From Pseudonocardia lacus (GTDB lineage Bacteria; Actinomycetota; Actinomycetes; Mycobacteriales; Pseudonocardiaceae), in assembly GCF_018531445.1 (NCBI RefSeq), contig NZ_JAHDTH010000003.1, positions 1 to 64,000 of the forward strand: a stretch of DNA of 64,000 nucleotides, read 5' to 3'. The notes below the pieces were generated by a model. That model saw only the letters and a list, made by a program, of their open reading frames with translations, was not told the DNA's origin and searched no databases. This document shows positions 1 to 64,000 of this stretch, one piece after another; position 1 is the stretch's first letter; each line of letters starts with the position of its first letter. The translations under genes and the position numbers were made by a program.

Positions 1-1
1 G

Positions 2-1087
2 GCCCGGGTGTGGGCCGTCGGCCTCGCCGTCCGGCAGGCGGCGGCCGAGCCGGCGCGGGCGGCGGCGGTGCTGCGCGACTACGCCCGGGTGGCGGACGCC
101 GGCGGGCTGGCGCGGGCGGCGGCGTTCGCGGTCACCTCGATCGTCGGTTTCGGCGACGACGACACCGCCGCCGAGCTGGTGTCGCTCGCCCTGGACGCCG
201 CCCGGTCGGCGGACGACCCGTGGAGCGAGGCGCTGACCCTGACCACCCGCGCGATGCTCGCCCACATCCGCAACGACCGGCCCGTGCTGGAGCGCGACGC
301 CCGGCGCAGCGCCGAGCTGTTCGGCGGGCTCGGGGACGCCTGGGGTGCGCTGCAGGCCACCGACTGGCTGATCGCCCTGGCCGACCTGACCGGCGACCAC
401 GCGCGGGTCGCCCGGCTGGCCGCCGCCGACCTGCGCACGGCCGAGGAGCTGGGGCTCTGGCCCGAGGTGGCGGGCCGGGTGGGCTGGCTGGCCTGGGCCT
501 CGACCCAGCTCGCGGACTACCCGCTGGCCCGCGAGCACGGCAGGCGGGCCCGCCGGCTGGCCGTCGAGCAGGGCCAGCATGCCGGCGAGGTGTTCGCCAC
601 GCTCAGCCTCGCCTTCGCCGCCCGCCGCGGCGGCGACCCGGACGAGGCCGAGGTGCACCTGCGCGGGCTGCTGGCCGCCGCCCGGGGGCAGCAGCAGGTG
701 TCCGGCGGGAACCCGCCCTACCTGCCGATGGTCCTCGTCGAGCTGGGGATGCTGCTGGGGCAGCGCGGCGAACCGGGCGCGGCGCTGGAGCTGCACGAGG
801 AGGCCCTCGACGAGAGCCCGGGACACGACTACCCGCCGGCGCTGGTCGGCATGGCCGCCGCGCTGGCCGCGGACGGCAGGCCCGGCCCGGCCGCGCAACT
901 GCTGGGCGCCGCCGACCGGGCCTGGCGGGAGGTGGGACGGGCGCCGTCGGTGTCCGACCGGGCCGAGCTGGACCGGATCACCGCGCAGGTCCGGGCGGTC
1001 GAAGCCGACTTCGCGGCGCTGTTCGCGCGCGGAGCGGCCCTGCCCCCGCAGCGGGCCCGGTCCCTGGCGCAGCGGGACCGGGCCTGA
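2..1087 (+). CDS. C-terminal part of a large TPR/AfsR-like regulator (5' end outside window)
   Basis: The reading frame is open from the first complete codon to a TGA at 1085-1087 (about 361 residues). It is almost entirely Ala/Leu/Arg-rich helical hairpins with recurring Ala, Leu and Glu positions, as in the C-terminal tetratricopeptide part of AfsR/LuxR-type ATP-dependent regulators. The last stretch, with AAQLLGAADRAWREVG, is typical of the tail of these proteins, where a line on the analogue pool of 'LLGAA' helices is common. No DNA-binding or nucleotide-binding motif is visible, so those domains must lie upstream of the window. A GTG at position 8 could start translation but has no reason to be the true start. 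The next gene is convergent. Family assignment is moderately sure; the regulated target is unknown. Confidence 0.6.
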   Translation, partial: ARVWAVGLAVRQAAAEPARAAAVLRDYARVADAGGLARAAAFAVTSIVGFGDDDTAAELVSLALDAARSADDPWSEALTLTTRAMLAHIRNDRPVLERDARRSAELFGGLGDAWGALQATDWLIALADLTGDHARVARLAAADLRTAEELGLWPEVAGRVGWLAWASTQLADYPLAREHGRRARRLAVEQGQHAGEVFATLSLAFAARRGGDPDEAEVHLRGLLAAARGQQQVSGGNPPYLPMVLVELGMLLGQRGEPGAALELHEEALDESPGHDYPPALVGMAAALAADGRPGPAAQLLGAADRAWREVGRAPSVSDRAELDRITAQVRAVEADFAALFARGAALPPQRARSLAQRDRA

Positions 1088-1097
1088 GGTCGACCGG

Positions 1098-1652
1098 TCA
1101 GGATGTGGCCGGGACCGGCCGGTAGGTGAGCACGACGACCCCGCTGGGGAACGTGGTCGTGTCCACCAGGTCGAGGGTCGTGGCGCTGGCCTCGCGGAAC
1201 AGCGGCTCCCCGCTGCCCTTGATCACCGGGCACACCCAGATCCGGTACTCGTCGAGCAGCCCGGCCGCGGTGAGCGCATCGGTGAGGGCCCCGGTGCCCC
1301 AGATCAGGATGTCGGCGCCGTCCTGCTCCTTGAGCTTGGCGACCTGGCCGACGATGTCGTCGCCGGGGATGACGACGGTGGGGTTCCAGGCCGAGGTGTC
1401 GACCGGCTGCGAGGCGACGACGTACTTGGCCATGGCGTTGACGTGGTCGCCGAACGGGTTGCCGCCCATGTGCGGCCACGCCTGCGCCATGCCCTCGTAG
1501 GTGACCCGGCCGAGCAGCAGCGCATCGGCGGCGGTGGTCATCGCGAGGGCGTAGGCCTGCGGCTGCTCGTCGGTGTACTGCAGCGACCAGTCCTGCGGGT
1601 CGTCGATGAAGCCGTCGAGGGTGGCGTAGGTGGAGTTGACGATCTTGCGCAT
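1098..1652 (-). CDS. Dihydrofolate reductase-family protein (RibD C-terminal domain-like)
   Basis: 184 residues starting MRKIVNSTYATLDGFI, the usual opening of stand-alone RibD-C/DHFR-like proteins from actinobacteria. Later hallmarks are LLLGRVTYEGMAQAWP (cofactor-loop region), the ILIWGTGALTDALTAAGL segment and a C-terminal beta strand VVVLTYRPV. Such proteins probably reduce a pterin, flavin-precursor or other carbonyl compound with NADPH, but most have no proven substrate. The frame stays open far upstream. I chose the ATG at 1652 because homology begins there and the upstream extension is Arg/Pro-rich and overlaps the repeat region. It converges on the upstream regulator gene and stands alone. 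Confidence 0.8.
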   Translation of the reverse strand: MRKIVNSTYATLDGFIDDPQDWSLQYTDEQPQAYALAMTTAADALLLGRVTYEGMAQAWPHMGGNPFGDHVNAMAKYVVASQPVDTSAWNPTVVIPGDDIVGQVAKLKEQDGADILIWGTGALTDALTAAGLLDEYRIWVCPVIKGSGEPLFREASATTLDLVDTTTFPSGVVVLTYRPVPATS

Positions 1653-2280
1653 GGATCCAACCTGGCGTGGCGACCTTACGGTTTCCCTTCGGTCGACCGG
1701 GCGGATCGGGCGACACCGCCCACCGCCGCCGGGCGAGGACGTCCTCGTCGAGCGGCCGAGTGTGCGCCTGTGTCGCGCCAGGGCGACCTTCGTTCTCGAC
1801 GGGAGCCGGCGGGACCGGCGCGGGTTGGGCGAGAGGCGCGTTCGTGCAACCAGGTTGGGCGAACGGCGCGCTCGCGCCGACGGGACCGGCGAAGCGGATT
1901 GGGCGAGAGGCGCGTTCGCGCAACCAGGTTGGGCGAAGGGCGCACTCGCTCGGCGTCGACCGCGAAGCGGGCGCTTAAGGGCGCCTCCGGCGGCTCCTAC
2001 GCGGAGGGCGACCTCGGCTCGAGCAGGGGAGCACTCGGGAGGGGTGTGGGCGCTCCGCGCCCACCGGGCCTGGCCGGCCCGGCTCGCGGCGCTGCGCGCC
2101 GCCTCGCCGGGCCGTCCTCGCAGCACCAGGTGTGGCGCGCAGCCCCGGGTGTGGCCGCGCAGCCCCCCGGCGGGCTGTGACGACCCACCCAGCACTGCGA
2201 CGTCCCCACCAGCCCTGCGAGACCACCCTGCCTCATGGCCAGCCACCACGCTGGGAGGGTCCCACGGCGGCCACTTGTTT
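1653..2280. other. Intergenic stretch of about 630 bp without a recognisable gene
   Basis: No frame here gives a protein I recognise; the open frames are Arg/Pro/Ala-rich shadows. It holds four copies of a palindromic repeat (1825-1950) and a 15-bp element (1791-1805, CGTTCTCGACGGGAG) that recurs at 29155-29169. Further on, 2111-2240 contains several CCTGCGAG/CTCGCAG pieces like those in the hairpin at 8014-8065. The stretch lies upstream of the minus-strand reductase gene and downstream of the minus-strand histidine kinase gene, so a promoter for the reductase should lie near 1655-1750. No clear -35/-10 pair stands out. Confidence 0.6.
1825..1950. repeat. Four copies of a dispersed palindromic intergenic repeat
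   Basis: Units begin at 1825, 1855, 1899 and 1929, each opening TTGGGCGA and closing near TCGTGCAA, TCGCGCC, TCGCGCAA or TCGCT. Within each pair the unit spacing is exactly 30 bp. Each unit is an imperfect inverted repeat (TTGGGCGA facing TCGNGCAA). Related pairs with the same 30-bp period occur at 29054-29093 and 63727-63776. The copies are intergenic and not coding in any convincing frame. They could be a REP-like element or a protein-binding array. Confidence 0.7.
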
Positions 2281-3603
2281 TCACCGAGCCCGCACACCCC
2301 GACCGGCGGGCACGTCGACGGGCCGCAGCCGCAGGTCGGCCGGGACGACCAGGTCGACGGACGTGCCGGGGCCGCTGTGCACGGTCATGGTCCCGCCCGC
2401 GTCCTCCACCGCCCGGCGGACCAGCAGCAGCCCGATGTGACCGGGGCGGGAGGGGGTGGTGGGGTCGAAGCCGCGGCCGTCGTCGGTGACGGTGACCCGC
2501 ACCCGGTCGCCGTCCTCCGGGGCGATGGCGACCCGGATGGCGGTGGCGCCGCTGTGGATGAGCGCGTTGCGGAGCAGTTCGCCGGTGGCGCGGTGCAGCA
2601 GCACCGCCGCGTCCGGGCCCAGCCGCAGGTCGTCGGCCACGTCCAGGGTCGAGCGGGGCCCGTCGCCGGCCAGTCCGGCGATGAGGCGGGCGAACGCCTG
2701 CGGGACGGTCGCCGGCTCGATGGCGGGCGGGGCGAGGTCGGAGAGCAGGGCGCGGAGCTGGCGGGCGCTGTCGTGGATGCGGGCGCGGACGGTGGCGACC
2801 AGTTCGCCCGCCCGCGAGGGGGTGGAGGTGGCCGCGGTGTCGAGCAGCAGCCCGGCGCCGGCCAGGTCGGGGATGACGTCGTCGTGCAGCTTGCGGGCGA
2901 GGTCGCGGCGGGCGAGCTCGGCGGCGGCGAGGCCGTAGTGCAGCGCGTCCTGACGCTCCCGCCGGTCGCGGTCGATCCGCCGGGCGACGACCACCGCGAG
3001 CGGCAGCATCGCGCAGCCGAGCAGCAGCACCCCGGCCAGCGCCAGCGGCAGCAGCACCCCCATGGCGTGCCGGACCGTGCTCGTGACGTCGACCGGGACG
3101 TAGATCTCGAACCGGGCCGGCGCGCCCGCGGCGTCGCGGAAGCCGATGTAGACCTCGCGCAGGTCGTCGGCGCGGTCGGACTCGAAGCGGTGCTCGGCGT
3201 CGTCGGGCACCGGCAGGACGACCGTCTCGCCCGCGTCGAGCCGGGCGCCCAGCTGCGGGTCGAACGGGCGCAGCTGCGACTCGATGCGCTGCTCGTCGGA
3301 GAACACGATGCGCACCCGGTCGCCCTCGACCGACCAGACCTTGATCCGGAAGACCATCCCCGAGTCGACGAAGGGGGCGAGGTCGGTGGCCAGCTCCGCG
3401 CGGTCGGCCGGGCCGAAACCGGTGAAGTCGTACTCGGCCAGCCGGACGAGCACCGCGGCGGCGACCTGCGTGGAGACCCGGTGCGCGGTGCGCTCGCCCT
3501 CGGCCTCGCCGATCAGCCGGACGCCGAGCGCGACCAGCCCGCACAGCAGCACCGCGGCCAGCACGGTCAGTCCGGCGAGGCGGCGCAGGGTGGTGGGGAC
3601 CAT
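2281..3603 (-). CDS. Sensor histidine kinase, NarL/DesK type (HisKA_3)
   Basis: 440 residues. An N-terminal membrane helix (about residues 8-30) and a second near 183-205 enclose an extracytoplasmic sensor region of about 150 residues. After a short linker comes the dimerisation/phosphoacceptor helix ARRDLARKLHDDVIPDLAG with the likely phosphorylated His at about residue 240. The HATPase_c domain shows an N-box (ELLRNALIHSG) and a G-box (VTDDGRGFDP). It follows the response-regulator gene by 16 bp on the same strand, so the pair is co-transcribed with the regulator first. The pair is divergent from an Fe(III) transporter operon. The signal sensed is unknown; iron or a metal chelate is only a context-based guess. 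Confidence 0.85.
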   Translation of the reverse strand: MVPTTLRRLAGLTVLAAVLLCGLVALGVRLIGEAEGERTAHRVSTQVAAAVLVRLAEYDFTGFGPADRAELATDLAPFVDSGMVFRIKVWSVEGDRVRIVFSDEQRIESQLRPFDPQLGARLDAGETVVLPVPDDAEHRFESDRADDLREVYIGFRDAAGAPARFEIYVPVDVTSTVRHAMGVLLPLALAGVLLLGCAMLPLAVVVARRIDRDRRERQDALHYGLAAAELARRDLARKLHDDVIPDLAGAGLLLDTAATSTPSRAGELVATVRARIHDSARQLRALLSDLAPPAIEPATVPQAFARLIAGLAGDGPRSTLDVADDLRLGPDAAVLLHRATGELLRNALIHSGATAIRVAIAPEDGDRVRVTVTDDGRGFDPTTPSRPGHIGLLLVRRAVEDAGGTMTVHSGPGTSVDLVVPADLRLRPVDVPAGRGVRAR

Positions 3604-3619
3604 CGCGGACCGGCGCCGG

Positions 3620-4249
3620 TCAGATCGCGGCGCCGACGGCGACCAGGCCCAGCCGGTCGGCGGTGACCACGGCGTCGAGCTGGCTGTGCACCCCGAGCTT
3701 GGCGAGCAGCACGCGGATGTGGTCGCGCGTGGTGTGCACGGAGATGCCCAGTTCGGCGGCGATCCGGGCGGCGTCCCGGCCGCGCGCGAGCCCGTCGAGC
3801 ACCTGCTGCTCCCGCGCGGTCAGGTGCACCGCGGTGTCGGACTCCCACGACCGGACGGGCTCCCCGGCGAGGGCGCCGCGTACCGCGGCCAGCATCTCGG
3901 GCAGCGACGCGTCCTTGGCCAGGAAGCCGGCCGCGCCGGCGCCCGCGGCCCGGCGCGCGAGGTCCACCCGGGGGTGCGCGGTGAGCACGATCACCGGCCG
4001 GTGCGCGGCGAACTCCTCGACCAGGCGCATGCCGCTGTCGTCGGGCAGGTCGAGGTCGACGACCGCCAGGTCGACGGCGGTGCCCGGGGCCATGGCCGCC
4101 CGCGCGGCCGCCGCGGTGTAGGCGACCGCGACGCAGGTCAGATCGGGCTGGGCGGTCACCCCGATGGCCAGCGCGTCGGCGAAGACGCGGTGGTCGTCGA
4201 CCAGGAGGACCGCGGCCGGGCCGGGCCGGGTCTCACCGGTGGTGATCAT
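3620..4249 (-). CDS. Two-component response regulator, NarL/FixJ family
   Basis: 209 residues. The receiver domain has the acidic pair VDDH near residue 18, the phospho-acceptor Asp65 in VVDLDLPD, Thr in VLTAHP and Lys in FLAKDAS. The LuxR-type HTH follows (LTAREQQVLDGLARGRDAARIAAELGIS, then VHTTRDHIRVLLAKLGVHSQLDAV). It is the first gene of a two-gene operon with the histidine kinase downstream and the natural partner of that kinase. The divergent 107-bp region it shares with the iron transporter holds an iron box, so this regulator may act on the transporter or be controlled by iron itself. Confidence 0.9.
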   Translation of the reverse strand: MITTGETRPGPAAVLLVDDHRVFADALAIGVTAQPDLTCVAVAYTAAAARAAMAPGTAVDLAVVDLDLPDDSGMRLVEEFAAHRPVIVLTAHPRVDLARRAAGAGAAGFLAKDASLPEMLAAVRGALAGEPVRSWESDTAVHLTAREQQVLDGLARGRDAARIAAELGISVHTTRDHIRVLLAKLGVHSQLDAVVTADRLGLVAVGAAI

Positions 4250-4289
4250 GCCGACCCCTCAATTCTCGGGACATCGCGCGGGCTGGAGT

Positions 4290-4308
4290 GAAGGTTAGCC
4301 TGCCCTCG
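4290..4308 (+). promoter_or_regulatory. Iron box (DtxR/IdeR/DmdR-like operator)
   Basis: The segment contains AGGTTAGCCT (4292-4301), a perfect match to the left and central ten bases of the IdeR/DtxR consensus (TWAGGTTAGSCTWACCTWA). The right half keeps CCT and is weaker, giving about 14 of 19 positions. It is unusually AT-rich for this locus and lies 49 bp before the ATG of the Fe(III)-binding lipoprotein. It also sits upstream of the divergent response-regulator gene. I infer Fe(II)-dependent repression of the transporter operon. Confidence 0.7.
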
Positions 4309-4356
4309 GTCGACCGGACAGATCCGGCATTGACGACGAAAGACGTGAGGTCCCGC

Positions 4357-5406
4357 ATGCGATCATCTCGGCACCGTGCGCTGCCGTTCGCCGCCGCGGC
4401 CCTGGCCGTCCTGACCCTCGCCGGGTGCGGTGGCGGCGCTGCGGAGCCGGCCGCCGCGGCCGGTCCCGTCGTCGCGGAGGAGCGCACCCTGGTGCTCTAC
4501 TCCGGTCGCGACGAGGAACTGGTCGGGCCGCTGATCGAGCAGTTCGAGCAGGCGTCCGGCATCACCGTGGAGACCCGGTACGGCTCCACCACCGAGATCG
4601 CCGCCCAGCTGCTGGAGGAAGGCGCGGCGACGCCCGCGCAGGTGTTCCTCTCCCAGGACGCCGGCGCGCTCGGCGCGCTGGCCGCGCAGGGCAGGCTGGC
4701 GCCGCTGCCCGCGGAGGTCACCGGCACGGTCGAGCCGACGCTCAGCTCCACCGACGGGGTCTGGGTCGGGCTGACCGGCCGCGCCAGGGTCGTGGCCTAC
4801 GACAGCCAGGAGGTGCCGGCCGACCAGGTGCCCGGCGACCCCCAGGAGCTGCTCGACCCGCGCTGGCGCGGGCAGATCGCCATCGCCCCGACCAACGCGT
4901 CGTTCCAGGCCTACGTCACCGCGCTGCGGGTGCTGCAGGGCGAGGACGCCGCCCGGGCGTGGCTGCAGGGGCTGCTCGCCAACGAGCCGCAGATCATGCA
5001 GGGCAACGGGGCGATCCTGGAGGCGGTCAACACCGGCGCCGTCGACCTCGGCCTGATCAACCACTACTACTGGGCCAGCTCGGAGACCGATCCCGCCGCG
5101 CTGCGCGCGCAGATCGCCTTCGGCGACCCGGGCACCGCGCTGGCCCTGGTCAACGTGACCGGCGCGGGGATCCTCACCGAGGCCGCCGACTCGCCGGAGG
5201 CCCTGGAGCTGGTGAAGTTCCTGGTCGGCACCCAGGCGCAGACCTACTTCGCCACCGAGACCGCGGAGTACCCGCTGGTCGACTCCGTGCCGGCGCCGTC
5301 GGGCGTGCCGGCGCTCGCCGAGCTGGACGGGCCGGACCTCGACCTGTCCGACCTGGCCTCGCTGGAGCAGACCGTCGCGCTGCTCACCGAAGTGGGGCTG
5401 GTCTGA
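4357..5406 (+). CDS. fbpA: Fe(III) ABC transporter substrate-binding lipoprotein (FbpA-like)
   Basis: 349 residues. The start ATG at 4357 gives a lipoprotein signal peptide, MRSSRHRALPFAAAALAVLTLAGCGG, whose lipobox LAGC places the anchored Cys at about residue 24. A longer frame upstream would bury this signal. The mature protein has the FbpA-type opening LVLYSGRDEELVGPLIEQFEQ and the segment NHYYWAS, whose tandem Tyr corresponds to the two ferric-ion-binding tyrosines of this family. The product would bind ferric iron or a simple chelate outside the membrane and pass it to the permease. It is the first gene of a three-gene operon, preceded by an iron box at 4290-4308. Confidence 0.85.
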   Translation: MRSSRHRALPFAAAALAVLTLAGCGGGAAEPAAAAGPVVAEERTLVLYSGRDEELVGPLIEQFEQASGITVETRYGSTTEIAAQLLEEGAATPAQVFLSQDAGALGALAAQGRLAPLPAEVTGTVEPTLSSTDGVWVGLTGRARVVAYDSQEVPADQVPGDPQELLDPRWRGQIAIAPTNASFQAYVTALRVLQGEDAARAWLQGLLANEPQIMQGNGAILEAVNTGAVDLGLINHYYWASSETDPAALRAQIAFGDPGTALALVNVTGAGILTEAADSPEALELVKFLVGTQAQTYFATETAEYPLVDSVPAPSGVPALAELDGPDLDLSDLASLEQTVALLTEVGLV

Positions 5407-6926
5407 GCCCCGCGCACCGCCGCCCGGCGCCCGCCCTGCTCGTCGCGGCGGGCGCCGCGGCACTGCTCGCCGCGCTCCCGCTGGGCTACCTGCTGGTGCG
5501 GGTCGCCGGGGCGGGCGACCGGGTCGCGGCCGTACTCGGCCGGGAGCGCACCTGGCTGCTCGCGACCAACTCGCTGGTCCTGGTGGGGGCGGTCGCGGCC
5601 GGGAGCCTGGTGCTCGGCACCGCGACCGGCTGGCTGCTGACCCGCGTCCGGCTGCCCGCCCCGCGGCTGTGGTGGGTCCTCGCGGCGCTGCCCCTGGCCA
5701 TGCCGTCCTACCTGCTGGCCTTCGCGGTCGTGGCCACCTGGCCGGGGACGCACGGTCTGCTGCCGCTGACGGTGGTGATGGTGCTGGCCTGCACCCCGTA
5801 CGTGACGTTGCCGGTGGCCGCCGCGTTCCGGATGGTCGACGCCGCCCAGGAGGACGTGGCGCGCACGCTCGGCCGCGGGCCGCTGGCCACGTTCCGCGCG
5901 GTGACGCTGCCGCAGGTGCTGCCGGCCGCGCTGGCCGGCGTCCTGCTGGTCGCCCTCTACACCCTCTCCGACTTCGGGGCCGTCGCGCTGCTCCGCCACG
6001 ACGTGTTCACCTGGGCCATCCGCGCCGCGTACGAGGGCACCTTCGACCGGACCGCCGCCGCGGTGCTCGCGCTGGTGCTGGTGGCGCTCACCCTGGCGCT
6101 GGTCGCCGCGGAGCGCCGGGCCCGGCGCCGGTGGGTGCGCGGCCGGGCCGGCGTCGCCGTCCGGGAGGTGGCCCAGGTCGTCCCGGGTCGGGGGGCGACG
6201 GTCGCGGCCGTGCTCGCCCTCGCCGGAGTGGCCGCGGCGTCGCTGGCGTTCCCGGTGGTCGTGCTGCTCGGGCGCCTGGTGGAGGGCACCCGCAACGGCG
6301 TCGACGTGCCCGACCTGCTGCGCGCCGCGGGGACCACGCTCGCGCTCGGAGTGGGCGCGGCGGTGCTGGCGGTCGCGCTGGCCGTACCGGTGGCGGTGCT
6401 GGCCGCGCGGTACCGCGGCCGGCTGGTCGCCGCCGTCGAGTCGACGGCCTACCTGGGGCACGGCCTGCCCGGCATCGTGGTGGGGCTCTCGCTGGTCTTC
6501 TTCTCGCTGTCCGCGGTGCCCGCGCTCTACCAGAGCACGGCCGTGCTGGTGCTGGCCTACGCGGTGCTGTTCATGCCCAAGGCCATCGGCGCCACCCGGG
6601 CGGCGGTGGAGCGGGTGCCCCCGGTGGTGGAGGAGGTGGCTCGCACCCTGGGCCGCGGGGCCGGCGCGACCTGGCTCGCCGTCACCGCCCGGCAGGCGTG
6701 GCCGGGCATCGCCGCCGGCGGGCTGCTGGTGGTGGTGACCGTGATGAAGGAGCTGCCCGCCACCTTGATGCTGCGCCCGACCGGGGTCGACACGCTGGCC
6801 ACCGAGCTGTGGCGGCAGAGCGCGCTGGGCGCCTACGGCGCGGCGGCCCCCGCCGCGCTGCTCCTGGTGGTGATCGCGTGCGTGCCCGCCGCCCTGCTCG
6901 CCCGGACCCCGGCGGCGGCGCGGTGA
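5403..6926 (+). CDS. fbpB: Fe(III) ABC transporter permease (FbpB-like, double-domain)
   Basis: About 507 residues with roughly twelve membrane helices in two homologous halves. Each half carries the EAA-type cytoplasmic loop: DVARTLGRGPLATFRAVTLPQVLPA in the first and VEEVARTLGRGAGATWLAVTARQAWPG in the second. That duplication is typical of FbpB/SfuB iron permeases. No ATG or GTG start exists near the junction. The best candidate is the CTG at 5403, which overlaps the stop of the preceding gene; the next in-frame GTG would cut into the first membrane helix. This start is uncertain. The stop overlaps the GTG of the ATPase gene. Confidence 0.85.
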   Translation: MSPAHRRPAPALLVAAGAAALLAALPLGYLLVRVAGAGDRVAAVLGRERTWLLATNSLVLVGAVAAGSLVLGTATGWLLTRVRLPAPRLWWVLAALPLAMPSYLLAFAVVATWPGTHGLLPLTVVMVLACTPYVTLPVAAAFRMVDAAQEDVARTLGRGPLATFRAVTLPQVLPAALAGVLLVALYTLSDFGAVALLRHDVFTWAIRAAYEGTFDRTAAAVLALVLVALTLALVAAERRARRRWVRGRAGVAVREVAQVVPGRGATVAAVLALAGVAAASLAFPVVVLLGRLVEGTRNGVDVPDLLRAAGTTLALGVGAAVLAVALAVPVAVLAARYRGRLVAAVESTAYLGHGLPGIVVGLSLVFFSLSAVPALYQSTAVLVLAYAVLFMPKAIGATRAAVERVPPVVEEVARTLGRGAGATWLAVTARQAWPGIAAGGLLVVVTVMKELPATLMLRPTGVDTLATELWRQSALGAYGAAAPAALLLVVIACVPAALLARTPAAAR

Positions 6927-8014
6927 CCGCGCCGGACCCGGTGGCCCTGCAGTTGCGCGGCCTGGTCGCCGGCCACGGCGGCGAGGCGGTCCTGCGCGGG
7001 GTCGACCTCGATGTGGCCGACGGCGAGTTCGTCTGCGTCCTGGGCGTCAGCGGCAGCGGGAAGACCACCCTGCTGCGCACCGTCGCCGGCCTGCACCGGC
7101 CGACCGCGGGGCGCGTCGTGCTCGGCGGTCGCGACCTCACCGGGCTCCGCCCGGAGCGCCGGCGGGTGGGGCTGGTGCCGCAGGAGGGCGCGCTGTTCGG
7201 GCACCTCGACGTGGCCGCCAACGTGGCGTTCGGGCTGGGCCGGACCACCCGCGCCACCCGCCGGGCCCGGGTCGCCGAGCTGCTGGCGCTGGTCGACATG
7301 GCCGGGGCGCAGGACCGGATGCCGCACGAGCTGTCCGGCGGGCAGCGCCAGCGGGTCGCGGTGGCCCGCGCGCTCGCCCCGCGACCGCAGGTCGTGCTGC
7401 TCGACGAGCCGTTCGCCGGGCTGGACGCCGGGCTGCGCGCCGGCGTGCGGACCCAGGTGGCCGACGTCCTGCGAGCCACCGGCAGCACCGCCGTCCTGAT
7501 CACCCACGACCAGGACGAGGCGCTCTCGACCGGCGACCGCGTCGCGGTCCTGCACGCCGGCCGGATCGCCCAGGTCGCCGAGCCCCGCGAGCTCTACGCC
7601 CGCCCGGCGACCGCGTGGCTCGCCGGCTTCGTCGGGGAGGCCACGCTGCTGCCCGGTCTGCGCGTCGGCGCGATCGTGCGCACCGCGCTCGGCGAACTGG
7701 CCTGCGAACCCGGCCCCCGGGCCGCGGTGACGGTCGTGCTCCGGCCGGAGCAGGTCCGACTCGAACCGCCGGCGCCCGCAGCGGTCGCCGGCACCGTGCG
7801 CGCCGTGGAGTTCGTCGGACCGGCGCAGCGGGTGCGCGTCGAGCTGCCCGACGGGACCCGGATCACCGCGCGGGTCGCGGCGCGGCCCCGGTGGTGGCGG
7901 GGGGAGACCGCGACGCTGCACGTGCCCGACCCCGTGCACGTGATCGACGACCCGGCTCCCGGCGCCGACCAGCCCGGCGACGGGGTCGACGCCGTCTTCG
8001 CAGAGTCCCCGTAG
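6923..8014 (+). CDS. fbpC: Fe(III) ABC transporter ATP-binding protein (FbpC-like)
   Basis: 363 residues from a GTG at 6923 that overlaps the permease stop (GTGA). Walker A is GVSGSGKTT, the Q-loop GLVPQEGALF, the signature LSGGQRQRVAVARAL, Walker B VVLLDEPFAGLD and the switch His in LITHDQDEAL. About 110 residues follow the ATPase core with TOBE-like beta segments (VLRPEQVRLEPP, VEFVGPAQRVRVEL), as in the CUT1/FbpC group that powers import. It energises uptake through the upstream permease. The gene ends 66 bp before the convergent MBL gene, with a strong hairpin between them. Confidence 0.9.
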   Translation: MTAPDPVALQLRGLVAGHGGEAVLRGVDLDVADGEFVCVLGVSGSGKTTLLRTVAGLHRPTAGRVVLGGRDLTGLRPERRRVGLVPQEGALFGHLDVAANVAFGLGRTTRATRRARVAELLALVDMAGAQDRMPHELSGGQRQRVAVARALAPRPQVVLLDEPFAGLDAGLRAGVRTQVADVLRATGSTAVLITHDQDEALSTGDRVAVLHAGRIAQVAEPRELYARPATAWLAGFVGEATLLPGLRVGAIVRTALGELACEPGPRAAVTVVLRPEQVRLEPPAPAAVAGTVRAVEFVGPAQRVRVELPDGTRITARVAARPRWWRGETATLHVPDPVHVIDDPAPGADQPGDGVDAVFAESP

Positions 8015-8065
8015 TCCTCGCAGGTGCTGTGCACGCTGCGCCGACCACACCGCCCCTGCGAGGAC
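8014..8065. terminator. Perfect 11-bp-arm hairpin between convergent genes
   Basis: GTCCTCGCAGG at 8014-8024 faces its exact reverse complement CCTGCGAGGAC at 8055-8065, with a 30-nt loop. It sits between the stop of the iron transporter ATPase gene and the stop of the convergent MBL gene, as expected of a two-way terminator. There is no T-tract, so the mechanism is not classic. Similar CTCGCAG/CTGCGAG pieces occur at 2111-2240. Confidence 0.55.
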
Positions 8066-8080
8066 ACGGGGCTATGGGGG

Positions 8081-8923
8081 TCACCGGGCGGTAGTGGCCC
8101 TTCGGGCGAGGCTCTGCACCTGGCCCGTGTGGATGTCGCCGACCCATTCCCAGCCGGGCTCGACCGTCGGGCCCAGCCGGGGGTCGCCGTCGGGATCACG
8201 GCCGTCACGCAGGGCGTGCACGTACGCGCGGTCCAGGTCGATCCGGGCCCGTGCCTGGCCGGCTCCGCCCACGGACCCGTGGCCGGGGACGACGACGTCG
8301 ACATCGCCCGCCACGGCCTCGATCTCCCGCAGCCCGACGAGGTAGTCGCCGATCGGGTCCGCGGCGCCCTCCACGTCGAGCATCGGGACGAAGAGGTCGG
8401 AGAGCATGTCTCCGGCGACGAGGACGCCGCGCTCCTCGACGAGCAGCGCGGCGTGGCCCGTGGCGTGGGCCGGGTGCTCGACGATCCGCACGCGCGGGCC
8501 GTCCCACGGAATCCGCGTGGTCCCGGCGGGCAGCCCGGTGACGAGGCCGAACAGCTCCAGTGGCACGTCGTCGGCGATCTCCGGCGGCAGCCCCTGCGCG
8601 ACGCTGGCCGCCCAGTCCGCGTCCGACCGCAGGTTCCGCATGAACGCCGCGCAGCGGGCCGTGCCGTACCGGGGCACGTCGCCGAGGTCGCGGTGCCAGA
8701 GCACGTGGTCCCAGTCGGGATGGGTGGCGAAGCCCGCCGCGACGGGCCGGCCCAGCTCGCGGAGGTCGTTCGCGAGGCAGACCATCTCGGCGCCGGTCAG
8801 ACCGGGGTCGACGAGCAACGCGCCGGCCCGGCCCTGCACCACGACCGCGTTGTTCCGCAGTAGCTCGCTCTGGTGGACGTGCACGCCGTCCGCGACCTGC
8901 CTCAGCACGGTTGCTCCTCGCAT
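8081..8923 (-). CDS. Metallo-beta-lactamase-fold hydrolase
   Basis: 280 residues from the ATG at 8923, chosen over an upstream in-frame start because the protein then begins just before the first core strand (HVHQSELLRNNAVVV). Fold markers are LLVDPG, THPDWDH (residues 67-73), AHATGHAALLV, LVAGDM and VVPGHGS. The metal motif normally reads HxHxDH; here it reads H-P-D-W-D-H, so the second His is Asp. The other ligands (His in ATGH, Asp in AGDM, His in PGHG) are present. A hydrolase acting on a small ester, lactone or thioester is plausible, but the substrate is unknown. It is convergent with the iron transporter. Confidence 0.8.
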   Translation of the reverse strand: MRGATVLRQVADGVHVHQSELLRNNAVVVQGRAGALLVDPGLTGAEMVCLANDLRELGRPVAAGFATHPDWDHVLWHRDLGDVPRYGTARCAAFMRNLRSDADWAASVAQGLPPEIADDVPLELFGLVTGLPAGTTRIPWDGPRVRIVEHPAHATGHAALLVEERGVLVAGDMLSDLFVPMLDVEGAADPIGDYLVGLREIEAVAGDVDVVVPGHGSVGGAGQARARIDLDRAYVHALRDGRDPDGDPRLGPTVEPGWEWVGDIHTGQVQSLARRATTAR

Positions 8924-9108
8924 GTGTCGTGTAGCCGTTCGTCGGGTCGTCCTGCCGCCTCCAGCCTGGCGCCGAACCGGTCCGTTGCGGAGGTCCAATC
9001 GGCGCACGCCGCCGGGGTCCGATTCGGCCCCCTCGACGCTGGGATCGGCCCATGCGGGTCGGGTTCGTACTCCCGGCCGGTCCGCTCTCGTGCCGCCTGG
9101 TCCGGCGG

Positions 9109-9852
9109 CTACTCCCGGTTCCCGGGGCCGGTCGACGGCGGGGTGAGCAGGTCGCTCAGCCCGCCCCGGGCGTCGTCGATGACCAGGGCCTCGGCGGCCG
9201 CGGAGTCGCCCGCCCGCAGGGCCCGGACCAGCGCGCGGTGGCCGGCGTAGCGGTCCAGGCCGAAGGTCTCGTCGCGGGCGATCCGCTCGATCAGCCGGGC
9301 CCGCCGCTCGGGCCAGGAGAAGACCCGGGTCTGGTCGAGCAGCCGCACGAGCACCGGGTTGCCGGCGCAGGCGTCGACGACGTCGTTGAAGCGCTGCATC
9401 GCGTCGAGCAGCAGGCGGAGGTGGCGGCTGGTGTCCTCGCCCGCGCCGCGCCGCTGTTTGATCACGATCAGCAGGTCGTCGGCCTCGTCGAGCACGGCGT
9501 CGAGCTCGTCGAGTTGCTCGGCGGTAGCGTGCCGGGCGGCGAACCGGGCGACCATGCCGCGCAGCGCCACCTCAACCTCGGCGAGGTCCTGGATGGCCGT
9601 GTCGCCGGGCGAGGACACCTTGACCGTGCGCGCCCCGGTGCGTTCGAGCAGGCCGTCCTGTTCCAGGCGGCGGATGGCCTCCCGGACCGGGGTGGGGCTC
9701 ACCGATAGCCGCTCGGCCAGACCGCGCTCGGTGACCTTCTGGCCCGGTCGCAGCTCGCCGGTGGTGATGGCGGCGCGGATGGCGCGGTACGACCGGTCGG
9801 CGAGCGTGTCGTTGACCAGGGTCCCCAGCGGATCGCGCGGCATGGTCGTCAT
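9109..9852 (-). CDS. GntR-family transcriptional regulator (FCD/FadR subfamily)
   Basis: 247 residues. The N-terminal winged helix spans residues about 15-80 (SYRAIRAAITTGELRPGQKVTERGLAERLSVSPTPVREAIRRLEQ). The C-terminal all-helical FCD effector domain shows its usual metal-binding acidic/His positions in LDAMQRFNDVVDAC and GHRALVRALRAGD. It is divergent from a 2-hydroxyacid dehydrogenase operon across 105 bp that contain a perfect palindrome between a -35 and a -10. The most likely role is local repressor of that operon, released by a small carboxylic acid, and probably of itself. Confidence 0.9.
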   Translation of the reverse strand: MTTMPRDPLGTLVNDTLADRSYRAIRAAITTGELRPGQKVTERGLAERLSVSPTPVREAIRRLEQDGLLERTGARTVKVSSPGDTAIQDLAEVEVALRGMVARFAARHATAEQLDELDAVLDEADDLLIVIKQRRGAGEDTSRHLRLLLDAMQRFNDVVDACAGNPVLVRLLDQTRVFSWPERRARLIERIARDETFGLDRYAGHRALVRALRAGDSAAAEALVIDDARGGLSDLLTPPSTGPGNRE

Positions 9853-9887
9853 GCTAGCCGTTGCGATGGCGCACCGGTAAGCAACAC

Positions 9888-9917
9888 TTGACGGAGTTGC
9901 TATAGCAAAAGTAGCGT
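9888..9917 (+). promoter_or_regulatory. Promoter with palindromic operator for the hydroxyacid operon
   Basis: A -35 TTGACG (9888-9893) and a -10 TAGCGT (9912-9917) are 18 bp apart. Between them lies the perfect 12-bp palindrome TTGCTATAGCAA (9897-9908), conspicuously AT-rich here. A regulator bound there would block RNA polymerase. The divergent GntR/FCD gene is the obvious candidate. Transcription would start near 9924, which rules out the GTG at 9916 and supports the ATG at 9958 as the start of the first gene. Confidence 0.75.
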
Positions 9918-9957
9918 GACCGGCGCCACCTCAACGACCGAGATGGAGGCCGGCGAC

Positions 9958-10937
9958 ATGACCGCCAGCGCGGCCCCCCGCGTCCTGATCACCACGGACT
10001 ACCTCGCGCCCGGCGACGAGGTCGACCGGTACCTCGTCGGCCACGGCCTGCGGACCGTCCACGCGCCGCTCGTCGGACGCCGCGACCCCGAACAGCTGGT
10101 CGAGCTCCTGCGGGACGCCGACGCCGCGTTGGTGGCCAACGAGCCGATGACCGCGGACGTGCTGGCCCGCGCGCCGCGGCTGCGGGTCGTGGTCCGCACC
10201 GGCGTCGGCTACGACTCCATCGACGTGGCCGCCGCCGCCCGGCACGGGATCGGCGTCAGCAACCTGCCGGGCGTCAACGCCAACGCGGTCGCCGAGTACA
10301 CCTTCGGCCTGCTGCTGGCCGCCGCCCGCCGGATCGTGCACAGCGCGGCCGGGGTCGCTGCCGGGGGCTGGCCGCGCGAGGACGGGCAGGAACTGCGCGG
10401 CGCCACCCTGGGCCTGGTCGGCTACGGCGCCGCGGCGCGGGCCGTCGTCCCGCTGGCACGGGCCTTCGGGATGACCGTGCTGTGCACGACCGGCGTGCCC
10501 GCCGACCAGCGGACCGACCCGGCCGTCCGGTTCGTCGGACTGCCCGAGCTGCTCGCCGCGTCCGACTACGTCTCGCTGCACACCGCGCTCACCGAGCGCA
10601 CCCGCGGCCTGATCGGCGCCGTCGAGCTGCGCGGCATGCGACCGACGGCGGTGCTGGTGAACACGGCCCGCGGCGCCGTCGTCGACGAGCGGGCGCTGGC
10701 CGCCGCGGTGCGCGACGGGGTGATCGCCGGGGCGGCGCTCGACGTCACCGTGGCCGAGCCGCTGCCGGCCGACAGCCCGCTGCGCGGGGTCGACGGGATC
10801 ATCGTCTGCTCCCACCTCGCCGGCCAGACCGCGCAGGCCCGCGCCGCCGCCGGCCGGGAGGGCGCGACCGAGCTGGTCGCCGCGCTCGCCGGCCACGCGC
10901 GGCACTGCGTCAACGCCCACCTGATCGGCCGCAGCGC

Positions 10938-10941
<4 letters not shown>
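9958..10941 (+). CDS. D-isomer-specific 2-hydroxyacid dehydrogenase
   Basis: 327 residues. The start ATG at 9958 has GGAGG at 9945-9949. The NAD-binding Rossmann motif is LGLVGYGAAARAVVPLARAFG. Family signatures follow: LHTALTERTRGLIG, VLVNTARGAVVDERAL and the catalytic Arg in VRTGVGYDSID. The usual C-terminal catalytic His is in CSHLAGQT. It would interconvert a 2-hydroxyacid and its 2-oxoacid with NAD(P). It is the first gene of an operon under the GntR regulator, and its stop overlaps the next ATG (ATGA). The neighbouring isopropylmalate-type dehydrogenase suggests a tartrate, malate or similar dicarboxylate as substrate, but this is not shown. Confidence 0.88.
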
Positions 10942-11996
<1,055 letters not shown>

Positions 11997-12024
11997 GCCC
12001 GATCTCACCACTCGGAGACCACGC

Positions 12025-12068
12025 AAGAGATGAGACCACCCAAGAGATGAGACCACCCAAGAGATGAG
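12025..12068 (+). repeat. 17-bp tandem repeat (2.6 copies) ahead of a small ORF
   Basis: AAGAGATGAGACCACCC occurs at 12025-12041 and again at 12042-12058, followed by a 10-base partial copy at 12059-12068 that leads into the ATG at 12073. Each unit carries an in-place ATG and purine-rich GAGATGAG. The array lies in the leader of the small ORF and FAD dehydrogenase genes, so copy number could alter translation or transcript structure. Confidence 0.8.
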
Positions 12069-12072
12069 GACC

Positions 12073-12192
12073 ATGAACGACGAACCGGTCGAGCGCGTCC
12101 GGATCCCGACCCCCAACGACATGCACGCCGGCCAGCACCTCGTCCCGCCGGCGCTGCTGCGGGTACCGGACGCCGCCGGGAGCGGGTCGTGA
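12073..12192 (+). CDS. Small ORF of 39 aa, translationally coupled to the FAD dehydrogenase gene
   Basis: ATG at 12073, stop TGA at 12190-12192, overlapping the GTG of the next gene by four bases (GTGA). The product begins MNDEPVERVRIPTPNDMHAG and contains LVPPALLRVPDAAG; it is not a family I recognise. The overlap pattern and purine-rich upstream sequence argue for translation, whether as a functional peptide or a coupling leader. It could also be the residue of a longer gene, since the 76 bp before it are repetitive. Confidence 0.5.
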   Translation: MNDEPVERVRIPTPNDMHAGQHLVPPALLRVPDAAGSGS

Positions 12193-13847
12193 CCGGGGCC
12201 GACGTCGTCGTCGTGGGGGCCGGGCTGGCCGGGCTGGTCGCCGCCGCGGAAGCGGCCGACACGGGCCGGTCGGTGCTGCTGGTGGACCAGGAGGGCGAGC
12301 AGTCCCTCGGTGGCCAGGCGTTCTGGTCGCTGGGCGGGCTGTTCCTGGTCGGCTCCCCGGAGCAGCGGCGGATGGGGGTCCGCGACTCCCGCGAGCTGGC
12401 CTGGCAGGACTGGCTGGGCAGCGCCCAGTTCGACCGGCCGCAGGACCGGTGGCCGCGGGCCTGGGCCGAGGCGTACGTCGACTTCGCCGCGGGGGAGAAG
12501 CGGTCCTGGCTGCGCCGGATGGGCCACCGCATCTTCCCGGTGGTCGGCTGGGCCGAGCGCGGCGACGGCCGCGCCGACGGGCACGGCAACTCGGTACCCC
12601 GCTTCCACCTGACCTGGGGCACCGGTCCCGGGGTGGTGGAGCCGTTCGAACGGCGGGTGCGCGCGCACGTCTCGGCGGGTCGGATCACCCTCGCCTTCCG
12701 GCACCGGGTCGACGGGCTCGTGGTCGAGGACGGCACGGTGGTGGGTGTGCACGGCACCGTGCTGGAGCCGTCGACCGCGGAGCGCGGCCGCCCGACGTCG
12801 CGGGCGGGGGTGGGCGGCTTCGAGCTCCGCGGCCAGGCGGTGGTCGTCGCCTCCGGCGGGATCGGGGGCGACCACGACCTGGTCCGCAAGGCGTGGCCGG
12901 CCCGACTGGGCACGCCGCCGCAGCGGATGGTCGCCGGGGTGCCCGCGCACGTGGACGGGCGGATGCTCGGCCTCACCCAGGACGCCGGGGCCAGCGTCAT
13001 CAACCCCGACCGGATGTGGCACTACGTCGAGGGGGTCCGCAACTGGGACCCGATCTGGGACAACCACGGGATCCGGATCCTGCCCGGCCCGTCGTCGCTG
13101 TGGCTGGACGCCACCGGTGCCCGGCTGCCGGCGCCGTTCTTCCCGGGGTTCGACACCCTCGGCACGCTCGGGCACCTGCGCGCGACGGGCTACGACTACT
13201 CGTGGTTCGTGCTGACCCAGAAGATCATCGAGAAGGAGTTCGCGCTGTCGGGTTCCGAACAGAACCCGGACTTCACCGGCAAGGACGTGAAGCTGCTGCT
13301 GTCGCGGGTGAAGAAGGGCGCGCCCGGCCCCGTCGAGGCGTTCAAGCGGCACGGCGAGGACTTCGTGGTCGCCGACACCCTCGCCGAACTGGTGCGGGGC
13401 ATGAACGCGATCGCCGACCCGGAGGCACCGGAGCTCACCGAGCCGGCGCTGCGCGGGGTGATCGAGGCCCGCGACCGCGAGATCGACCACGAGTTCAGCA
13501 AGGACGCGCAGGTGACCGCGATGCGGGGGGCCCGCCGCTACCGCGGCGACAAGCTCATCCGGGTGGCGACACCGCACCGGATCCTGGACCCGGGGGCCGG
13601 GCCGCTGATCGCCGTCCGCCTCAACATCCTGTCCCGCAAGACCCTCGGCGGGTTGGAGACCGACCTGGACGGCCGCTGCCTGCGCGCCGACGGGACCCCG
13701 CTGCCCGGCCTGTACGCCGCAGGCGAGGTGAGCGGCTTCGGCGGCGGCGGGATGATGGGCTACAACGCCCTGGAGGGCACCTTCCTCGGCGGCTGCCTGT
13801 TCTCCGGCCGGACGGCGGGTCGCGCGGCCGCTCGGGCGGTCGGTTGA
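12189..13847 (+). CDS. FAD-binding dehydrogenase (fumarate reductase/KstD-like flavoprotein)
   Basis: 552 residues from a GTG. The N-terminal dinucleotide-binding motif is VVVVGAGLAGLVAAAEAADTG. GGQAFWSLGGLFLVGSPEQRR is characteristic of the group annotated simply as FAD-binding dehydrogenase. A second FAD-contact region near the C-terminus reads GLYAAGEVSGFGGGGMMGYNALEGTFLGGCLFSGR. The family resembles 3-ketosteroid delta-1-dehydrogenases and fumarate reductases and reduces or desaturates small carboxylates or ketones; the substrate is not established. It is the last gene of the GntR-controlled operon. Confidence 0.85.
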   Translation: MTGADVVVVGAGLAGLVAAAEAADTGRSVLLVDQEGEQSLGGQAFWSLGGLFLVGSPEQRRMGVRDSRELAWQDWLGSAQFDRPQDRWPRAWAEAYVDFAAGEKRSWLRRMGHRIFPVVGWAERGDGRADGHGNSVPRFHLTWGTGPGVVEPFERRVRAHVSAGRITLAFRHRVDGLVVEDGTVVGVHGTVLEPSTAERGRPTSRAGVGGFELRGQAVVVASGGIGGDHDLVRKAWPARLGTPPQRMVAGVPAHVDGRMLGLTQDAGASVINPDRMWHYVEGVRNWDPIWDNHGIRILPGPSSLWLDATGARLPAPFFPGFDTLGTLGHLRATGYDYSWFVLTQKIIEKEFALSGSEQNPDFTGKDVKLLLSRVKKGAPGPVEAFKRHGEDFVVADTLAELVRGMNAIADPEAPELTEPALRGVIEARDREIDHEFSKDAQVTAMRGARRYRGDKLIRVATPHRILDPGAGPLIAVRLNILSRKTLGGLETDLDGRCLRADGTPLPGLYAAGEVSGFGGGGMMGYNALEGTFLGGCLFSGRTAGRAAARAVG

Positions 13848-13879
13848 GCGGGGCGTCGTGACCCCGTGCTCGACCCACA

Positions 13880-14030
13880 GGCGGCGCCCAGGCCGCCATC
13901 GCCGCCCTGCACGCCGACTCGCCGCGTGCCGAGGAGACCGACCGGGTGCGGGATCGTCGGCTGGTACGACGATCTGCTCCGGCTCCGCCCCGACCTCCCC
14001 GAACTCCACCACCTCATTCCGATGACTCAC
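13880..14030 (+). pseudogene. Frameshifted remnant of an ECF sigma factor (DUF6596-type)
   Basis: One frame encodes AQAAIAALHADSPRAEETDRVR. After a one-base shift near 13951 the next frame continues IVGWYDDLLRLRPDLPELHH. Joined, they match the C-terminal pattern I know from long ECF sigma factors: a QAAIAA-H-A-tD motif followed by a W-x-x-L-Y-D-x-L-L-x-x-x-P motif. The usual next part (VVxLNRAVAV) is missing, as is everything upstream. It lies between the FAD dehydrogenase and the XRE regulator, in 200 bp with no intact gene. Confidence 0.5.
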
Positions 14031-14047
14031 CGTGAGACACTCCGGAC

Positions 14048-14872
14048 GTGGCGATGAGCGCGGGCGGCTCGTTAGTCGTGCGACGGCAGCTCGGTTCGAA
14101 GCTGCGCGCACTGCGCCTCAAGTCGGGCAAGAAGGTCGCCGACGTGGTCGAGGCGCAGATCGCCTCCCGGGCGACGGTCAGCCGCATCGAGGCCGGTCAG
14201 ACGCCGGTGAAGATGGCGACCGTCATGGCGTTGTGCTGGCTCTACGGCGCCGATCGGGACACCACGGACGAGCTCGTGGGATTGGCGCCGGGTACGCAGC
14301 AGGAGGACTGGACTGAGCTGTATGCGCAAGCGGTGGTGCCCGACTGGTTCGGGCTCTACGTCGGTCTGGAGCAGAGCGCAGCCTCGCTGCGTTGCTTCGA
14401 CCCCGAATTGGTGCACGGCCTGCTGCAGACCGAGGACTACGCCCGCGCCGTCATCGAGGCCGACCCTCGCGTGACGCCCGACTCGGTCGAGGAGCGGGTG
14501 CGCTTCCGCATGGATCGCCAACGTCGGGCCTTCGCTCGGCAACCAGACCTGAAGATCGTCCTCGGCGCCGGTGCGCTCTCGCTGGTCGTCGACTCGACCG
14601 AGGTCATGGCCGCCCAGGTGGCGCACATCCGGGAGGTCGTCGACAGCGGAGCCGCCGAGGTGCGGGTCCTGCCGTGGTCGGTGGGCGCCTACCCGATGCG
14701 AGGCAGCTTCGCGATCCTCGGCTTCGAGGACGGCGAAGATCCGACCGTGACGTTCGTCGAGTTCTCGATGGGCGCGCGGTACGTCGAACGTCCAGACCAG
14801 GTCCGCGAGTACGAGGACGTGTTCGCTGACCTGCTCGGCAAGGCCATCTCGGTAGAGGAGTCGAGTTCATGA
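14048..14872 (+). CDS. XRE-family regulator with DUF5753 effector domain (Scr1-like)
   Basis: 274 residues from a GTG at 14048 (an ATG at 14054 is an equal alternative). The N-terminal helix-turn-helix is LGSKLRALRLKSGKKVADVVEAQIASRATVSRIEAGQT, residues about 15-60. The DUF5753 region contains YVGLEQSAASLRCFDPELVHGLLQTEDYARAVI, RQRRAFARQPDLKIVLGAGAL and VRVLPWSVGAYPMRGSFAIL. Such proteins are abundant in Streptomyces and relatives, where they pair with DUF397 proteins. The next gene overlaps it by ATGA and is DUF397. Confidence 0.92.
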   Translation: MAMSAGGSLVVRRQLGSKLRALRLKSGKKVADVVEAQIASRATVSRIEAGQTPVKMATVMALCWLYGADRDTTDELVGLAPGTQQEDWTELYAQAVVPDWFGLYVGLEQSAASLRCFDPELVHGLLQTEDYARAVIEADPRVTPDSVEERVRFRMDRQRRAFARQPDLKIVLGAGALSLVVDSTEVMAAQVAHIREVVDSGAAEVRVLPWSVGAYPMRGSFAILGFEDGEDPTVTFVEFSMGARYVERPDQVREYEDVFADLLGKAISVEESSS

Positions 14873-15075
14873 CCGGTGACACGGGCTGGATCAAGGCGAG
14901 TGCGAGCAACGCGGAGGGCTCCTGCGTGGAGCAGCGGGTCCACGACGGCATGATCGAGGTGCGCGACACCAAGGACGGGGGCGGACCGGTGCTGCGGTTC
15001 ACCCGCGCCGAGTTCGCGGCGTGGCTGGACGGCGCCCGCGGCGGCGAGTTCGACCACCTGCTCGACCGCGCCTGA
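14869..15075 (+). CDS. DUF397 small protein, partner of the XRE regulator
   Basis: 68 residues. DUF397 hallmarks are WIKASASNAEGSCVEQ, VRDTKDGGGPVLRFT and FAAWLDGARGGEFDHL. The ATG overlaps the stop of the DUF5753 regulator gene, so the two are made together. In better-studied cases these regulator/DUF397 pairs influence development or antibiotic production and have been likened to toxin-antitoxin pairs, but the function here is not known. Confidence 0.93.
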   Translation: MTGDTGWIKASASNAEGSCVEQRVHDGMIEVRDTKDGGGPVLRFTRAEFAAWLDGARGGEFDHLLDRA

Positions 15076-15142
15076 TCAGCACTCCGCCCGGCGCCCGCGG
15101 CGTGCCAGGCCATGGCGGTGCGGCTGGACGGCGGGACGCCGA

Positions 15143-16453
15143 TCAGGGTGCTGGTCCGGGGGTGCTGATGTAGGTGTGCCCGGTCGGGGTGGTCGTCCGG
15201 ACGGTGTGGGGTTGATGGCCGAGTCCGTCGTGGAGTACCTCGACCTTCCAGCCGGGCATCTCCCGGACGTAGTTGCCGCGGGCGCAGACCCCGCGCCCGT
15301 TGGTGTAGCTGGTCGGGCCGCCGGCGCGGTGGGGGCGGATGTGGTCGAGGTGCGCGATCGGGGCGTCGCAGAACGCGTCCCGGCAGCGGCCGTGGTCGCG
15401 GACCGTGATCAGGTGGGCGAGGGTGCCGTCGAAGCGTCGCCGACGGGGGTCGCAGCCGATCAACGGGCCGTCGTCGGGTGCGGTGAACAACCGTCGCCAC
15501 CAGCGTTTCCCGGTCGTGGCGGTGAGCAGGTCGTGGGCGATCCCGGCGGGGACCGGTCCGTGCCCGATGACGTCCGCTGTGCCGCGGTGCTCGGGGTCGA
15601 GCAGGGCGTCCACGGGGATCACGATCCCGACCTCGACGTCGACGTCGGCGGCGGCGGCTTGTCCGGTGAGGCGTTCGACCAGGGTGTCGGCCATGATCTG
15701 GCCCCGGCTGCGGGCATCGCCGGTGCCGATCACGGTGTCGGTGTGGGCGCGCAGCGCGGCGAGGCAGGCCACGCCCTGCTCGACCGGGAGGAACCCGGTG
15801 AGCACGCTCATCGTGTCCGGCGCCGGGCGCAGTCCGACCCGCCGGTCGGCTCGCGCGGTGCGGCCGCGGGCCACGTACGCGGCGGGGTCGGACTCGTAGG
15901 CGCGCTTCCTGGCCGACGCGGCGGCCGCGCGTGGGGTCAGCTCGGCCAGCCCACCGTCGACGATGTGCTTGTCCACGAGCCGGCGCTGTTCGGTGTCCAG
16001 GTGGCGGGTCTCGGAGACCACGACCTCGGCGAGGTGCTCGCTGATCCTCCCCGCCGCCAGCAGGCGCGCGGTGCAGGGCAGGTCGGTGTCCAGGGCGCGG
16101 GCGGTGCCGAGGCGGCGGGAGCCGTGGAACGGGGAGATCCGGCAGGCGAGGGCTATCTGGTCGCTGATCCCGCGCCCGACCGCGGCGGGGTCGAGCCGGT
16201 CGGCGTCGACGTGGACCAGGTGGGCATCGGCCTGGGAACGGGCGAAAGCGAGCATCTCGGCGTGCTGGGCGGCCGCAGCGGCGGCCTTGATCTGTTCCAG
16301 CACCGCGATCCGGTCGATCCGCACCGCGTCGGCCACGCCGCTGGTCGGGTCGGAGCCGGTCGCGTGGGCGGTGAGGCCGGTGAGGACGGCGGTGAGCCCG
16401 GCGAGGGCGGCGTCGACCGCCGTCGCCTCCCGACCTCCCGGACTCGAACCCAT
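15143..16453 (-). CDS. DUF222 / HNH endonuclease (13E12-repeat family)
   Basis: 436 residues from the ATG at 16453. The DUF222 region covers about the first 270 residues (IKAAAAAAQHAEMLAFA, LPCTARLLAAGRISEHLAEVVV, LDTEQRRLVDKHIVDGG). The C-terminal HNH module reads HLITVRDHGRCRDAFCD, APIAHLDHIRPHRAGGPTS and NGRGVCARGNYVREMPGW, with paired Cys for a structural zinc. An in-frame start at 16513 exists, but a PafBC-type promoter occupies 16461-16483. Its -10 ends 7 bp before 16453, so the transcript would be leaderless from this ATG. Members of this family in mycobacteria are linked to DNA damage; their biological job is still unclear. Confidence 0.9.
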   Translation of the reverse strand: MGSSPGGREATAVDAALAGLTAVLTGLTAHATGSDPTSGVADAVRIDRIAVLEQIKAAAAAAQHAEMLAFARSQADAHLVHVDADRLDPAAVGRGISDQIALACRISPFHGSRRLGTARALDTDLPCTARLLAAGRISEHLAEVVVSETRHLDTEQRRLVDKHIVDGGLAELTPRAAAASARKRAYESDPAAYVARGRTARADRRVGLRPAPDTMSVLTGFLPVEQGVACLAALRAHTDTVIGTGDARSRGQIMADTLVERLTGQAAAADVDVEVGIVIPVDALLDPEHRGTADVIGHGPVPAGIAHDLLTATTGKRWWRRLFTAPDDGPLIGCDPRRRRFDGTLAHLITVRDHGRCRDAFCDAPIAHLDHIRPHRAGGPTSYTNGRGVCARGNYVREMPGWKVEVLHDGLGHQPHTVRTTTPTGHTYISTPGPAP

Positions 16454-16460
16454 GTTCGAC

Positions 16461-16483
16461 AGTCTAGGCCCGGCCACCGACAG
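16461..16483 (-). promoter_or_regulatory. PafBC-type DNA-damage promoter (RecA-NDp motif)
   Basis: Read on the minus strand: CTGTCGGTG, eight bases, then TAGACT. The consensus for PafBC-dependent promoters in mycobacteria is TTGTCRGTG-N8-TANNNT, so only the first base differs. The -10 ends at 16461 and the ATG of the HNH gene is at 16453, which predicts a leaderless mRNA. The sequence is shared almost exactly with 20220-20242. Confidence 0.82.
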
Positions 16484-16544
16484 AATCGCGACGTCCGATG
16501 GTGCCGGATCCACCGATCTACCGGCGGACCTTCCCGGCCACCCA

Positions 16545-18458
16545 CTAGCGGATCCGCCGCCCGGTCTCGGCGCAGGAGTAGCCGCCGAGCTTCTCCACCT
16601 CGGCGCGGAACTCGTGGCGCTCCAGCAGCTCCCACAGCGGCGCGAGCACCTGGTCGTCCAGGGCGGTGGTGCGCAGCACGAGGTCGTAGGGCTCGCGGGC
16701 GACGGGGACGAAGTCCAGGCCGAAGGCCCGGGCGGCGGCCTGGATGCCCAGGCCGGTGTCGGCGCGACCGGCGGCGACGGCGGCGGCGACGCCGAGGTGG
16801 GTGTGCTCCTCGCGGGAGTAGCCGCTGATGGTGGACGGGTCGGCGGCGATGCGGCCCAGCTCGTGGTCGAGCAGCACGCGGGTGCCGGCGCCGCGCTGGC
16901 GGTTGACGTAGCGCAAGCCGGGGCGGGTGAGGTCGGCGATGCCGGTCAGGCCCAACGGGTTGCCCGGGGGGACGAGCAGGCCCTGGTCGCGGTGCACGAG
17001 CCGGACGACGGCCAGGTCGGCGTCGGGGCCGAAGATGCGGTCGAGGTAGGGCAGCGTGTACTCGCCGGTGGCCGGGTCGAGCAGGTGCGAGCCGGCCAGG
17101 TGGCACAGTCCGTCGCGCAGGGCGACGAGCCCGCCGAGCGACCCGACGTTCGACGACGCCAGGGTGATCAGCGGGTCGGCCGCGCGCAGCGCCGAGGCGG
17201 CGACGTCGAGGACGAGGTCGTGCGAGCCGATCGCGACGATCGTGCGCCGGATGTCGGCGAGCCCGCGCAGCAGGTCGACCCGGACCTGCTCGCCGGCGTG
17301 GTGGCCCTCCACCCCGGCCGGCACCACCAGCAGACCGTCCGCGCGGACCAGCGAGGTCAGCACGCCGGCTCCGCGGGGCAGGGGAGTGGCCACGACGTCG
17401 CCGCCGACCCGACCCAACCTGACCCGCACCCAGTCGTCGGAGCCGATGGCCGAGGCGAGCTTGCGGGCCAGCCGCGCGGTGGTCGAGGGGCGCTCGCGCG
17501 GGGCGGCGCCTTCGAGCGCGGCCAGCGCGGGCGCGGCGAAGATGTCGAAGGTCAGCGCGGCCGAGACCGGGTAGCCGGGGGCGCCCAGGATCGGCGTGGC
17601 CGGGTCGCCGGCGACGGTGCCCAGCACGACCGGGTGCCCGGGGCGCACCGCCACGCCGTGCACGGCCAGCGAGCCCACCGCCGCCACCACGCCCGCCGTG
17701 TGGTCGTCCCGCCCGGCGCTGGAGCCGGCGATGAGGATCACCAGGTCGGCGTCGGCGGCGGCGTCCCGGACGGCGGCGGTGATCTGGTCGGGGTCGTCGG
17801 CGACGATGTCGGTGGTGCGGGCCTCGCAGCCGATCTCGACGGCCTGGGCGGCCAGCATCAGCGAGTTGGTGTCCGCGATCTCGCCGGGGGCCAGGTCCGC
17901 GCCGATGGGCCGGATCTCGTCGCCGGTCGGGATGATGACCACTCGTGGCCGCCTGCGCACCCGCAGCTCGACGGCGCCGGCGGCGGCGCAGGCGGCGACG
18001 TCGACCGGGCGCAGCCGGTGGCCCTCGGGCAGCAGCAGCTCGGTGGCGCTGATGTCCTCGCCGATCGAGCGGACGTGCTGGTAGGGCGGGACGGCGGCGC
18101 GGATCTCGGCGCGGCCGTCCGCGTGGTGCACGTGCTCGCGCATGATGACGGCGTCGTAGCCGGCCGGCAGCGGGTCGCCGGTGTCGACCACGGCGAAGTC
18201 GTCGAGCAGCACCGGGGTGGTCTCCGCGGCGCCGACGGTCTCCGCGGCGCGCACGGCGATGCCGTCCATGGCCGCGGAGTCGAACGCGGGCGAGGAGCGC
18301 CGCGCCCACACCGACTCCGCGGTGACCCGCCCGACCGCCTCGGCGACCGGGACCACGACGGCGTCGACCCGGGGCGGGCAGCCGGCGGCGGCGCACGCGT
18401 CGCGCCACACCAGCCGAGCCCGCTCGGCGGGGATGTCGGACACGAACGGGCTCGTCAT
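16545..18458 (-). CDS. MoeA fused to a periplasmic-binding-protein-like domain (MoeA-PBP)
   Basis: 637 residues. The first ~400 residues are MoeA/Gephyrin-E: AVGRVTAESVWARRSSPAFDSAAMDGIAVRA, VIIPTGDEIRP, LILIAGSSAGRDDHTAGV and GAPGYPVSAALTF. The last ~220 residues resemble a type II binding-protein domain (IRRTIVAIGSHDLVLDVAASAL, LASSNVGSLGGLVAL, GSHLLDPATGEY, RYVNRQRGAGTRVLLDHEL, LGIQAAARAFGLDFVPVAREPYDLV). MoeA inserts Mo or W into molybdopterin; the binding domain may sense or deliver molybdate/tungstate. The canonical MoeA metal-site motif PGNP reads APGYP here. It is separated from the formate dehydrogenase operon by a 1.8-kb cassette. Confidence 0.88.
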   Translation of the reverse strand: MTSPFVSDIPAERARLVWRDACAAAGCPPRVDAVVVPVAEAVGRVTAESVWARRSSPAFDSAAMDGIAVRAAETVGAAETTPVLLDDFAVVDTGDPLPAGYDAVIMREHVHHADGRAEIRAAVPPYQHVRSIGEDISATELLLPEGHRLRPVDVAACAAAGAVELRVRRRPRVVIIPTGDEIRPIGADLAPGEIADTNSLMLAAQAVEIGCEARTTDIVADDPDQITAAVRDAAADADLVILIAGSSAGRDDHTAGVVAAVGSLAVHGVAVRPGHPVVLGTVAGDPATPILGAPGYPVSAALTFDIFAAPALAALEGAAPRERPSTTARLARKLASAIGSDDWVRVRLGRVGGDVVATPLPRGAGVLTSLVRADGLLVVPAGVEGHHAGEQVRVDLLRGLADIRRTIVAIGSHDLVLDVAASALRAADPLITLASSNVGSLGGLVALRDGLCHLAGSHLLDPATGEYTLPYLDRIFGPDADLAVVRLVHRDQGLLVPPGNPLGLTGIADLTRPGLRYVNRQRGAGTRVLLDHELGRIAADPSTISGYSREEHTHLGVAAAVAAGRADTGLGIQAAARAFGLDFVPVAREPYDLVLRTTALDDQVLAPLWELLERHEFRAEVEKLGGYSCAETGRRIR

Positions 18459-18483
18459 CGGTACAGGATGACCTCCCCCTCGG
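18413..18483. repeat. 71-bp direct repeat, copy 1 (moeA / moeA-PBP junction)
   Basis: 18413-18483 matches 20277-20347 at 70 of 71 positions, offset 1864 bp. On the minus strand both copies encode the MoeA C-terminus (…VILYR-stop) overlapping the start of a MoeA-PBP gene (MTSPFVSDIPAERA…). In copy 1 the start is functional and the MoeA tail is a fragment. Decayed similarity runs on to about 18503 and reads as a diverged MoeA tail. The repeat brackets the GIY-YIG cassette. Confidence 0.9.
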
Positions 18484-18563
18484 CGTCCTCGTCATGGCCG
18501 GTGTCTACCCGGGGGACGCCACCCGCGCCGACGGTGCAGAGGGGGCGAGCCCAGACTGGTGCC

Positions 18564-19118
18564 GTGACCGACACCGCGCTCAGCGTCGACGCCGTCATCG
18601 CGGATCTGGCCGCCGGACCGGTCCCACCGGGCGAGATCGCCGACCGGGTGCCGCTCGCACCCGGTCTGTACGCGTGGTGGGCGCGGCCCGCGGTCCTGTC
18701 CGCCCTCCCCGGGCCGCCGCACCCATCGGAGCCCGAGCGCCTGCTCTACGTCGGCATCGCGTCCCGGCTGCGGTCCCGACTCGGCTCGAACCACCTGAAG
18801 CGCAGCGGCAGTTCGACGCTGCGCCGCACCCTGGCCGGCCTCCTGCTCGACATCGAGGGCTACCGCACCCGGTGGACCGACCGCGTCGTGCTCGTCGACG
18901 AGGACGAGGCCCGGCTGACGGCGTGGATGACCAGGCACCTGCGGGTGTCGTGGTGCGAGCACCCGTCACCGCGCGACGTCGAGGGCGCGATCATCCGCGC
19001 CCTGCGTCCGCCGCTGAACGTCGACCACGCCTCCGGCCCCGCGCTCGACCTGGTCAGAGCGGCGCGGCGCCGCTACTACGCCAGCGCGGGACCACGCCCA
19101 GCCGCCGCGGACGGGTGA
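18564..19118 (+). CDS. GIY-YIG domain protein
   Basis: 184 residues from a GTG at 18564, divergent from the MoeA-PBP gene. The GIY-YIG core is visible: GLYAWWARP at residues about 33-41 (GIY strand), LLYVGIASRLRSRLGSN (YIG strand and the catalytic Arg helix) and, near the end, VEGAIIRALRPPLN with the catalytic Glu followed by the usual P-LN ending. It stands alone without a DNA-binding domain, unlike UvrC or homing nucleases. A nuclease role in repair or defence is possible but unproven. It is the first gene of the cassette that interrupts the molybdenum/tungsten operon. Confidence 0.8.
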   Translation: MTDTALSVDAVIADLAAGPVPPGEIADRVPLAPGLYAWWARPAVLSALPGPPHPSEPERLLYVGIASRLRSRLGSNHLKRSGSSTLRRTLAGLLLDIEGYRTRWTDRVVLVDEDEARLTAWMTRHLRVSWCEHPSPRDVEGAIIRALRPPLNVDHASGPALDLVRAARRRYYASAGPRPAAADG

Positions 19119-19139
19119 CCGGGTGCGCCCACCTCGCTG

Positions 19140-19155
19140 CGGCGGAGGACCGCCG
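19140..19155. terminator. Short GC hairpin between convergent genes
   Basis: CGGCGG at 19140-19145, loop AGGA, CCGCCG at 19150-19155. It lies in the 41 bp between the ends of the GIY-YIG gene and the convergent membrane-protein gene. The stem is short and without a T-tract, so this is a weak call. Confidence 0.35.
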
Positions 19156-19159
19156 TCGA

Positions 19160-19798
19160 TTACGCGCTGATCTGGCCGCCGGGCAGTTCGTCGAAGGCGA
19201 GCCTGCGCAGCAGCAGGTACCAGTACTCCGCGGGCGCCGCGTGGATTCGGCATGCGGGCTGACCGACGGCCTGCAGCACCAGTGCACCACCGTCGATCTC
19301 CAGCCGTCGCAGATCGTCCAGCCACATCTCGTGCCACTCGCGGCCGCCGCCCTCGAACGCGATGCGCTCCGAGGTCACGTAGACGCGGTAGGAGCCGATC
19401 GAGCGCCAGCGCTCCGCCATCTCCCGCCTCGCCGCCGCCTTCCGGGCAGTGTTGCCCACCGCGTTCATGGCGCCTCCGATCGCGAGACCGGCGAGGCCGC
19501 CGGCCCACGCGACGTGCTTCGTGGTGTAGCTCCCGTCACCCTCGAGCCACTGCTCGACGTCGGCGTCCACCTCACCGACGCACGTCTCGCCGGGCTGCAT
19601 CCGGAACGACGCCTGGACCGGTGTCGGCAGGCCGCCGTTCCGCAACGTGTCGGCCAGGTCCTCGACCGACAGATCTGGCCGTGCCCGACCTGCCCTGGCG
19701 GCACCGGACGAGCCGGGGGACAGGGCACCCAACACCTTCCTCAACGCCAGGATCACGACGACCAGCACTATCAATCCGAAAATCGACGCGACATCCAT
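19160..19798 (-). CDS. Membrane-anchored protein of unknown function
   Basis: 212 residues from the ATG at 19798, chosen because it starts just before a single strong membrane helix (MDVASIFGLIVLVVVILALRKVLG) with GGGGAG upstream; a start at 19837 adds 13 residues. After a linker the soluble part contains VQASFRMQPGETCVGEVDADVEQW, a short Gly/Ala hydrophobic hairpin (WAGGLAGLAIGGAMNAVG) and a PH-like beta-rich segment (YRVYVTSERIAFEGGGREWHEMWLDDLRRLEIDGGALVLQ). The latter recalls bacterial PH or short-C-terminal domains. No function can be given. It is part of the cassette between the two moeA genes. Confidence 0.7.
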   Translation of the reverse strand: MDVASIFGLIVLVVVILALRKVLGALSPGSSGAARAGRARPDLSVEDLADTLRNGGLPTPVQASFRMQPGETCVGEVDADVEQWLEGDGSYTTKHVAWAGGLAGLAIGGAMNAVGNTARKAAARREMAERWRSIGSYRVYVTSERIAFEGGGREWHEMWLDDLRRLEIDGGALVLQAVGQPACRIHAAPAEYWYLLLRRLAFDELPGGQISA

Positions 19799-19969
19799 GA
19801 ACTCCCCTATGCGTTTGATCGGTCGGGCGATCTCCACGTCGCGACCCGCGGGATGCCCGTTAACGGGGTCCTGACGGCAATCCCCAAGGTTGATGATCCG
19901 GGGTGCTCGTCCCCGGAGGGCTGGACGAACGCCGCTCCGAACGGGATGCGCTCCACGCGGTCAGGACTT

Positions 19970-20185
19970 CTACGCCTGCACGACGCCGAGGAGCTTGTAG
20001 GACGTCCGGCCCGCCCGCCGCCGGGTCATGAAGACCCGGGCCGTGAGCTTCTCGGCGCCCATCGTGTCGGCGACGGCGAAGGCCGCGGTCCGGCTGTCCG
20101 CCGTGTCCAGGCGCACGACCGCGCGTGACTTCCCGTCCGGGTCGCGCTCCGTCCGCCGTCCCTGGACCTCGTACGTGGTCGCCAC
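19970..20185 (-). CDS. Small protein (71 aa) of unknown function behind a PafBC-like promoter
   Basis: GTG at 20185 preceded by GGGAGGCGAC, a good ribosome-binding site. The product is a compact, mixed alpha/beta-looking protein (TTYEVQGRRTERDPDGKS, AVVRLDTADSRTAAFAVADTMGAEKLTARVFMTRRRAGRTSYKLLGVVQA). I do not recognise the family. A long overlapping frame on the same strand runs into moeA, but the promoter at 20220-20242 and this ribosome site define the short gene. It may be DNA-damage inducible. Confidence 0.6.
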   Translation of the reverse strand: MATTYEVQGRRTERDPDGKSRAVVRLDTADSRTAAFAVADTMGAEKLTARVFMTRRRAGRTSYKLLGVVQA

Positions 20186-20219
20186 GTCGCCTCCCGCTGT
20201 CGTGCACTCCGCTGGACGC

Positions 20220-20242
20220 AGTCCAGGGTCGGCCACCGACAG
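20220..20242 (-). promoter_or_regulatory. PafBC-like promoter, variant -10
   Basis: Minus strand: CTGTCGGTG, eight bases, TGGACT. The -35 part is identical to the HNH gene promoter, and about 30 bp of flanking sequence (20231-20260) is nearly identical too. The -10 has TG where the consensus has TA, so it should be weaker. The predicted transcript start near 20213 gives a 28-nt leader for the 71-aa gene. Confidence 0.6.
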
Positions 20243-20276
20243 AATCGCGGCGTCCGATGGGGGCCGGGGCGGCGGG

Positions 20277-20347
20277 GCCGAGCCCGCTCGGCGGGGATGT
20301 CGGACACGAACGGGCTCGTCATCGGTACAGGATGACCTCCACCTCGG
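20277..20347. repeat. 71-bp direct repeat, copy 2 (moeA end plus truncated moeA-PBP start)
   Basis: Counterpart of 18413-18483. Here the MoeA end is the functional one (stop at 20319-20321) and the overlapping ATG opens a MoeA-PBP frame that loses homology after about 14 residues (MTSPFVSDIPAERA). It marks where the operon was interrupted or rearranged. Confidence 0.9.
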
Positions 20348-21547
20348 TGCCGCCGTCCAGGCCGGTCGCCGGCTCCGGGACGACGAGGTAGCCGTCGGCC
20401 CGGGCCAGGACGGACAGCAGCGCGGACGGCCCGAACAGCGGCTCGGCGGTCGGCGTCGGGGAGGAACCGCGGCGGACGGCGACCTGCACGACGTCGAGCC
20501 GGCCGGTGGCCGAGGCCAGGTCGCGACCCAGCCGGGCCCGGACGGTCGGCTCCGGCGGTGGCTGCTCGGCGCCCGCGAGCCGCCACACCAGGGGCACCCC
20601 GACCAGCCGGAACACCACCAGCGCCGACAGCGGGTTGCCGGGCAGCCCGACCAGCGGCACCCCGGAGCACTCGGCCAGCAGCGTCGGCTTGCCGGGCTTG
20701 ACGGCCAGGCCGTGGCACCAGATCTCGCCCAGCGCGGCGACGGCCCCGGCGGTCTCGTCGCGGGCGCCGACCGAGGACCCGGCCGAGACGACCACGAGGT
20801 CGGCGTCGGCGAGCGCGGTCCGCAGCGTCGACTCCAGGGCGTCCCGGTCGTCCGGGACGATGCCGGCCAGCACGGGTTCACCGCCGGCGTCACGGACCAG
20901 CCCGGCCAGCGCCGACGCGGTCGCGTCGCGCACCTGCCCGGCGGCCAGCGCCCGGGTCTGCGGGGGCACCACTTCGTCGCCGGTGGACACGATGGCGACC
21001 CGCGGGCGGGCGTGCACGGCCACCGAGGTCACCCCCGCCGCGGCGAGGAAGCCCAGTTGCGGGGCGCGCAGCGGGCGGCCGGCCCCGACCAGCACGTCGC
21101 CGGTCGCGGCGTCCTCGTCGGCCCGGACCAGCCCGGCGCCGGGGGCGACCGGCCGGGTCACCTCGATGGTGCCGGGCATGGTCTCGGCGGTGTGCTCGAC
21201 CATCACCACGGCGTCGGCGCCGTCGGGCAGCACCGCCCCGGTCGGGATGGCGACGCACTTGCCGTGCGAGACCGCCACGGTCGGTGCGGCGCCCATCCGC
21301 ACCGACCCGGCCAGGTCGAGGTAGGAGGGCAGGCCCTCGGAGGCGCCGTAGGTGTCGGCGGCGCGCACCGCGTAGCCGTCCACGGTGGACCGGGGGAAGC
21401 CGGGCATGGCCGACGTCGCGCGGACGTCGGCGGCCGGGACCCGGTGCAGCGCCGCGGCCAGCGCGACGGTCTCGACGGCGGTGCGCCGCCCTGGCCGGAA
21501 CCCGGTGAGGGCCTCGCCGACCGTGCGCGCGGTGAAGAACTCGCGGT

Positions 21548-21551
<4 letters not shown>
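20319..21551 (-). CDS. moeA: Molybdopterin molybdenumtransferase MoeA
   Basis: 410 residues from a GTG overlapping the stop of the formate dehydrogenase beta gene (GTGA). MoeA signatures: MPGFPRSTVDGYAVRA, PTGAVLPDGADAVVMVE, PRVAIVSTGDEVV, LVVVSAGSSVGARDETA, KPGKPTLLAE and LVGLPGNPLSALVVF. PGNP is the classic metal-insertion-site motif. It transfers molybdate or tungstate to adenylylated molybdopterin. Co-transcription with the formate dehydrogenase suggests it serves that enzyme, and the tungstate transporter in the island suggests the metal may be tungsten. Its end lies in the 71-bp direct repeat. Confidence 0.93.
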
Positions 21552-23298
<1,747 letters not shown>

Positions 23299-23302
<4 letters not shown>

Positions 23303-26232
23303 GCGCGCACTCCCAACGGCTCGACCTGGATGGCGCAGAACTTGAACTCGGGGATCTTCCCGTACGGGTCGATCTCGTCGATGGTCAGCAGGTTGGCCGC
23401 GGCCTCCCGGAAGTGGAACGGGATGAAGCAGTTGCCCAGCTGCTCGCGGTGCGAGATGCGCACCTGCAGCTCGATCGCGCCGCGCCGCGAGCGCGCCCGC
23501 ACCATCTCGCCGTGGGCCAGGCCGCGGTCGGCGGCGTCCTTGGGGTGCATGTAGACCTCGGCCACCGGGGAGATCGCGTCGAGGGCGAACGAGCGCCGGG
23601 TCATCGAGCCGGTGTGCCAGTGCTCCAGCAGCCGCCCGGTGTTGAGGACCAGCGGGTACTCCGCGTCGGGCAGCTCCTTGGGCGGCAGCCACTGCGCGGG
23701 GACGAGGTGGGCGAGCCCGTCGTCGGTGTTGAACTTCTCGTCGAACATGACGATCGTGCCGTCGGTGTGCTCGGGGTCGTCGTTCGGGTAGAGCTTCCCG
23801 GACAGCCCCAGGTTGTCGTGGCGCAGGTTCCGGTAGGACGGCATCAGCGCGACCATCTCGTCGAAGACCTCGCTGGGGGAGCCGTAGTCCCAGTCCAGGC
23901 CGACCCGGCGGGCGATGTCCTGGACGATCTCCCAGTCCGGGCGGGCCTGCCCGGGCGGGTCCATCACCTTGCGGCCGAGCTGCACGCGCCGGTCGGTGTT
24001 GGTGTAGGTGCCGTCCTTCTCCAGGTACGACGTGGCCGGCAGGATCACGTCGGCGAACTCGGCGGTCTCGGTCAGGAAGATGTCCTGCACGACCAGGAAG
24101 TCCAGCGCGGCCAGCGCCTTGCGCACCTTGTTGATGTTCGGGTCGGACAGGAACGGGTTCTCCCCGAGCATGTACATCCCGCGCACCCCGTCGGGCTGCA
24201 GCACCGAGCCGATGATCTCGGTGACGGTCAGCCCGCGGTTCGGGTTGAGCGGGGTGCCCCACGCCTGCTCGAAGCGGCGCTGCGTCGCGTCGCGGTCGAC
24301 GCCCTGGTAGTCGGGGTAGAACATCGGGATCAGCCCGGCGTCCGAGGCGCCCTGCACGTTGTTCTGCCCGCGCAGGGGGTGCAGCCCGGTGCCGGGGCGC
24401 CCGACGTTGCCGGTGATCGAGCACAGCGCGATCAGGCAGCGGGCGTTGTCGGTGCCGGTGGTGTGCTGGGAGATCCCCATGCCCCAGTAGACGACCGCCG
24501 CCCCGGCCTCGCCCCAGGTGCGGGCGACCTCGCGGATGGTGTCGGCGTCCACCCCGGTGATATGCGCGGCGCGCTCGGGCGGGTAGTCGGCGACCGTGCG
24601 GGCCAGCTCGTCGTAGTTGGACGTGCGGTTCGCGATGAAGTCCCGGTCGATCAGGCCGAGCCGGATGATCTCGTGCATGACGGCGTTGTAGAACGCCACG
24701 TCGGTGCCCGGCTTGAGCTGCACGAAGATGTCGGCGTGCTCGGCCACCGTGGACGCCCGCGGGTCGACGTAGATCACCTTCGTGCCGCGGCGGCGGGCCT
24801 GCTTGAAGAACGAGCTGGCCACCGGGTGGTTCGCGGTCGGGTTGGAACCGGTGATGATCACGCAGTCGGCGTTGGCGACGTCGCCGTAGGTGGTCGACAC
24901 CGCGCCCGAGCCGACGCCCTCGAACAGCGCGGCCACCGAGGAGGCGTGGCAGAGCCGGGTGCAGTGGTCGACGTTGTTCGTGCCGAACCCGGTGCGGATG
25001 AGCTTCTGGAAGAGGTAGGCCTCCTCGTTGGAGCACTTCGCCGAGCCGAACCCGGCGATCGCCTCCGAGCCGCGCAGCGCGTGGATCTCGCGCAGCCTGC
25101 TGGCCACCAGGTCGAGCGCCTCCTCCCAGGTGGCCTCCCGGAAGTGCGGCATGACCTCGGCGTAGTCGACCAGGCCGCCGGGCTTGCGCTTGCCGCCGCG
25201 CTTGTCACCCGGCTTGCGCCGTCCGCCGCCGCTGCGCTCACCGCCGTCCACCCGGCCGCGGTCGTTGTGGGTGCCGCCGGCCCCGTCGCCGCGGACGTCG
25301 GCCGACAGCGCGCCCTTCGGGTACGCCGAGTCGATCCGGATCAGCGGGACGGTGAGCCGCTGCGGGGAGGCGGAGTAGTCCCATCCGTAGCGGCCCTTGA
25401 CGCACAGCCGGCTCTGCGAGCCGGGCTGGTCGCGGCCCTCGGCGAAGGAGATCGCGTCGCGCTCGCGGTCGACGTAGTAGGTCAGCGCGCAGCCGACCCC
25501 GCAGTACGGGCAGACGCTGTCGACGGCGTCGAGCTCCTCGCGCGGGCGGATCGGGATGCCGCGGATGGGCTTGTTGGTCAGCGCGCCGGTCGGGCAGGCC
25601 TGCACGCACTCGCCGCAGGTGACGCACGAGCTGGAGCCCATCGGGTCGTTCAGGTCGAACGCGATCCGCGTGGCGTAGCCCTTGCCGGAGCGGCCGATGA
25701 CGTCGTTGCCCTGGATGTCGTCGCAGGCCCGCACGCAGCGGTCGCAGAGGATGCAGGCGTCGTGGTTGACGTCGATGACCGGGTTGGACGAGTCGGTGCC
25801 GCGCCCGGAGCCGCAGGGCAGCTCGGTGGTCTCCCGGGCGACCCCGAAGCCGTCGGCCAGCTCCAGCAGCAGGTTGTCGCGGGTGGTGGTGTCCTTGGGG
25901 TCCTCGGCGCGCGGCGGCTGGTCGGACACCAGCAGTTCGGTCAGGGTGGCGCGGCTGCGCTCCAGCTCCGGGGTCGAGGTCGCGACCTCCATGCCGTCCT
26001 CGCAGGGCCGCACGCACGCCGCCGCGAAGACCCGCCCGCCGGTGTCGACGACGCACATCCGGCACACGCCGACCGGGTCGTAGCGCTCGTCGTGGCACAG
26101 CACGGGGATGTCGACGCCCACCTGCTTGGCCGCGTCGTAGATGGTCGTGCCCTCGGGCACGGTCACCGGGTGCCCGTCGATCCGGGCGGTGACCGTCCGC
26201 ACGGCGGTGGGCGGCTCCTGCACGGCTGTCAT
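23299..26232 (-). CDS. NAD-dependent formate dehydrogenase alpha subunit (Mo/W, Cys type)
   Basis: 977 residues from the ATG at 26232, which has GGGAG upstream. Order: plant-type [2Fe-2S] domain (CHDERYDPVGVCRMC, then CVRPC), NuoG-type cluster, two [4Fe-4S] ferredoxin motifs (CILCDRCVRAC, CVTCGECVQAC), the catalytic-domain cluster (VCPYCGVGC), then the molybdopterin domains. The metal ligand is the Cys in NVDHCTRLCHAS, not selenocysteine. The C-terminal dinucleotide-binding domain carries NTGRLLEHWHTGSMTRRS. It oxidises formate to CO2. An unusual basic, Gly-rich insertion lies at about 25175-25285. The start of the operon is 26233-26314, where GCATAC is repeated at 26253 and 26260. Confidence 0.95.
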
Positions 26233-26314
26233 CTCGACTCCCAACCGGTAGTGCATACCGCATACAACCTACGCAACGTCGTCGATCCGCGGCCGGTGCG
26301 GCGATTCTCGGTCC

Positions 26315-28117
26315 TCACCCACCGAGCAGCAACGCCGCTTCCGCCTCCCGAGAGGGTCGACCCTCCTGGTCGAGCCCGCGTTCGGCGTAGTAGCCGGCCA
26401 CCATCGCACGCAGGCGGTCGGCTGTCAGCGCGGCGACGCGACCGGAACCCAGCTCCAGCGGGGTCTCCAGCATCCGGCGGGGGAGCGTGTCGTCCGCCGC
26501 GGTGGCGCCCTCGCGCTGGTTGAACACCCGCTTGGCCAGCACGATCCGCCGGGCCGTCGCGCGCAGCTCGGCGGCGTCGACGTCCCAGCCGGTGACCGGG
26601 CGCAGCAGCGCCGCCCACTCGGCGAACGGCTCGTCGAACACCCCGCGCAGGAACTTGCACAGGATCATCGAGTCCATCACCGCGGCCCGGTCCTCGGTAC
26701 CGACCGCGGCCACGACCTGCGCCGCCCCGCCGTTGAGCCGGTCGTGCTCGCCGGAGAGGTCGGCCTCGTAGGCGCCGGAGCGGTTGTGGTCGGCGCCGCG
26801 CGCGTTCACCGCCAGCCCCAGGGCCATCGCCTGCAGCGTGCGCGGCTCGTACCCGGGCAGCTCCAGGCCCTTGACCTGCGGCGCGCAGTCGATCGAGGCA
26901 CCGCCGACGGTCGCGGCCGCCCGCCGCGACCCCTGGGCCAGCAGCTCGCCGAGCCCCGGCTCGCGCGAGCCGATCATGTCCAGGGCCCGCAGCAGCGCGG
27001 CGCCGTCGCCGAAGCGCAGCCACGGCGCGTCGATCAGCCCGCGCTCGGCGCACTCCATCGCCCAGGCGATCGTGCCGCCGGCCGAGATCGTGTCCAGGCC
27101 CAGCTCGTCGCAGCGGGCGCTGGCGGCGAAGACGTCGTCGGGGTCGGACACCCCGCACAGCGGCCCGAGCGCGAACACGTTCTCGTACTCCATGCGCTGC
27201 TGGCCGCCGCCCTTGCGGGAGTAGATGTGCTCGCAGCCGATCGAGCAGGACGCGCACGAGTTGCGGGCCACCCCGCGCAGCTCGTGCAGCTCCTCGGCGG
27301 CCAGCCGGTGCGCGCCGTCGAAGGTGGCGGCGGTGAAGTTGCGGGTCGGGAGCGTGGAGACGGCGTTGAAGGCCAGCAGGTTGGCCAGCGTGCCCAGCTC
27401 GCGGTACTTGGCCGTGGCCGGCCCGAAGCTGCGCTCGCGCAGGTCCTTGGCCGCGGCCAGCACCGCCTGCTGGTCGGCGATCGCGACCCGGGTGGACGCG
27501 CGGACCAGCACCGCCTTGATGTTCTTCGCGCCCAGGACCGCGCCGAGCCCGCCGCGGCCGGCGTGCCGGCCGTCGTGGCTGATCGTGGCGTAGCGGACCC
27601 GCCGCTCGCCGGCCGGCCCGATCGCCGCGGTCTGCCAGCCGCGCCCGAAGCGCTCCCGCACGGCGGCCTCGGCCTCGGCGGCCGACAGCCCGGCCAGCTC
27701 CGGCGCCGCTTCCAGCCGCGCCCCGTCGCCGTCGACGAGCAGCACCGACAACTGCGCGGCCCGCCCGCGCACGACGATCGCGTCGTGGCCGGTCAGCTTG
27801 CCGGCGATGGCGAACCGGCTCGACGCCAGCGCGTCGGTGAGCAGCCCGGTGAGCGGGGACTTGGCCACCACCGCGAACTTCGCGCTCGTCGTCAGCGGGG
27901 TACCGACCAGCGGGGAGAAGACGAACGCCAGCGGCGCCGGCGGGGCCAGCGGGTCGACCCCGGCCGGCGCCAGCCGGTGCAGCAGCCAGGTGCCCAGGCC
28001 GACCCCGCCCAGGTAGGCGCGCAGGACGGCGTCGGCGAGGGCCAGCGGCGCGCTCGTCGCCGCGCGGTCCCCGATGTCGACGACCAGGGCCTTCCCGAAG
28101 TATCCACCGGCCGGCAC
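26315..28117 (-). CDS. Aldehyde:ferredoxin oxidoreductase family protein (tungsten type)
   Basis: 600 residues from a GTG at 28117, 20 bp after the MobA-MoaD stop; the start is somewhat uncertain. The family opening GGYFGKALVVDIGD leads to AYLGGVGLGTWLLHRL. Further motifs are FVFSPLVGTPLTTSAKFAVVAKSPLTGLL, GRGGLGAVLGAKNIKAV, the cluster ligands CASCSIGC with a fourth Cys in SMILCKFLRGV, and LGLDTISAGGTIAWAMEC. Relatives hold tungsten on two pterin cofactors and oxidise aldehydes to acids with ferredoxin as acceptor. No ferredoxin gene is adjacent. The upstream tungstate transporter fits this metal. Confidence 0.9.
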   Translation of the reverse strand: MPAGGYFGKALVVDIGDRAATSAPLALADAVLRAYLGGVGLGTWLLHRLAPAGVDPLAPPAPLAFVFSPLVGTPLTTSAKFAVVAKSPLTGLLTDALASSRFAIAGKLTGHDAIVVRGRAAQLSVLLVDGDGARLEAAPELAGLSAAEAEAAVRERFGRGWQTAAIGPAGERRVRYATISHDGRHAGRGGLGAVLGAKNIKAVLVRASTRVAIADQQAVLAAAKDLRERSFGPATAKYRELGTLANLLAFNAVSTLPTRNFTAATFDGAHRLAAEELHELRGVARNSCASCSIGCEHIYSRKGGGQQRMEYENVFALGPLCGVSDPDDVFAASARCDELGLDTISAGGTIAWAMECAERGLIDAPWLRFGDGAALLRALDMIGSREPGLGELLAQGSRRAAATVGGASIDCAPQVKGLELPGYEPRTLQAMALGLAVNARGADHNRSGAYEADLSGEHDRLNGGAAQVVAAVGTEDRAAVMDSMILCKFLRGVFDEPFAEWAALLRPVTGWDVDAAELRATARRIVLAKRVFNQREGATAADDTLPRRMLETPLELGSGRVAALTADRLRAMVAGYYAERGLDQEGRPSREAEAALLLGG

Positions 28118-28137
28118 GACCCCGAGCCTATGCCCGC

Positions 28138-28995
28138 TCAGCCGCCGGCGTCGGCCGACAGGAACGCGACCGTGTCGCCCGCGACGAGCGGCAGGTGCGG
28201 ATCGCGGGTCATCTGGTCGCCGTTGACCGCCGCCACGACGTGCCGGTCGAGCGCGATCCCCACGGCCGCGGCGGCCGCGCCGAGCGACGCCGCGCGGACG
28301 GTGCGCGGGCCGCGTTGCCCGCCGCTCGCGAGCGCCCCGAACCGCTCGACCACGACCTCCGGCTCGGGACGGGCCAGCGCGGCTGCGTAGTCGTCGGGCT
28401 CGTTGACGTTGACCAGCGAGTCCAGCGCCGGGTCGAGGCGGGCCAGGTCGGGGTCGGCGAGCAGGGTGTCGTCGTCGAGCTGGGTGACCCGGCAGTGCCG
28501 GAACAGCATCCCCGGCCGCAGGTCGCCCTCGGCCAGCAGCTTCTCGATCAGCGGGGCGAGCGCGGTGCGGTAGCCGGCGGCGAGGGGTTGGCGGTAGCCG
28601 CGGGCCACCGGCAGCACGACGTCGGCGTCCGGGTCGGCGAACCCGCGCAGCACCCGCCGGACCAGCGCCGGGTGCAGGAACGGCAGGTCCGTCGAGCACA
28701 CGAACGCCGCGGGCGCCCGCCCGTCGAGCGCCGCCAGCCCCGTCGCCAGTCCGCGCATCGGGCCGAGGCCCTCGACCGGATCGGCCACCACCTCGACCGC
28801 CGCCGGCAGGGCGGGCAGCTCCTGGCCGGGCGCCGCGACGACCAGGACGGGACCGCCCACGGTGCGGTGCAGCAGGGCGGCCGTGCGGTGCAGCAGCGTC
28901 GAGCCGCGCCACTCCAGCGCGCCCTTGGGCCGGCCCATCCGGGAGGACCGGCCGCCGACGAGGACGACGCCGGCCGCGTCAGCGAGATCGACCAC
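28138..28995 (-). CDS. MobA-like nucleotidyltransferase fused to MoaD
   Basis: 285 residues from a GTG. Residues 1 to about 200 are MobA-like: VVLVGGRSSRMGRPKGAL (nucleotide loop), FVCSTDLPFLHPALV and the NVNEPDDY ending. The last ~80 residues are a ubiquitin-like MoaD domain that finishes at a bare Gly-Gly (SADAGG), the end that is thiocarboxylated to carry sulfur for molybdopterin synthesis. A single protein thus covers an early step (sulfur carrier) and a late step (cofactor nucleotide attachment). It lies directly upstream of the aldehyde oxidoreductase gene. If the C-terminus is functional, the MobA part must tolerate repeated sulfur transfer. Confidence 0.88.
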   Translation of the reverse strand: MVDLADAAGVVLVGGRSSRMGRPKGALEWRGSTLLHRTAALLHRTVGGPVLVVAAPGQELPALPAAVEVVADPVEGLGPMRGLATGLAALDGRAPAAFVCSTDLPFLHPALVRRVLRGFADPDADVVLPVARGYRQPLAAGYRTALAPLIEKLLAEGDLRPGMLFRHCRVTQLDDDTLLADPDLARLDPALDSLVNVNEPDDYAAALARPEPEVVVERFGALASGGQRGPRTVRAASLGAAAAAVGIALDRHVVAAVNGDQMTRDPHLPLVAGDTVAFLSADAGG

Positions 28996-29053
28996 GTCCC
29001 GATGCTATGCCCGTCCACCCCTCACCCCCGGCGGGCGCGGGGGACGTGGCTCG

Positions 29054-29093
29054 TTGGACGAGAACCGCTGTCGTGCGGCGGGGTTGGACGAGA
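29054..29093. repeat. Two units of the dispersed palindromic repeat
   Basis: TTGGACGAGA occurs at 29054-29063 and at 29084-29093, exactly 30 bp apart. Both lie between the MobA-MoaD start and the tungstate ATPase stop. The first unit continues into CCGCTGTCGTGC, giving the same GGACGAG…TCGTGC palindrome as at 1825. The flanking 29155-29169 element is shared with 1791-1805. Confidence 0.65.
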
Positions 29094-29100
29094 GTAACGC

Positions 29101-29167
29101 CCCGTCGAGAACGATGTTGTCGTGATCGACAGGGCCGGTGGATCACGACAACGTCGTTCTCGACGGG
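29101..29167. terminator. Large hairpin (27-bp arms) at the end of the tungstate transporter operon
   Basis: 29101-29127 pairs with 29141-29167 with one mismatch across 27 bases and a 13-nt loop. It overlaps the last codons and stop (29143-29145) of the minus-strand ATPase gene, so the transcript of tupC would end in this structure. There is no T-tract. It probably limits read-through into MobA-MoaD or stabilises the 3' end. Confidence 0.65.
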
Positions 29168-30165
29168 AGGGGGAGGGGAGTACCGGGGAGCGAGCGGTGC
29201 TGCTCGACCGCGACGACGACGCGGGCCCCGAGCGTCACCGTGTCCGGCGGATCGCGGTCCAGGCAGACGAGTGGCCCGCTCGGGGTGTCGACGTCGAGCC
29301 GGGTGGCGGCGCCGAGGTCGACCGACCGGCGCAGGACGCCCTCGACGGTGACGACGTCGCCGCCGGGGTCGGCGAGGGCGCTCAGCAGGCGGCAGTGCTC
29401 GGGGCGGGCGGCGAGGGTGTCCGGCCGGCCGGTCAGGCTCGGCGGGAGCAGGTTGGTGAAGCCGAGGAGGCGGGCGGTGTCGGCGTCGCGGGGCTCCTCC
29501 AGCACGAACCGCGTCGGGCCGTGGTGGCGCAGGCGCCCGTCGACGAGCAGGGCGGTGTCCTGGGCGAGGGCCAGCGCCTCGTGCCGGTCGTGGGTGACGA
29601 GCACGGTGGCCGCGCCGTGGCGGTCCAGCGCGGCGCGCAGATCGGCCAGCAGGTCGCCGCGGGTGGCGGCGTCCAGGCCGCTGAACGGCTCGTCGAGCAG
29701 CAGGACGCGCGAGCCGACGGCCAGCGCGCGGGCGATGCTCAGCCGCTGGGCCTCGCCGCCGGACAGGGTGCGGGCGTCGCGGTCGGCGAGGTGGGCGATG
29801 CCCAACGCGTCGAGCCAGGGCAGCGCGCGTTCCCGGGCCGCGCGCCGGTCGACACCGCGGAATCGCAGCCCGCTGGCGGCGTTGGCGGCCACCGTCCCGC
29901 GGCGCAGGATCGGGCGCTGCAGCACGGCCGCGACCGCCCGGCGCATCTGCGGCCGGGTGACCGGGCCGCCGTCGAGCAGGACCTCCCCGGTGCTGCGGTG
30001 CGGCCCGAGCAGGCCGACGGCGCGCAGCAGCGTGGACTTCCCGGCGCCGTTGGGGCCGAGCACGGCGAGGGTGCGCCCGGCCGGGACGTCCAAGGTGACC
30101 GCGTGCACGAGCGCGCGCCCGGCCACGTGCACGCTCAGGTCGCGGCAGGCGAGCCCGCTGGTCAC
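29143..30165 (-). CDS. tupC: Tungstate ABC transporter ATP-binding protein
   Basis: 340 residues from a GTG overlapping the permease stop. Walker A LGPNGAGKST, signature LSGGEAQRLSIARAL, Walker B VLLLDEPFSGLD and switch His in LVTHDRHEAL. About 120 residues follow the ATPase core, including ARPEHCRLL and a TOBE-like beta region, as in molybdate/tungstate importers. The assignment to tungstate comes from the neighbouring binding protein. It is the third gene of a tupA-tupB-tupC order. Confidence 0.85.
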   Translation of the reverse strand: MTSGLACRDLSVHVAGRALVHAVTLDVPAGRTLAVLGPNGAGKSTLLRAVGLLGPHRSTGEVLLDGGPVTRPQMRRAVAAVLQRPILRRGTVAANAASGLRFRGVDRRAARERALPWLDALGIAHLADRDARTLSGGEAQRLSIARALAVGSRVLLLDEPFSGLDAATRGDLLADLRAALDRHGAATVLVTHDRHEALALAQDTALLVDGRLRHHGPTRFVLEEPRDADTARLLGFTNLLPPSLTGRPDTLAARPEHCRLLSALADPGGDVVTVEGVLRRSVDLGAATRLDVDTPSGPLVCLDRDPPDTVTLGARVVVAVEQHRSLPGTPLPLPSRTTLS

Positions 30166-30863
30166 CGGGCGTCGACCCGGCCCTGCTGGACGAGGGTCAG
30201 CACCAGGTTCACCGCGAACGCGATCACCAGCAGGACCAGCCCGAACGCGATGGCCAGCGCGAACTGCCCGCGGCTGGTGGCCAGCACCGCGGCCGTGGTC
30301 AGCACCCGGGTCTCGCCGGCGAGGTTGCCCCCCACCATCTGCGCCGCCCCGACCTCGCTGACCACGGCGCCGAACGCGGCCATCGCCGCGGCCAGCAGCG
30401 GGAGCCGGGCTTCGCCGAGCAGGGCGAGCAGCGAGCGCAGCCGGCTCGCCCCCAGGCCCTGCATCTGGACCCGGAACTCGGGGTCGACCTGCTGCACCGC
30501 GACCGCGACCAGCGCGACGACGACCGGCGTCGCGATCCCGGCCTGCGCGACGACCATCGCGGTCGGGGTGTAGAGCAGCCCCAGCCCGCCGAGCGGGCCG
30601 CTGCGCCACAGGAGCACGGTGACGAACAGGCCCACGACGACCGGCGGCAGGCCCATCCCGGTGTTCGCCGCGGCCAGCAGGACCCGCCGGCCGGGGAACC
30701 GCCCGAGGGCGACCGCGAGCCCGAGCGGGAGCCCGAGCAGCAGGGCGACGGCGGTCGCGGTCAGCGACACGCGCAGGGTCAACGCGGTGATCGCCCAGGT
30801 GTCCTGGTCGCCGGTGACCAGCAGCCGCACCGCCTCGCCGAGGCCGTCGAGCAGGACGTCCAC
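30162..30863 (-). CDS. tupB: Tungstate ABC transporter permease
   Basis: 233 residues with about five to six membrane helices. The BPD-type loop reads LGASRLRSLLALLGEARLPLLAAAMAAFGAVVSEVGAAQMVGGNL, a sequence pattern typical of TupB/WtpB permeases. The family usually also has GMGLPPVVVGLFVTVLLWRSGPLG, present here. It starts 3 bp after the binding-protein stop and overlaps the ATPase start, so the three are translated together. Confidence 0.88.
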   Translation of the reverse strand: MDVLLDGLGEAVRLLVTGDQDTWAITALTLRVSLTATAVALLLGLPLGLAVALGRFPGRRVLLAAANTGMGLPPVVVGLFVTVLLWRSGPLGGLGLLYTPTAMVVAQAGIATPVVVALVAVAVQQVDPEFRVQMQGLGASRLRSLLALLGEARLPLLAAAMAAFGAVVSEVGAAQMVGGNLAGETRVLTTAAVLATSRGQFALAIAFGLVLLVIAFAVNLVLTLVQQGRVDAR

Positions 30864-30866
30864 GCC

Positions 30867-31724
30867 TCAGCCGCCCAGGCTCGCCTCGTCCTTGCCGGCG
30901 TCGGGGGTGAACAGCGGCTGGCCGAACTCCTCCCGGCCGAACCGACCGATCATCTCCTGGGCCGGGGCCGACACGATCCAGTCGGCGAAGGCGGCGGCGC
31001 CGTCGGGCTGGACCCGGTCGCCGGCGCGCGTCGTCATCTCGATCACGTGGTAGACGTTCAGCAGCGCGGGGTCGCCCTCGCTGAGCACCGTCGACGACAG
31101 CGAGTCGCGTTGCGCGAGGTAGGTCGCCCGGTCGGTGAGCGTGTAGCCGTCCTTCTCCGCCGCCACCCGCAGCGTGGCGCCCATGCCCTGCCCGGTGGAC
31201 TGGTACCAGGACCCGGTCGGGGTGAGGCCGGCCGCGCTCCACAGCTGTTCCTCGCGGGCGTTGGTGCCGGACTCGTCGCCCCGGGACACGAACACCGCCT
31301 GTGCGGCCGCGATCCGCCGCATCGCCTCCACGCTGTCCAGACCGCGGATCCCGGCCGGGTCGGCCTCCGGCCCGACGAGCACGAAGTCGTTGTGCATCAC
31401 CAGCCGCCGCGAGCCGGCGGCGCCCTCGGCCACGAACTCCTCCTCGGCGGCGGGCGAGTGCACCAGCAGCACGTCGGCCTCGCCGCGGCGGCCCAGCTCG
31501 ATGGCCTGCCCGCTGCCCACCGCGAGCGTCTTCACCTGCCAGCCGGTGCCGCGGCTGAACTCGGGCAGCAGCACGTCGAGCAGGCCGGAGTCCTGCGTGC
31601 TGGTGGTGGTGGCCAGGATCAGCGACCGCTCCGCCGACGGCCCGGCCGCCGGGGCGCCGCCGCAGGCGGCCAGCAGGAGGGCACTCGTCAGGGCCAGGAC
31701 GGCCGGAACGGCTCGACGCATCAC
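30867..31724 (-). CDS. tupA: Tungstate-binding lipoprotein TupA
   Basis: 285 residues. Signal peptide MMRRAVPAVLALTSALLLAACGG with lipobox LAAC. The mature protein starts with the TupA/WtpA hallmark LILATTTSTQDSGLLDVLLP, whose TTTST loop binds the oxyanion. Later it has VGSGQAIELGRRGEADVLLVHSP, VMHNDFVLVGP and SRGDESGTNAREEQLW. It captures tungstate (and possibly molybdate) outside the cell. Tungstate import next to an AOR and a formate dehydrogenase supports tungsten use by at least one of them. Confidence 0.92.
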   Translation of the reverse strand: MMRRAVPAVLALTSALLLAACGGAPAAGPSAERSLILATTTSTQDSGLLDVLLPEFSRGTGWQVKTLAVGSGQAIELGRRGEADVLLVHSPAAEEEFVAEGAAGSRRLVMHNDFVLVGPEADPAGIRGLDSVEAMRRIAAAQAVFVSRGDESGTNAREEQLWSAAGLTPTGSWYQSTGQGMGATLRVAAEKDGYTLTDRATYLAQRDSLSSTVLSEGDPALLNVYHVIEMTTRAGDRVQPDGAAAFADWIVSAPAQEMIGRFGREEFGQPLFTPDAGKDEASLGG

Positions 31725-31784
31725 CGATCCACTCTGTCAGACCACCCGGGTCCGGCCGCGTGGGCGAGTACCTCGGAGCGACGG

Positions 31785-32645
31785 TCAGCGCGCCTCGGCG
31801 GGGGCAGCGACGGCGTGCTCGGCGGCCCGGCTGACCCGCTCCCAGCCCGCCCAGGTGTCCATCCGCCGGCGGGAGATGTCGAACGCCAGGTCGTAGACCA
31901 TGCTGCCGAGCAGGAGCCGCGGCGGCGGGTCGTCGCTGTCGACCAGGCGCAGCAGCGCCTCGGCGGCGAGCCGGGGTTCGCTGTCGACCGATCCCTGCGC
32001 CCACTGCCGCTCCAGCTCGGCGCGCAGCGGTGCGTATTCCCGCATCGGGGCCGTGGTCGTCATGCTGGAGTACAGGTCGGTCCAGTAGCCGCCCGGCTGC
32101 ACGATGCTGACCCGGACGTCGAAGGTCGCCGCTTCCATCGCCAGTGCTTCGCTCATGCCTTCGAGGGCGAACTTGCTCGCGCTGTACATGCCGGTGCTCG
32201 GGAAGCCGCCGAGCGCGGCGATGCTGGAGATCTGCACGATGTGGCCGGACCGCTGGACACGCAGGTGCGGGAGCGCCGCCTGGGCGACCCACAGCGCGCC
32301 GAAGAGGTTGACCTCGAACTGGGCCCGCGCCTGGGCCTCGGTGAACTCCTCGACCATGCCCATGGACATCGTGCCGGCGTTGTTGACGACGATGTCGAGC
32401 CGTCCGAAGTGCTCGACGGCGGTCGCCACGGCGGCGATGACCGCCGCCCGGTCGGTCACGTCGAGGGGCAGGGCCAGCAGCCGGTCGCCGTGCCGCTCGT
32501 CGAGGACCTCCCGGGCGATGGTCCGCGACGCGGCAGCCACCCGGTCGCCCCGCGCGAGCGCGGCCTCGGCGAACGCGCGGCCCAGGCCGCGGCTGGCGCC
32601 GGTGATGAACCACGTGCGGGGGGCGGTGTCGGACGAGGTGCGCAT
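31785..32645 (-). CDS. Short-chain dehydrogenase/reductase (SDR)
   Basis: 286 residues. NAD(P) motif FITGASRGLGRAFAEAALARGD, the structural NNAG (VVNNAGTMSMGMVEE), active-site Ser in QISSIAALGG and the catalytic YSASK (GMYSASKFALEGMSEAL). The C-terminal PGGYWTDLYSS segment is typical of the group with broad alcohol/ketone substrates. The natural substrate is unknown. The promoter has -35 TTGACA and -10 TACCGT bracketed by two identical-type palindromes (32669-32685, 32732-32746), so it is likely TetR-repressed and induced by a small molecule. Confidence 0.88.
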   Translation of the reverse strand: MRTSSDTAPRTWFITGASRGLGRAFAEAALARGDRVAAASRTIAREVLDERHGDRLLALPLDVTDRAAVIAAVATAVEHFGRLDIVVNNAGTMSMGMVEEFTEAQARAQFEVNLFGALWVAQAALPHLRVQRSGHIVQISSIAALGGFPSTGMYSASKFALEGMSEALAMEAATFDVRVSIVQPGGYWTDLYSSMTTTAPMREYAPLRAELERQWAQGSVDSEPRLAAEALLRLVDSDDPPPRLLLGSMVYDLAFDISRRRMDTWAGWERVSRAAEHAVAAPAEAR

Positions 32646-32668
32646 GGGGTCTCCGTTCTGCGGTGAGA

Positions 32669-32746
32669 CGAGACGGTTCGTCTCGCGGCCCGAGGCGGAA
32701 CGGTAGGCGGGGCGAGGGGGACTGTCAAGACGAGACGGCTCGTCTC
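32669..32746 (-). promoter_or_regulatory. Promoter flanked by two TetR-type operators
   Basis: On the minus strand the -35 is TTGACA (32723-32728), the spacer exactly 17 bp, and the -10 TACCGT (32700-32705). GAGACG-GCT-CGTCTC lies at 32732-32746, just upstream of the -35. CGAGACG-GTT-CGTCTCG lies at 32669-32685, downstream of the start point. The two centres are 62 bp apart, close to six helical turns, which would place bound dimers on the same face. No TetR-family gene is in this window. Confidence 0.8.
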
Positions 32747-32774
32747 ATGTGGGTGCGCCGGCACGTCGGACCGA

Positions 32775-32803
32775 TTGATGTCTGAACGATTGTTCAGTAG
32801 GTT
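32775..32803 (+). promoter_or_regulatory. Promoter whose spacer is a TetR-type operator
   Basis: -35 TTGATG (32775-32780), 17-bp spacer, -10 TAGGTT (32798-32803). The spacer contains the perfect palindrome CTGAAC-GATT-GTTCAG (32782-32797), the kind of site bound by TetR-family regulators of fatty-acid or steroid pathways. A bound dimer would sit exactly between the two promoter elements. It drives the 26-aa ORF and the plus-strand SDR gene. Confidence 0.78.
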
Positions 32804-32835
32804 TCGCCTTCGTCCGCAGACGAGGAGAGGCGCGC

Positions 32836-32916
32836 ATGGTGCTGGTCGACCTGAACTGCCCGCAGCACGGGAACGCCCGCGACGGCGGGTCGTGGAACGG
32901 GTGGGTGGCACGGTGA
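32836..32916 (+). CDS. 26-aa leader ORF coupled to the plus-strand SDR gene
   Basis: ATG at 32836 with GAGGAGAGG upstream, stop TGA at 32914-32916 overlapping the GTG of the SDR gene. The peptide (MVLVDLNCPQHGNARDGG…) resembles nothing I know. The good ribosome site and overlap suggest the SDR gene depends on translation of this ORF. The SDR gene itself has no separate ribosome site. Confidence 0.5.
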   Translation: MVLVDLNCPQHGNARDGGSWNGWVAR

Positions 32917-33725
32917 CCGACCCCGTGACCGACCCGACAACCGCGACCGCGGCCGGCGAGCGCGGTCTGTTCGACCTCACCGGCCACGTCGCGCTGGTCA
33001 CCGGGGGCAACTCGGGCATCGGCCTGGGCATGGCCCGCGGGCTCGCCAGGTGCGGCGCCGACGTCGCCGTGTGGGGCACCAACGCCGAGCGCAACGAACA
33101 GGCGGCCGAGGAACTGGCCGGGTACGGCACCCGGGTGCGGGCGTTCGGCTGCGACGTCGGCGACGAGCAGGCCGTCGGCGACGCCTTCGCCGCGACGCTG
33201 GAGCACTTCGGCCGGGTCGACTCCTGCTTCGCCAACGCCGGCCGCAGCGGCACCGGCACGCCCTTCGTCGGGACGAGCCTGGCGGACTTCCGGGCGGTCA
33301 CCCGGGTCAACCTCGACGGCGCGTTCCTCACCCTGCGCGCCGCCGCGGGGCACATGGTCGAGCGCGGCGGGGGCGGGGTGCTCGTCGGCACGTCCAGCGT
33401 GTCCACGGTCCACGGCGCCCCGCGCGGGCAGGCCTACGCGGCCAGCAAGGCCGGCCTGACCGCGATGATCAAGGCGTGCGCGGTGGAGCTGGCCCGCTAC
33501 CGGATCCACGCCCACTCGATCATCGCCGGCTGGACCGAGACGCCGATGGCGTCCCCCGCGCTGCACAGCGAGGGTTTCGAGCGCAACGTCATGAAGCGCA
33601 TGCCGCACCGGCGCTGGGGCGAGCCGGACGACTTCGCCCGGCTCGCGGTCTACCTGGCCGCCGGGATCGGCGGGTTCCACACCGGCGACGAGATCGTCGT
33701 CGACGGCGGGTATTCCATCTTCTGA
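32913..33725 (+). CDS. Short-chain dehydrogenase/reductase (classical SDR)
   Basis: 270 residues from a GTG at 32913. NAD(P) motif VALVTGGNSGIGLGMARGLARCG, Asp-type structural motif CDVGDEQAV, CFANAGRSG in place of NNAG, catalytic Ser in GTSSVSTVHG and YAASK (AYAASKAGLTAMIKACAVEL). It ends FHTGDEIVVDGGYSIF, the classic SDR C-terminus. It probably oxidises a hydroxyl of a lipid or xenobiotic; the substrate is not known. It is preceded by a TetR-type operator promoter and is divergent from the first SDR gene. Confidence 0.9.
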   Translation: MTDPVTDPTTATAAGERGLFDLTGHVALVTGGNSGIGLGMARGLARCGADVAVWGTNAERNEQAAEELAGYGTRVRAFGCDVGDEQAVGDAFAATLEHFGRVDSCFANAGRSGTGTPFVGTSLADFRAVTRVNLDGAFLTLRAAAGHMVERGGGGVLVGTSSVSTVHGAPRGQAYAASKAGLTAMIKACAVELARYRIHAHSIIAGWTETPMASPALHSEGFERNVMKRMPHRRWGEPDDFARLAVYLAAGIGGFHTGDEIVVDGGYSIF

Positions 33726-33729
33726 GGAC

Positions 33730-33747
33730 CCGGCGCGACCGCGCCGG
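33730..33747. terminator. Perfect GC hairpin between convergent genes
   Basis: CCGGCGCG at 33730-33737 and its exact complement CGCGCCGG at 33740-33747, separated by AC. The usable form is a seven-pair stem with a four-base loop. It lies 5 bp after the SDR stop and 20 bp before the convergent hydrolase stop. Confidence 0.55.
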
Positions 33748-33766
33748 CACCGGACGGGATGCTTGC

Positions 33767-34456
33767 TCAGGTCCCGGCCGCGGCCTTGACCAGGGCGACG
33801 ACGGCCTCCGGCCGGGAGACGTAGACCGCGTGGCTGGCGTCCACCTCGGTGACCGAGGCGCCGGCGCGTTCGGCCATCGAGCGCTGGGCGACCGGCGGGA
33901 TCATCCGGTCCTGCGCGGCGACGAGGTACCAGCTCGGCCTGGCCCGCCAGGCGGGGTCGGTGATGGCTCCACCGACGGCCTCCAGGCCCCAGGGCAGCTG
34001 CGAGTCGGCCAGGAAGCGGGCATCGGCGGCGGGCAGGTCAGCGGCGAACGCGGCAGGGAACCGCTCGCGGTCGAGCAGCAGGAAGCCGTCCACCGGCGGC
34101 AGGATCGGCGGCGCGGGCGAGCCCGGCGGCGGGTCGGCGATCAGGGTGTTGACCGACTCTCCCTTGTCCGGGGCGAAGGCCGCCACGAAGACGAGCGCGG
34201 CCACCTTCTCGTGCGTTCCGGCCTCGCTGATCACCGCGCCGCCGTAGGAGTGCCCCACCAGGACGGTCGGGCCGTCCTGCTGGTCCAGGACCCGCCGGGT
34301 GACCAGCGCGTCGTCGGTGAGCGAGGTGGTGGGGTGCTGGACGATGCTCACCGCGTAGCCCTCGTCGACGAGCCGGTCGTGCACGGCCCGCCATCCCGAG
34401 CCGTCCGCCCACGCCCCGTGGACGAGCACGACGTTGCGGATCGGTGCGTCACTCAT
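33767..34456 (-). CDS. Alpha/beta hydrolase
   Basis: 229 residues. Oxyanion segment VVLVHGAWADGSGW, nucleophile elbow VGHSYGGAVIS, acid residue near VAAQDRMIPP and catalytic His in DASHAVYVSRPEAV. This is the compact salicylate-esterase-like group common in actinobacteria and plants' MES relatives. A small ester or haloperoxidase-like reaction is possible; the substrate is unknown. It is divergent from the large fusion regulator gene. Confidence 0.88.
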   Translation of the reverse strand: MSDAPIRNVVLVHGAWADGSGWRAVHDRLVDEGYAVSIVQHPTTSLTDDALVTRRVLDQQDGPTVLVGHSYGGAVISEAGTHEKVAALVFVAAFAPDKGESVNTLIADPPPGSPAPPILPPVDGFLLLDRERFPAAFAADLPAADARFLADSQLPWGLEAVGGAITDPAWRARPSWYLVAAQDRMIPPVAQRSMAERAGASVTEVDASHAVYVSRPEAVVALVKAAAGT

Positions 34457-34619
34457 TGGTTTCCCTCTCGTCGAACGTTCGGCTCGACCGTGCCAACCCC
34501 GGGCCGGGATCGGAATGCTCGTCGGTCCGGGGAATCCGCGCTCTCCCGCCCGGCGGGACGGCAGAGGAACGGAACTGTCACGTCACCGGAGCTCCAGTGC
34601 CCGCGACGACGATCGGGGC

Positions 34620-37600
34620 GTGCCGCTGCCCGACACCGCCGCCCGCCCGCACCCCGCGGCCGATCCGCTGTCGGAGACGGTGTCGCTCGTGCGGGCCAGG
34701 TGCATCGCTTCCGGGGAGCTGGTCGCGGGGGGCGAGTGGAGCGCGCGACCGCTCGTCGGCGGCCGGCTGGGTGTCGGCGTGGTGGTGCGGGGGCAGTGCT
34801 GGCTCGACCCGGGGACCGGGGAGCCGCCGCGGCTGCTGCCGGAGGGTGCAGTCGTCGTGGCCCGCGGTTCGCGCGCGTTGACCGTGTCGGATCGGCCGGA
34901 TCGACCACCCGTCGCCGCGGTGGGCGATGGCGGGCCCGGCGAAGGCTCGTTCGCGCTGCTCACCGCGGTGTTCGAGGTCGACCGGGCCGAGATGCTGCTG
35001 GCCGCCCTCCCGCCGCTGACGGTCGTCGCCGGTGGCCGCGGACGCGCGGCCGTGGTCGGCGCGCTGGTCGTGGCGGTCGAGCGCGAGCTGGCCGAGCGCG
35101 CGGTCGGAGCCAGCGGCGCCGTGGCGCACTACGCGCAGCTCCTCTTGCTCGAAGCGCTGCGCGCGTGCCTGTCCCGGCCCGACGCCCTGCCCGTGGGGTG
35201 GCTGCGGGTGCTCGCCGACCCCCGGTTGGCGCCCGCCGTCGGTCAGATGCTGGCCGAGCCGGCCCACGGGTGGACGCCCGGAGAGCTGGCCCGCATCGCA
35301 CTGGTGTCGCGGTCGGTGTTCATGCAGCGCTTCCGGGCGCTCGCCGGGACCACGCCCTCGGCATGCCTCGGTCGCATCCGCATGCTCCGCGCCGAAGCCG
35401 CGCTGCGCACCAGCGACGTCCCGGTCGCGCGGCTGGCGCTGGAGACCGGGTACCGCTCCGACAGCGCCTTCAGCGCGGCGTTCAAGCGGACGACCGGTCG
35501 GTCACCCCGGGCCTATCGAGCCGCGTCGCGGGCCGAGCCCGCCGAGTACGATCGCGACGAGCCCGTCCAGGGTCGTGCGAGCGGGCACCCCGGACCGGTC
35601 CCGCTGCGTCCGATCGATCCGAGGAGTGGTGTCGGGGTGGCTGCGCCAGGCCGTCCCGCCCGCGCCGTGCACCCCCTGCGGCTGCAGGTCCTCGGGCCGC
35701 TGCGGATCTGGCGCGACGGCGTCGAGCTGGACCCCGCGCCGCAGCGGCAGGCCCAGGTGCTCGCGCTGCTGCTGGCCCGGGCGGGCCGGCCGATCAGCAC
35801 CAGCGAGCTGCTCGACCTGATCTGGCCGGACGCCGTTCCGCCCACGGCCCTCAACGTGCTGCACAAGCACGTCGGAGCGCTGCGGCGGCTGCTGGAACCC
35901 GCGCTGCCGGCTCGCGGCACCGGCTCCTACCTGCTTCGCCGCGGGCCCGGCTACATGTTCGCGGCCGGGCCCGAGACGCTGGACCTCGTCGACTTCCGGG
36001 AGCTCGTCGAGGCGGCCCGCGCCTGCGCCGCGGTCGACGACCAGGACGCGGCGCTCGAAAGCTACGTCGAGGCGTTGGACCTCTGGCGCGGCCCGGCGGC
36101 CGACGGATCGGCTCGTGGACCGGCCGCCGCGTCGGTACTGGCCACCCTGGACGACGAGTTCTTCGACGCCTGCCTCACGGCGGCCCACGTCGCGGTGCGG
36201 CGCGGCGAGCCCGGACGTGTGTTGCGCCCGCTGCGCCTGGCCGCGTCGATGGCGCCGCTGAACGAGCCCGTGCAGGCCGCCCTGATCACTGCGCTGGGGG
36301 CCGCCGGGCAGCAGGCGGAGGCGCTGTCGGTGTTCCGGGCGGTCCGTGCCCGGCTCGTCGAGGAGCTCGGCGTCGACCCGGGCGCGGTGCTGCGGGCAGC
36401 GCAGCAGCGGGTGCTGACGCAGTCGTCGGTGCCGCTGGTGACCGGCGCGGCCGACGACGGGTCGGCGGGCGCGCGCGGCGCCCTGGTGGGCAGGAGCGAC
36501 GAGCTCACCGCGCTGCGGCACGCCGTGGACTCGGCGCTGGGCCCGACCCCGGACCGCGGTGCGGGGCCGGTCGTCGTCGAGGGGGAGCCGGGAGCGGGGA
36601 AGACCCGGCTGCTGGAGGAGATCGCGCACGAGGCCGCGCGGCGCGGAGCGCTCGTGGTCTGGGGTCGCTGCCTCGACGGCGACGGGACGCCGTCGATGTG
36701 GCCGTGGGTGCAGGCGACCGGCACGATCCTCGACGCCCTCCCGGAAGAAGCGCGGGCGGCTCGGCTCGCCGGTGAACTGCGCCGTCTCGCGGGCCCGGGC
36801 AGCGGTGGGCCCGCCCCGTCGGCCCCGCCGCACGAGGGGACCCGGTTCCGGCTGTTCGAGCAGGTCGCGGCGGTGTTGGACGAGGTCGCGGCGGTGCGGC
36901 CGGTCGTGCTGCTCGTGGACGACCTGCAGTGGGCCGACGTGGCGTCCCTGCGCCTGTTCTCCCACCTGGCGACCCGGCTGCCGGGCAGAACCGTGCTCGT
37001 CGGTGCCGTGCGGGACCGTGCGCCGACCCCCGACGCGGAGCTCACCCGCACCCTCGCCGCGGCGAGCCGGGCGCCCGGCCACCGCCGGATCCGACTCGGC
37101 CCGCTGACCCCGGTCGAGGTCGCCGGGCTCGTGCAGCGCACCACCGGCCAGGACCCCGACCCCGCCGCCGTGCGGCACATCCACGCCCGCACCGCGGGCA
37201 ACCCCTTCTTCGTGCGGGAGCTGTCCCGGTTCCTCGCCGACGGCGGCGCGCTCACCGAGGACGCCGTGGCCCGGGCCGGCGTGCCGGCCAGCGTGCGGGA
37301 CGTCGTCCGCGACCGCATGGCCGGTCTCGACGACCGGGCCCGCGACCTGCTCGAAGTCGCCGCGATCCTCGGCCGCGACGTCGATCTGCGCCTGCTCGCC
37401 GCCGCCGCCGACCTCGACGTCCAGACCTGCCTCGACCGGTTCGAGCCGGTGGAGGCGCTCGGTCTGCTCGCCCTCGACCCCGCCGACCCGTACCGCGTCC
37501 GCTTCACGCACGACCTGGTCCGCGAAGCGGTCGTCGACACCACGCCGCCGCGCCGGGCCCCGCGTCTGCACCTGCGGGTCGCCGACGCCCTGGACCGCGC

Positions 37601-38834
37601 CGCACCGGACGTCGGGTCCGTCGCCGAGCGCCTCGCCCACCACCTGTGGACCGCCGGGCCGCTGGCCGACCCGGCCCGGACCGCGGACGCGCTGATACGC
37701 GCGGCCCGCGGCGCGGGGGCCAGGTCCGCGCTGGAGGCCGCCGAGCGGCGGCTGCGGTCGGCGGCGCGGCTGGCCAGGGCGGCCGGTCGCGCGGAGCTGG
37801 AGCTGTCCGCGCTGTCCCAGCTGATCGCGGTCGTCGGGATGCGTTCGGGGTATCACGGCGCGGCCCTCGACGTACTCGAACGCGCCGAGGACCTGGCTCG
37901 CGGCCTCGGCCGGGAACGGGACGCTACCGAGTTCCTCTTCTCCCGGCGGGCCGCGCACTCCCAGGCCGTGCGACTCGACCGCAGCGGCCCGCTGGCCCGC
38001 CGGCTGCTCGAGCAGGGGGAGGCGTCGGCCGATCCGGTCGTGCGCGCCTACGGCCTCTACTCCTGGGGCATCCACCAGTGGGACCTGGGCGACATCGGGG
38101 CCGCCCACCGCTACCTCAGCCGCCTGGACCGGGCCGCGCTGGACGACCTCGCCGGGCGGGAGGACCAGCCACTGCGCTACGACCTGCGGCTGATGGCGGC
38201 CGGCATGCTCGCCGAGACGACCGCGCTGCACGGCGACGTCGACGCCGCCCGCGCTCTGCTGGACGGGCTGGAGGTCGCGGTCGGCGCCGAACCGTACGCC
38301 GTCACCGTCTGGGCCGGGTTCACCGCGCGGATCGCCGCCATGGTGGGTGACCCGGCCTGGGCGCTGCGCGGCGCGGAGCGCGGGATCGCGCAGGACCCCG
38401 GGTTCTCGTTCACCTTCTTCGGCGCCTACCTGCGGCTGGCCCGGTACTGGGCGCGCGCCACGACCGGCACCGACCCCGCCGGTGCCGCGGCCGCCGCCGA
38501 CGCCGTCATCACCGCGACGCTGCTCGACCCGCCCCGCTCGAACGTGCCCACCTGGTACGCACTGCTCAGCGAGATGTGGTCGGCGGCGGGCGAGCTCGAC
38601 GAGGCCGCCACCGCCCTCGACCGGGCCGAGCGGTTCCTGGACGCCCACGGCCAGCGCCACGGCGAAGGCCTGATCCTCCTGCAGCGGGCTCGGCTGCGGC
38701 ACGCCCGCGGTGAGCCGGTCGCCGTCGTCCGGGCCGCCGCCGAGCGGGCCCGGGCGTTGTCGGTCGACCGTGGGGCCCACCTGTTCGCCGGTCGTGCGGA
38801 GCGGTTCCTCGCCGAGCTCCACGATCCGGCCTGA
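34620..38834 (+). CDS. AraC-SARP-ATPase-TPR fusion regulator
   Basis: About 1404 residues from a GTG at 34620; the ATG at 34515 is an alternative. Order: AraC cupin-like sensor (residues about 20-200), AraC HTH at 35260-35520 (SVFMQRFRALAGTTPSACL, LALETGYRSDSAFSAAFKRTTGRSPRAYR), then without any stop a SARP winged helix (35680-35950, LQVLGPLRIWRDGVELDPAP), BTAD (35980-36400), AAA-type ATPase with Walker A GEPGAGKTR near 36590 and Walker B VVLLVDDLQWAD, and TPR helices to the end. AraC and SARP regulators are normally separate genes. A GTG near 35638 would start a normal SARP-LAL protein, so a separate second product is possible. Target genes are unknown. Confidence 0.82.
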   Translation: MPLPDTAARPHPAADPLSETVSLVRARCIASGELVAGGEWSARPLVGGRLGVGVVVRGQCWLDPGTGEPPRLLPEGAVVVARGSRALTVSDRPDRPPVAAVGDGGPGEGSFALLTAVFEVDRAEMLLAALPPLTVVAGGRGRAAVVGALVVAVERELAERAVGASGAVAHYAQLLLLEALRACLSRPDALPVGWLRVLADPRLAPAVGQMLAEPAHGWTPGELARIALVSRSVFMQRFRALAGTTPSACLGRIRMLRAEAALRTSDVPVARLALETGYRSDSAFSAAFKRTTGRSPRAYRAASRAEPAEYDRDEPVQGRASGHPGPVPLRPIDPRSGVGVAAPGRPARAVHPLRLQVLGPLRIWRDGVELDPAPQRQAQVLALLLARAGRPISTSELLDLIWPDAVPPTALNVLHKHVGALRRLLEPALPARGTGSYLLRRGPGYMFAAGPETLDLVDFRELVEAARACAAVDDQDAALESYVEALDLWRGPAADGSARGPAAASVLATLDDEFFDACLTAAHVAVRRGEPGRVLRPLRLAASMAPLNEPVQAALITALGAAGQQAEALSVFRAVRARLVEELGVDPGAVLRAAQQRVLTQSSVPLVTGAADDGSAGARGALVGRSDELTALRHAVDSALGPTPDRGAGPVVVEGEPGAGKTRLLEEIAHEAARRGALVVWGRCLDGDGTPSMWPWVQATGTILDALPEEARAARLAGELRRLAGPGSGGPAPSAPPHEGTRFRLFEQVAAVLDEVAAVRPVVLLVDDLQWADVASLRLFSHLATRLPGRTVLVGAVRDRAPTPDAELTRTLAAASRAPGHRRIRLGPLTPVEVAGLVQRTTGQDPDPAAVRHIHARTAGNPFFVRELSRFLADGGALTEDAVARAGVPASVRDVVRDRMAGLDDRARDLLEVAAILGRDVDLRLLAAAADLDVQTCLDRFEPVEALGLLALDPADPYRVRFTHDLVREAVVDTTPPRRAPRLHLRVADALDRAAPDVGSVAERLAHHLWTAGPLADPARTADALIRAARGAGARSALEAAERRLRSAARLARAAGRAELELSALSQLIAVVGMRSGYHGAALDVLERAEDLARGLGRERDATEFLFSRRAAHSQAVRLDRSGPLARRLLEQGEASADPVVRAYGLYSWGIHQWDLGDIGAAHRYLSRLDRAALDDLAGREDQPLRYDLRLMAAGMLAETTALHGDVDAARALLDGLEVAVGAEPYAVTVWAGFTARIAAMVGDPAWALRGAERGIAQDPGFSFTFFGAYLRLARYWARATTGTDPAGAAAAADAVITATLLDPPRSNVPTWYALLSEMWSAAGELDEAATALDRAERFLDAHGQRHGEGLILLQRARLRHARGEPVAVVRAAAERARALSVDRGAHLFAGRAERFLAELHDPA

Positions 38835-38864
38835 TCGGGCAGTGCGGCGCCGGGTGGTCCGCGC

Positions 38865-39092
38865 TCAGCAGCGGTCGCGCCACCGGCGCGCGCCGCGGAT
38901 CATCAGCACCGTGACCACCAGGCAGGCGGTGCCGAGCACGGTGCTGTAGGCGGGGTCCGGGTCGCGCATCAGCGACGCGACGAACAGCGCGGTCAGCAGC
39001 ACGATCGATCCGATGCCGGCGCCCAGGCCCGAGCGGACGGGGGCGTCGGCGGTCCGCGGGCACGGCGTGCCGGGATCGTGCGGTTTCGTCAT
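38865..39092 (-). CDS. Small membrane protein (75 aa)
   Basis: ATG at 39092. Two hydrophobic helices: GLGAGIGSIVLLTALFVASLM and STVLGTACLVVTVLMIRG, with a short polar loop, and a basic C-terminus (RRWRDRC). No family is recognised. Longer in-frame starts would overlap the divergent acetyltransferase promoter. The CTGACGA box at 39136-39153 lies 44 bp upstream and could control it as well as the acetyltransferase gene. Confidence 0.6.
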   Translation of the reverse strand: MTKPHDPGTPCPRTADAPVRSGLGAGIGSIVLLTALFVASLMRDPDPAYSTVLGTACLVVTVLMIRGARRWRDRC

Positions 39093-39135
39093 GAGGGGGA
39101 TTACCCGGGATCGACGGGGTGCTCGGCCCGCCCGG

Positions 39136-39153
39136 CTGACGACTGCCTGACGA
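39136..39153 (+). promoter_or_regulatory. CTGACGA direct-repeat box 1
   Basis: CTGACGA at 39136-39142 and 39147-39153, 11 bp apart, as expected for a head-to-tail dimer of an OmpR/PhoB-type regulator. It lies between the small membrane protein gene and the divergent acetyltransferase gene. A -10-like TAATGT at 39180-39185 follows and would give a leaderless start at the GTG 39193. There is no -35, consistent with activation. Confidence 0.7.
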
Positions 39154-39192
39154 TCCGGCCCCGCACCGCGACGACGCCGTAATGTCCGGTTC

Positions 39193-39726
39193 GTGACCGA
39201 CACCGCGACACCGGCCGGAGACCGCGCGGACACGGCCGCGGTCACCCCGGCCGGGGTGACGGTGCGCCGCCCCGGCGTCTCCGACGGCGCCGCGTGCTGG
39301 CGCCTCGCCTGCGCGAGCGGCATCCGCTCGGTCAACTCCCGCTACGCCTACCTGCTGTGGGCGCGGGACTTCGACGACACCTCGGCGGTGGCGTGGCGGC
39401 GCAACGCCGTCGTCGGCTTCACCACCGGTTTCCGCCGGCCGGACGAGCCGTCGACGCTGTTCGTCTGGCAGGTCGTCGTGGCCGAGGCGGTGCGTGGCCG
39501 CGGTGTCGGCGCCGCGATGCTGGACGTCCTGGTCGACCGGCTCCCGGACGTCGACCACGTGGAGGCGTCCGTCGCCCCGGACGACCCCGTGTCGCAGGCT
39601 CTCTTCACCGGCTTCGCGACCCGCTACGGCGCTGCGGTGTCGCGCAGCCTGCTCTTCGGGTCCGACCTGCTCGGTCCCGGGCGCCCGCCCGAGGTGCTGG
39701 TGCGCATCGGGCCGCTGCGGCGCTGA
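39193..39726 (+). CDS. EctA-type diaminobutyrate acetyltransferase (GNAT), orphan
   Basis: 177 residues from a GTG. The EctA pattern is clear: VRRPGVSDGAACWRLACASG, NSRYAYLLWARDFDDTS, VGFTTGFRRPDEPSTLFVWQVVVAEAVRGRGVGAAMLDVLVDR (acetyl-CoA site RGRGVG) and LLFGSDLLGPG…PEVLVRIGPL. EctA makes N-gamma-acetyl-diaminobutyrate in ectoine synthesis, but ectB and ectC are not adjacent. The product could be an osmolyte by itself, or the other genes may lie elsewhere. The substrate could also be different. Confidence 0.82.
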   Translation: MTDTATPAGDRADTAAVTPAGVTVRRPGVSDGAACWRLACASGIRSVNSRYAYLLWARDFDDTSAVAWRRNAVVGFTTGFRRPDEPSTLFVWQVVVAEAVRGRGVGAAMLDVLVDRLPDVDHVEASVAPDDPVSQALFTGFATRYGAAVSRSLLFGSDLLGPGRPPEVLVRIGPLRR

Positions 39727-39790
39727 ACCGGACCGCGCCGGACGGGGCGGTCGCACGAGCCGTCCCGTGCGGGCGGCGGGAAGGGGAGAC

Positions 39791-40033
39791 ATGCCGGCAC
39801 CGGCGCGATCGACAGCGTCGTCCCAGACAGCAGCGTTGTTCCAGCCGGCGACGAGAGACGTCGCCGAGTGCCTGCGCGAGGAGTTCGCCGGCGTACCCCG
39901 GGCGGTGCTCGAGGCCGAGATCGGCGACGCCGAGCGGGAGCTCGACGGGCAGGTGCCCGCCGGCTCGATGGCGGAGCTGCTGCACCGGTTGGTCGCCTGC
40001 CGCTTGCGGCAGAGGTCGCAGGGAAGCGGGTGA
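39791..40033 (+). CDS. Small helical protein (80 aa) heading the two-component operon
   Basis: ATG at 39791 with GGGAAGGGGAG upstream. The stop overlaps the regulator's ATG (TGATG), so the gene is co-translated. The C-terminal ~55 residues are three predicted helices: TRDVAECLREEFAG, PRAVLEAEIGDAERELDG and SMAELLHRLVACRLRQ. This resembles a three-helix-bundle dimerisation domain I know from small actinobacterial proteins. A role in modulating the regulator or kinase is a guess from its position. Confidence 0.7.
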   Translation: MPAPARSTASSQTAALFQPATRDVAECLREEFAGVPRAVLEAEIGDAERELDGQVPAGSMAELLHRLVACRLRQRSQGSG

Positions 40034-40770
40034 TGGGTGTGCAGCGCGTCGAGGATCCGGCCGCGGAGCGCAGGATGGGCCCGGTGGACGCACGGTTGCT
40101 GATGGTCGAGGACGACGAGCGGATCAGGCTGGCGCTCGGGCTGGCCCTGGCCGACGAGGGCTGCGAGGTGCTGGAGGCCGAGTCGGGGGAGCGCGCCCTG
40201 GAACTGCTCGCGACGGCGTCGGTCGACGTCGTGCTGCTCGACCTGATGCTGCCGGGCATGGACGGCCTCGACGTGTGCCGCACGCTGCGCGCCCGGGGCG
40301 ACCAGCCGATCATCATCGTGTCCGCGCGCACCGACACCTCCGACGTGATCGCGGGGCTGGAGGCCGGGGCCGACGACTACGTCACCAAGCCCCTCGTGGC
40401 CAGCGAGCTGGCCGCCCGGGTGCGGGCCCTGCTGCGCAGGCGCCACCCGGACGGCGGCAGCCCGCGCGCGCTGCGGCTGGGGGACGTGGAGATCCTGCCC
40501 GACGAGGAGGTGGTGCGCCGGGGCGGTGCCGAGGTGCACCTGACGCGCACCGAGTTCGGGCTGCTGCTCGAACTCGCCCAGGCGCGGGGGGCGGTGGTCT
40601 CCCGGGAGGACCTGCTGCGCCGCGTGTGGGGCTACGACTACTTCGGCGACACCCGGCTGCTGGACGTGCACGTGCGCCGGTTGCGCCGCAAGGTCGAGCG
40701 CGACCCCGACCAGCCGGAGCGTGTGCTGACGGTGCGGGGCCGCGGGTACAAAGCGGTCGGTGTCGAGTAG
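40033..40770 (+). CDS. Response regulator, OmpR/PhoB family
   Basis: 245 residues. The receiver has the acidic pair VEDDE, phospho-acceptor Asp70 (VVLLDLMLPGMDG), Ser in VSARTD and Lys in YVTKPL. The winged-helix output domain is complete: VHLTRTEFGLLLELAQARG, DLLRRVWGYDYFGDTRLLDVHVRRLRRKVE and VLTVRGRGYKAV. It pairs with the downstream kinase. It is a likely ligand for the CTGACGA boxes at 39136, 42520 and 43034. Its stop codon sits inside a 12-bp tandem repeat. Confidence 0.95.
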   Translation: MGVQRVEDPAAERRMGPVDARLLMVEDDERIRLALGLALADEGCEVLEAESGERALELLATASVDVVLLDLMLPGMDGLDVCRTLRARGDQPIIIVSARTDTSDVIAGLEAGADDYVTKPLVASELAARVRALLRRRHPDGGSPRALRLGDVEILPDEEVVRRGGAEVHLTRTEFGLLLELAQARGAVVSREDLLRRVWGYDYFGDTRLLDVHVRRLRRKVERDPDQPERVLTVRGRGYKAVGVE

Positions 40771-40809
40771 GCAGTCGAGTAGGCAGTCGAGTAGGCAGTC
40801 GAGTAGGCA
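40762..40809 (+). repeat. Four 12-bp tandem repeats spanning the regulator stop codon
   Basis: GTCGAGTAGGCA is repeated perfectly at 40762, 40774, 40786 and 40798. The first copy contains the regulator's last codons and its stop (GTC GAG TAG). Since the unit is 12 bp, every copy would supply a new in-frame stop, so copy-number change leaves the protein intact but alters the 33-bp spacing to the kinase start. Confidence 0.9.
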
Positions 40810-40842
40810 GCGGTCGCGTCGGGCCGACCGACCGGGTAGGAC

Positions 40843-42210
40843 GTGCGCATGGTGCGGTTGTCGCTGCGCTGGCGGGTGGCGCTCGCCCTCGGCCTGGGCA
40901 CGGTCGTGCTCGCCGGCGTGCTGGCCGTGGTCACCTGGAACCTGGCGTCGGGGTACATGCTGCGCCAGCGCGAGACCAGCGCGATCCGCCAGGCCGAGGT
41001 GAACGTCCAGCTGGTCGACGCCTCCCTGCGGACCGGTTCGGAGGGCCTCGGCGACCTGCTCAGCGGCCTCACCAGCAGCTCCGATGCCACGATCCTCATC
41101 GAGCGCCCCAGCGGCTGGCTGACCAGCGGCCGCCAGGTCGACGCCGACGTGCTGCCCCCGGCACTGCTGCGGATGGCCACCGACGGCGTCCCCGCCCACC
41201 AGCGGCTGAACGCGCAGGGCATCCCCGTGCTCGCCGTCACGCTGCCGGTCGACGGTGGCGAGAGCGCGTACGTCGAGCTGTTCCCGCTCACCCAGCTCGA
41301 CCAGGCCTTCCGGTTCCTGAGCACGGTGCTCGCGATCGGCGTCGCGGCGAGCGGGCTGCTCGGGCTCGGGCTCGGCCACTGGGCGGGGCGGCGCGCCCTG
41401 CGCCCGCTCACCGAGCTGACGCAGGCGGCGGCCCGGGTGGTCGGCGGGGACCTGCGTGCCCGGCTGCCCGATCGGGACGACCCCGACCTCGCCTCGCTGG
41501 CCGCGACCTTCAACCGCACCGCGGACGCGCTCGAGAAGCGGGTGCGGCGCGACGCCCGGTTCGCCGGCGACGTGAGCCACGAGCTGCGGTCGCCGCTGAC
41601 GACGATGGCCAACGCCGGGGCGGTCCTGCGCCGGCGGCGCGACGAGCTGACCGGTACCGCCGGCCGGGCGCTGGACCTGCTGCTCGGCGAGATCGGCCGC
41701 TTCCAGCGCATGGTGGTGGACCTGCTGGAGATCTCCCGGGACGACCTGCGCCCCGACGAGGTTCCCGACGAGGTCGTCGACCTGGGCGACGTCGTGCGCC
41801 ACGTGGTCGCCGTGCGACCCGGGAAGCCGCCGGAGGTCGACCTGGTGGCCCAGCCGCCGCTGGTGCTGGCCGACCGCCGCCGACTGGACCGCACCGTGGC
41901 CAACCTGCTCGACAACGCGGACAAGTACGCGGGCGGTGCGGTGCGGGTGGCGGTGCTGCGCCACGGCGGGCGCGCGCGGTTGGAGGTCGACGACAGCGGT
42001 CCGGGCGTGCCCGACGACCAGCGCGAGCAGATCTTCGAGCGGTTCGCCCGCGGCCCCTACGCCGGGCGCCGCGGCGTGGATGGCGGCAGCGGCCTCGGGC
42101 TGGCGCTGGTGGCGCAGGACGTGCGCTGGCACGGCGGCGCGGTCCGGGTCGAGGACCGGCCCGGTGGCGGCGCCCGGTTCGTCGTCGAACTGCCGGAGGT
42201 GCACCGGTGA
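40843..42210 (+). CDS. Sensor histidine kinase, HisKA/HAMP type
   Basis: 455 residues from a GTG at 40843 (ATG at 40849 equally possible). Membrane helices at about residues 12-34 and 155-180 frame a ~120-residue extracytoplasmic sensor. HAMP follows (RRALRPLTELTQAAARVVGGDL), then the phosphoacceptor FAGDVSHELRSPL with His246, N-box NLLDNADKYAGG, G1 VDDSGPGVPDD, F-box RFARGPYAG and G2 GSGLGLAL. It phosphorylates the upstream regulator. The signal is unknown, though EctA and a BCCT carrier nearby make osmotic stress a fair guess. Its stop overlaps the lipoprotein start. Confidence 0.93.
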   Translation: MRMVRLSLRWRVALALGLGTVVLAGVLAVVTWNLASGYMLRQRETSAIRQAEVNVQLVDASLRTGSEGLGDLLSGLTSSSDATILIERPSGWLTSGRQVDADVLPPALLRMATDGVPAHQRLNAQGIPVLAVTLPVDGGESAYVELFPLTQLDQAFRFLSTVLAIGVAASGLLGLGLGHWAGRRALRPLTELTQAAARVVGGDLRARLPDRDDPDLASLAATFNRTADALEKRVRRDARFAGDVSHELRSPLTTMANAGAVLRRRRDELTGTAGRALDLLLGEIGRFQRMVVDLLEISRDDLRPDEVPDEVVDLGDVVRHVVAVRPGKPPEVDLVAQPPLVLADRRRLDRTVANLLDNADKYAGGAVRVAVLRHGGRARLEVDDSGPGVPDDQREQIFERFARGPYAGRRGVDGGSGLGLALVAQDVRWHGGAVRVEDRPGGGARFVVELPEVHR

Positions 42211-42482
42211 GGCGCGCGACCGCAGCCGTCGCGGCTGGGCTGCTGGGGCTGGTCGGGCTGCTGGGCGTCGCCGGGTGCGGGGTGCAGGCCCAGCTCTCGC
42301 CCGTGCCGCTGACGTCGTCGACGCCCGCGCCGCCGGTCGCACCGACGGCGACGACCGTGCAGCCCGCGCCGGCCCCGCCGCCGGAGTCGACACCGGAGCC
42401 GACACCGGAGCCGACACCGGAGCCGACACCGGAGGCGATCGCGGTGACCTCGACGAGCCCGCCGCCGGCGCCCACCGGGTGA
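42207..42482 (+). CDS. Small Pro/Thr/Glu-repeat lipoprotein
   Basis: 91 residues from a GTG overlapping the kinase stop. Signal peptide RRATAAVAAGLLGLVGLLGVAGCG with lipobox VAGC. The mature part is a disordered stalk rich in Pro, Thr, Ala and Glu, including four PEPT/PEST units encoded by a 12-bp tandem repeat (about 42385-42432). There is no folded domain. It may be an accessory of the kinase at the cell surface. The repeat could vary in length without a frameshift. Confidence 0.7.
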   Translation: MRRATAAVAAGLLGLVGLLGVAGCGVQAQLSPVPLTSSTPAPPVAPTATTVQPAPAPPPESTPEPTPEPTPEPTPEAIAVTSTSPPPAPTG

Positions 42483-42519
42483 TCGAGGAGGGACGGCCGG
42501 CCGTCGGGCACACACCCAC

Positions 42520-42537
42520 CTGACGATGTGCTGACGA
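42520..42537 (+). promoter_or_regulatory. CTGACGA direct-repeat box 2
   Basis: CTGACGA at 42520-42526 and 42531-42537, the same 11-bp spacing as box 1. It lies 38 bp after the lipoprotein stop in a stretch of about 300 bp (42483-42779) where I see no convincing gene. A TACAAC at 42575-42580 and a GTG at 42586 mimic the arrangement at box 3, but the 68-residue frame from that GTG looks non-coding. Confidence 0.65.
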
Positions 42538-42779
42538 AGCCGCGCGGGACCTCCCGCCTGCGGTCCGCGGCCACTACAACTGCGGGTGGCGCACCGGACG
42601 CGGGCCTCGGGGGGCCGGTCGGGCAACTCGGCTGGGGAATCCGAGGCCCGACCGGGAACCGTCCCGGCCGGGGGTGCGCGGGCGTCGAACAGCCTGCGCC
42701 CGCGCGCCACCGGTTACCCGTCGCGGGTCGGCGAGACTGCGAGGGCTCGCCGATCCGCGGCAGGATCGTCTCACCAGGG

Positions 42780-42989
42780 TCATTCCCGGTAGGGGGCGTC
42801 GGCCTCGCGGCGGCTGCGCTCGGCGAGCTCGACGATCCGGCGCAGCCCGTCGGCCCGCGCCAGCAGCAGCGTCACGTCCGCGGCGGCGCGCGCCGCCACT
42901 TCCGCCGTGTCCGGTACCGCCGTCACCTGCGGTTCGGCATCGGCCGGGGGCACCGGTACGGGTGGGGAGCCCTCCGTCGGATCGTTCAC
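42780..42989 (-). CDS. Small acidic protein (69 aa), probably leaderless
   Basis: GTG at 42989. There is no ribosome site, but on the minus strand TACAAC (43001-42996) precedes the GTG by six bases, which fits a leaderless transcript. The N-terminal half is Pro/Glu/Asp-rich and disordered; the second half is one amphipathic helix (AARAAADVTLLLARADGLRRIVELAERSRREAD). No family is recognised. CTGACGA box 3 lies 45 bp upstream, so it may belong to the two-component regulon. Confidence 0.5.
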   Translation of the reverse strand: MNDPTEGSPPVPVPPADAEPQVTAVPDTAEVAARAAADVTLLLARADGLRRIVELAERSRREADAPYRE

Positions 42990-43033
42990 CGCGCAGTTGT
43001 ACCCAGGAAGGCGGTGGAGCCCGGTCGGGCAGC

Positions 43034-43051
43034 CTGACGATTGCCTGACGA
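43034..43051. promoter_or_regulatory. CTGACGA direct-repeat box 3
   Basis: CTGACGA at 43034-43040 and 43045-43051, again 11 bp apart. It lies upstream of the minus-strand small acidic protein gene and 100 bp beyond the 3' end of the BCCT gene. As the repeats face away from the small gene, either orientation-independent activation or another target must be assumed. Confidence 0.65.
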
Positions 43052-43150
43052 TGGTCCGGATGGGCGCACCGGCGGACGGATGGAGCGAGCTGGGCGGCTC
43101 GCCCGACGGAGCGTCGTCGCCCCGTCTGGCGAGCGTCCTGCTCCGGGGGC

Positions 43151-45187
43151 TCAGCCGCCGACCTGCTGGATCCGGACGAACTCCAGGTGCCGCTCGTACT
43201 GGTCGAGGATGTCGTCGGTCAGCTGCCCGTAGGAGTAGCCCATGACGTCGTAGTCCTGGCCGCCTTCGCGCAGGTGCACCTCCAGGCGGCAGTAGGTGTC
43301 GCCGCCCTTGGGGAACGCCGGGCTGTAGACCGGGATCGGGACCTCACGCGGCTGGATGCGGTAGCGGAACGGGTGCTCCTCGCCCAGGTCGGCGGTCAGC
43401 TCGACGACCTTTCCGCCGGTCTCGTCGTGGTCCTCGCCCGCGCGCGCCTCGATCCCGCGTTCCTGCAGGTGCTCGGCCACCTCCCGGACCGCGGGCAGCG
43501 CCACCTCGTCCAGGAACTCCGCCGCGCGCTCCCGGTCGGGGAACGACATGGCCCGGTCGAGCCGCAGCCGCCACCCGGGCGAACCGGGCCGGTGGCCGTC
43601 GCCCGCGCTGCGCCCGGAGATCGACGAGCGCAGCCCGTAGCGCTGGCTCTCGGCGTGCAGGGACTCCAGCCGCAGCGCCTTGAACAACCCGTACATGACC
43701 AGCACCAGGACGAACGCGAACGGCAGCCCCATGATGATGGTGGCGTTCTGCAGCGCGGGCACCCCGCCGACGATGAGCATCCCGACCGTCAGCAGGCCCG
43801 TGGCCACGGCCCAGAAGATGCGCAGCCACGGGGCTCCGTCCGACTGCGGCGTCGGCAGGTGCGAGGACAGGTTGGCCATCACCAGCGCGGCCGAGTCGGC
43901 CGAGGTCACGTAGAACAGCAGGCCGGTGAAGGTCGCGACCCCCGCGACGAACGAGACCGCCGGGTACTGGGCGAGCAGCTGGTAGAAGCCCTGTGCCGGG
44001 TTGTCGACCGTGGCCTGGCCGAACTCGGTGTTGCCGTCGCGGATCACGTCGATGGCGCTGTTGCCGAAGATCGAGATCCACATGACGATGTAGGTGAACG
44101 GGATGATCAGCGTGCCGACCACGAACTGGCGGATGGTGCGCCCGCGCGAGATCCGGGCCAGGAACAGCCCGACGAACGACGCCCAGGCGATCCACCAGGC
44201 CCAGAAGAACAGCGTCCAGGCGTTGAGCCAGTCGACGGGCCGGTCGTAGGCGAACGTCTGCAGGGTCAGGCCCGGGAAGGTGCTGAGGAAGTCGCCGACG
44301 TTCTGCACGAGCCCGTTGAGCAGGAACACGGTGTCGCCCGCGACCAGCAGGTAGAGGGCCAGCCCGATCGCCAGCAGCACGTTGAGCTGGGACAGCAGCT
44401 TGATGCCGCGGTCGACGCCGCTCACCGCGGACACGGTGGCCATGATGACCGCGATGGCCACCAGCCCGATCTGGGCCGCGGTGCCCTCGGGGATGCCGAA
44501 GAGGAAGTCGAGCCCGTAGTTCAGCAGCACCACGCCGATGCCGAGGGAGGCGGCGACGCCGAAGATCGTGCCGAGGACGGCGGCGAGGTCGACCGCGGTG
44601 CCGAGCCCGCCGTGGATGCGCTTGCCGAAGATCGGGTACAGCGCCGACCGGATGGCCAGCGGCAGGTTCCGGCGGTAGGCGAAGTAGGCCAGGGCCATGC
44701 CCATCAGCGCGTACATGCCCCAGCCGCTGATCCCGTAGTGGAACAGCGTCCAGACCGTGGCCTCCTCGGCCGCCTGCAGCGTGCCGCCCTCGCCGCGCGG
44801 CGGGGTGAGGTACTGGGTGACCGGCTCGACGACCGCGAAGAACATCAGGTCGGTGCCGATACCGGCGGCGAACAGCATCGACGCCCAGGCGAACGTGCTG
44901 AACTCGGGTCGGGAGTGCTCGGGCCCGAGCCTGGTCCGTCCCATCCGGGAGGCGCCCACCAGGATGACGAAGACGAGGATGACCGTGGACAGCAGGATGT
45001 AGAACCAGCCGAACCACTCCGACGTCCAGCCCACCAGCGCGCCGATCGCGTCGGAGGCGGCGGTCGGGGTGGCGATGGCCCAGATCGCGACGGCGAGGGT
45101 GATCGCGGCGGACCCGTAGAAGACCACCGGTTTGATCCGGGTGCCGGCCCGTTCCTGCGGAGTCGGATCGGTGCTGACCTCGCTCAT
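43151..45187 (-). CDS. betT: BCCT-family choline/glycine betaine transporter (BetT-like)
   Basis: 678 residues from the ATG at 45187, which has GGGAGAGCG upstream. Twelve membrane helices are evident. The BCCT signature WTLFFWAWWIAWASFVGLFLARISRGRTIRQF is intact, with the substrate Trp box, and the Gly-rich helix MLFAAGIGTDLMFFAVVEP is present. A soluble C-terminal tail of ~150 residues (MSFPDRERAAEFLDEVALPAV, HPFRYRIQPREVPIPVYSPAF, QLTDDILDQYERHLEFV) is typical of BetT and is linked to osmotic activation. It imports choline or betaine with protons or sodium. Confidence 0.92.
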   Translation of the reverse strand: MSEVSTDPTPQERAGTRIKPVVFYGSAAITLAVAIWAIATPTAASDAIGALVGWTSEWFGWFYILLSTVILVFVILVGASRMGRTRLGPEHSRPEFSTFAWASMLFAAGIGTDLMFFAVVEPVTQYLTPPRGEGGTLQAAEEATVWTLFHYGISGWGMYALMGMALAYFAYRRNLPLAIRSALYPIFGKRIHGGLGTAVDLAAVLGTIFGVAASLGIGVVLLNYGLDFLFGIPEGTAAQIGLVAIAVIMATVSAVSGVDRGIKLLSQLNVLLAIGLALYLLVAGDTVFLLNGLVQNVGDFLSTFPGLTLQTFAYDRPVDWLNAWTLFFWAWWIAWASFVGLFLARISRGRTIRQFVVGTLIIPFTYIVMWISIFGNSAIDVIRDGNTEFGQATVDNPAQGFYQLLAQYPAVSFVAGVATFTGLLFYVTSADSAALVMANLSSHLPTPQSDGAPWLRIFWAVATGLLTVGMLIVGGVPALQNATIIMGLPFAFVLVLVMYGLFKALRLESLHAESQRYGLRSSISGRSAGDGHRPGSPGWRLRLDRAMSFPDRERAAEFLDEVALPAVREVAEHLQERGIEARAGEDHDETGGKVVELTADLGEEHPFRYRIQPREVPIPVYSPAFPKGGDTYCRLEVHLREGGQDYDVMGYSYGQLTDDILDQYERHLEFVRIQQVGG

Positions 45188-45357
45188 CGCTCTCCCTCCG
45201 TCGCGTGCCCGGACGAGTGATCCGGCGATGCGCATCATCGTCCACTTCGCCCCTCGGTGGCAGGCACGACCCGAACCGTTATCGACGCGCGCTCCGGTCC
45301 CGCCGGCGCAGTCGTGCGCCACCCGATCGCGGACGGGGTGGGATGCGCGCGAGCGGG

Positions 45358-46989
45358 TCAGTCGCCGCGGATGTCCCGGCGGCGGTAGCCGACCAACCCG
45401 ATGAGCCCGATGCAGACGGCGATCGCGGTCATGGCCAGTGCCGCGGGGACGTCGGGCGGGGTGCTCGGTACGAGGGCGAGGTGGTCGAAGGGGGACAGGG
45501 CGGCCACCCAGTCGGGGGCATCGACGCTGTCGGCCACCACGGTCAGCAGGAAACCGCCGGCGGTGGGCAGCATGCCGACCGCGACGACGGCGCCGGGTGC
45601 CCAGCCCAGGGCGAGCACAGCGGCCCCGAGGCCGAGCGCGGCTACCGGGAGGACGTTGGCCGCGCCGGCGAGCGCGTCGCCGAGCCCGAGGGGCGCCCCC
45701 GTGGCGGTGCTGCCCGCCCAGACGGCGAGCGCGGCGGTGGCGGCGAGCGCCAGCGACCCGGCGGCGGTCGCGGTGGTCGTGGCGGCGAGCAACCGGACGC
45801 GGGTGAGCGGGGCGGCGAGCAGGAGGTCGAGCCGGCGGGCCCGCTCGGCGCGGACGAGCGCGGCGGTGCGGCTGGCGGCGAACCCGCCGAGCGGGACGGC
45901 GAGCAGGGTGAACAGGGTCGCGGCGTAGCCCTGCACGGCGTCGAGTTCGAACCCGGCCTGCCGGGCCAGGTCGGCGAAGGCGGGGTTGTCGCGCAGGAAC
46001 CTGGTCATGGACTCCGCGATGAGCCCGACGAGCAGGAAGAACGCGGCGATGCCCAGGGTCCAGGCGGTCAGCGGGCGCAGCGTCGAGCGCAGCGCGAACG
46101 TGGGCACCGACCCGAGCAGTGCGCTGTGCGAGCGGCGGCGGCGAGCACCGCCGAGCAGGCCGCCGCGCACGTCGCGGTGGCGGGCCGCCGTCGTCGCGAC
46201 GAGGAGCAGCGCGATCGAGGCGGCGGCCAGTACGGCCAGGGGGAGCACCCGGTCGGCGTCGTAGGGGCGGGCGAGGGCGGCGAGCCCGAACGGCGACAGC
46301 CAGCGCAGCCAGGCCAGTGCCTCGACCCCGTCGCCCACCATGCGCGCGAGCAGCCCGGCGACCAGGACGGCGACGGTGGCGCCTGCGGCGGTGCCCCGGT
46401 CCGGCCACAGCTGCGCGGCGAGCGCGCCGACCCCGATGCCGAAGGCCCCGATGAGGGCCAGCGACGCGCCGTGGACGACAGCGCCGGTCGCCGGGGTGCC
46501 GCTGACCAGCAGCGCCAGTGCCACCCCGGCCCCGACGGCCAGCGCTGCGCCGGCGAGCACGGCGAGGTGGCGGGCGACCGCGGAGGGGGCCGGGACGCGG
46601 CCGGCGAGCAGGAGTTCCCAGCGGCCGGTGTCCTCCTCGCCGCGCAGCACCCGCACGGTGGCCAGGCCGGCCCAGATGCCCACGAGCACGGCGAGCACCG
46701 TGCCGACCCGCCACACGGTGAACCCGCCGGCCTGGTCGAGCGCCACCGGCTCGCCGAACAGCGTGCGGATGGCGGGGTTCGAGGCCAACGCGGCCAGGGC
46801 CGCCGCGCCGCCGGGCGCTCCGGCGATCACGCCGTCGTAGGTGGCGGCGACGACCGCGGACATCCCCGCGGAGAGCGCCGCGACGACCACGGCGCCCCGG
46901 CGGACCTGGCGCACCGCGAGCCGGGTCACGACCCGCCCCGGCGCGGTCGGCAGGATCGGGCGGGTGGGCGCCGGTGCGGTGGTGGTCAT
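45358..46989 (-). CDS. ABC-2 type exporter permease (duplicated)
   Basis: 543 residues with about twelve membrane helices in two similar halves. Each half has a large loop after its first helix and a run of Ala/Val/Leu-rich helices. The sequence is typical of actinobacterial exporter permeases of the tetronasin/polyketide type (VTRLAVRQVRRGAVVVAALSAGMSAVVAATYDG; LRSTLRPLTAWTLGIAAFFLLVGLIAESM). The start overlaps the ATPase stop by ATGA. The transported compound, possibly an antibiotic, is unknown. Confidence 0.82.
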   Translation of the reverse strand: MTTTAPAPTRPILPTAPGRVVTRLAVRQVRRGAVVVAALSAGMSAVVAATYDGVIAGAPGGAAALAALASNPAIRTLFGEPVALDQAGGFTVWRVGTVLAVLVGIWAGLATVRVLRGEEDTGRWELLLAGRVPAPSAVARHLAVLAGAALAVGAGVALALLVSGTPATGAVVHGASLALIGAFGIGVGALAAQLWPDRGTAAGATVAVLVAGLLARMVGDGVEALAWLRWLSPFGLAALARPYDADRVLPLAVLAAASIALLLVATTAARHRDVRGGLLGGARRRRSHSALLGSVPTFALRSTLRPLTAWTLGIAAFFLLVGLIAESMTRFLRDNPAFADLARQAGFELDAVQGYAATLFTLLAVPLGGFAASRTAALVRAERARRLDLLLAAPLTRVRLLAATTTATAAGSLALAATAALAVWAGSTATGAPLGLGDALAGAANVLPVAALGLGAAVLALGWAPGAVVAVGMLPTAGGFLLTVVADSVDAPDWVAALSPFDHLALVPSTPPDVPAALAMTAIAVCIGLIGLVGYRRRDIRGD

Positions 46990-47951
46990 CGCCCGACCTG
47001 CGCGTCCGCACCGGCGGGGGCCGCGGTGGCGCGCACGTCGCGGTGCTCGCCGTAGTAGTCGAGGAAGATCTCCTCCAGGCCGGGTTCGCGCATCCGCAGC
47101 GCGACCACGTCCGCCGGGGCCAGTGCGCGCAGGACCGCGGTGGGTGTGCCGGTCAGCGCGAAGCGCAGTCGGGTGCGTCCGCCGGGCTCCTCGTCGGTCC
47201 GCAGCGCGGTGATGCCGGGAACCGCGGACAGGTCGGGGACGGGGCCGTCGAGGGTGGCGCTGACCTCGGTGCGGTGCAGCGCGCGCAGATCGGCGACGTC
47301 GGCGACCTCGACGAGGCGCCCGGCGCGCAGGATCGCGACCCGATCGCACACGGCCTCGACCTCGGCGAGCTGGTGCGAGCTGAGGAAGATCGTCTGGCCC
47401 CGGTCGCGCGCCTCCCGCACGGCCGCCCGGAACTCCTGCTCCATCAGCGGGTCCAGGCCGCTGGTGGGTTCGTCGAGCACGAGCAGCGGGGCCCGGGTGG
47501 CGAACGCGGCGATCAGGGCGACCTTCTGCCGGTTGCCCGTGGAGTAGGCGCGGGTGGGCAGCGACGGGTCGAGGGCGAAGCGTTCGACGAGTTCGGCACG
47601 GTAGGCGAGATCGGTGCCCGGCCCGATGCCGGCGAGCAGGTCCAGCACCTCGGCGCCGGTCAGCCGCGGCCACAGCGCGACGTCGGCCGGCACGTGGGCC
47701 AGCCGGGTGTGCGCGGCGACGACGTCCTCGGCCGGGCCGTCGAAGATCCAGGCGCGCCCGGCCGTCGGACGGGCCAGGCCGAGCAGCAGCCGGATCGTGG
47801 TGGACTTGCCGGCCCCGTTCGGGCCGAGGAAGCCGAACACCTGCCCGGCCGGCACGGACAGGTCGAGCGAGTCCAGCGCCAGCAGACGCCCGTAGCGCTT
47901 GGTCAGGCCCTCGGTGCGCAAAGCGGGAACGGCGGGATCGGGAGCGGGCAC
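46986..47951 (-). CDS. ABC exporter ATP-binding protein
   Basis: 321 residues from a GTG. Walker A FLGPNGAGKST, a Q-loop in AHVPADVALWPRL without the usual Gln, the signature YSTGNRQKVALIAAFA (degenerate, as in many DrrA-like exporters), Walker B LLVLDEPTSGLDP and switch His in LSSHQL. The C-terminal ~90 residues form a beta-rich extension ending REPGLEEIFLDYYGE, typical of drug/antibiotic exporter ATPases. It works with the overlapping permease. Confidence 0.88.
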   Translation of the reverse strand: MPAPDPAVPALRTEGLTKRYGRLLALDSLDLSVPAGQVFGFLGPNGAGKSTTIRLLLGLARPTAGRAWIFDGPAEDVVAAHTRLAHVPADVALWPRLTGAEVLDLLAGIGPGTDLAYRAELVERFALDPSLPTRAYSTGNRQKVALIAAFATRAPLLVLDEPTSGLDPLMEQEFRAAVREARDRGQTIFLSSHQLAEVEAVCDRVAILRAGRLVEVADVADLRALHRTEVSATLDGPVPDLSAVPGITALRTDEEPGGRTRLRFALTGTPTAVLRALAPADVVALRMREPGLEEIFLDYYGEHRDVRATAAPAGADAQVGR

Positions 47952-48028
47952 GACGGCCTCCGGAGGTCGGCTGAGTACGACGTGCCGACCAGGCTTCCCG
48001 GCTCACCTGGGGCGGAGCGTACGCCCGG

Positions 48029-48328
48029 TCACGCCGTGGCGGAAGTGGCCTGCGCAGGGACCGGTCGGGAGGTGCCACGCGGTGCCTCCCCCGCGGGGAC
48101 TTCGAGGTGGAACCGCGCTCCGGTCAGCAGCGCGGCGACGACGCTGGCGTCCTCCTCGCTCAGCCGCACCACCGAGAGCGCGTCGTCCGCGGACGGGTCG
48201 ACGATGGCGAGGTGGCGGGGTCCGCCGTCCTCGACCGCGATCGTCACGTGACGATCGGCGTCGATCGGGACGGAGTACCGCCAGCCGATCCCGGGGAGGC
48301 GCTGCGCCCCGACCCTGATGTGCTCCAT
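48029..48328 (-). CDS. KhtT/TrkA-associated N-terminal domain protein (99 aa)
   Basis: ATG at 48328 with AGGAGTGG upstream. The pattern RLPGIGWRYSVPIDADRHVTIAVEDGGPRHLAIVDP, then DDALSVVRLSEEDASVVAALL, matches the N-terminal part of proteins annotated as TrkA/KhtT potassium transport regulators. The RCK_C nucleotide-binding half is missing and replaced by a short Pro/Ala tail. No K+/H+ antiporter gene is adjacent. It may be a regulatory leftover or a stand-alone sensor. Confidence 0.65.
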   Translation of the reverse strand: MEHIRVGAQRLPGIGWRYSVPIDADRHVTIAVEDGGPRHLAIVDPSADDALSVVRLSEEDASVVAALLTGARFHLEVPAGEAPRGTSRPVPAQATSATA

Positions 48329-48399
48329 CACCACTCCTGTTCGCTGCTGGTCGTGCCGTTCGGTTGCATGGTCACGTTCGGGCGCCGGCACGGCTGCTC

Positions 48400-48951
48400 T
48401 CACGCCGGGGCGCCCGGCCGGGGCGAGTCGTCCGAGCGTTCGACCTTCTCGACCGCGCGCACGACGAGGCGGGGCAGCCAGGCGACCGCCGCGATCGAGA
48501 GCACCACCAGTGCGGCGGTGGACCAGGCGGGGGGCATCAGGACCAGCGCCACCACGACCGACGCCCCGGCGACCAGGACGCGGCGCCTGGTCGGCGACGG
48601 TGCGCCGGTGCCCGGCGCGCCGCTCCCGCGTGGATCGTCCTCGTTCGCGGTGGCCCGCGACCGGCGTTGCGTCGAGCGAGCCGTGATGACGAGCCACGGG
48701 ACGACCGCGGCGCCGCTGAGGACCGCCAGGCCGACGACGCCGAGCTGGTCGGCGAAGAAGGTGCTCAGGGCCGCCAGCCCGGAGAGCGCTCCGATCAGCA
48801 GCAGGACACCACCGATCGGAATCCGCGGCGGGAATACCGGGAGGGGTGAAGACGGCGCCTGTGCGAAGGCCTCGGCGAGCACCGGGTCCCCGTCGCGGAG
48901 ATCCTTCTCGAGTTCGGCGAGGACCTTCATCTCGTGCGGTGAGAGCGACAT
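48400..48951 (-). CDS. DUF3040 membrane protein
   Basis: 183 residues. It opens with the DUF3040 signature MSLSPHEMKVLAELEKDLRDGDPVLAEAF. Four membrane segments follow in two pairs (IPIGGVLLLIGALSGLAAL, LGVVGLAVLSGAAVVPWLVI, VLVAGASVVVALVLMPP, TAALVVLSIAAVAWLP), with a disordered linker between them. Most DUF3040 proteins have one pair, so this is a longer form. The function of the family is unknown. Confidence 0.85.
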   Translation of the reverse strand: MSLSPHEMKVLAELEKDLRDGDPVLAEAFAQAPSSPLPVFPPRIPIGGVLLLIGALSGLAALSTFFADQLGVVGLAVLSGAAVVPWLVITARSTQRRSRATANEDDPRGSGAPGTGAPSPTRRRVLVAGASVVVALVLMPPAWSTAALVVLSIAAVAWLPRLVVRAVEKVERSDDSPRPGAPA

Positions 48952-49165
48952 CTTCCTCCTCCTCGTGGTGCGGGTCGGCGAATGGGATCAGCTCGATTCC
49001 GTTTTCGTCGAGGTGCAGCGGCGCTCCGACAGCGCGCAGGTCATCGCCTCTCGAAGCTGTCTCCAGTGTGGGCCGCGGCCGGGGGAGGTCGCATCGGCAG
49101 AGTGCGGATGTGTTGCCCCGTACAGATTGCCGAACTTCAGCAGTCCGAGCGGGTGAGTGCCGGGG

Positions 49166-50020
49166 TCAGGCGGAGGTGTCGGCAGGTCGGGTGACCAGGA
49201 CCGGGCACGGGGCGTACTGCACCAGCACCTGGCTGGTGGAGCCCAGCAGCATGCCGCTGAACCCGCCGTGCCCGCGGTGGCCGACGACCAGCAGCCGCGC
49301 GGATTCGGCTTCCCCGAGCAGGGCGCGGACCGGCTGGTCGGGCAGGACCCGGGACTCGACCGCCACCCCGGGGTGCGCCGGCCGGTGCACGGCCAGGCGC
49401 TGGGCCAGCAGGTCCTCCGCCCGGGCGGCGAGCGTGCTCCAGTCCTCGGTCAACCGGACGACCGAACCGCTCGGCCCGGGCACCACGTCGCTCCACGTGT
49501 GCACCGCGACCAGCCGGGCGCCCCAGCCGGCCGCGATGGCGAACGCCTCGGCGAGCGCGGCGTCACTGGTCGGCGACCCGTCCACGCCGACGACGACCGG
49601 TCCCTGCTGGGGTGGCGCGGCGTCGGGGGAGCCGCCCCGGACGACCGCGACCGGGCAGGCGGCGTGGGTGACCAGCGCGAGGGCGACCGAGCCGGCGAGC
49701 ATGCCCGGGTAGGCGTCCGCGCCCCAGCCGCCGACCACGACGAGCCGGGCCTGCCGGGCGGAGTCGAGCAGCAGCGTGGCCGGCGTACCGGGCTGCACGC
49801 GAACCTCGATCTCGGCGGCCCCGCGCCGCCGGACGTCGTCCGGCAGCCGGTCGAACCACGGGGGAGGCCCGGCCGGGTCGGTCCCCGCGGGCACCGCGTG
49901 CACGACGGTCAGGCGCGTCCCTCGGCGGGTCGCCTCCCGCGCCGCCCACTGCGCCGCGTGCCACGCGGACGTCGACCCGTCGACCCCCACGACCACTGAT
50001 CCGCCTTCGGCACCGGACAC
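49166..50020 (-). CDS. Tandem universal stress protein (two Usp domains)
   Basis: 284 residues from a GTG. Two Usp folds, each with the opening VVVGVDGS (residues about 9 and 142). The second keeps the full ATP-binding signature VVGHRGHGGFSGMLLGSTSQVLVQYAPCPVLV. The first has VVGGWGADAYPGMLAGSVALALVTHAACPVAVV, a near match. Such tandem proteins in actinobacteria are commonly induced by hypoxia or stasis. It stands in a cluster with a second tandem Usp gene 1.7 kb away. The 214 bp before its 3' end (48952-49165) hold no gene. Confidence 0.92.
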   Translation of the reverse strand: MSGAEGGSVVVGVDGSTSAWHAAQWAAREATRRGTRLTVVHAVPAGTDPAGPPPWFDRLPDDVRRRGAAEIEVRVQPGTPATLLLDSARQARLVVVGGWGADAYPGMLAGSVALALVTHAACPVAVVRGGSPDAAPPQQGPVVVGVDGSPTSDAALAEAFAIAAGWGARLVAVHTWSDVVPGPSGSVVRLTEDWSTLAARAEDLLAQRLAVHRPAHPGVAVESRVLPDQPVRALLGEAESARLLVVGHRGHGGFSGMLLGSTSQVLVQYAPCPVLVTRPADTSA

Positions 50021-50140
50021 TGCCCCTCCTCGCGGACTGTGGCTGCGGGGGACACTAGCGCGCCTGGTCCGCCGTCCGCAGTGCCCGGGACGGTCGGGAC
50101 GCCCCTGCGCCGGGTCCTCGGTCGCGTCCTGGGTGGACGT

Positions 50141-50599
50141 TCAGCCGGCGGCGTCGTCGGGCGCACCCTCCGGCGCGTCGCTCCACGCGGGCAGCGTGAG
50201 CACGGGCTGGAGGCGGTGCAGCTCCGCGCGGTGCAGGGCGCTCAGCCGGGCGAGGACGCGCTCGCCGTGGTCGGTCAGCAGCACCCGCACCAGGCGGCGG
50301 TCGTCCGGGTCGGGGGCACGCGCGACCAGCCCCTCGGCCTGCGCCCGGTTGACCAGTTCGACCACGCTGTGGTGGCGCAGCTGGAGGCGGTCGGCGACTT
50401 CGCGAACCGTCGCCCAGTCGCGGCCGGGAAAGCCCTTGAGCGCGAGCATCAGCTGGTACTGCTGCGGGGTGAGCCCGTCGCGGCGCACGGTCTCCTCGCT
50501 GAAGCGCAGGTAGCGGCGGATCCCGAAGCGGAAGCGGGCGAGCGCCTCGAAGTCGTGCTTGGACAGCGGTGCCGATCCCGCGTCGTCGGCCGCCGTCAT
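50141..50599 (-). CDS. MarR-family transcriptional regulator
   Basis: 152 residues from the ATG at 50599. Winged-helix core LTPQQYQLMLALKGFPGRDWATVREVADRLQLRHHSVVELVNRAQAEGLVARAPDPDDRRLVRVLLTDHGERVLARL, with the usual wing RAPDPDDRR. It is divergent from the SPFH gene. Two adjacent ATCGT…ACGAT palindromes (50670-50697) lie in the shared region and are its likely operator. Confidence 0.92.
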   Translation of the reverse strand: MTAADDAGSAPLSKHDFEALARFRFGIRRYLRFSEETVRRDGLTPQQYQLMLALKGFPGRDWATVREVADRLQLRHHSVVELVNRAQAEGLVARAPDPDDRRLVRVLLTDHGERVLARLSALHRAELHRLQPVLTLPAWSDAPEGAPDDAAG

Positions 50600-50669
50600 C
50601 CTCCGCGCCACCTCGTTCCCCGCAATGTTGACCGCAATGTTCCCGGCAATGCGTCCGCGCCGTGATCGT

Positions 50670-50697
50670 ATCGTACTACGATGTATCGTGTTACGAT
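50670..50697 (+). promoter_or_regulatory. Twin MarR-type operators
   Basis: ATCGTACTACGAT (50670-50682) and ATCGTGTTACGAT (50685-50697), each palindromic, centres 15 bp apart. TACGAT at 50692-50697 could be the -10 of the SPFH operon, so binding would block it. The run is strikingly AT-rich for this DNA and sits 71 bp from the divergent MarR gene start. Confidence 0.75.
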
Positions 50698-50798
50698 AGG
50701 AATCGGTAGCTGGTCGGCCCTGGCCGTCGCCGTGACGGCGGGCGCTGGTTTGGACGGCGTGGCGGGTTCGACCGCACCGGGTGGGACTGGAGGACGAC

Positions 50799-51680
50799 AT
50801 GCTCATCACGCTGATCGTGCTGGCCATCGCCGCAGCCGTGCTGCTGGTCGCGAGCGGTGCCCGGATCGTCAAGCAGTACGAGCGGGGCGTGGTGTTCCGC
50901 TTGGGTCGGGTCCTTCCCGAGACGCGCGGCCCGGGGCTCGCGCTGCTCGTCCCGTTCGTCGATCGGCTGCGCAAGGTCAGCATGCAGATCGTCACCCAGC
51001 CCGTCCCCGCCCAGGACGGCATCACCCGCGACAACGTGACGGTCCGCGTGGACGCGGTCCTCTACTACCGCGTCGTCGACCCGGTGCGGGTGGCGGTCGA
51101 CGTGCAGGACTACAGCTCGGCGGTGCTGCAGGTCGCGCAGGCCTCGCTGCGCTCGATCATCGGCAAGAGCGAGCTGGACGACCTGCTGTCCAACCGGGAG
51201 CGGCTCAACCAGGGCCTGGAACTGATGATCGACAGTCCGGCGGTCGGGTGGGGCGTGCACATCGACCGCGTGGAGATCAAGGACGTGGCGCTGCCCGAGT
51301 CGATGAAGCGGTCGATGTCGCGGCAGGCCGAGGCCGAGCGCGAGCGGCGGTCCCGGGTGATCACGGCCGACGGCGAGCTGCAGGCCTCGCGGACGATGGC
51401 GCAGGCCGCCGAGGTGATGTCCGAGCACCCCGCCGCGCTGCAGTTGCGGCTCCTGCAGACCGTCGTCGAGGTCGCCGCGGAGAAGAACTCCACGCTGGTG
51501 CTGCCCTTCCCGGTGGAGCTGCTGCGCTTCCTGGAACGCACCACACCCGCCGGCGACGCGGCCCGGCCCACCGAGAAGCCCGCGGAGCCCGAGAAGCCCG
51601 CGGTCGCAGCGCGCCGACCGGACCCCGAGCACGGCAACGGCGTCGTCGCCGCACCGCCCGCCGGGACCGTCCCGCGATGA
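50799..51680 (+). CDS. SPFH/band-7 family protein (slipin-like)
   Basis: 293 residues from the ATG at 50799, preceded by GGAGGACGAC; a GTG at 50781 is less likely. An N-terminal membrane anchor (LITLIVLAIAAAVLLVASGAR) is followed by the slipin core: IVKQYERGVVFRLGRVLPETRGPGLALLVPFVDRLRKVSMQ, TRDNVTVRVDAVLYYRVVDP, RSIIGKSELDDLLSNRERLNQ and GWGVHIDRVEIKDVALPESMKRSMSRQAEAERERRSRVITADGE. The tail is Pro/Ala-rich. Slipins scaffold membrane microdomains. No NfeD partner is present. It forms an operon with the overlapping Usp gene. Confidence 0.92.
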   Translation: MLITLIVLAIAAAVLLVASGARIVKQYERGVVFRLGRVLPETRGPGLALLVPFVDRLRKVSMQIVTQPVPAQDGITRDNVTVRVDAVLYYRVVDPVRVAVDVQDYSSAVLQVAQASLRSIIGKSELDDLLSNRERLNQGLELMIDSPAVGWGVHIDRVEIKDVALPESMKRSMSRQAEAERERRSRVITADGELQASRTMAQAAEVMSEHPAALQLRLLQTVVEVAAEKNSTLVLPFPVELLRFLERTTPAGDAARPTEKPAEPEKPAVAARRPDPEHGNGVVAAPPAGTVPR

Positions 51681-52582
51681 GCGGCGGTCCGGCCCTGGTC
51701 GTCGTGGCCGTGGACGACGCGGGCACCAGCGACGAGGCGGTGGAGTGGGCGGCGGCCGAGGCTGCGGTCCAGCGGTGCCCGCTGCACCTCGTGCACCGGG
51801 CCGGCCCCGCGGCGGTCGGCGATCCCTGCGGCCTCACCCTGCCGGTCACCGCGCCGCAGCCGGACACGGACGCCGACCTGGTGCTGGCCGACGCGCTCGA
51901 CCTTGCCCGCCGGATCGCCCCGGACGTCCCGATGTCCGCCCGGCCGATCACCGGCCCGCTCGCCCCGGCGCTGCTCGCCGAGACCCGCCGCGCGCGGCTG
52001 CTCGTGCTCGGCGGGCGCCCGCACTGCCGCCTGCGCCAGCTGCTGGTCGGCTCGGTGCCCGTGGCGGTGGCCGCCGCGGCGGCCTGCCCGGTGGTCATCG
52101 TGCGGGCCCGCGCGAAGGCCGATGGCGGGCAGCCGGGCCCACCACGGGTCGTGGTGGGGATCGACGGCGGCGCGGTGGACGCGGCCGCCATCGGCTTCGC
52201 CTTCCGGGCGGCCCGCCAGCGCTGCATCCCGCTGACCGCCGTGCACGCCTGGTCGCCGGACCTGCCGGCCGACCTCGACGCCCCGGCCGTCCGCGCAGCG
52301 GACGCCGAGCGGCTCGCGCGTCGCGTCCTCGACCGCGCCCTCGCGCCATGGCTGCCGCTGTACCCGGACGTGGTGGTGCGCGCCGAGCTCGTCCCGGCGC
52401 GGCCCGGCAGCGCCCTGGTCGCCGGGTCGCACGGAGCTGCCCTGCTGGTCGTCGGCAGTCGGGGGCGGGGCCCGGTGGTGGGCGCGCTGCTCGGCTCGGT
52501 CGGCCAGATCGCGCTGCGCCGCGGCCGCACGCCGCTGGCCATCGTTCGCGCTGGTAGCGCTCCCGTCGCGCACGCGTCCTGA
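51677..52582 (+). CDS. Tandem universal stress protein, second copy
   Basis: 301 residues, ATG overlapping the slipin stop (ATGA). Two Usp domains: the first begins VVVAVDDAGTSDEAVEWAA and has RLRQLLVGSVPVAVAAAAACPVVIV; the second begins VVVGIDGGAVDAAAIGFA and keeps VVGSRGRGPVVGALLGSVGQIALRRGRTPLAIV, the ATP-binding signature. The first domain lacks the G-x2-G-x9-G(S/T) pattern in full, so probably only the second binds nucleotide. Co-expression with a slipin under a MarR regulator suggests a membrane-stress response. Confidence 0.9.
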   Translation: MSGGPALVVVAVDDAGTSDEAVEWAAAEAAVQRCPLHLVHRAGPAAVGDPCGLTLPVTAPQPDTDADLVLADALDLARRIAPDVPMSARPITGPLAPALLAETRRARLLVLGGRPHCRLRQLLVGSVPVAVAAAAACPVVIVRARAKADGGQPGPPRVVVGIDGGAVDAAAIGFAFRAARQRCIPLTAVHAWSPDLPADLDAPAVRAADAERLARRVLDRALAPWLPLYPDVVVRAELVPARPGSALVAGSHGAALLVVGSRGRGPVVGALLGSVGQIALRRGRTPLAIVRAGSAPVAHAS

Positions 52583-52768
52583 CGGCGTCGCCCGCGGGGC
52601 GAGGACGGCTGACCGACGGTGAGGGCCCGAAGGGCGCGACATTGCCGGCACCCGGCAACACGACGGGTTCGGCTCTGCGATGCTCGACCGTGGTGGCGCG
52701 ACCGGATCGACGAGAACATGGAATCGATCCGAGAAAGTCCAGTGCACCGCCCGAGAGAGGGAAGAACA

Positions 52769-52963
52769 ATGCCGCACCCCGCCTCCGTCGCGATTCCCCG
52801 AGCGACCAACGGAAATCCGTCCCATTCGGCTGTTCGGACGTCGGTCGCGCGCCTGTCGGTGCGGCCCGTCGGGACCGCGGAACCGAGCGGCCACCTGATC
52901 GACATCGTCGAGGAGTGGGGCCAGCAGTCGTTTCCCGCGAGCGATCCGCCGGCCAACTGGTGA
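52769..52963 (+). CDS. Small protein (64 aa) with a QSFPASDPP motif
   Basis: ATG at 52769, with GAGAGGGAAGA upstream. The N-terminal 40 residues are low-complexity; the C-terminus EEWGQQSFPASDPPANW carries an (E/Q)SFPASDPP motif that I recognise from the end of many short bacterial proteins of unknown function. That argues for a real gene. The 186 bp before it (52583-52768) show no gene. It is followed closely by the STAS-like gene. Confidence 0.65.
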   Translation: MPHPASVAIPRATNGNPSHSAVRTSVARLSVRPVGTAEPSGHLIDIVEEWGQQSFPASDPPANW

Positions 52964-53004
52964 GAGGGCTGGTGAGAGGACCGCTGAGGAAGGAGGTACC
53001 GCAG

Positions 53005-53382
53005 ATGGGTACGGCGACTGTGGACGAAGCCCGGTTTGCCTCGGTGCGGGAGCGGGAGCAGGTCGTGCTCGCACTGGTCGCGCACCAGGTCGCCGACCTG
53101 GCACGCACCATCCCCTACCTGGTCGCCGACGTCCGTCGGCGGTTGGGGGAGGTGGCCGGGCCAGGGGAGGCCGACGTCGTGATCGACCTCTCGGCGGTGC
53201 CGCCGGCCCCGGCGTGCGCGCCCCTGCTGCTGCTCTTCCGGCTCGTGCGCCGGCTCGTGGGCCCGGCCGCGCGGGTGCTGGTCACCGGCGTCGCGCCGGC
53301 TCTGTCGGCGTGCCTGGTGTCCGGGCTCCCGGACGGGGTGGTGCTGGTCGACCGGAGCGGGCGGCACTGGTCGGGCTCGTAG
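53005..53382 (+). CDS. STAS-like protein of unknown function (125 aa)
   Basis: ATG at 53005 with a near-ideal ribosome site AAGGAGGT nine bases earlier. A helical N-terminus (REREQVVLALVAHQVADLARTIPYLVADVRRRLGEV) is followed by a STAS-like alternation: ADVVIDLSAVPPAPACAPLLLLFRLVRRLV, ARVLVTGVAPALSACLVSGLPDGVVLVD. A clear phospho-Ser site is missing. It could be an anti-sigma-factor antagonist relative or unrelated. It ends 16 bp before the convergent PucR gene. Confidence 0.6.
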   Translation: MGTATVDEARFASVREREQVVLALVAHQVADLARTIPYLVADVRRRLGEVAGPGEADVVIDLSAVPPAPACAPLLLLFRLVRRLVGPAARVLVTGVAPALSACLVSGLPDGVVLVDRSGRHWSGS

Positions 53383-53398
53383 ATCGGGACGGGCGGGG

Positions 53399-54601
53399 TC
53401 AGGACGGGCCCGGCACCTCGTCCGGCCAGCCCAGCAGCCGGGCGCCGAGGGTGGCGGCCTGGATGGTGAACCGCTGGGTGGGGTCGGTGGGGTCGTGGCC
53501 GGTCAGGTGGTGGATGCGGTCGAGGCGGTAGGTGACCGCGCGGGGGGATAGGTGCAGCCTGCGGGCCGTCTCGGTGGTGACGCCGCCGGTGGCGAAGTAG
53601 GCCTCCAGGGTGGTGAGCAGGGGGTCGGCGCCGCCGCGGGCGTCGACCAGCGGGCCCAGGACGCTGTGCACCAGGTCGGTGATGGCGGGTTGGTCGCGCA
53701 GCAGGACGCGGTAGATCAGCAGTTGGTCGGCGTGGATCACCGGGGCGGTCAGTTTCAGCCGCACGGCCGTGTCGAGGCCGTCGCGGGCCTCCTCGTAGGA
53801 GCGGGGGATGCCGTAGGAGCCCGGGTGCGCCCGGCCGACCGCCACCCGCCACGGCCCGCCGCGGGGGGCCCGACTCAGCTCGGCGTGCAGGAAGTCGCCC
53901 AGGCGGCGGGTGGGGTCGGGTGGGTCGGTGGGGGCGATCACCACGATCCAGCCGTCCTTCGTGGCCACCAGGACCTCGCGGTCGCCGACCCGGTTGACCA
54001 CGGCGCGTTCCAGGTCGCTGATGACGGGGTCGGCGCCGTCGAGGGGGTGGGTGGGCGCGGCGAGGGCGACCTGGTGCGGGCGGGCCATGTCGAGGCCGAA
54101 GGGCTCGGCCCGCTCGACGAGGCGGGCGACGTCGGCGTCGCCGCGCAACAGGTCCTCGATGAACTCGCGGCGCTGGTTCTCCTCCCAGCGCACCTGCTGG
54201 CGGCGGGCGTCGGTGTAGCCCTGGGCGAGGCGCGCGACGGCGGCGTCGACGACGAACAGGACCGCGTCGGTGGCGGTGCGCACGACCTCGCTGTCGGAGG
54301 AGCGCACGACGATCGGCAGCCGGGTCCACATCAGCCGCGCGGCGGACAGGTACAGCTGCACGACGCTGCCCGCCGAGACGCCCGTCTGCGCGGCCCGCCT
54401 GCCCTGCTCGGCGACGGCGTCGAGCTCGGTGCCGTGCGGGCGCCTGCCGCTCACCGCGGCGTCGGCGAGCAGGGCGAGGTAGTCGCCGAGCAGCTCGGCG
54501 GGAACCCCGACGTCGCGGGCCGCTCGCTGGGCCACCTCGGCCAGCCACGTGCTGTCGGACCGGGCCGGGAGCGCGCCGGTGTGCTGCTGCTGGTCCACCA
54601 T
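53399..54601 (-). CDS. PucR/CdaR-type transcriptional regulator
   Basis: 400 residues from the ATG at 54601, preceded by GGGAGGACGG; an upstream start at 54652 is weaker. The N-terminal ~170 residues are helical (RsbRD-like: VQLYLSAARLMWTRLPIVV, QGYTDARRQQVRWEENQRREFIEDLLRGD), a GGDEF-like middle region follows, and the C-terminal PucR helix-turn-helix reads LLTTLEAYFATGGVTTETARRLHLSPRAVTYRLDRIHHLTGHDPTD. It probably senses a small metabolite. Adjacent genes code for RNA polymerase factors, not a clear pathway. Confidence 0.9.
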   Translation of the reverse strand: MVDQQQHTGALPARSDSTWLAEVAQRAARDVGVPAELLGDYLALLADAAVSGRRPHGTELDAVAEQGRRAAQTGVSAGSVVQLYLSAARLMWTRLPIVVRSSDSEVVRTATDAVLFVVDAAVARLAQGYTDARRQQVRWEENQRREFIEDLLRGDADVARLVERAEPFGLDMARPHQVALAAPTHPLDGADPVISDLERAVVNRVGDREVLVATKDGWIVVIAPTDPPDPTRRLGDFLHAELSRAPRGGPWRVAVGRAHPGSYGIPRSYEEARDGLDTAVRLKLTAPVIHADQLLIYRVLLRDQPAITDLVHSVLGPLVDARGGADPLLTTLEAYFATGGVTTETARRLHLSPRAVTYRLDRIHHLTGHDPTDPTQRFTIQAATLGARLLGWPDEVPGPS

Positions 54602-54706
54602 GGCCGTCCTCCCGCCGTCTCCCGCCGAGATGGTGCTCGTCACCGCGACCATCGCACGCCGAGGGCGCGAGGCGCCCAGGGCATGCCCGGCGCGGCGCAG
54701 ATCGAC

Positions 54707-55099
54707 TCAGCGCGCGTCGTCGACCGCGGTGGCCTGGCAGGCCGGGCAGAGCCGGGTCCGGGGGATCGCCTGCAGCAGCACCCAGGGGATCGGCCCCGCG
54801 CACCCCCGGCAGCGCGTGTAGCGCCCCTGCCGCATCGCGGCCAACGCGTCGTCGATGTCGGTCAGGGCGCGGCGCGCACCGTCCAGCACGGCGGCCCGCA
54901 CCTCGGCCAGCGCGGTGCCGTCCGGGTCGACGGCCGCGGACGGCGGGACGGCCAGCTGCTCGACGCGGAAGCGGCGCTCGGCCTGCAGCGCGGCCCGCAG
55001 CCCGGCGAGCTGCGGCGGATCGGGCTCGCGCCGGCCGGGACGCCGGCCGGGACGGCGGCCGGGTCTCTGCGGCGGCGGGCGGTGCGTGGTGACGGGCAC
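54707..55099 (-). CDS. DksA/TraR-type zinc-finger protein
   Basis: 130 residues. The first 30 residues are a basic Pro/Arg tail (RRPGRRPGRR repeats). A coiled-coil region follows (LAGLRAALQAERRFRVEQL, LADVRAAVLDG-like helix, RALTDIDDALAAMRQGRY) and ends in a four-Cys zinc site, CRGC and CPAC, 17 residues apart. DksA relatives enter the RNA polymerase secondary channel. It lies 45 bp downstream of a GreA-like gene on the same strand, and both proteins may compete for that channel. Confidence 0.85.
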   Translation of the reverse strand: MPVTTHRPPPQRPGRRPGRRPGRREPDPPQLAGLRAALQAERRFRVEQLAVPPSAAVDPDGTALAEVRAAVLDGARRALTDIDDALAAMRQGRYTRCRGCAGPIPWVLLQAIPRTRLCPACQATAVDDAR

Positions 55100-55144
55100 G
55101 GCGACCTCCTCGGGTCGACGGGTGGTCCGGAGCGGAGCAGGGGA

Positions 55145-55627
55145 TCAGGGGTGGTGGGCGCCGTAGGGCACCGCGCGCAGCAGCGTGACCCGCATGTCGC
55201 GGCCGTCGGGCAGCGCGTAGCGGCGCCGCTCGCCCTCGCGCGCCCCGACCAGCGCCCGCCCCAGCGGGGAGTCGGGCGAGCAGGTCTCGACGCCGGGGTT
55301 CGCGCTGTCGTCGCGGTGGGCGAGCAGGAACGTCTCGGGATCGGGGTCGTCGTCGAACCGGACGGTGAGCACCATCCCGGGCTCGGCGACGCCGTCGTCG
55401 GGGGGCGTGCTCACCTGCGCGTCGCGCAGGATCTCCTGCAGCCGCCGGATCCGGGCCCGCTGCTCGCGGCGGTCGTCGAGCGACTTCTGCTCGGACAACG
55501 GGTCGCCGGTGTCGCGCACGTCCGCGCGCGCTGGCGGCGCCTGGGTGTGTCGCCGTACAAGCTCGGTCAGCTCGGCCTGCAGCCGCTCGTGGGCGTCCCG
55601 GGTCAGCCAGACCTGTGCTCTGCTCAT
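55145..55627 (-). CDS. GreA/GreB-family transcription factor
   Basis: 160 residues from the ATG at 55627, with AGAGGAGGATCG upstream. N-terminal coiled coil (LTRDAHERLQAELTELVRRHTQAPP, DPLSEQKSLDDRREQRARIRRLQEILRDAQV) and the C-terminal FKBP-like globule (VLTVRFDDDPDPETFLLAHRDDSANPGVETCSPDSPLGRALVGAREGERRRYALPDGRDMRVTLL). The acidic tip residues of GreA (DE near the loop) look altered to RRHT…DVRDTGD, so cleavage activity is uncertain. It is probably a paralogue rather than the housekeeping GreA. Confidence 0.88.
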   Translation of the reverse strand: MSRAQVWLTRDAHERLQAELTELVRRHTQAPPARADVRDTGDPLSEQKSLDDRREQRARIRRLQEILRDAQVSTPPDDGVAEPGMVLTVRFDDDPDPETFLLAHRDDSANPGVETCSPDSPLGRALVGAREGERRRYALPDGRDMRVTLLRAVPYGAHHP

Positions 55628-55939
55628 CGATCCTCCTCTGGTGGGCGCCGGGCCGAGGGCGTACGGGTGCGCGGGCGGACGTGCCGCGGCGCGACCCGGC
55701 CCGTCGGCGACGGCCACCGTGCGGGCCAGGCACAGCCAGAGCTACCACGCTTCGGCAACCTGCGGCCACACGCTGGAGAAAGGCTGCCGGTCGTCGGCAG
55801 CGAAGACGGCGGAGTGTTGCGGAGCGCGCACCCTGCCGGCCACGTCGGACCACCGCACAGTGGTGGAAAGGGCGTGCAGCCGCGTGCCCAGGTCGATCGC
55901 GCACGCCGAGCGACCGGGCTGGAGACGAGGAGCAAGGGG
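55628..55939. other. Intergenic stretch of 312 bp between divergent genes
   Basis: No frame gives a recognisable protein. It must contain the promoters of the GreA-like gene and the FAD oxidoreductase gene, but I see no clear -35/-10 pair or palindrome. TTGCGGAG at 55814 and GAGGAGCAAGGGG at 55928 (ribosome site of the downstream gene) are the only landmarks. Confidence 0.5.
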
Positions 55940-57205
55940 ATGTCGAGCGAACAGGTGCGACCGCGCCGGGGTGGCGCGGGGGTGGCTGTGGTGGGGGCCG
56001 GGATGGTGGGCCTGTCCACCGCGTGGTTCCTGCAGGAGCGCGGGATCGACGTGGAGGTGCTCGAACGGCGCACTCCGGGTGCCGGCGCCTCGTGGGGCAA
56101 CGCCGGCTGGCTGGCCCCGGCGCTGACCACCCCGCTGCCTTCACCCGACGTGCTCGGCTACGGGATGCGGGCGGTTCTCGACCCGGCCTCGCCGGTGTAC
56201 GTGCCGATCAGCGCCCGCCCGGCGCTGTGGCGGTTCCTGACGGGGTTCGCCCGCCACTGCACCCCCGCCCGCTGGACGCGGGCGATGACGGCGCTGCGAC
56301 CGCTCAACGAACGGGCGCTGGACGCCTTCGACGAGCTCGCCGCCGGTGGCGTCGACGCCGACACCCCCGTCGCCGACCCGTTCCTGGCCTGCTTCCACGG
56401 GTCCGACGGGCAGCAGGCGATGCTCGCCGAGCTCGCCGAGCTGGCCGAGCTCGGGCAGAAGGCCGGGTTCGAGGCCCTCGACGGGGCCGAGGCCCGCCGC
56501 CGCAACCCCGCCCTCACCGAGCACGTCACCGCCGCGGTGCAGTTGCACGACCAGCGCTTCATCGATCCGCCCGCCTTCGTGGCCGCGCTGGCCCACGCGG
56601 TTGCCCGGCGCGGCGGGCGGTTGCGCCTCGGCTGCGAGGTGCGCAGCGTGTACGACCAGGTCGACGGCGTCCGCGTCGAGACCACGTCGGGCCGGCGCCG
56701 CTACGACGCGGTGGTCCTGGCCCCCGGCGCGTGGATGCCCGACCTCGTCGGGCGCCTCGGCGTGCGGGTCCCGGTGCAGGCCGGGCGCGGCTACAGCTTC
56801 AGCGTCGCCGCCGACACCCCGCTGCCGGGCCCGGTCTACCTGCCCGACCAGCGGGTCGCCTGCACGCCCCTGGGCGGGCGGCTGCGGATCGCCGGGATGA
56901 TGGAGTTCCGCGGCCCCGACGACCCGCTCGACCCGCGCCGGGTGCGGGCCGTGGTCGAGGCGGCCCGCCCGTTCTTCACCGGGCTGCGGCTCGACGACCG
57001 CCGCGACGAGTGGGTCGGGTCGCGGCCCTGCACCCCCGACGGGCTCCCGCTGGTCGGGCGCACCCTCGTACCGCGGGTGTACGCCGCGGGCGGGCACGGC
57101 ATGTGGGGCATCGTGCTCGGCCCGCGCACGGGTCAGCTGCTCGCCGAGGCCGTCGCGACCGGTCGCGTGCCCGACGACCTGCGCCCGCTCGACCCGCTGC
57201 GCTGA
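55940..57205 (+). CDS. FAD-dependent amino-acid oxidoreductase (DadA-like)
   Basis: 421 residues. N-terminal FAD motif VAVVGAGMVGLSTAWFLQERGIDVEVLER, then TPGAGASWGNAGWLAPALTTPLPSPDVL, the DadA/glycine-oxidase-type segment that follows the flavin site. The DAO fold continues with VVLAPGAWMPDL, VPVQAGRGYSFS and the C-terminal GSRPCTPDGLPLVGRT…YAAGGHGMWGIVLGPRTGQLLAEAV. It would oxidise a D-amino acid or an N-methylated amine, passing electrons to the quinone pool. No transporter or racemase gene is next to it. Confidence 0.9.
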   Translation: MSSEQVRPRRGGAGVAVVGAGMVGLSTAWFLQERGIDVEVLERRTPGAGASWGNAGWLAPALTTPLPSPDVLGYGMRAVLDPASPVYVPISARPALWRFLTGFARHCTPARWTRAMTALRPLNERALDAFDELAAGGVDADTPVADPFLACFHGSDGQQAMLAELAELAELGQKAGFEALDGAEARRRNPALTEHVTAAVQLHDQRFIDPPAFVAALAHAVARRGGRLRLGCEVRSVYDQVDGVRVETTSGRRRYDAVVLAPGAWMPDLVGRLGVRVPVQAGRGYSFSVAADTPLPGPVYLPDQRVACTPLGGRLRIAGMMEFRGPDDPLDPRRVRAVVEAARPFFTGLRLDDRRDEWVGSRPCTPDGLPLVGRTLVPRVYAAGGHGMWGIVLGPRTGQLLAEAVATGRVPDDLRPLDPLR

Positions 57206-57296
57206 TCCGGCGCGCCGCCGGGGTTTCCGCGGGGCGGATGCGTGGTAGGCAAGCACGTCCGCGTTCCGCCGGACGAGTGCCGAGGAGGTCGCCGCG

Positions 57297-58562
57297 ATGG
57301 GTGGTGCACGACCGGCGAGGCCGCGGGTGGTCGTGGTCGGGGGCGGTTTCGCGGGGTTGGCCGCCGCGCGCGAGCTCAGCGGCGCCGACGTCGACGTCCT
57401 GCTGCTCGACCGCGACCCGTACAACACCTTCCAGCCGCTGCTGTACCAGGTCGCGACCGGGACGCTCAACCCCGGCGACGTCACCTACGCCCTGCGCGCC
57501 TTCGCCGGCCGCTTCGACAACGTGCGGTTCCAGCGCGCCCGCGTCGTCGACGTCGACCCGGCCGCCCGACGGGTGCACCTCGAGAGCGGGGGCGAGGTCG
57601 GCTACGACTACCTCGTCCTCGCCTGCGGGGTCACCGCGAACTACTTCGGGATCCCCGGCGCCGCCGAGCACGCCCGCACCATCTACCGCCGGAGTGGCGC
57701 GATCGGGGTCCGGGACCGGCTGCTGAGCAACCTGGAGGCGTTCGCCCAGGACCACGCGGACGCCGCGGAGCCGGTGGTCGTCATCGTGGGTGGCGGACCG
57801 ACGGGCGTGGAGATGGCCGGAGCGCTCGCCGAGCTCCGCAACACCGCCCTGCCACTGGCCTACCCGGAGGTGGACCCGCGGCGGGTGCGCGTGGTGCTGG
57901 TCGAGATGGCCGACGACGTGCTGGGGCCGTTCGACCCGTCCCTGCGCTCCTACGCCGCTCGCGCGCTGCGCGAACGCGGGGTGGAGCTGCGGCTGGGGGT
58001 CGCGGTCAAGGAGGTCCACCGCGATTGCGTCCTGCTCGGCGACGGGGAGCGGGTGCCGGCGGCGGCCACGATCTGGGCCACCGGGGTCAAGGTCGACGAC
58101 GACGTCTCCCGGTGGGGCCTGCCCCAGGGGCGGGGTGGGCGCATCCAGGTCGGTCCCGATCTGCGCGTGGAGGGCCATCCCGAGGTCTTCGCCGTCGGCG
58201 ACGTCGCCGCCGGTCGCGACGAGGCGCTGCCGCAGCTGGCGCGCCCGGCCATCGACGGCGGCCGGCACGCCGCCGCCCAGGTCCGCCGCATCCTGGCGGG
58301 ACTGCCGACCGAACCGTTCGTCTACCGCGACCGCGGCGTCTCGGCGACGATCGGCCGCAAGGACGCGGTGATCGAGCTGCCCTTCGGGGTGAAGGTGCGC
58401 GGCCTGCCCGCCTGGCTCGGGTGGGTCGGGATCCACGTCATCATGCTGATGGGCGGGCGCAACCGGGTGGCCACCATGGTCAACCTGACGGCGCGCTACC
58501 TCACCTGGCGGCGCAGCGCCAACGTCATCGTCGGCGATCCGCCGGCCCCGCAGCGGGGCTGA
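57297..58562 (+). CDS. Type II NADH dehydrogenase-like flavoprotein
   Basis: 421 residues, ATG at 57297 after GAGGAGG. FAD site VVVVGGGFAGLAAARELSGADVDVLLLDRDPYNTFQPLLYQVATGTL, where NTFQPLLYQVATG is the NDH-2 hallmark. NADH site VVIVGGGPTGVEMAGALAEL and the C-terminal FAVGDVAAGRDEALPQLARPAIDGGRHAAAQVRRILAG. The last ~60 residues carry the amphipathic membrane-binding helix (PAWLGWVGIHVIMLMGGRNRVATMVNLTARYLTWRRSANVI). It would pass electrons from NADH to quinone without pumping protons. Confidence 0.9.
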   Translation: MGGARPARPRVVVVGGGFAGLAAARELSGADVDVLLLDRDPYNTFQPLLYQVATGTLNPGDVTYALRAFAGRFDNVRFQRARVVDVDPAARRVHLESGGEVGYDYLVLACGVTANYFGIPGAAEHARTIYRRSGAIGVRDRLLSNLEAFAQDHADAAEPVVVIVGGGPTGVEMAGALAELRNTALPLAYPEVDPRRVRVVLVEMADDVLGPFDPSLRSYAARALRERGVELRLGVAVKEVHRDCVLLGDGERVPAAATIWATGVKVDDDVSRWGLPQGRGGRIQVGPDLRVEGHPEVFAVGDVAAGRDEALPQLARPAIDGGRHAAAQVRRILAGLPTEPFVYRDRGVSATIGRKDAVIELPFGVKVRGLPAWLGWVGIHVIMLMGGRNRVATMVNLTARYLTWRRSANVIVGDPPAPQRG

Positions 58563-58717
58563 CCCGGCCCGTAGCGCGTGGGGACGCGTCCTGGCGTACG
58601 GCGATCGGGCGTGTTCCGCCCGGTGGGTGACCACACGGGCTACGGTCGCCACAGCTCGGCTGAGGACCCGCCCGGACGGACCGGGGCCTCGCGCGGCGGG
58701 GAAGGCGGGAGCGGCCC

Positions 58718-59596
58718 ATGGGCGTGGACAGCGGCGTTGCGGCGGGGCTGATGCCGGCGGCGTTCTTCGGCCACGGCAACCCGATGAACGCGCTGGAGGT
58801 CAACCGGTACACCGCGGCGTGGCGGGCCTTCGGCGAGTCCGTGCCGCGGCCGCGGGCGATCCTGGTGGTCAGCGCGCACTGGTACATCAACGCCACCGCG
58901 GTCACCGCGATGCCGCGGCCGCGCACGATCCACGACTTCTACGGCTTCCCGCGGGAGCTGTTCGAGGTGCAGTACCCGGCGCCGGGGTTGCCGGAGCTGG
59001 CCGAGGAGGTCAGCGACGTCGTGCACCCGACCTGGGTCGGGGCCGACGTCGACAGCTGGGGGATCGACCACGGGACCTGGTCGGTGCTCGTGCACGCGTT
59101 CCCGGACGCCTCCATCCCGGTCGTGCAGCTGAGCATCAACGCCGACAAGAGCGCGCAGTACCACCTCGAGCTCGGGGCGAAGCTCGCGCCGCTGCGCGAG
59201 CGCGGCGTGCTGGTCGTGGCCAGCGGCAACGTCGTGCACAACCTGCGCGGCATGGACTGGTCGCTGACCGACGAGGGCTACGACTGGGCGCAGCGCTTCG
59301 ACGAGGACGCCAAGCAGTGCATGCTCACCGATCCGACCGGGTTCGCGGCGCTGGACGCGCACGCCGACTACCGCACGGCCGTGCCGACGCCGGACCACTT
59401 CATCCCGGCGCTGTACCTCGCCGGGCTGGCCGGCGCCGCCGGCGAGCGGTCGGCGTCCGTGCTGGTGGACGGGTACGCCTACGGCTCGCTGTCGATGACG
59501 GCGTACACGCTGGGCCTGGACTGCGCCCGGACCGCCGAGTCGGCCGGCGCGCCGCAGGCCCCGGCGGGGGTGCCGCCGGACGGCTCCAACATCTGA
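58718..59596 (+). CDS. LigB/YgiD-type extradiol dioxygenase
   Basis: 292 residues, ATG at 58718. YgiD (4,5-DOPA dioxygenase) pattern: [71 protein letters not shown] and [17 protein letters not shown]. The His residues in FGHG, SAHW, DHGTW and VVHN are the usual metal and base positions. It may open catechols at the 4,5 position. The true substrate in bacteria is not settled. Confidence 0.9.
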
Positions 59597-59647
59597 GCGG
59601 GAAGCCGTCCGGCGGCGACGAGCCTCGCGTCAGTGCTTGCCGCAGGG

Positions 59648-61777
59648 TCAGTGCTTGCCGCGACCGAGCGCGGAGGGCCACCAGATCCGCCGGCCGATGT
59701 CGCTGGACAGTGCCGGCACCAGCAGCGACCGCACGACCAGGGTGTCGAGCAGCACGCCGAAGGCGACCAGGACCGCGATCTGCAGCAGGAACAGGATCGG
59801 GATGACCGCGAGGGCGGCGAACGTCGCGGCCAGCACCACGCCGGCCGAGGTGATGACGCCACCGGTGACCGCGAGCCCGCGGCGCACGCCCTCGCGGGTG
59901 CCGTGCCGCCGCGCTTCCTCGCGCACCCGGCTCATCAGGAAGATGTTGTAGTCCACGCCCAGCGCGACCAGGAAGACGAACGCGAACAGCGGCACGCTGG
60001 GGTCGGCGCCGGGCAGCTCCAGCAGGTCGTTGAACACGATCGCGCCGACGCCGAGGGTCGCGGCGAACGACAGCACCACGGTGGCGATCAGCAGCAGCGG
60101 CGCCACCAGGGCCCGCAGCAGCAGCGCGAGCACGATGAACACCACCAGCAGCACCGCCGGGATGACGACCAGCAGGTCGCGTTCGGCGGCCTCCTGGGTG
60201 TCGAGCTGGGTGGCGGTGATGCCGCCGACGAGCGGGTCGGCGCCGGGGACCGCGCGGACCGCCTCCCGCAGCTGCGCGACGGTGGCCACGGCCTCCTCGC
60301 TGTCCGGGGCGGCGTCGAGCACCGCGGCCAGCTCGACCCGCCCGTCCACGACCCGGTCGGCGGCGCGGCGGACCTCGGAGACGCCCTCGACCCCCGCGGC
60401 CGCGTCGACCACCCGGTCCTCGACGTCGGCGCTCGCGATGATCACGGCCGGGGCGCCGGTGCCCCCGGGGAAGTGCTGCCCGAGGACCTCCTGGCCGCGC
60501 ACCGACTCGACCGCGGACTTGTCGACGAAGAAGTCCGACTGGGCGACGCCGGAGGCGCGCAGCTGCGGGACGAGCGCGGCGCCGGCCAGTAGCACCAGCG
60601 CGGTGCCCACCCAAATCGCCCGCGGGCGGCGGGCCACGGTGTCGGCGACCCGGTTCCACAGCCCGCTGCGCTCGTCGGCCTCGCTGCCGACGTGCGGGCG
60701 GAACGGCCAGAACGCCGCGCGCCCGGTGAGCAGCAGGGCCGCGGGCAGGAACGTGAGCGCGGCCAGCACGGCGGCGGCGATGCCGATGGCCGCGACCGGG
60801 CCCAGGCCGCGGTTGGAGTTGAGCCCGGACAGCAGCAGGCAGAGCAGGCCCAGGGCGACGGTGCCGGCGGAGGCCACGATGGGCTCGATGGAGGCCCGGT
60901 AGGCGGTGCGCATCGCGACCCAGGTGGAGGCGTGGCGGCGCAGTTCCTCGCGGTAGCGGGCGACGAGCAGCAGCGCGTAGTCGGTGGCCGCGCCCACCAC
61001 GAGGATGAACAGGATGCCCTGGGTCTGGCCGCTGAGGGCGATGACGTCGGCCGCGGCGAGCTGGTAGACGACGAGCACCGCGAGGCACAGCGCGAGCAGC
61101 GCGCAGGACAGCACCAGCAGCGGCAGCAGCGGACTGCGGTAGACCAGCACCAGGATCAGCGCGACGACGCCGCCGGCGACCAGCAGCAGCAGCCCGTCGA
61201 TGCCGCCGAACGCGGTGACCAGGTCGCCGAGCAGCCCGGCCGGGCCGGCGACGTAGACCGTGAGGCCGTCGGGCAGGCCGGTGCCCAGCGTGCTGCGCAG
61301 CTCGGTGACCACCTCGGTCAGCTGGTCGCGCAGCTCCTCGGGCACCGCGACGACGACCTGCGCGGCCTCGCCGTCGGTGGCGGGGATGGCGGGGGAGACG
61401 CGGTCGGCCAGCCCGGGCAGCGCGCCCACATCGGCGACGCGCTCGCCGATGAGGTCCAGGTCGTCGGGGGTGAGCCCGCCGGCGCGCTCGAAGACGGCGA
61501 TGGCGGACACCGAGCGCTCGTCGGCGAACGCGAGCTGCGCGTCGGCGGCCCGGGTGGCCTCGGCGTCGGCGGGCAGGAAGGCGGCGTTGTCGTTGGACTG
61601 CACGTCGGCGAGCTGGCCCTGGACGGGGCCGCCGATCCCGCCGACGGCCAGCCAGACGACCACCAGCAGGGCCGGCAGGACCAGCCGCAGCCAGCGGCTC
61701 GGAGACCGCTCGGGGCTGCCGGTGTCGGGGTCGGGATCGGTGCCGGAGGTCGAACCGGCCCCGGTGAGCACGCTCAT
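59648..61777 (-). CDS. MMPL/RND-family exporter
   Basis: 709 residues, two homologous halves of about six membrane helices each plus a large extracytoplasmic loop. The MMPL core reads LLLVAGGVVALILVLVYRSPLLPLLVLSCALLALCLAVLVVYQL and FILVVGAATDYALLLVARYREELRRHASTWVAMRTAYRASIEPIVASAGTVALGLL. The second half is LVVIPAVLLVVFIVLALLLRALVAPLLLIATVVLSFAATLG, FVFLVALGVDYNIFLMSRVREEARRHGTREGVRRGLAVTGGVITSAGVVLAATFAAL. It probably exports lipids or drugs with the proton gradient. Its stop lies in an 18-bp-period duplication, and an AT-rich palindrome (61813-61825) lies 36 bp upstream. Confidence 0.93.
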   Translation of the reverse strand: MSVLTGAGSTSGTDPDPDTGSPERSPSRWLRLVLPALLVVVWLAVGGIGGPVQGQLADVQSNDNAAFLPADAEATRAADAQLAFADERSVSAIAVFERAGGLTPDDLDLIGERVADVGALPGLADRVSPAIPATDGEAAQVVVAVPEELRDQLTEVVTELRSTLGTGLPDGLTVYVAGPAGLLGDLVTAFGGIDGLLLLVAGGVVALILVLVYRSPLLPLLVLSCALLALCLAVLVVYQLAAADVIALSGQTQGILFILVVGAATDYALLLVARYREELRRHASTWVAMRTAYRASIEPIVASAGTVALGLLCLLLSGLNSNRGLGPVAAIGIAAAVLAALTFLPAALLLTGRAAFWPFRPHVGSEADERSGLWNRVADTVARRPRAIWVGTALVLLAGAALVPQLRASGVAQSDFFVDKSAVESVRGQEVLGQHFPGGTGAPAVIIASADVEDRVVDAAAGVEGVSEVRRAADRVVDGRVELAAVLDAAPDSEEAVATVAQLREAVRAVPGADPLVGGITATQLDTQEAAERDLLVVIPAVLLVVFIVLALLLRALVAPLLLIATVVLSFAATLGVGAIVFNDLLELPGADPSVPLFAFVFLVALGVDYNIFLMSRVREEARRHGTREGVRRGLAVTGGVITSAGVVLAATFAALAVIPILFLLQIAVLVAFGVLLDTLVVRSLLVPALSSDIGRRIWWPSALGRGKH

Positions 61778-61812
61778 GGGAAAGCTCCATCGTGGGGGGA
61801 CGGAGCAAGTAT

Positions 61813-61825
61813 CTAGATTATCTAG
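61813..61825 (-). promoter_or_regulatory. Palindromic operator upstream of the MMPL gene
   Basis: CTAGAT-T-ATCTAG, a perfect 13-bp palindrome, 36 bp before the MMPL start. It is by far the most AT-rich stretch in this part of the window. Sites of this sort are bound by PadR, MarR or TetR repressors. It is not the same as the site of the nearby MarR gene (TTGG-N10-CCAA), so a different regulator is implied. Confidence 0.65.
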
Positions 61826-61894
61826 CTATCTCGCTCGTCGGGGCGACGTGATCCTGTTCGCAGTCGCCGCGCCGACGTCCGCGGCCGCCGCCGG

Positions 61895-62398
61895 TCACGC
61901 GAAGCCGGCGGCGCGCGCCGCCTCGGCCTCGTGGCCCGCCTCGACCTGCACGGCGTACCGGTCGGCGGCGAGGCTGCGGATGCTGGGGAAGTCGCGGCGT
62001 GCAGCGGTCGCCCGGTGGACGACGAACCCGGCCACGGTGCCCCAGAACGCGCCGATCCCCAGACCGCCCAGGATCGTGGCCGGAGCACCCGCCCCGGCGA
62101 TCCCGAGGGTGGCGACGGTGAAGATCAGGCCGATCATCAGGCCGACCCACGCCCCGACGACCGCTCCGACGGCCAGCGCGCGCCCCACGGCGACCCGGCC
62201 CCTCACCTGCTCGACGAGGTGCAGCCCCGTGCCCACGATGCGAACTCCGTCGACGGGGAAACCGGTGTCGGCGAGCCGGTCGACGAAGGACTGCGCCTGC
62301 GCGTAGGTGTCGAACTCGCGCAGGGTCCTGGAAGTCGGGCCGGAGGTCGGGCTGGGGCTGGGGGTGGGGGTGGGGGTGGGGGTGGGGGTGGGGGTCAT
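61895..62398 (-). CDS. General stress protein 17M-like membrane protein
   Basis: 167 residues from the ATG at 62398 with GAGGAGGAAACC upstream. After an N-terminal (Thr-Pro)6-Ser-Pro tract the domain reads REFDTYAQAQSFVDRLADTGFPVDGVRIVGTGLHLVEQVRGRVAVGRALAVGAVVGAWVGLMIGLIF, a ferredoxin-like half with a following Gly-rich membrane hairpin, as in the Bacillus general-stress-17M-type family. A second hydrophobic Gly-rich segment follows. The function is unknown. It is divergent from the MarR gene. Confidence 0.8.
   Translation of the reverse strand: MTPTPTPTPTPTPSPSPTSGPTSRTLREFDTYAQAQSFVDRLADTGFPVDGVRIVGTGLHLVEQVRGRVAVGRALAVGAVVGAWVGLMIGLIFTVATLGIAGAGAPATILGGLGIGAFWGTVAGFVVHRATAARRDFPSIRSLAADRYAVQVEAGHEAEAARAAGFA
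62360..62395. repeat. Six-copy GGGGGT hexanucleotide repeat
   Basis: GGGGGT is repeated six times without error, encoding (Thr-Pro)6 at the start of the stress protein on the other strand. As the unit is 6 bp, slippage changes tract length but never the frame. The G-rich strand has six runs of five G, enough to fold a G-quadruplex, located 7-40 bp after the start codon. Confidence 0.9.
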
Positions 62399-63318
62399 CG
62401 GTTTCCTCCTCGTCGTCGGGGTGGTCCTGCTGTCGACATCCAATACAGTTGGGCCCTCCCATCCAACTGAATGCGAGCTGCGGGGATCGAGGACGCATGG
62501 TGGAGCACGGGGACACCGGCCGTCGGGTGCAGGAGGCGGTCGTCCGGGTCGTGCGCTGGGCGAACCGCCCCGACGTGCGCGCGGCGCTGCTGGGCGAGGC
62601 GGGCCGCGAGCTGTCGGTCAACGACGTGCACCTGCTGCGTGCCGTGGTGGCGAACGGGCCGGTGCGCGTCTCCGACCTGGCCGACTGGCAGGGTGTGGAC
62701 AAGTCGACCATCAGCACGCAGGTCCGGCGGTTGGAGGAGCGGGAGCTCGTCGCCCGCCGTCCCGACCCGGTCGACCGGCGCGCGGTCCTGCTGAGCGCCA
62801 CCGCCCGCGGGCGCCGGCTGCGCCGGCGCATGGACGACGCCGCGGCCGCGCTGATCGACGAGCACCTGAGCGGGTGGCCCGCCGACGACCGCGCGGCCTT
62901 CGCGGAGCTGTTCGGCAGGTTCGCCCGCGAACTCTCCGGCGGCCGCGACGGGTGAGCGACCCGCGACCGCGCGGCGCGGGGCGCCATCGCGGTCGGGCAC
63001 GAAGGTGGACAGCGCCACCGCGGCCACCGCCGCACCCACGAGATAGGCGTTCCAGGCGGCGCCGGTCCGGTCGAGGAAGCCCAGGACCGCCGGGCTCACG
63101 GCCAGCGCCGCCCCGAGGGCGACCAGGACGCGGCGAGCGCCCGCGCGTTCGGGGCGCGACAACGCCCGGATCGCCGTGCCGATGACGGCGAGGCCGCCGA
63201 CCTCGGCGACCAGCACGGTCAGCGCCGCGTCGCCTGCGTTGCTGAACAGCGGAACGAGCAGGAGGTAGGAGCCCAGCGCGAGGCTCGTCCATTCCCGCCA
63301 TCGTGCGGGGGCAGTCAT
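62395..63318 (-). CDS. SPW-repeat-type membrane protein with a frame running antisense through marR
   Basis: ATG at 63318 preceded by AGGAGGTACC. The first ~115 residues are an SPW-like four-helix membrane protein (WREWTSLALGSYLLLVPLFSN, DAALTVLVAEVGGLAVIGTAI, VLVALGAALAVSPAVLGFLDR, NAYLVGAAVAAVALSTFVPDRDG). After that, near 62975, homology ends, but the frame has no stop until 62395 and its last ~190 codons are antisense to the MarR gene. Either the protein has an odd Ala/Arg tail or a frameshift lost the normal stop. Confidence 0.55.
   Translation of the reverse strand: MTAPARWREWTSLALGSYLLLVPLFSNAGDAALTVLVAEVGGLAVIGTAIRALSRPERAGARRVLVALGAALAVSPAVLGFLDRTGAAWNAYLVGAAVAAVALSTFVPDRDGAPRRAVAGRSPVAAAGEFAGEPAEQLREGRAVVGGPPAQVLVDQRGRGVVHAPAQPAPAGGGAQQDRAPVDRVGTAGDELPLLQPPDLRADGRLVHTLPVGQVGDAHRPVRHHGTQQVHVVDRQLAARLAQQRRAHVGAVRPAHDPDDRLLHPTAGVPVLHHASSIPAARIQLDGRAQLYWMSTAGPPRRRGGNR
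62448..62467. promoter_or_regulatory. MarR operator copy 1 (GTTGG-N10-CCAAC)
   Basis: GTTGG at 62448-62452 and CCAAC at 62463-62467, with a 10-bp spacer; arms extend to seven bases (CAGTTGG/CCAACTG). It lies between the divergent stress-protein and MarR genes. A second site with the same arms and spacing occurs at 63367-63386. Confidence 0.7.
62497..62955 (+). CDS. MarR-family transcriptional regulator
   Basis: 152 residues from the ATG at 62497 (GAGG seven bases upstream). Core: LSVNDVHLLRAVVANGPVRVSDLADWQGVDKSTISTQVRRLEERELVARRPDPVDRRAVLLSATARGRRLRRRM, with the typical wing RRPDPVDRR. It is divergent from the stress-protein gene and its operator overlaps its own promoter region. The minus-strand SPW frame runs through it in antisense. 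Confidence 0.93.
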   Translation: MVEHGDTGRRVQEAVVRVVRWANRPDVRAALLGEAGRELSVNDVHLLRAVVANGPVRVSDLADWQGVDKSTISTQVRRLEERELVARRPDPVDRRAVLLSATARGRRLRRRMDDAAAALIDEHLSGWPADDRAAFAELFGRFARELSGGRDG

Positions 63319-63366
63319 CGGGTACCTCCTGGTCCTCGGGGTCCACCTCGTCCAACGGGCGCTAAC

Positions 63367-63386
63367 GTTGGTTTGTTCCATCCAAC
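63367..63386. promoter_or_regulatory. MarR operator copy 2 (GTTGG-N10-CCAAC)
   Basis: GTTGG at 63367-63371, 10 bp, CCAAC at 63382-63386. Arms and spacing equal the site at 62448-62467; both spacers end in CCAT. It is 48 bp upstream of the SPW gene start on the minus strand, so this gene is a likely second target of the MarR protein. Confidence 0.68.
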
Positions 63387-63399
63387 TATATGGCCGCCG

Positions 63400-63690
63400 T
63401 CACGAGTGCAGGGTGGACCGGGGACCGGTGGCCGAGCGGTCGGTCAGGACGGCACCGCGGGCTCGTCGCGGTGTCGGGACCGGCGCCCGGTCGTGGCCGC
63501 CCTCGTCGACGACGACGCGGACGGTGTCCGCGGGGTCGGGCTTCAGGCCCGCGGCGGGTTGCTGGTCGACGACGACGCCGGCGATCGGCAGCGGGCGGGT
63601 CGGGTCGGCGGAGGCGAGCACCAGCCGCGCCCTGAGGGCCGGCGCGTGCGCGTCGATGAGCGTGAGCCCGACCAGCGCCGGGACCAGCAC
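63400..63690 (-). CDS. PASTA-like domain protein (96 aa)
   Basis: GTG at 63690, with GAGGAGACC upstream. Residues about 28-67 (ASADPTRPLPIAGVVVDQQPAAGLKPDPADTVRVVVDEGG) match one PASTA unit: a G-x-V-x-x-Q-x-PAAG turn and a final beta strand VRVVVD. No signal peptide is present, although the first 10 residues are hydrophobic (LVPALVGLTL). A single free PASTA unit is unusual; these domains normally occur in penicillin-binding proteins and Ser/Thr kinases. The C-terminus is basic and disordered. Confidence 0.55.
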   Translation of the reverse strand: MLVPALVGLTLIDAHAPALRARLVLASADPTRPLPIAGVVVDQQPAAGLKPDPADTVRVVVDEGGHDRAPVPTPRRARGAVLTDRSATGPRSTLHS

Positions 63691-63726
63691 GGTCTCCTCG
63701 TGGTGCAGCGGTACCCCACCTCGGTC

Positions 63727-63776
63727 GACGAGCGCGGCTCTCGTCCAATGTGGTGGGACGAGCGCCGCTTTCGTCC
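63727..63776. repeat. Two units of the dispersed palindromic repeat
   Basis: GACGAG at 63727-63732 faces CTCGTC at 63740-63745, and GGACGA at 63756-63761 faces TCGTCC at 63771-63776. The GACGAG starts (63727 and 63757) are 30 bp apart. TCTCGTCCAA (63739-63748) is the reverse complement of the TTGGACGAGA in the copies at 29054. The pair lies between the EAL gene and the PASTA gene. Confidence 0.65.
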
Positions 63777-63798
63777 GGGCCAGGACGTGGTGGTGCCG

Positions 63799-64000
63799 TC
63801 AGCTGACGGTGGTGATCGCGGTGGTGGTGTCGTTGAGCCAGTGGTGGGCGTCGGCGGCGCTGACCGGGGTGGAGAAGAGGTAGCCCTGGGCGAGCTGGCA
63901 GCCGACGAGCAGCAGGGCGTCGCGCTGGGCGGGTGTCTCGACGCCCTCGGCCACGACCGGGAGGTCGAGTGCGTGGGCGAGGTGGACGATGGTGCGCACG
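63799..64000 (-). CDS. C-terminus of an EAL-domain cyclic-di-GMP phosphodiesterase (cut by window edge)
   Basis: The frame is open to the window end. Visible is the EAL ending: LAHALDLPVVAEGVETPAQRDALLLVGCQLAQGYLFSTPVSAADAHHWL, where the Glu of EGVET is a metal/catalytic residue and GCQLAQGYLFSTP is the usual last loop. The upstream EAL, and any GGDEF or PAS part, are outside the window. The stop is at 63799-63801. Confidence 0.88.
   Translation of the reverse strand, partial: VRTIVHLAHALDLPVVAEGVETPAQRDALLLVGCQLAQGYLFSTPVSAADAHHWLNDTTTAITTVS

Follow-up and report, generated by a model that had tools for sequence, protein, structure and literature searches.

A two-headed AraC-SARP regulator in Pseudonocardia lacus that looks like a young, one-off gene fusion

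A single forward-strand open reading frame in a 64,000-nt stretch of the Pseudonocardia lacus genome (here called the window) encodes a complete cupin/AraC regulator followed by a complete SARP-BTAD-ATPase regulator (Table 1). The frame is open across the junction, both domain sets are complete, the presumed former spacer between them has a low GC content at third codon positions (GC3), and the arrangement is absent from the relatives examined. Judged by these sequence comparisons, the two-headed regulator looks like a young, one-off fusion. We think it fairly probable that the fusion is real and specific to this genome, that the stop codon of the araC gene was lost, and that the products are probably a tethered regulator with two HTH domains together with the SARP protein alone, started at GTG 35637. 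The initial annotation had proposed an unusual combined regulator; one chain does hold both regulators, but as a genome-specific fusion and not as an established family among the 241 loci that we fetched.

The stop-free frame extends from TTG 34434 to the stop codon at 38832–38834 (1466 codons by ORF analysis), and residues are numbered along it. The codon-position GC pattern acquires coding character at about 34620, where a GTG with a weak SD-like match (2 nt) is the putative start. GC3 is 0.66 in codons 1–62, 0.91 in codons 63–369, 0.76 in codons 370–414 and 0.94 in the remainder. Pfam was run on the single 1466-codon chain and each domain exceeded its own gathering score, which bears out the cupin sensor, the two HTH domains, the BTAD and the ATPase read earlier from the sequence; no TPR domain was reported by Pfam at E ≤ 0.01 on the fused chain.

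Table 1. Features of the fused gene and its upstream neighbourhood.
Feature	Position	Strand	Residues	Remarks
Alpha/beta hydrolase (Abhydrolase_6), divergent to the fusion	33767..34456	-		E 1.6e-27; likeliest local target
Divergent intergenic region, 163 bp	34457..34619	.		GC 0.70; presumed operator/promoter for hydrolase and fusion
Fused ORF	34620..38834	+		likely start GTG 34620 (putative); coding-type GC3 from ~34620
Cupin_6, putative ligand sensor of the AraC half	34662..35171	+	77-246	E 3.4e-22; profile 1-182/183
HTH_18, AraC-type DNA-binding domain	35286..35522	+	285-363	E 1.8e-17; profile 1-79/80
Presumed former spacer, read as linker	35541..35636	+	370-401	low GC3
AGGAG (35622-35626) and GTG 35637	35622..35639	+		likely ancestral SARP start, possible internal start now
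Trans_reg_C, SARP winged helix	35742..35960	+	437-509	E 1.4e-07
BTAD	35979..36416	+	516-661	E 9.8e-30; profile 1-146/146
AAA_16 / STAND-type ATPase	36483..36998	+	684-855	E 5.3e-27
C-terminal half, SARP-LAL-like, presumed helical-repeat sensor	36999..38831	+		orthologues align throughout

The AraC half carries the AraC-type HTH of the AraC/XylS family (PF12833/PF00165), which matches AdpA (3w6v) in a phmmer search. In its Cupin_6 relatives this HTH stands at the C-terminus of the protein; here it is internal. The order of Cupin_6 and HTH_18, both complete, resembles RclR-like AraC regulators with a Cupin_6 sensor, although the score for the RclR model NF040475, 77.9 bits, falls below the cut-off of 400, and ordinary members stop no more than 49 codons past the HTH whereas the fusion continues. 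All 61 AraC relatives first examined reach a stop within 49 codons of the equivalent of residue 365 (median 9). Among the 40 AraC matches listed for long open frames, two of which repeat members of the 61, 39 end normally. Two loci that appeared to extend 97 and 68 codons past the HTH were dismissed, as the alignments had crossed a stop and both genes end normally.

The remaining member of the 40 (L202) is a Cupin_6/HTH_18 gene that reads on in frame, for 460 codons, into a Na/Ca exchanger gene (Na_Ca_ex). The usual AraC ending and stop stand there in a neighbouring frame, unlike in the fusion described here. The fusion is thus not the only case in which an AraC gene runs on into an unrelated gene, which tempers its interest.

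The SARP half contains the winged helix (PF00486) followed by BTAD (PF03704), both above gathering score, and its orthologues are 53–67% identical. The P-loop GEPGAGKT and VVLLVDDLQWAD of the ATPase can be read from the translation. In a SARP the module is N-terminal, but here it starts near residue 415 and would be N-terminal only in the putative GTG 35637 product. When the whole chain is the query, four close orthologues align from residue 415–416 onwards; we took the start of SARP homology from this query because those used at the orthologue loci had been cut at residue 414. By their description in PMC10972967, the SARP-LAL regulators of the SARP family (PimR, SanG, FilR, PteR) appear to be among the nearest likenesses to the SARP part of about 1050 aa, except that the module here follows an entire cupin/AraC regulator and a linker. 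The C-terminal portion has the AAA_16 domain, no LuxR HTH was reported on it, and residues 807–1457 match the cyclase-type model TIGR03903 (TOMM kinase/cyclase) below its cut-off. The SARP module also aligns to structures 8hvr, 8jke and 8k60 and in this resembles AfsR of Streptomyces coelicolor, a large SARP with NOD and TPR parts, from which the fusion differs by the extra AraC half; the match to the AfsR equivalog NF053617 is limited to residues 410–665 and, at 110.5 bits, lies below the cut-off of 1430.

An open linker is unsurprising once the araC stop is gone, as 56% of shuffles of its bases (32 codons) contain no stop, and two genes share a frame in one case of three. The presence of two complete domain sets in one frame is, in contrast to the open linker, a feature not attributable to chance. 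The composition of the linker would fit a former spacer: 24 of its 32 codons have G or C in the third position compared to 0.91–0.94 around it (binomial P = 0.0013 against 0.93), and the GC3 of codons 370–414 lies below that of all 1269 overlapping 45-codon segments elsewhere in both coding parts.

A rival reading is that ordinary adjacent araC and SARP genes were joined by a miscalled stop, an explanation that agrees with the draft state of the source assembly (501 contigs), the intact SARP start signals at 35637, the low linker GC3, the lack of the fusion in every other fetched locus and the AraC read-through into an unrelated gene in a different genome. The suspicion of a sequencing error near 35560–35640, raised by the initial annotation, is disfavoured for an indel: the remaining two forward frames are stop-free, one at 35017–35818 and the other until 36773, and both flanking domains are complete. 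An indel would therefore be of no help and the artefact would require a substitution. Substitution errors are rare in polished assemblies, and we regard an artefact as distinctly unlikely.

The search for the combined architecture, suggested at the outset, returned the six copies of the window and nothing else: among the 241 loci, with a SARP profile in 118 and an AraC profile in 112, only these hold both in one frame. No AraC homologue was found by tblastn (E ≤ 1e-8) near 19 SARP orthologues (53–67% identity; 16 loci of 12.7–19 kb), nor in about 1.5 kb upstream at 38 SARP loci, 13 of them the same genes as among the 19 (E ≤ 1e-4). The SARP orthologue loci are without an adjacent AraC gene, except for weak opposite-strand matches in two. 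Besides the window copies, both domain types occur anywhere only at L010 and L201 (the same place), L160, L161 and L190. At L201 the AraC gene is followed, 1.2 kb on, by a SARP of 31% identity, with a convergent gene in between; the other three have a weak AraC profile match (27–37 bits) on the other strand from the SARP. Separate genes in relatives had been named beforehand as the sign of an error or strain-specific fusion, and this is largely the pattern observed, with the parts as a rule not neighbours. It speaks for a fusion confined to this genome, or with lower probability for a base error, and not for a family of combined regulators.

We also rejected a conserved AraC-SARP family on the wider samples, as no second fusion appeared among the matches listed in the genus (62 genomes), the family (200 and 297, overlapping), the class (246) or the family of genome G361 (35), in searches that score only some candidates of each genome and could miss distant fusions. 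A scan of genome contigs gave one relative only, the SARP half in Actinomadura sp. DC4 (66% identity over 1044 aa). Among plasmids, 884 records match the query protein, with none covering 80% of it, and the DNA search gave a single 57-base match. Long upstream frames of some SARP orthologues (e.g. 344 codons in G188) were considered as candidate fusions; at locus L091 that frame overlaps an SBF-family transporter gene in another frame and was discarded. No description of an AraC-SARP fusion was found in the open-licence papers searched. The SARP half has no close relative in the 61 other genomes of the genus (about 43% identity at best among the matches listed), whereas identity in other families reaches 70%; the SARP gene was thus probably acquired.

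A shorter SARP-only product from a GTG near 35638, foreseen by the initial annotation, is plausible. This GTG lies at 35637 and encodes residue 402 of the frame; an AGGAG precedes it by 10 nt. Its distance to the conserved part is 39 nt, within the 15–63 nt of the nearest in-frame starts of the 19 orthologues. The AGGAG is suggestive only, since the ORF contains 110 start codons over all three frames, of which 6 have an SD-like match of at least 5. It is possible, though rather unlikely in our estimate, that the full-length chain is hardly made or non-functional and that the SARP-LAL protein from this GTG is the working product. The start signals just described, the weak SD-like match of the AraC start, the better conservation of the SARP half over full-length AraC relatives (which reach about 41–44% identity) and the L202 read-through, which has no evident function, agree with such a passenger. 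Against it, the cupin and HTH domains are full-length with a strong coding signature and no sign of decay, and araC cannot be translated without giving the fusion.

An AlphaFold2 model of residues 63–671 gave no structural support for cooperation of the AraC and SARP halves; it is a poor model with a mean pLDDT of 58, in which no secondary structure is predicted around the linker (residues 305–363 in the numbering of the model). The linker has low pLDDT, but most of the AraC half is equally low, largely under 60, and the low values are thus not linker-specific.

Alpha/beta-hydrolase genes are linked to the SARP lineage (12 of 25 strong matches compared to 0.06 expected). Since these hydrolases are like the one divergent to the fusion, the latter gene is the likeliest regulatory target on sequence grounds. 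The neighbourhood points to this gene and lends no support to the secondary-metabolism role suggested at first. At the loci of SARP orthologues, 11 of 12 hydrolase genes have the words CGTCAA/TTGACG upstream, whereas the 163-bp region of the window has none. Their enrichment (18 in 4.2 kb upstream of hydrolases versus 0.45 per kb in the same loci, and 2 in 6.3 kb upstream of SARPs) is descriptive only, because the words were found and counted in the same promoters. In this promoter set three loci (L095, L096 and L098) contribute two hydrolases each and several starts were estimated from the match end; the sole clean head-to-head locus, L099, lacks the words in the stretch used. SARP-box direct repeats show no excess upstream of the window hydrolase (2 versus 2.3 in mononucleotide shuffles). 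In some relatives the counts exceeded the shuffles, at 7 versus 1.5 (L093), 5 versus 1.3 (L090 and L095b) and 4 versus 1.6 (L100), with no repeats in L095a and L098a.

Despite the strong linkage at the family level, the window hydrolase does not group with most SARP-linked hydrolases in a tree: its nearest row is not SARP-linked, and its supported clade of four includes a single linked hydrolase. No AraC was found by tblastn at nine hydrolase places (seven without a SARP, the linked L184, and L190, which is in the window's own genome and has a 38% SARP 6.5 kb from the hydrolase). Conversely, a hydrolase match lies close to 3 of the 61 AraC relatives; in two loci of the same genus (L018 and L020) it is immediately divergent to the AraC gene (38% over 76 aa and 32% over 224 aa).

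These results lead us to propose that a standalone cupin/AraC gene came to sit immediately before a gene of the SARP-LAL type, in the same frame. With araC deprived of its own stop, ribosomes on it must read about 32 former-spacer codons into the SARP. The tethered regulator would be the main product, its AraC HTH anchoring the chain at its own operator, which is probably in the region shared with the divergent hydrolase gene. The SARP wHTH/BTAD would contact RNA polymerase, with the ATP-gated C-terminal half in control; the model here is AfsR, whose C-terminal domains inhibit and in which ATP relieves the inhibition (PMC10936776). The preserved GTG 35637 and its ribosome-binding site would also yield the ancestral SARP alone. 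In practical terms, the SARP would now also be made under the araC promoter, with a second DNA address. A more specific version, in which the fusion is a functional two-address factor, with an AraC half that sits at the hydrolase operator and senses a small-molecule ligand through its cupin, and a SARP-STAND part that makes the ATP-gated contact with RNA polymerase, replacing the putative SARP site of hydrolase promoters at sister loci while GTG 35637 keeps the old SARP, seems unlikely to us. An established novel architecture, selected so that ligand sensing by the cupin controls the STAND/SARP output in cis, is highly improbable. Every domain is intact in one chain, the hydrolase is divergent and of the kind to which the SARP lineage is linked, and the lack of the promoter words here is compatible with promoter recognition having passed to the AraC half; on the other hand, no second example appeared in the fetched loci or among the matches listed for the genus, family and class samples, the linker composition is not yet adapted, and a single genome gives no sign of selection for the fusion.

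If the young fusion is confirmed, it would be a natural snapshot of the birth of a multi-domain regulator, in which one lost stop joins two unrelated transcription factors while the spacer is still recognisable and the old start persists. One could then ask directly whether such a fusion provides new wiring at once or is a tolerated passenger. The linkage of the SARP lineage to hydrolases and the common promoter words also give this group of large SARPs a testable target and a candidate binding site.

No stop interrupts the frame between TTG 34434 and its end at 38832, with codon-position GC placing the onset of coding at about 34620, and Pfam places both sets of regulator domains in this one chain, so the in-frame joining of AraC to SARP described in the initial annotation is confirmed. 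Its AraC, SARP and ATPase parts all have Pfam matches, but the TPR part has none and is inferred from its family. The NCBIfam matches agree with this layout.

Features of the fused chain and its surroundings (residues numbered from TTG 34434)
Feature	Position	Strand	Basis or remark
Cupin_6, complete	residues 77-246		Pfam
HTH_18, complete	residues 285-363		Pfam
Trans_reg_C	residues 437-509		Pfam
BTAD, complete	residues 516-661		Pfam
AAA_16	residues 684-855		Pfam
RclR-type AraC	residues 106-365		NCBIfam, below model cut-off
AfsR	residues 410-665		NCBIfam, below model cut-off
TIGR03903	residues 807-1457		NCBIfam, below model cut-off
Abhydrolase_6 gene	33767-34456	minus	Pfam; divergent, start 163 bp from GTG 34620
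Palindrome CGAACGTTCG	34472-34481		directly upstream of window hydrolase start; candidate operator
Perfect tandem repeat, 12-bp unit, 4.1 copies	40762-40810		at the end of a response regulator gene (39940-40770 by Pfam); its histidine kinase follows at 40843-42210
Hydrolase-bearing SARP loci	L090, L091, L093, L095, L096, L098, L099, L100, L103
TTGACG and CGTCAA words	L090, L091, L093, L095, L096, L098, L100, L103		upstream of hydrolase genes

The fused gene is a genome-specific join of two well-known regulator types. A profile search of the six-frame translations of 241 loci found SARP domains in 118 and AraC domains in 112, and the two shared a frame only in L001, L009, L029, L060, L105 and L135, all of them copies of the window. 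The proposed combined regulator is not conserved in the relatives examined, and the interpretation given in the initial annotation is supported only in part. Among the papers listed by literature searches there was no AraC–SARP fusion, and the word 'AraC' does not occur in the main text of a review of SARP architecture (PMC10972967).

All 61 AraC relatives drawn from searches of the genus, family and class (31–48% identity, the 48% over 154 residues only) reach a stop within 49 codons (median 9) of the equivalent of residue 365, and no SARP was found beside them in the fetched 1.5 kb at tblastn E ≤ 1e-5. A profile search did detect a distant SARP near one relative (in genome G036), which in a longer stretch was 31% identical, with a convergent gene in between. 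Among 40 further AraC matches, chosen for long open frames among the matches listed (two repeat earlier ones), 39 end normally. The exception is L202 (G484:C16:411000-417000, minus strand, 5475-3181), where the cupin/AraC frame continues into an Na_Ca_ex membrane-protein gene. There the customary AraC ending and stop are present in a neighbouring frame, which gives the impression of a slipped frame. The window differs in that it keeps the customary ending in frame and lacks the stop. This unrelated read-through in another genome argues that an accidental origin of such joins is possible.

The SARP half was compared with 19 orthologues or paralogues (53–67% identity) in 16 large loci, namely Actinomadura sp. 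DC4 L059 and L090–L104; three weaker SARPs (29–33%) in L090–L092 were left out, and the 19 include a second L092 gene split between two frames, one in L098 aligned in two pieces and one in L103 aligned over 668 aa only. No AraC homologue was found in these loci (12.7–19 kb, tblastn E ≤ 1e-8), nor at E ≤ 1e-4 in 38 SARP loci fetched with roughly 1.5 kb of upstream sequence, of which 13 hold the same genes; in a profile search, L160 and L161 of the 38 gave weak AraC matches on the opposite strand. The best SARP match in 61 other genomes of the genus is about 43% identical among the matches listed, against up to 66–70% in the family and class samples, which suggests that the SARP gene was probably acquired. 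Paired large-SARP paralogues lie close together in L092 (G076), L095 (G457) and L096 (G492), and genome G361 has three copies (L093, L094, L104).

When the full chain serves as query, its alignments with four close SARP orthologues start at residue 415–416, and the nearest in-frame start codons of the 19 SARPs lie 15–63 nt upstream of this point. GTG 35637 lies 39 nt upstream of it, with AGGAG 10 nt before the GTG. Internal initiation yielding a second, SARP-only product, as initially proposed, is plausible; the AGGAG is suggestive only, since 6 of 110 start codons of the fused ORF in three frames have an SD-like match of 5 nt or more.

The 32-codon linker that separates the end of the AraC part from this GTG has G or C at 24 of 32 third positions (binomial P = 0.0013 against 0.93). 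At 0.76, GC3 of the 45-codon stretch 370–414 is below the minimum (0.80) of 1269 overlapping 45-codon windows taken from the coding parts on either side. These values are as expected of a spacer that has only recently come to be translated. Shuffled linker bases gave a stop-free 32-codon spacer in 56% of trials, so one lost stop suffices if the genes happen to share a frame. A sequencing error near 35560–35640 had been raised as the alternative. The other two forward frames contain no stop from 35017 to 35818, so an araC stop close by would not have been masked by a one-base indel error, but it would have been by a substitution error. The fusion is most likely real and young.

The large-SARP lineage is strongly linked to Abhydrolase_6 genes. 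Hydrolases 40–44% identical to that of the window occur in 9 of the 16 large SARP loci, and two additional SARP loci carry one (L180, 43%; L181, in two pieces). In the 12 source genomes, the window's own not being one of them, 25 hydrolases match at 120 bits or more. Twelve of these fall inside the 15 SARP loci, spread over 9 of the loci and 8 of the genomes, compared with 0.057 expected (Poisson P = 2e-24, ignoring kinship of genomes and of duplicated loci). In L090, L091 and L093, the three loci checked for this, the lineage is also linked to SBF-family transporters, the family to which Pfam assigns three neighbour genes, and several SARP-linked hydrolases have N-termini that appear Tat-like by eye. 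The arrangement in L099 (G442) resembles that of the window, a hydrolase head to head with a SARP, but lacks araC. The hydrolase tree does not place the window hydrolase as an orthologue of most SARP-linked hydrolases, and a divergent hydrolase is also present beside two of the AraC relatives from the genus. Either araC may have entered a hydrolase–SARP pair, or the SARP may have landed behind an araC–hydrolase pair. The suggested role in secondary metabolism found no support.

The words CGTCAA/TTGACG are common to 11 of 12 hydrolase promoters at SARP loci, a motif picked after the fact and a lead only. Seven promoters have both words, 51–102 bp apart in six and 234 in one, and the words are candidate SARP sites; neither occurs in the window between 33000 and 39500.

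Residues 404–661 of the chain align to AfsR structures, and we assume by homology that an AfsR-type mechanism carries over to the SARP half. Cupin domains of AraC type usually sense small ligands and dimerise. The linker has no predicted secondary structure, which would fit two independent halves, in a model too poor to weigh. The fused chain could act as a tether, in which the AraC HTH would carry the SARP effector to the operator of araC, while the araC promoter would now drive the SARP as well.
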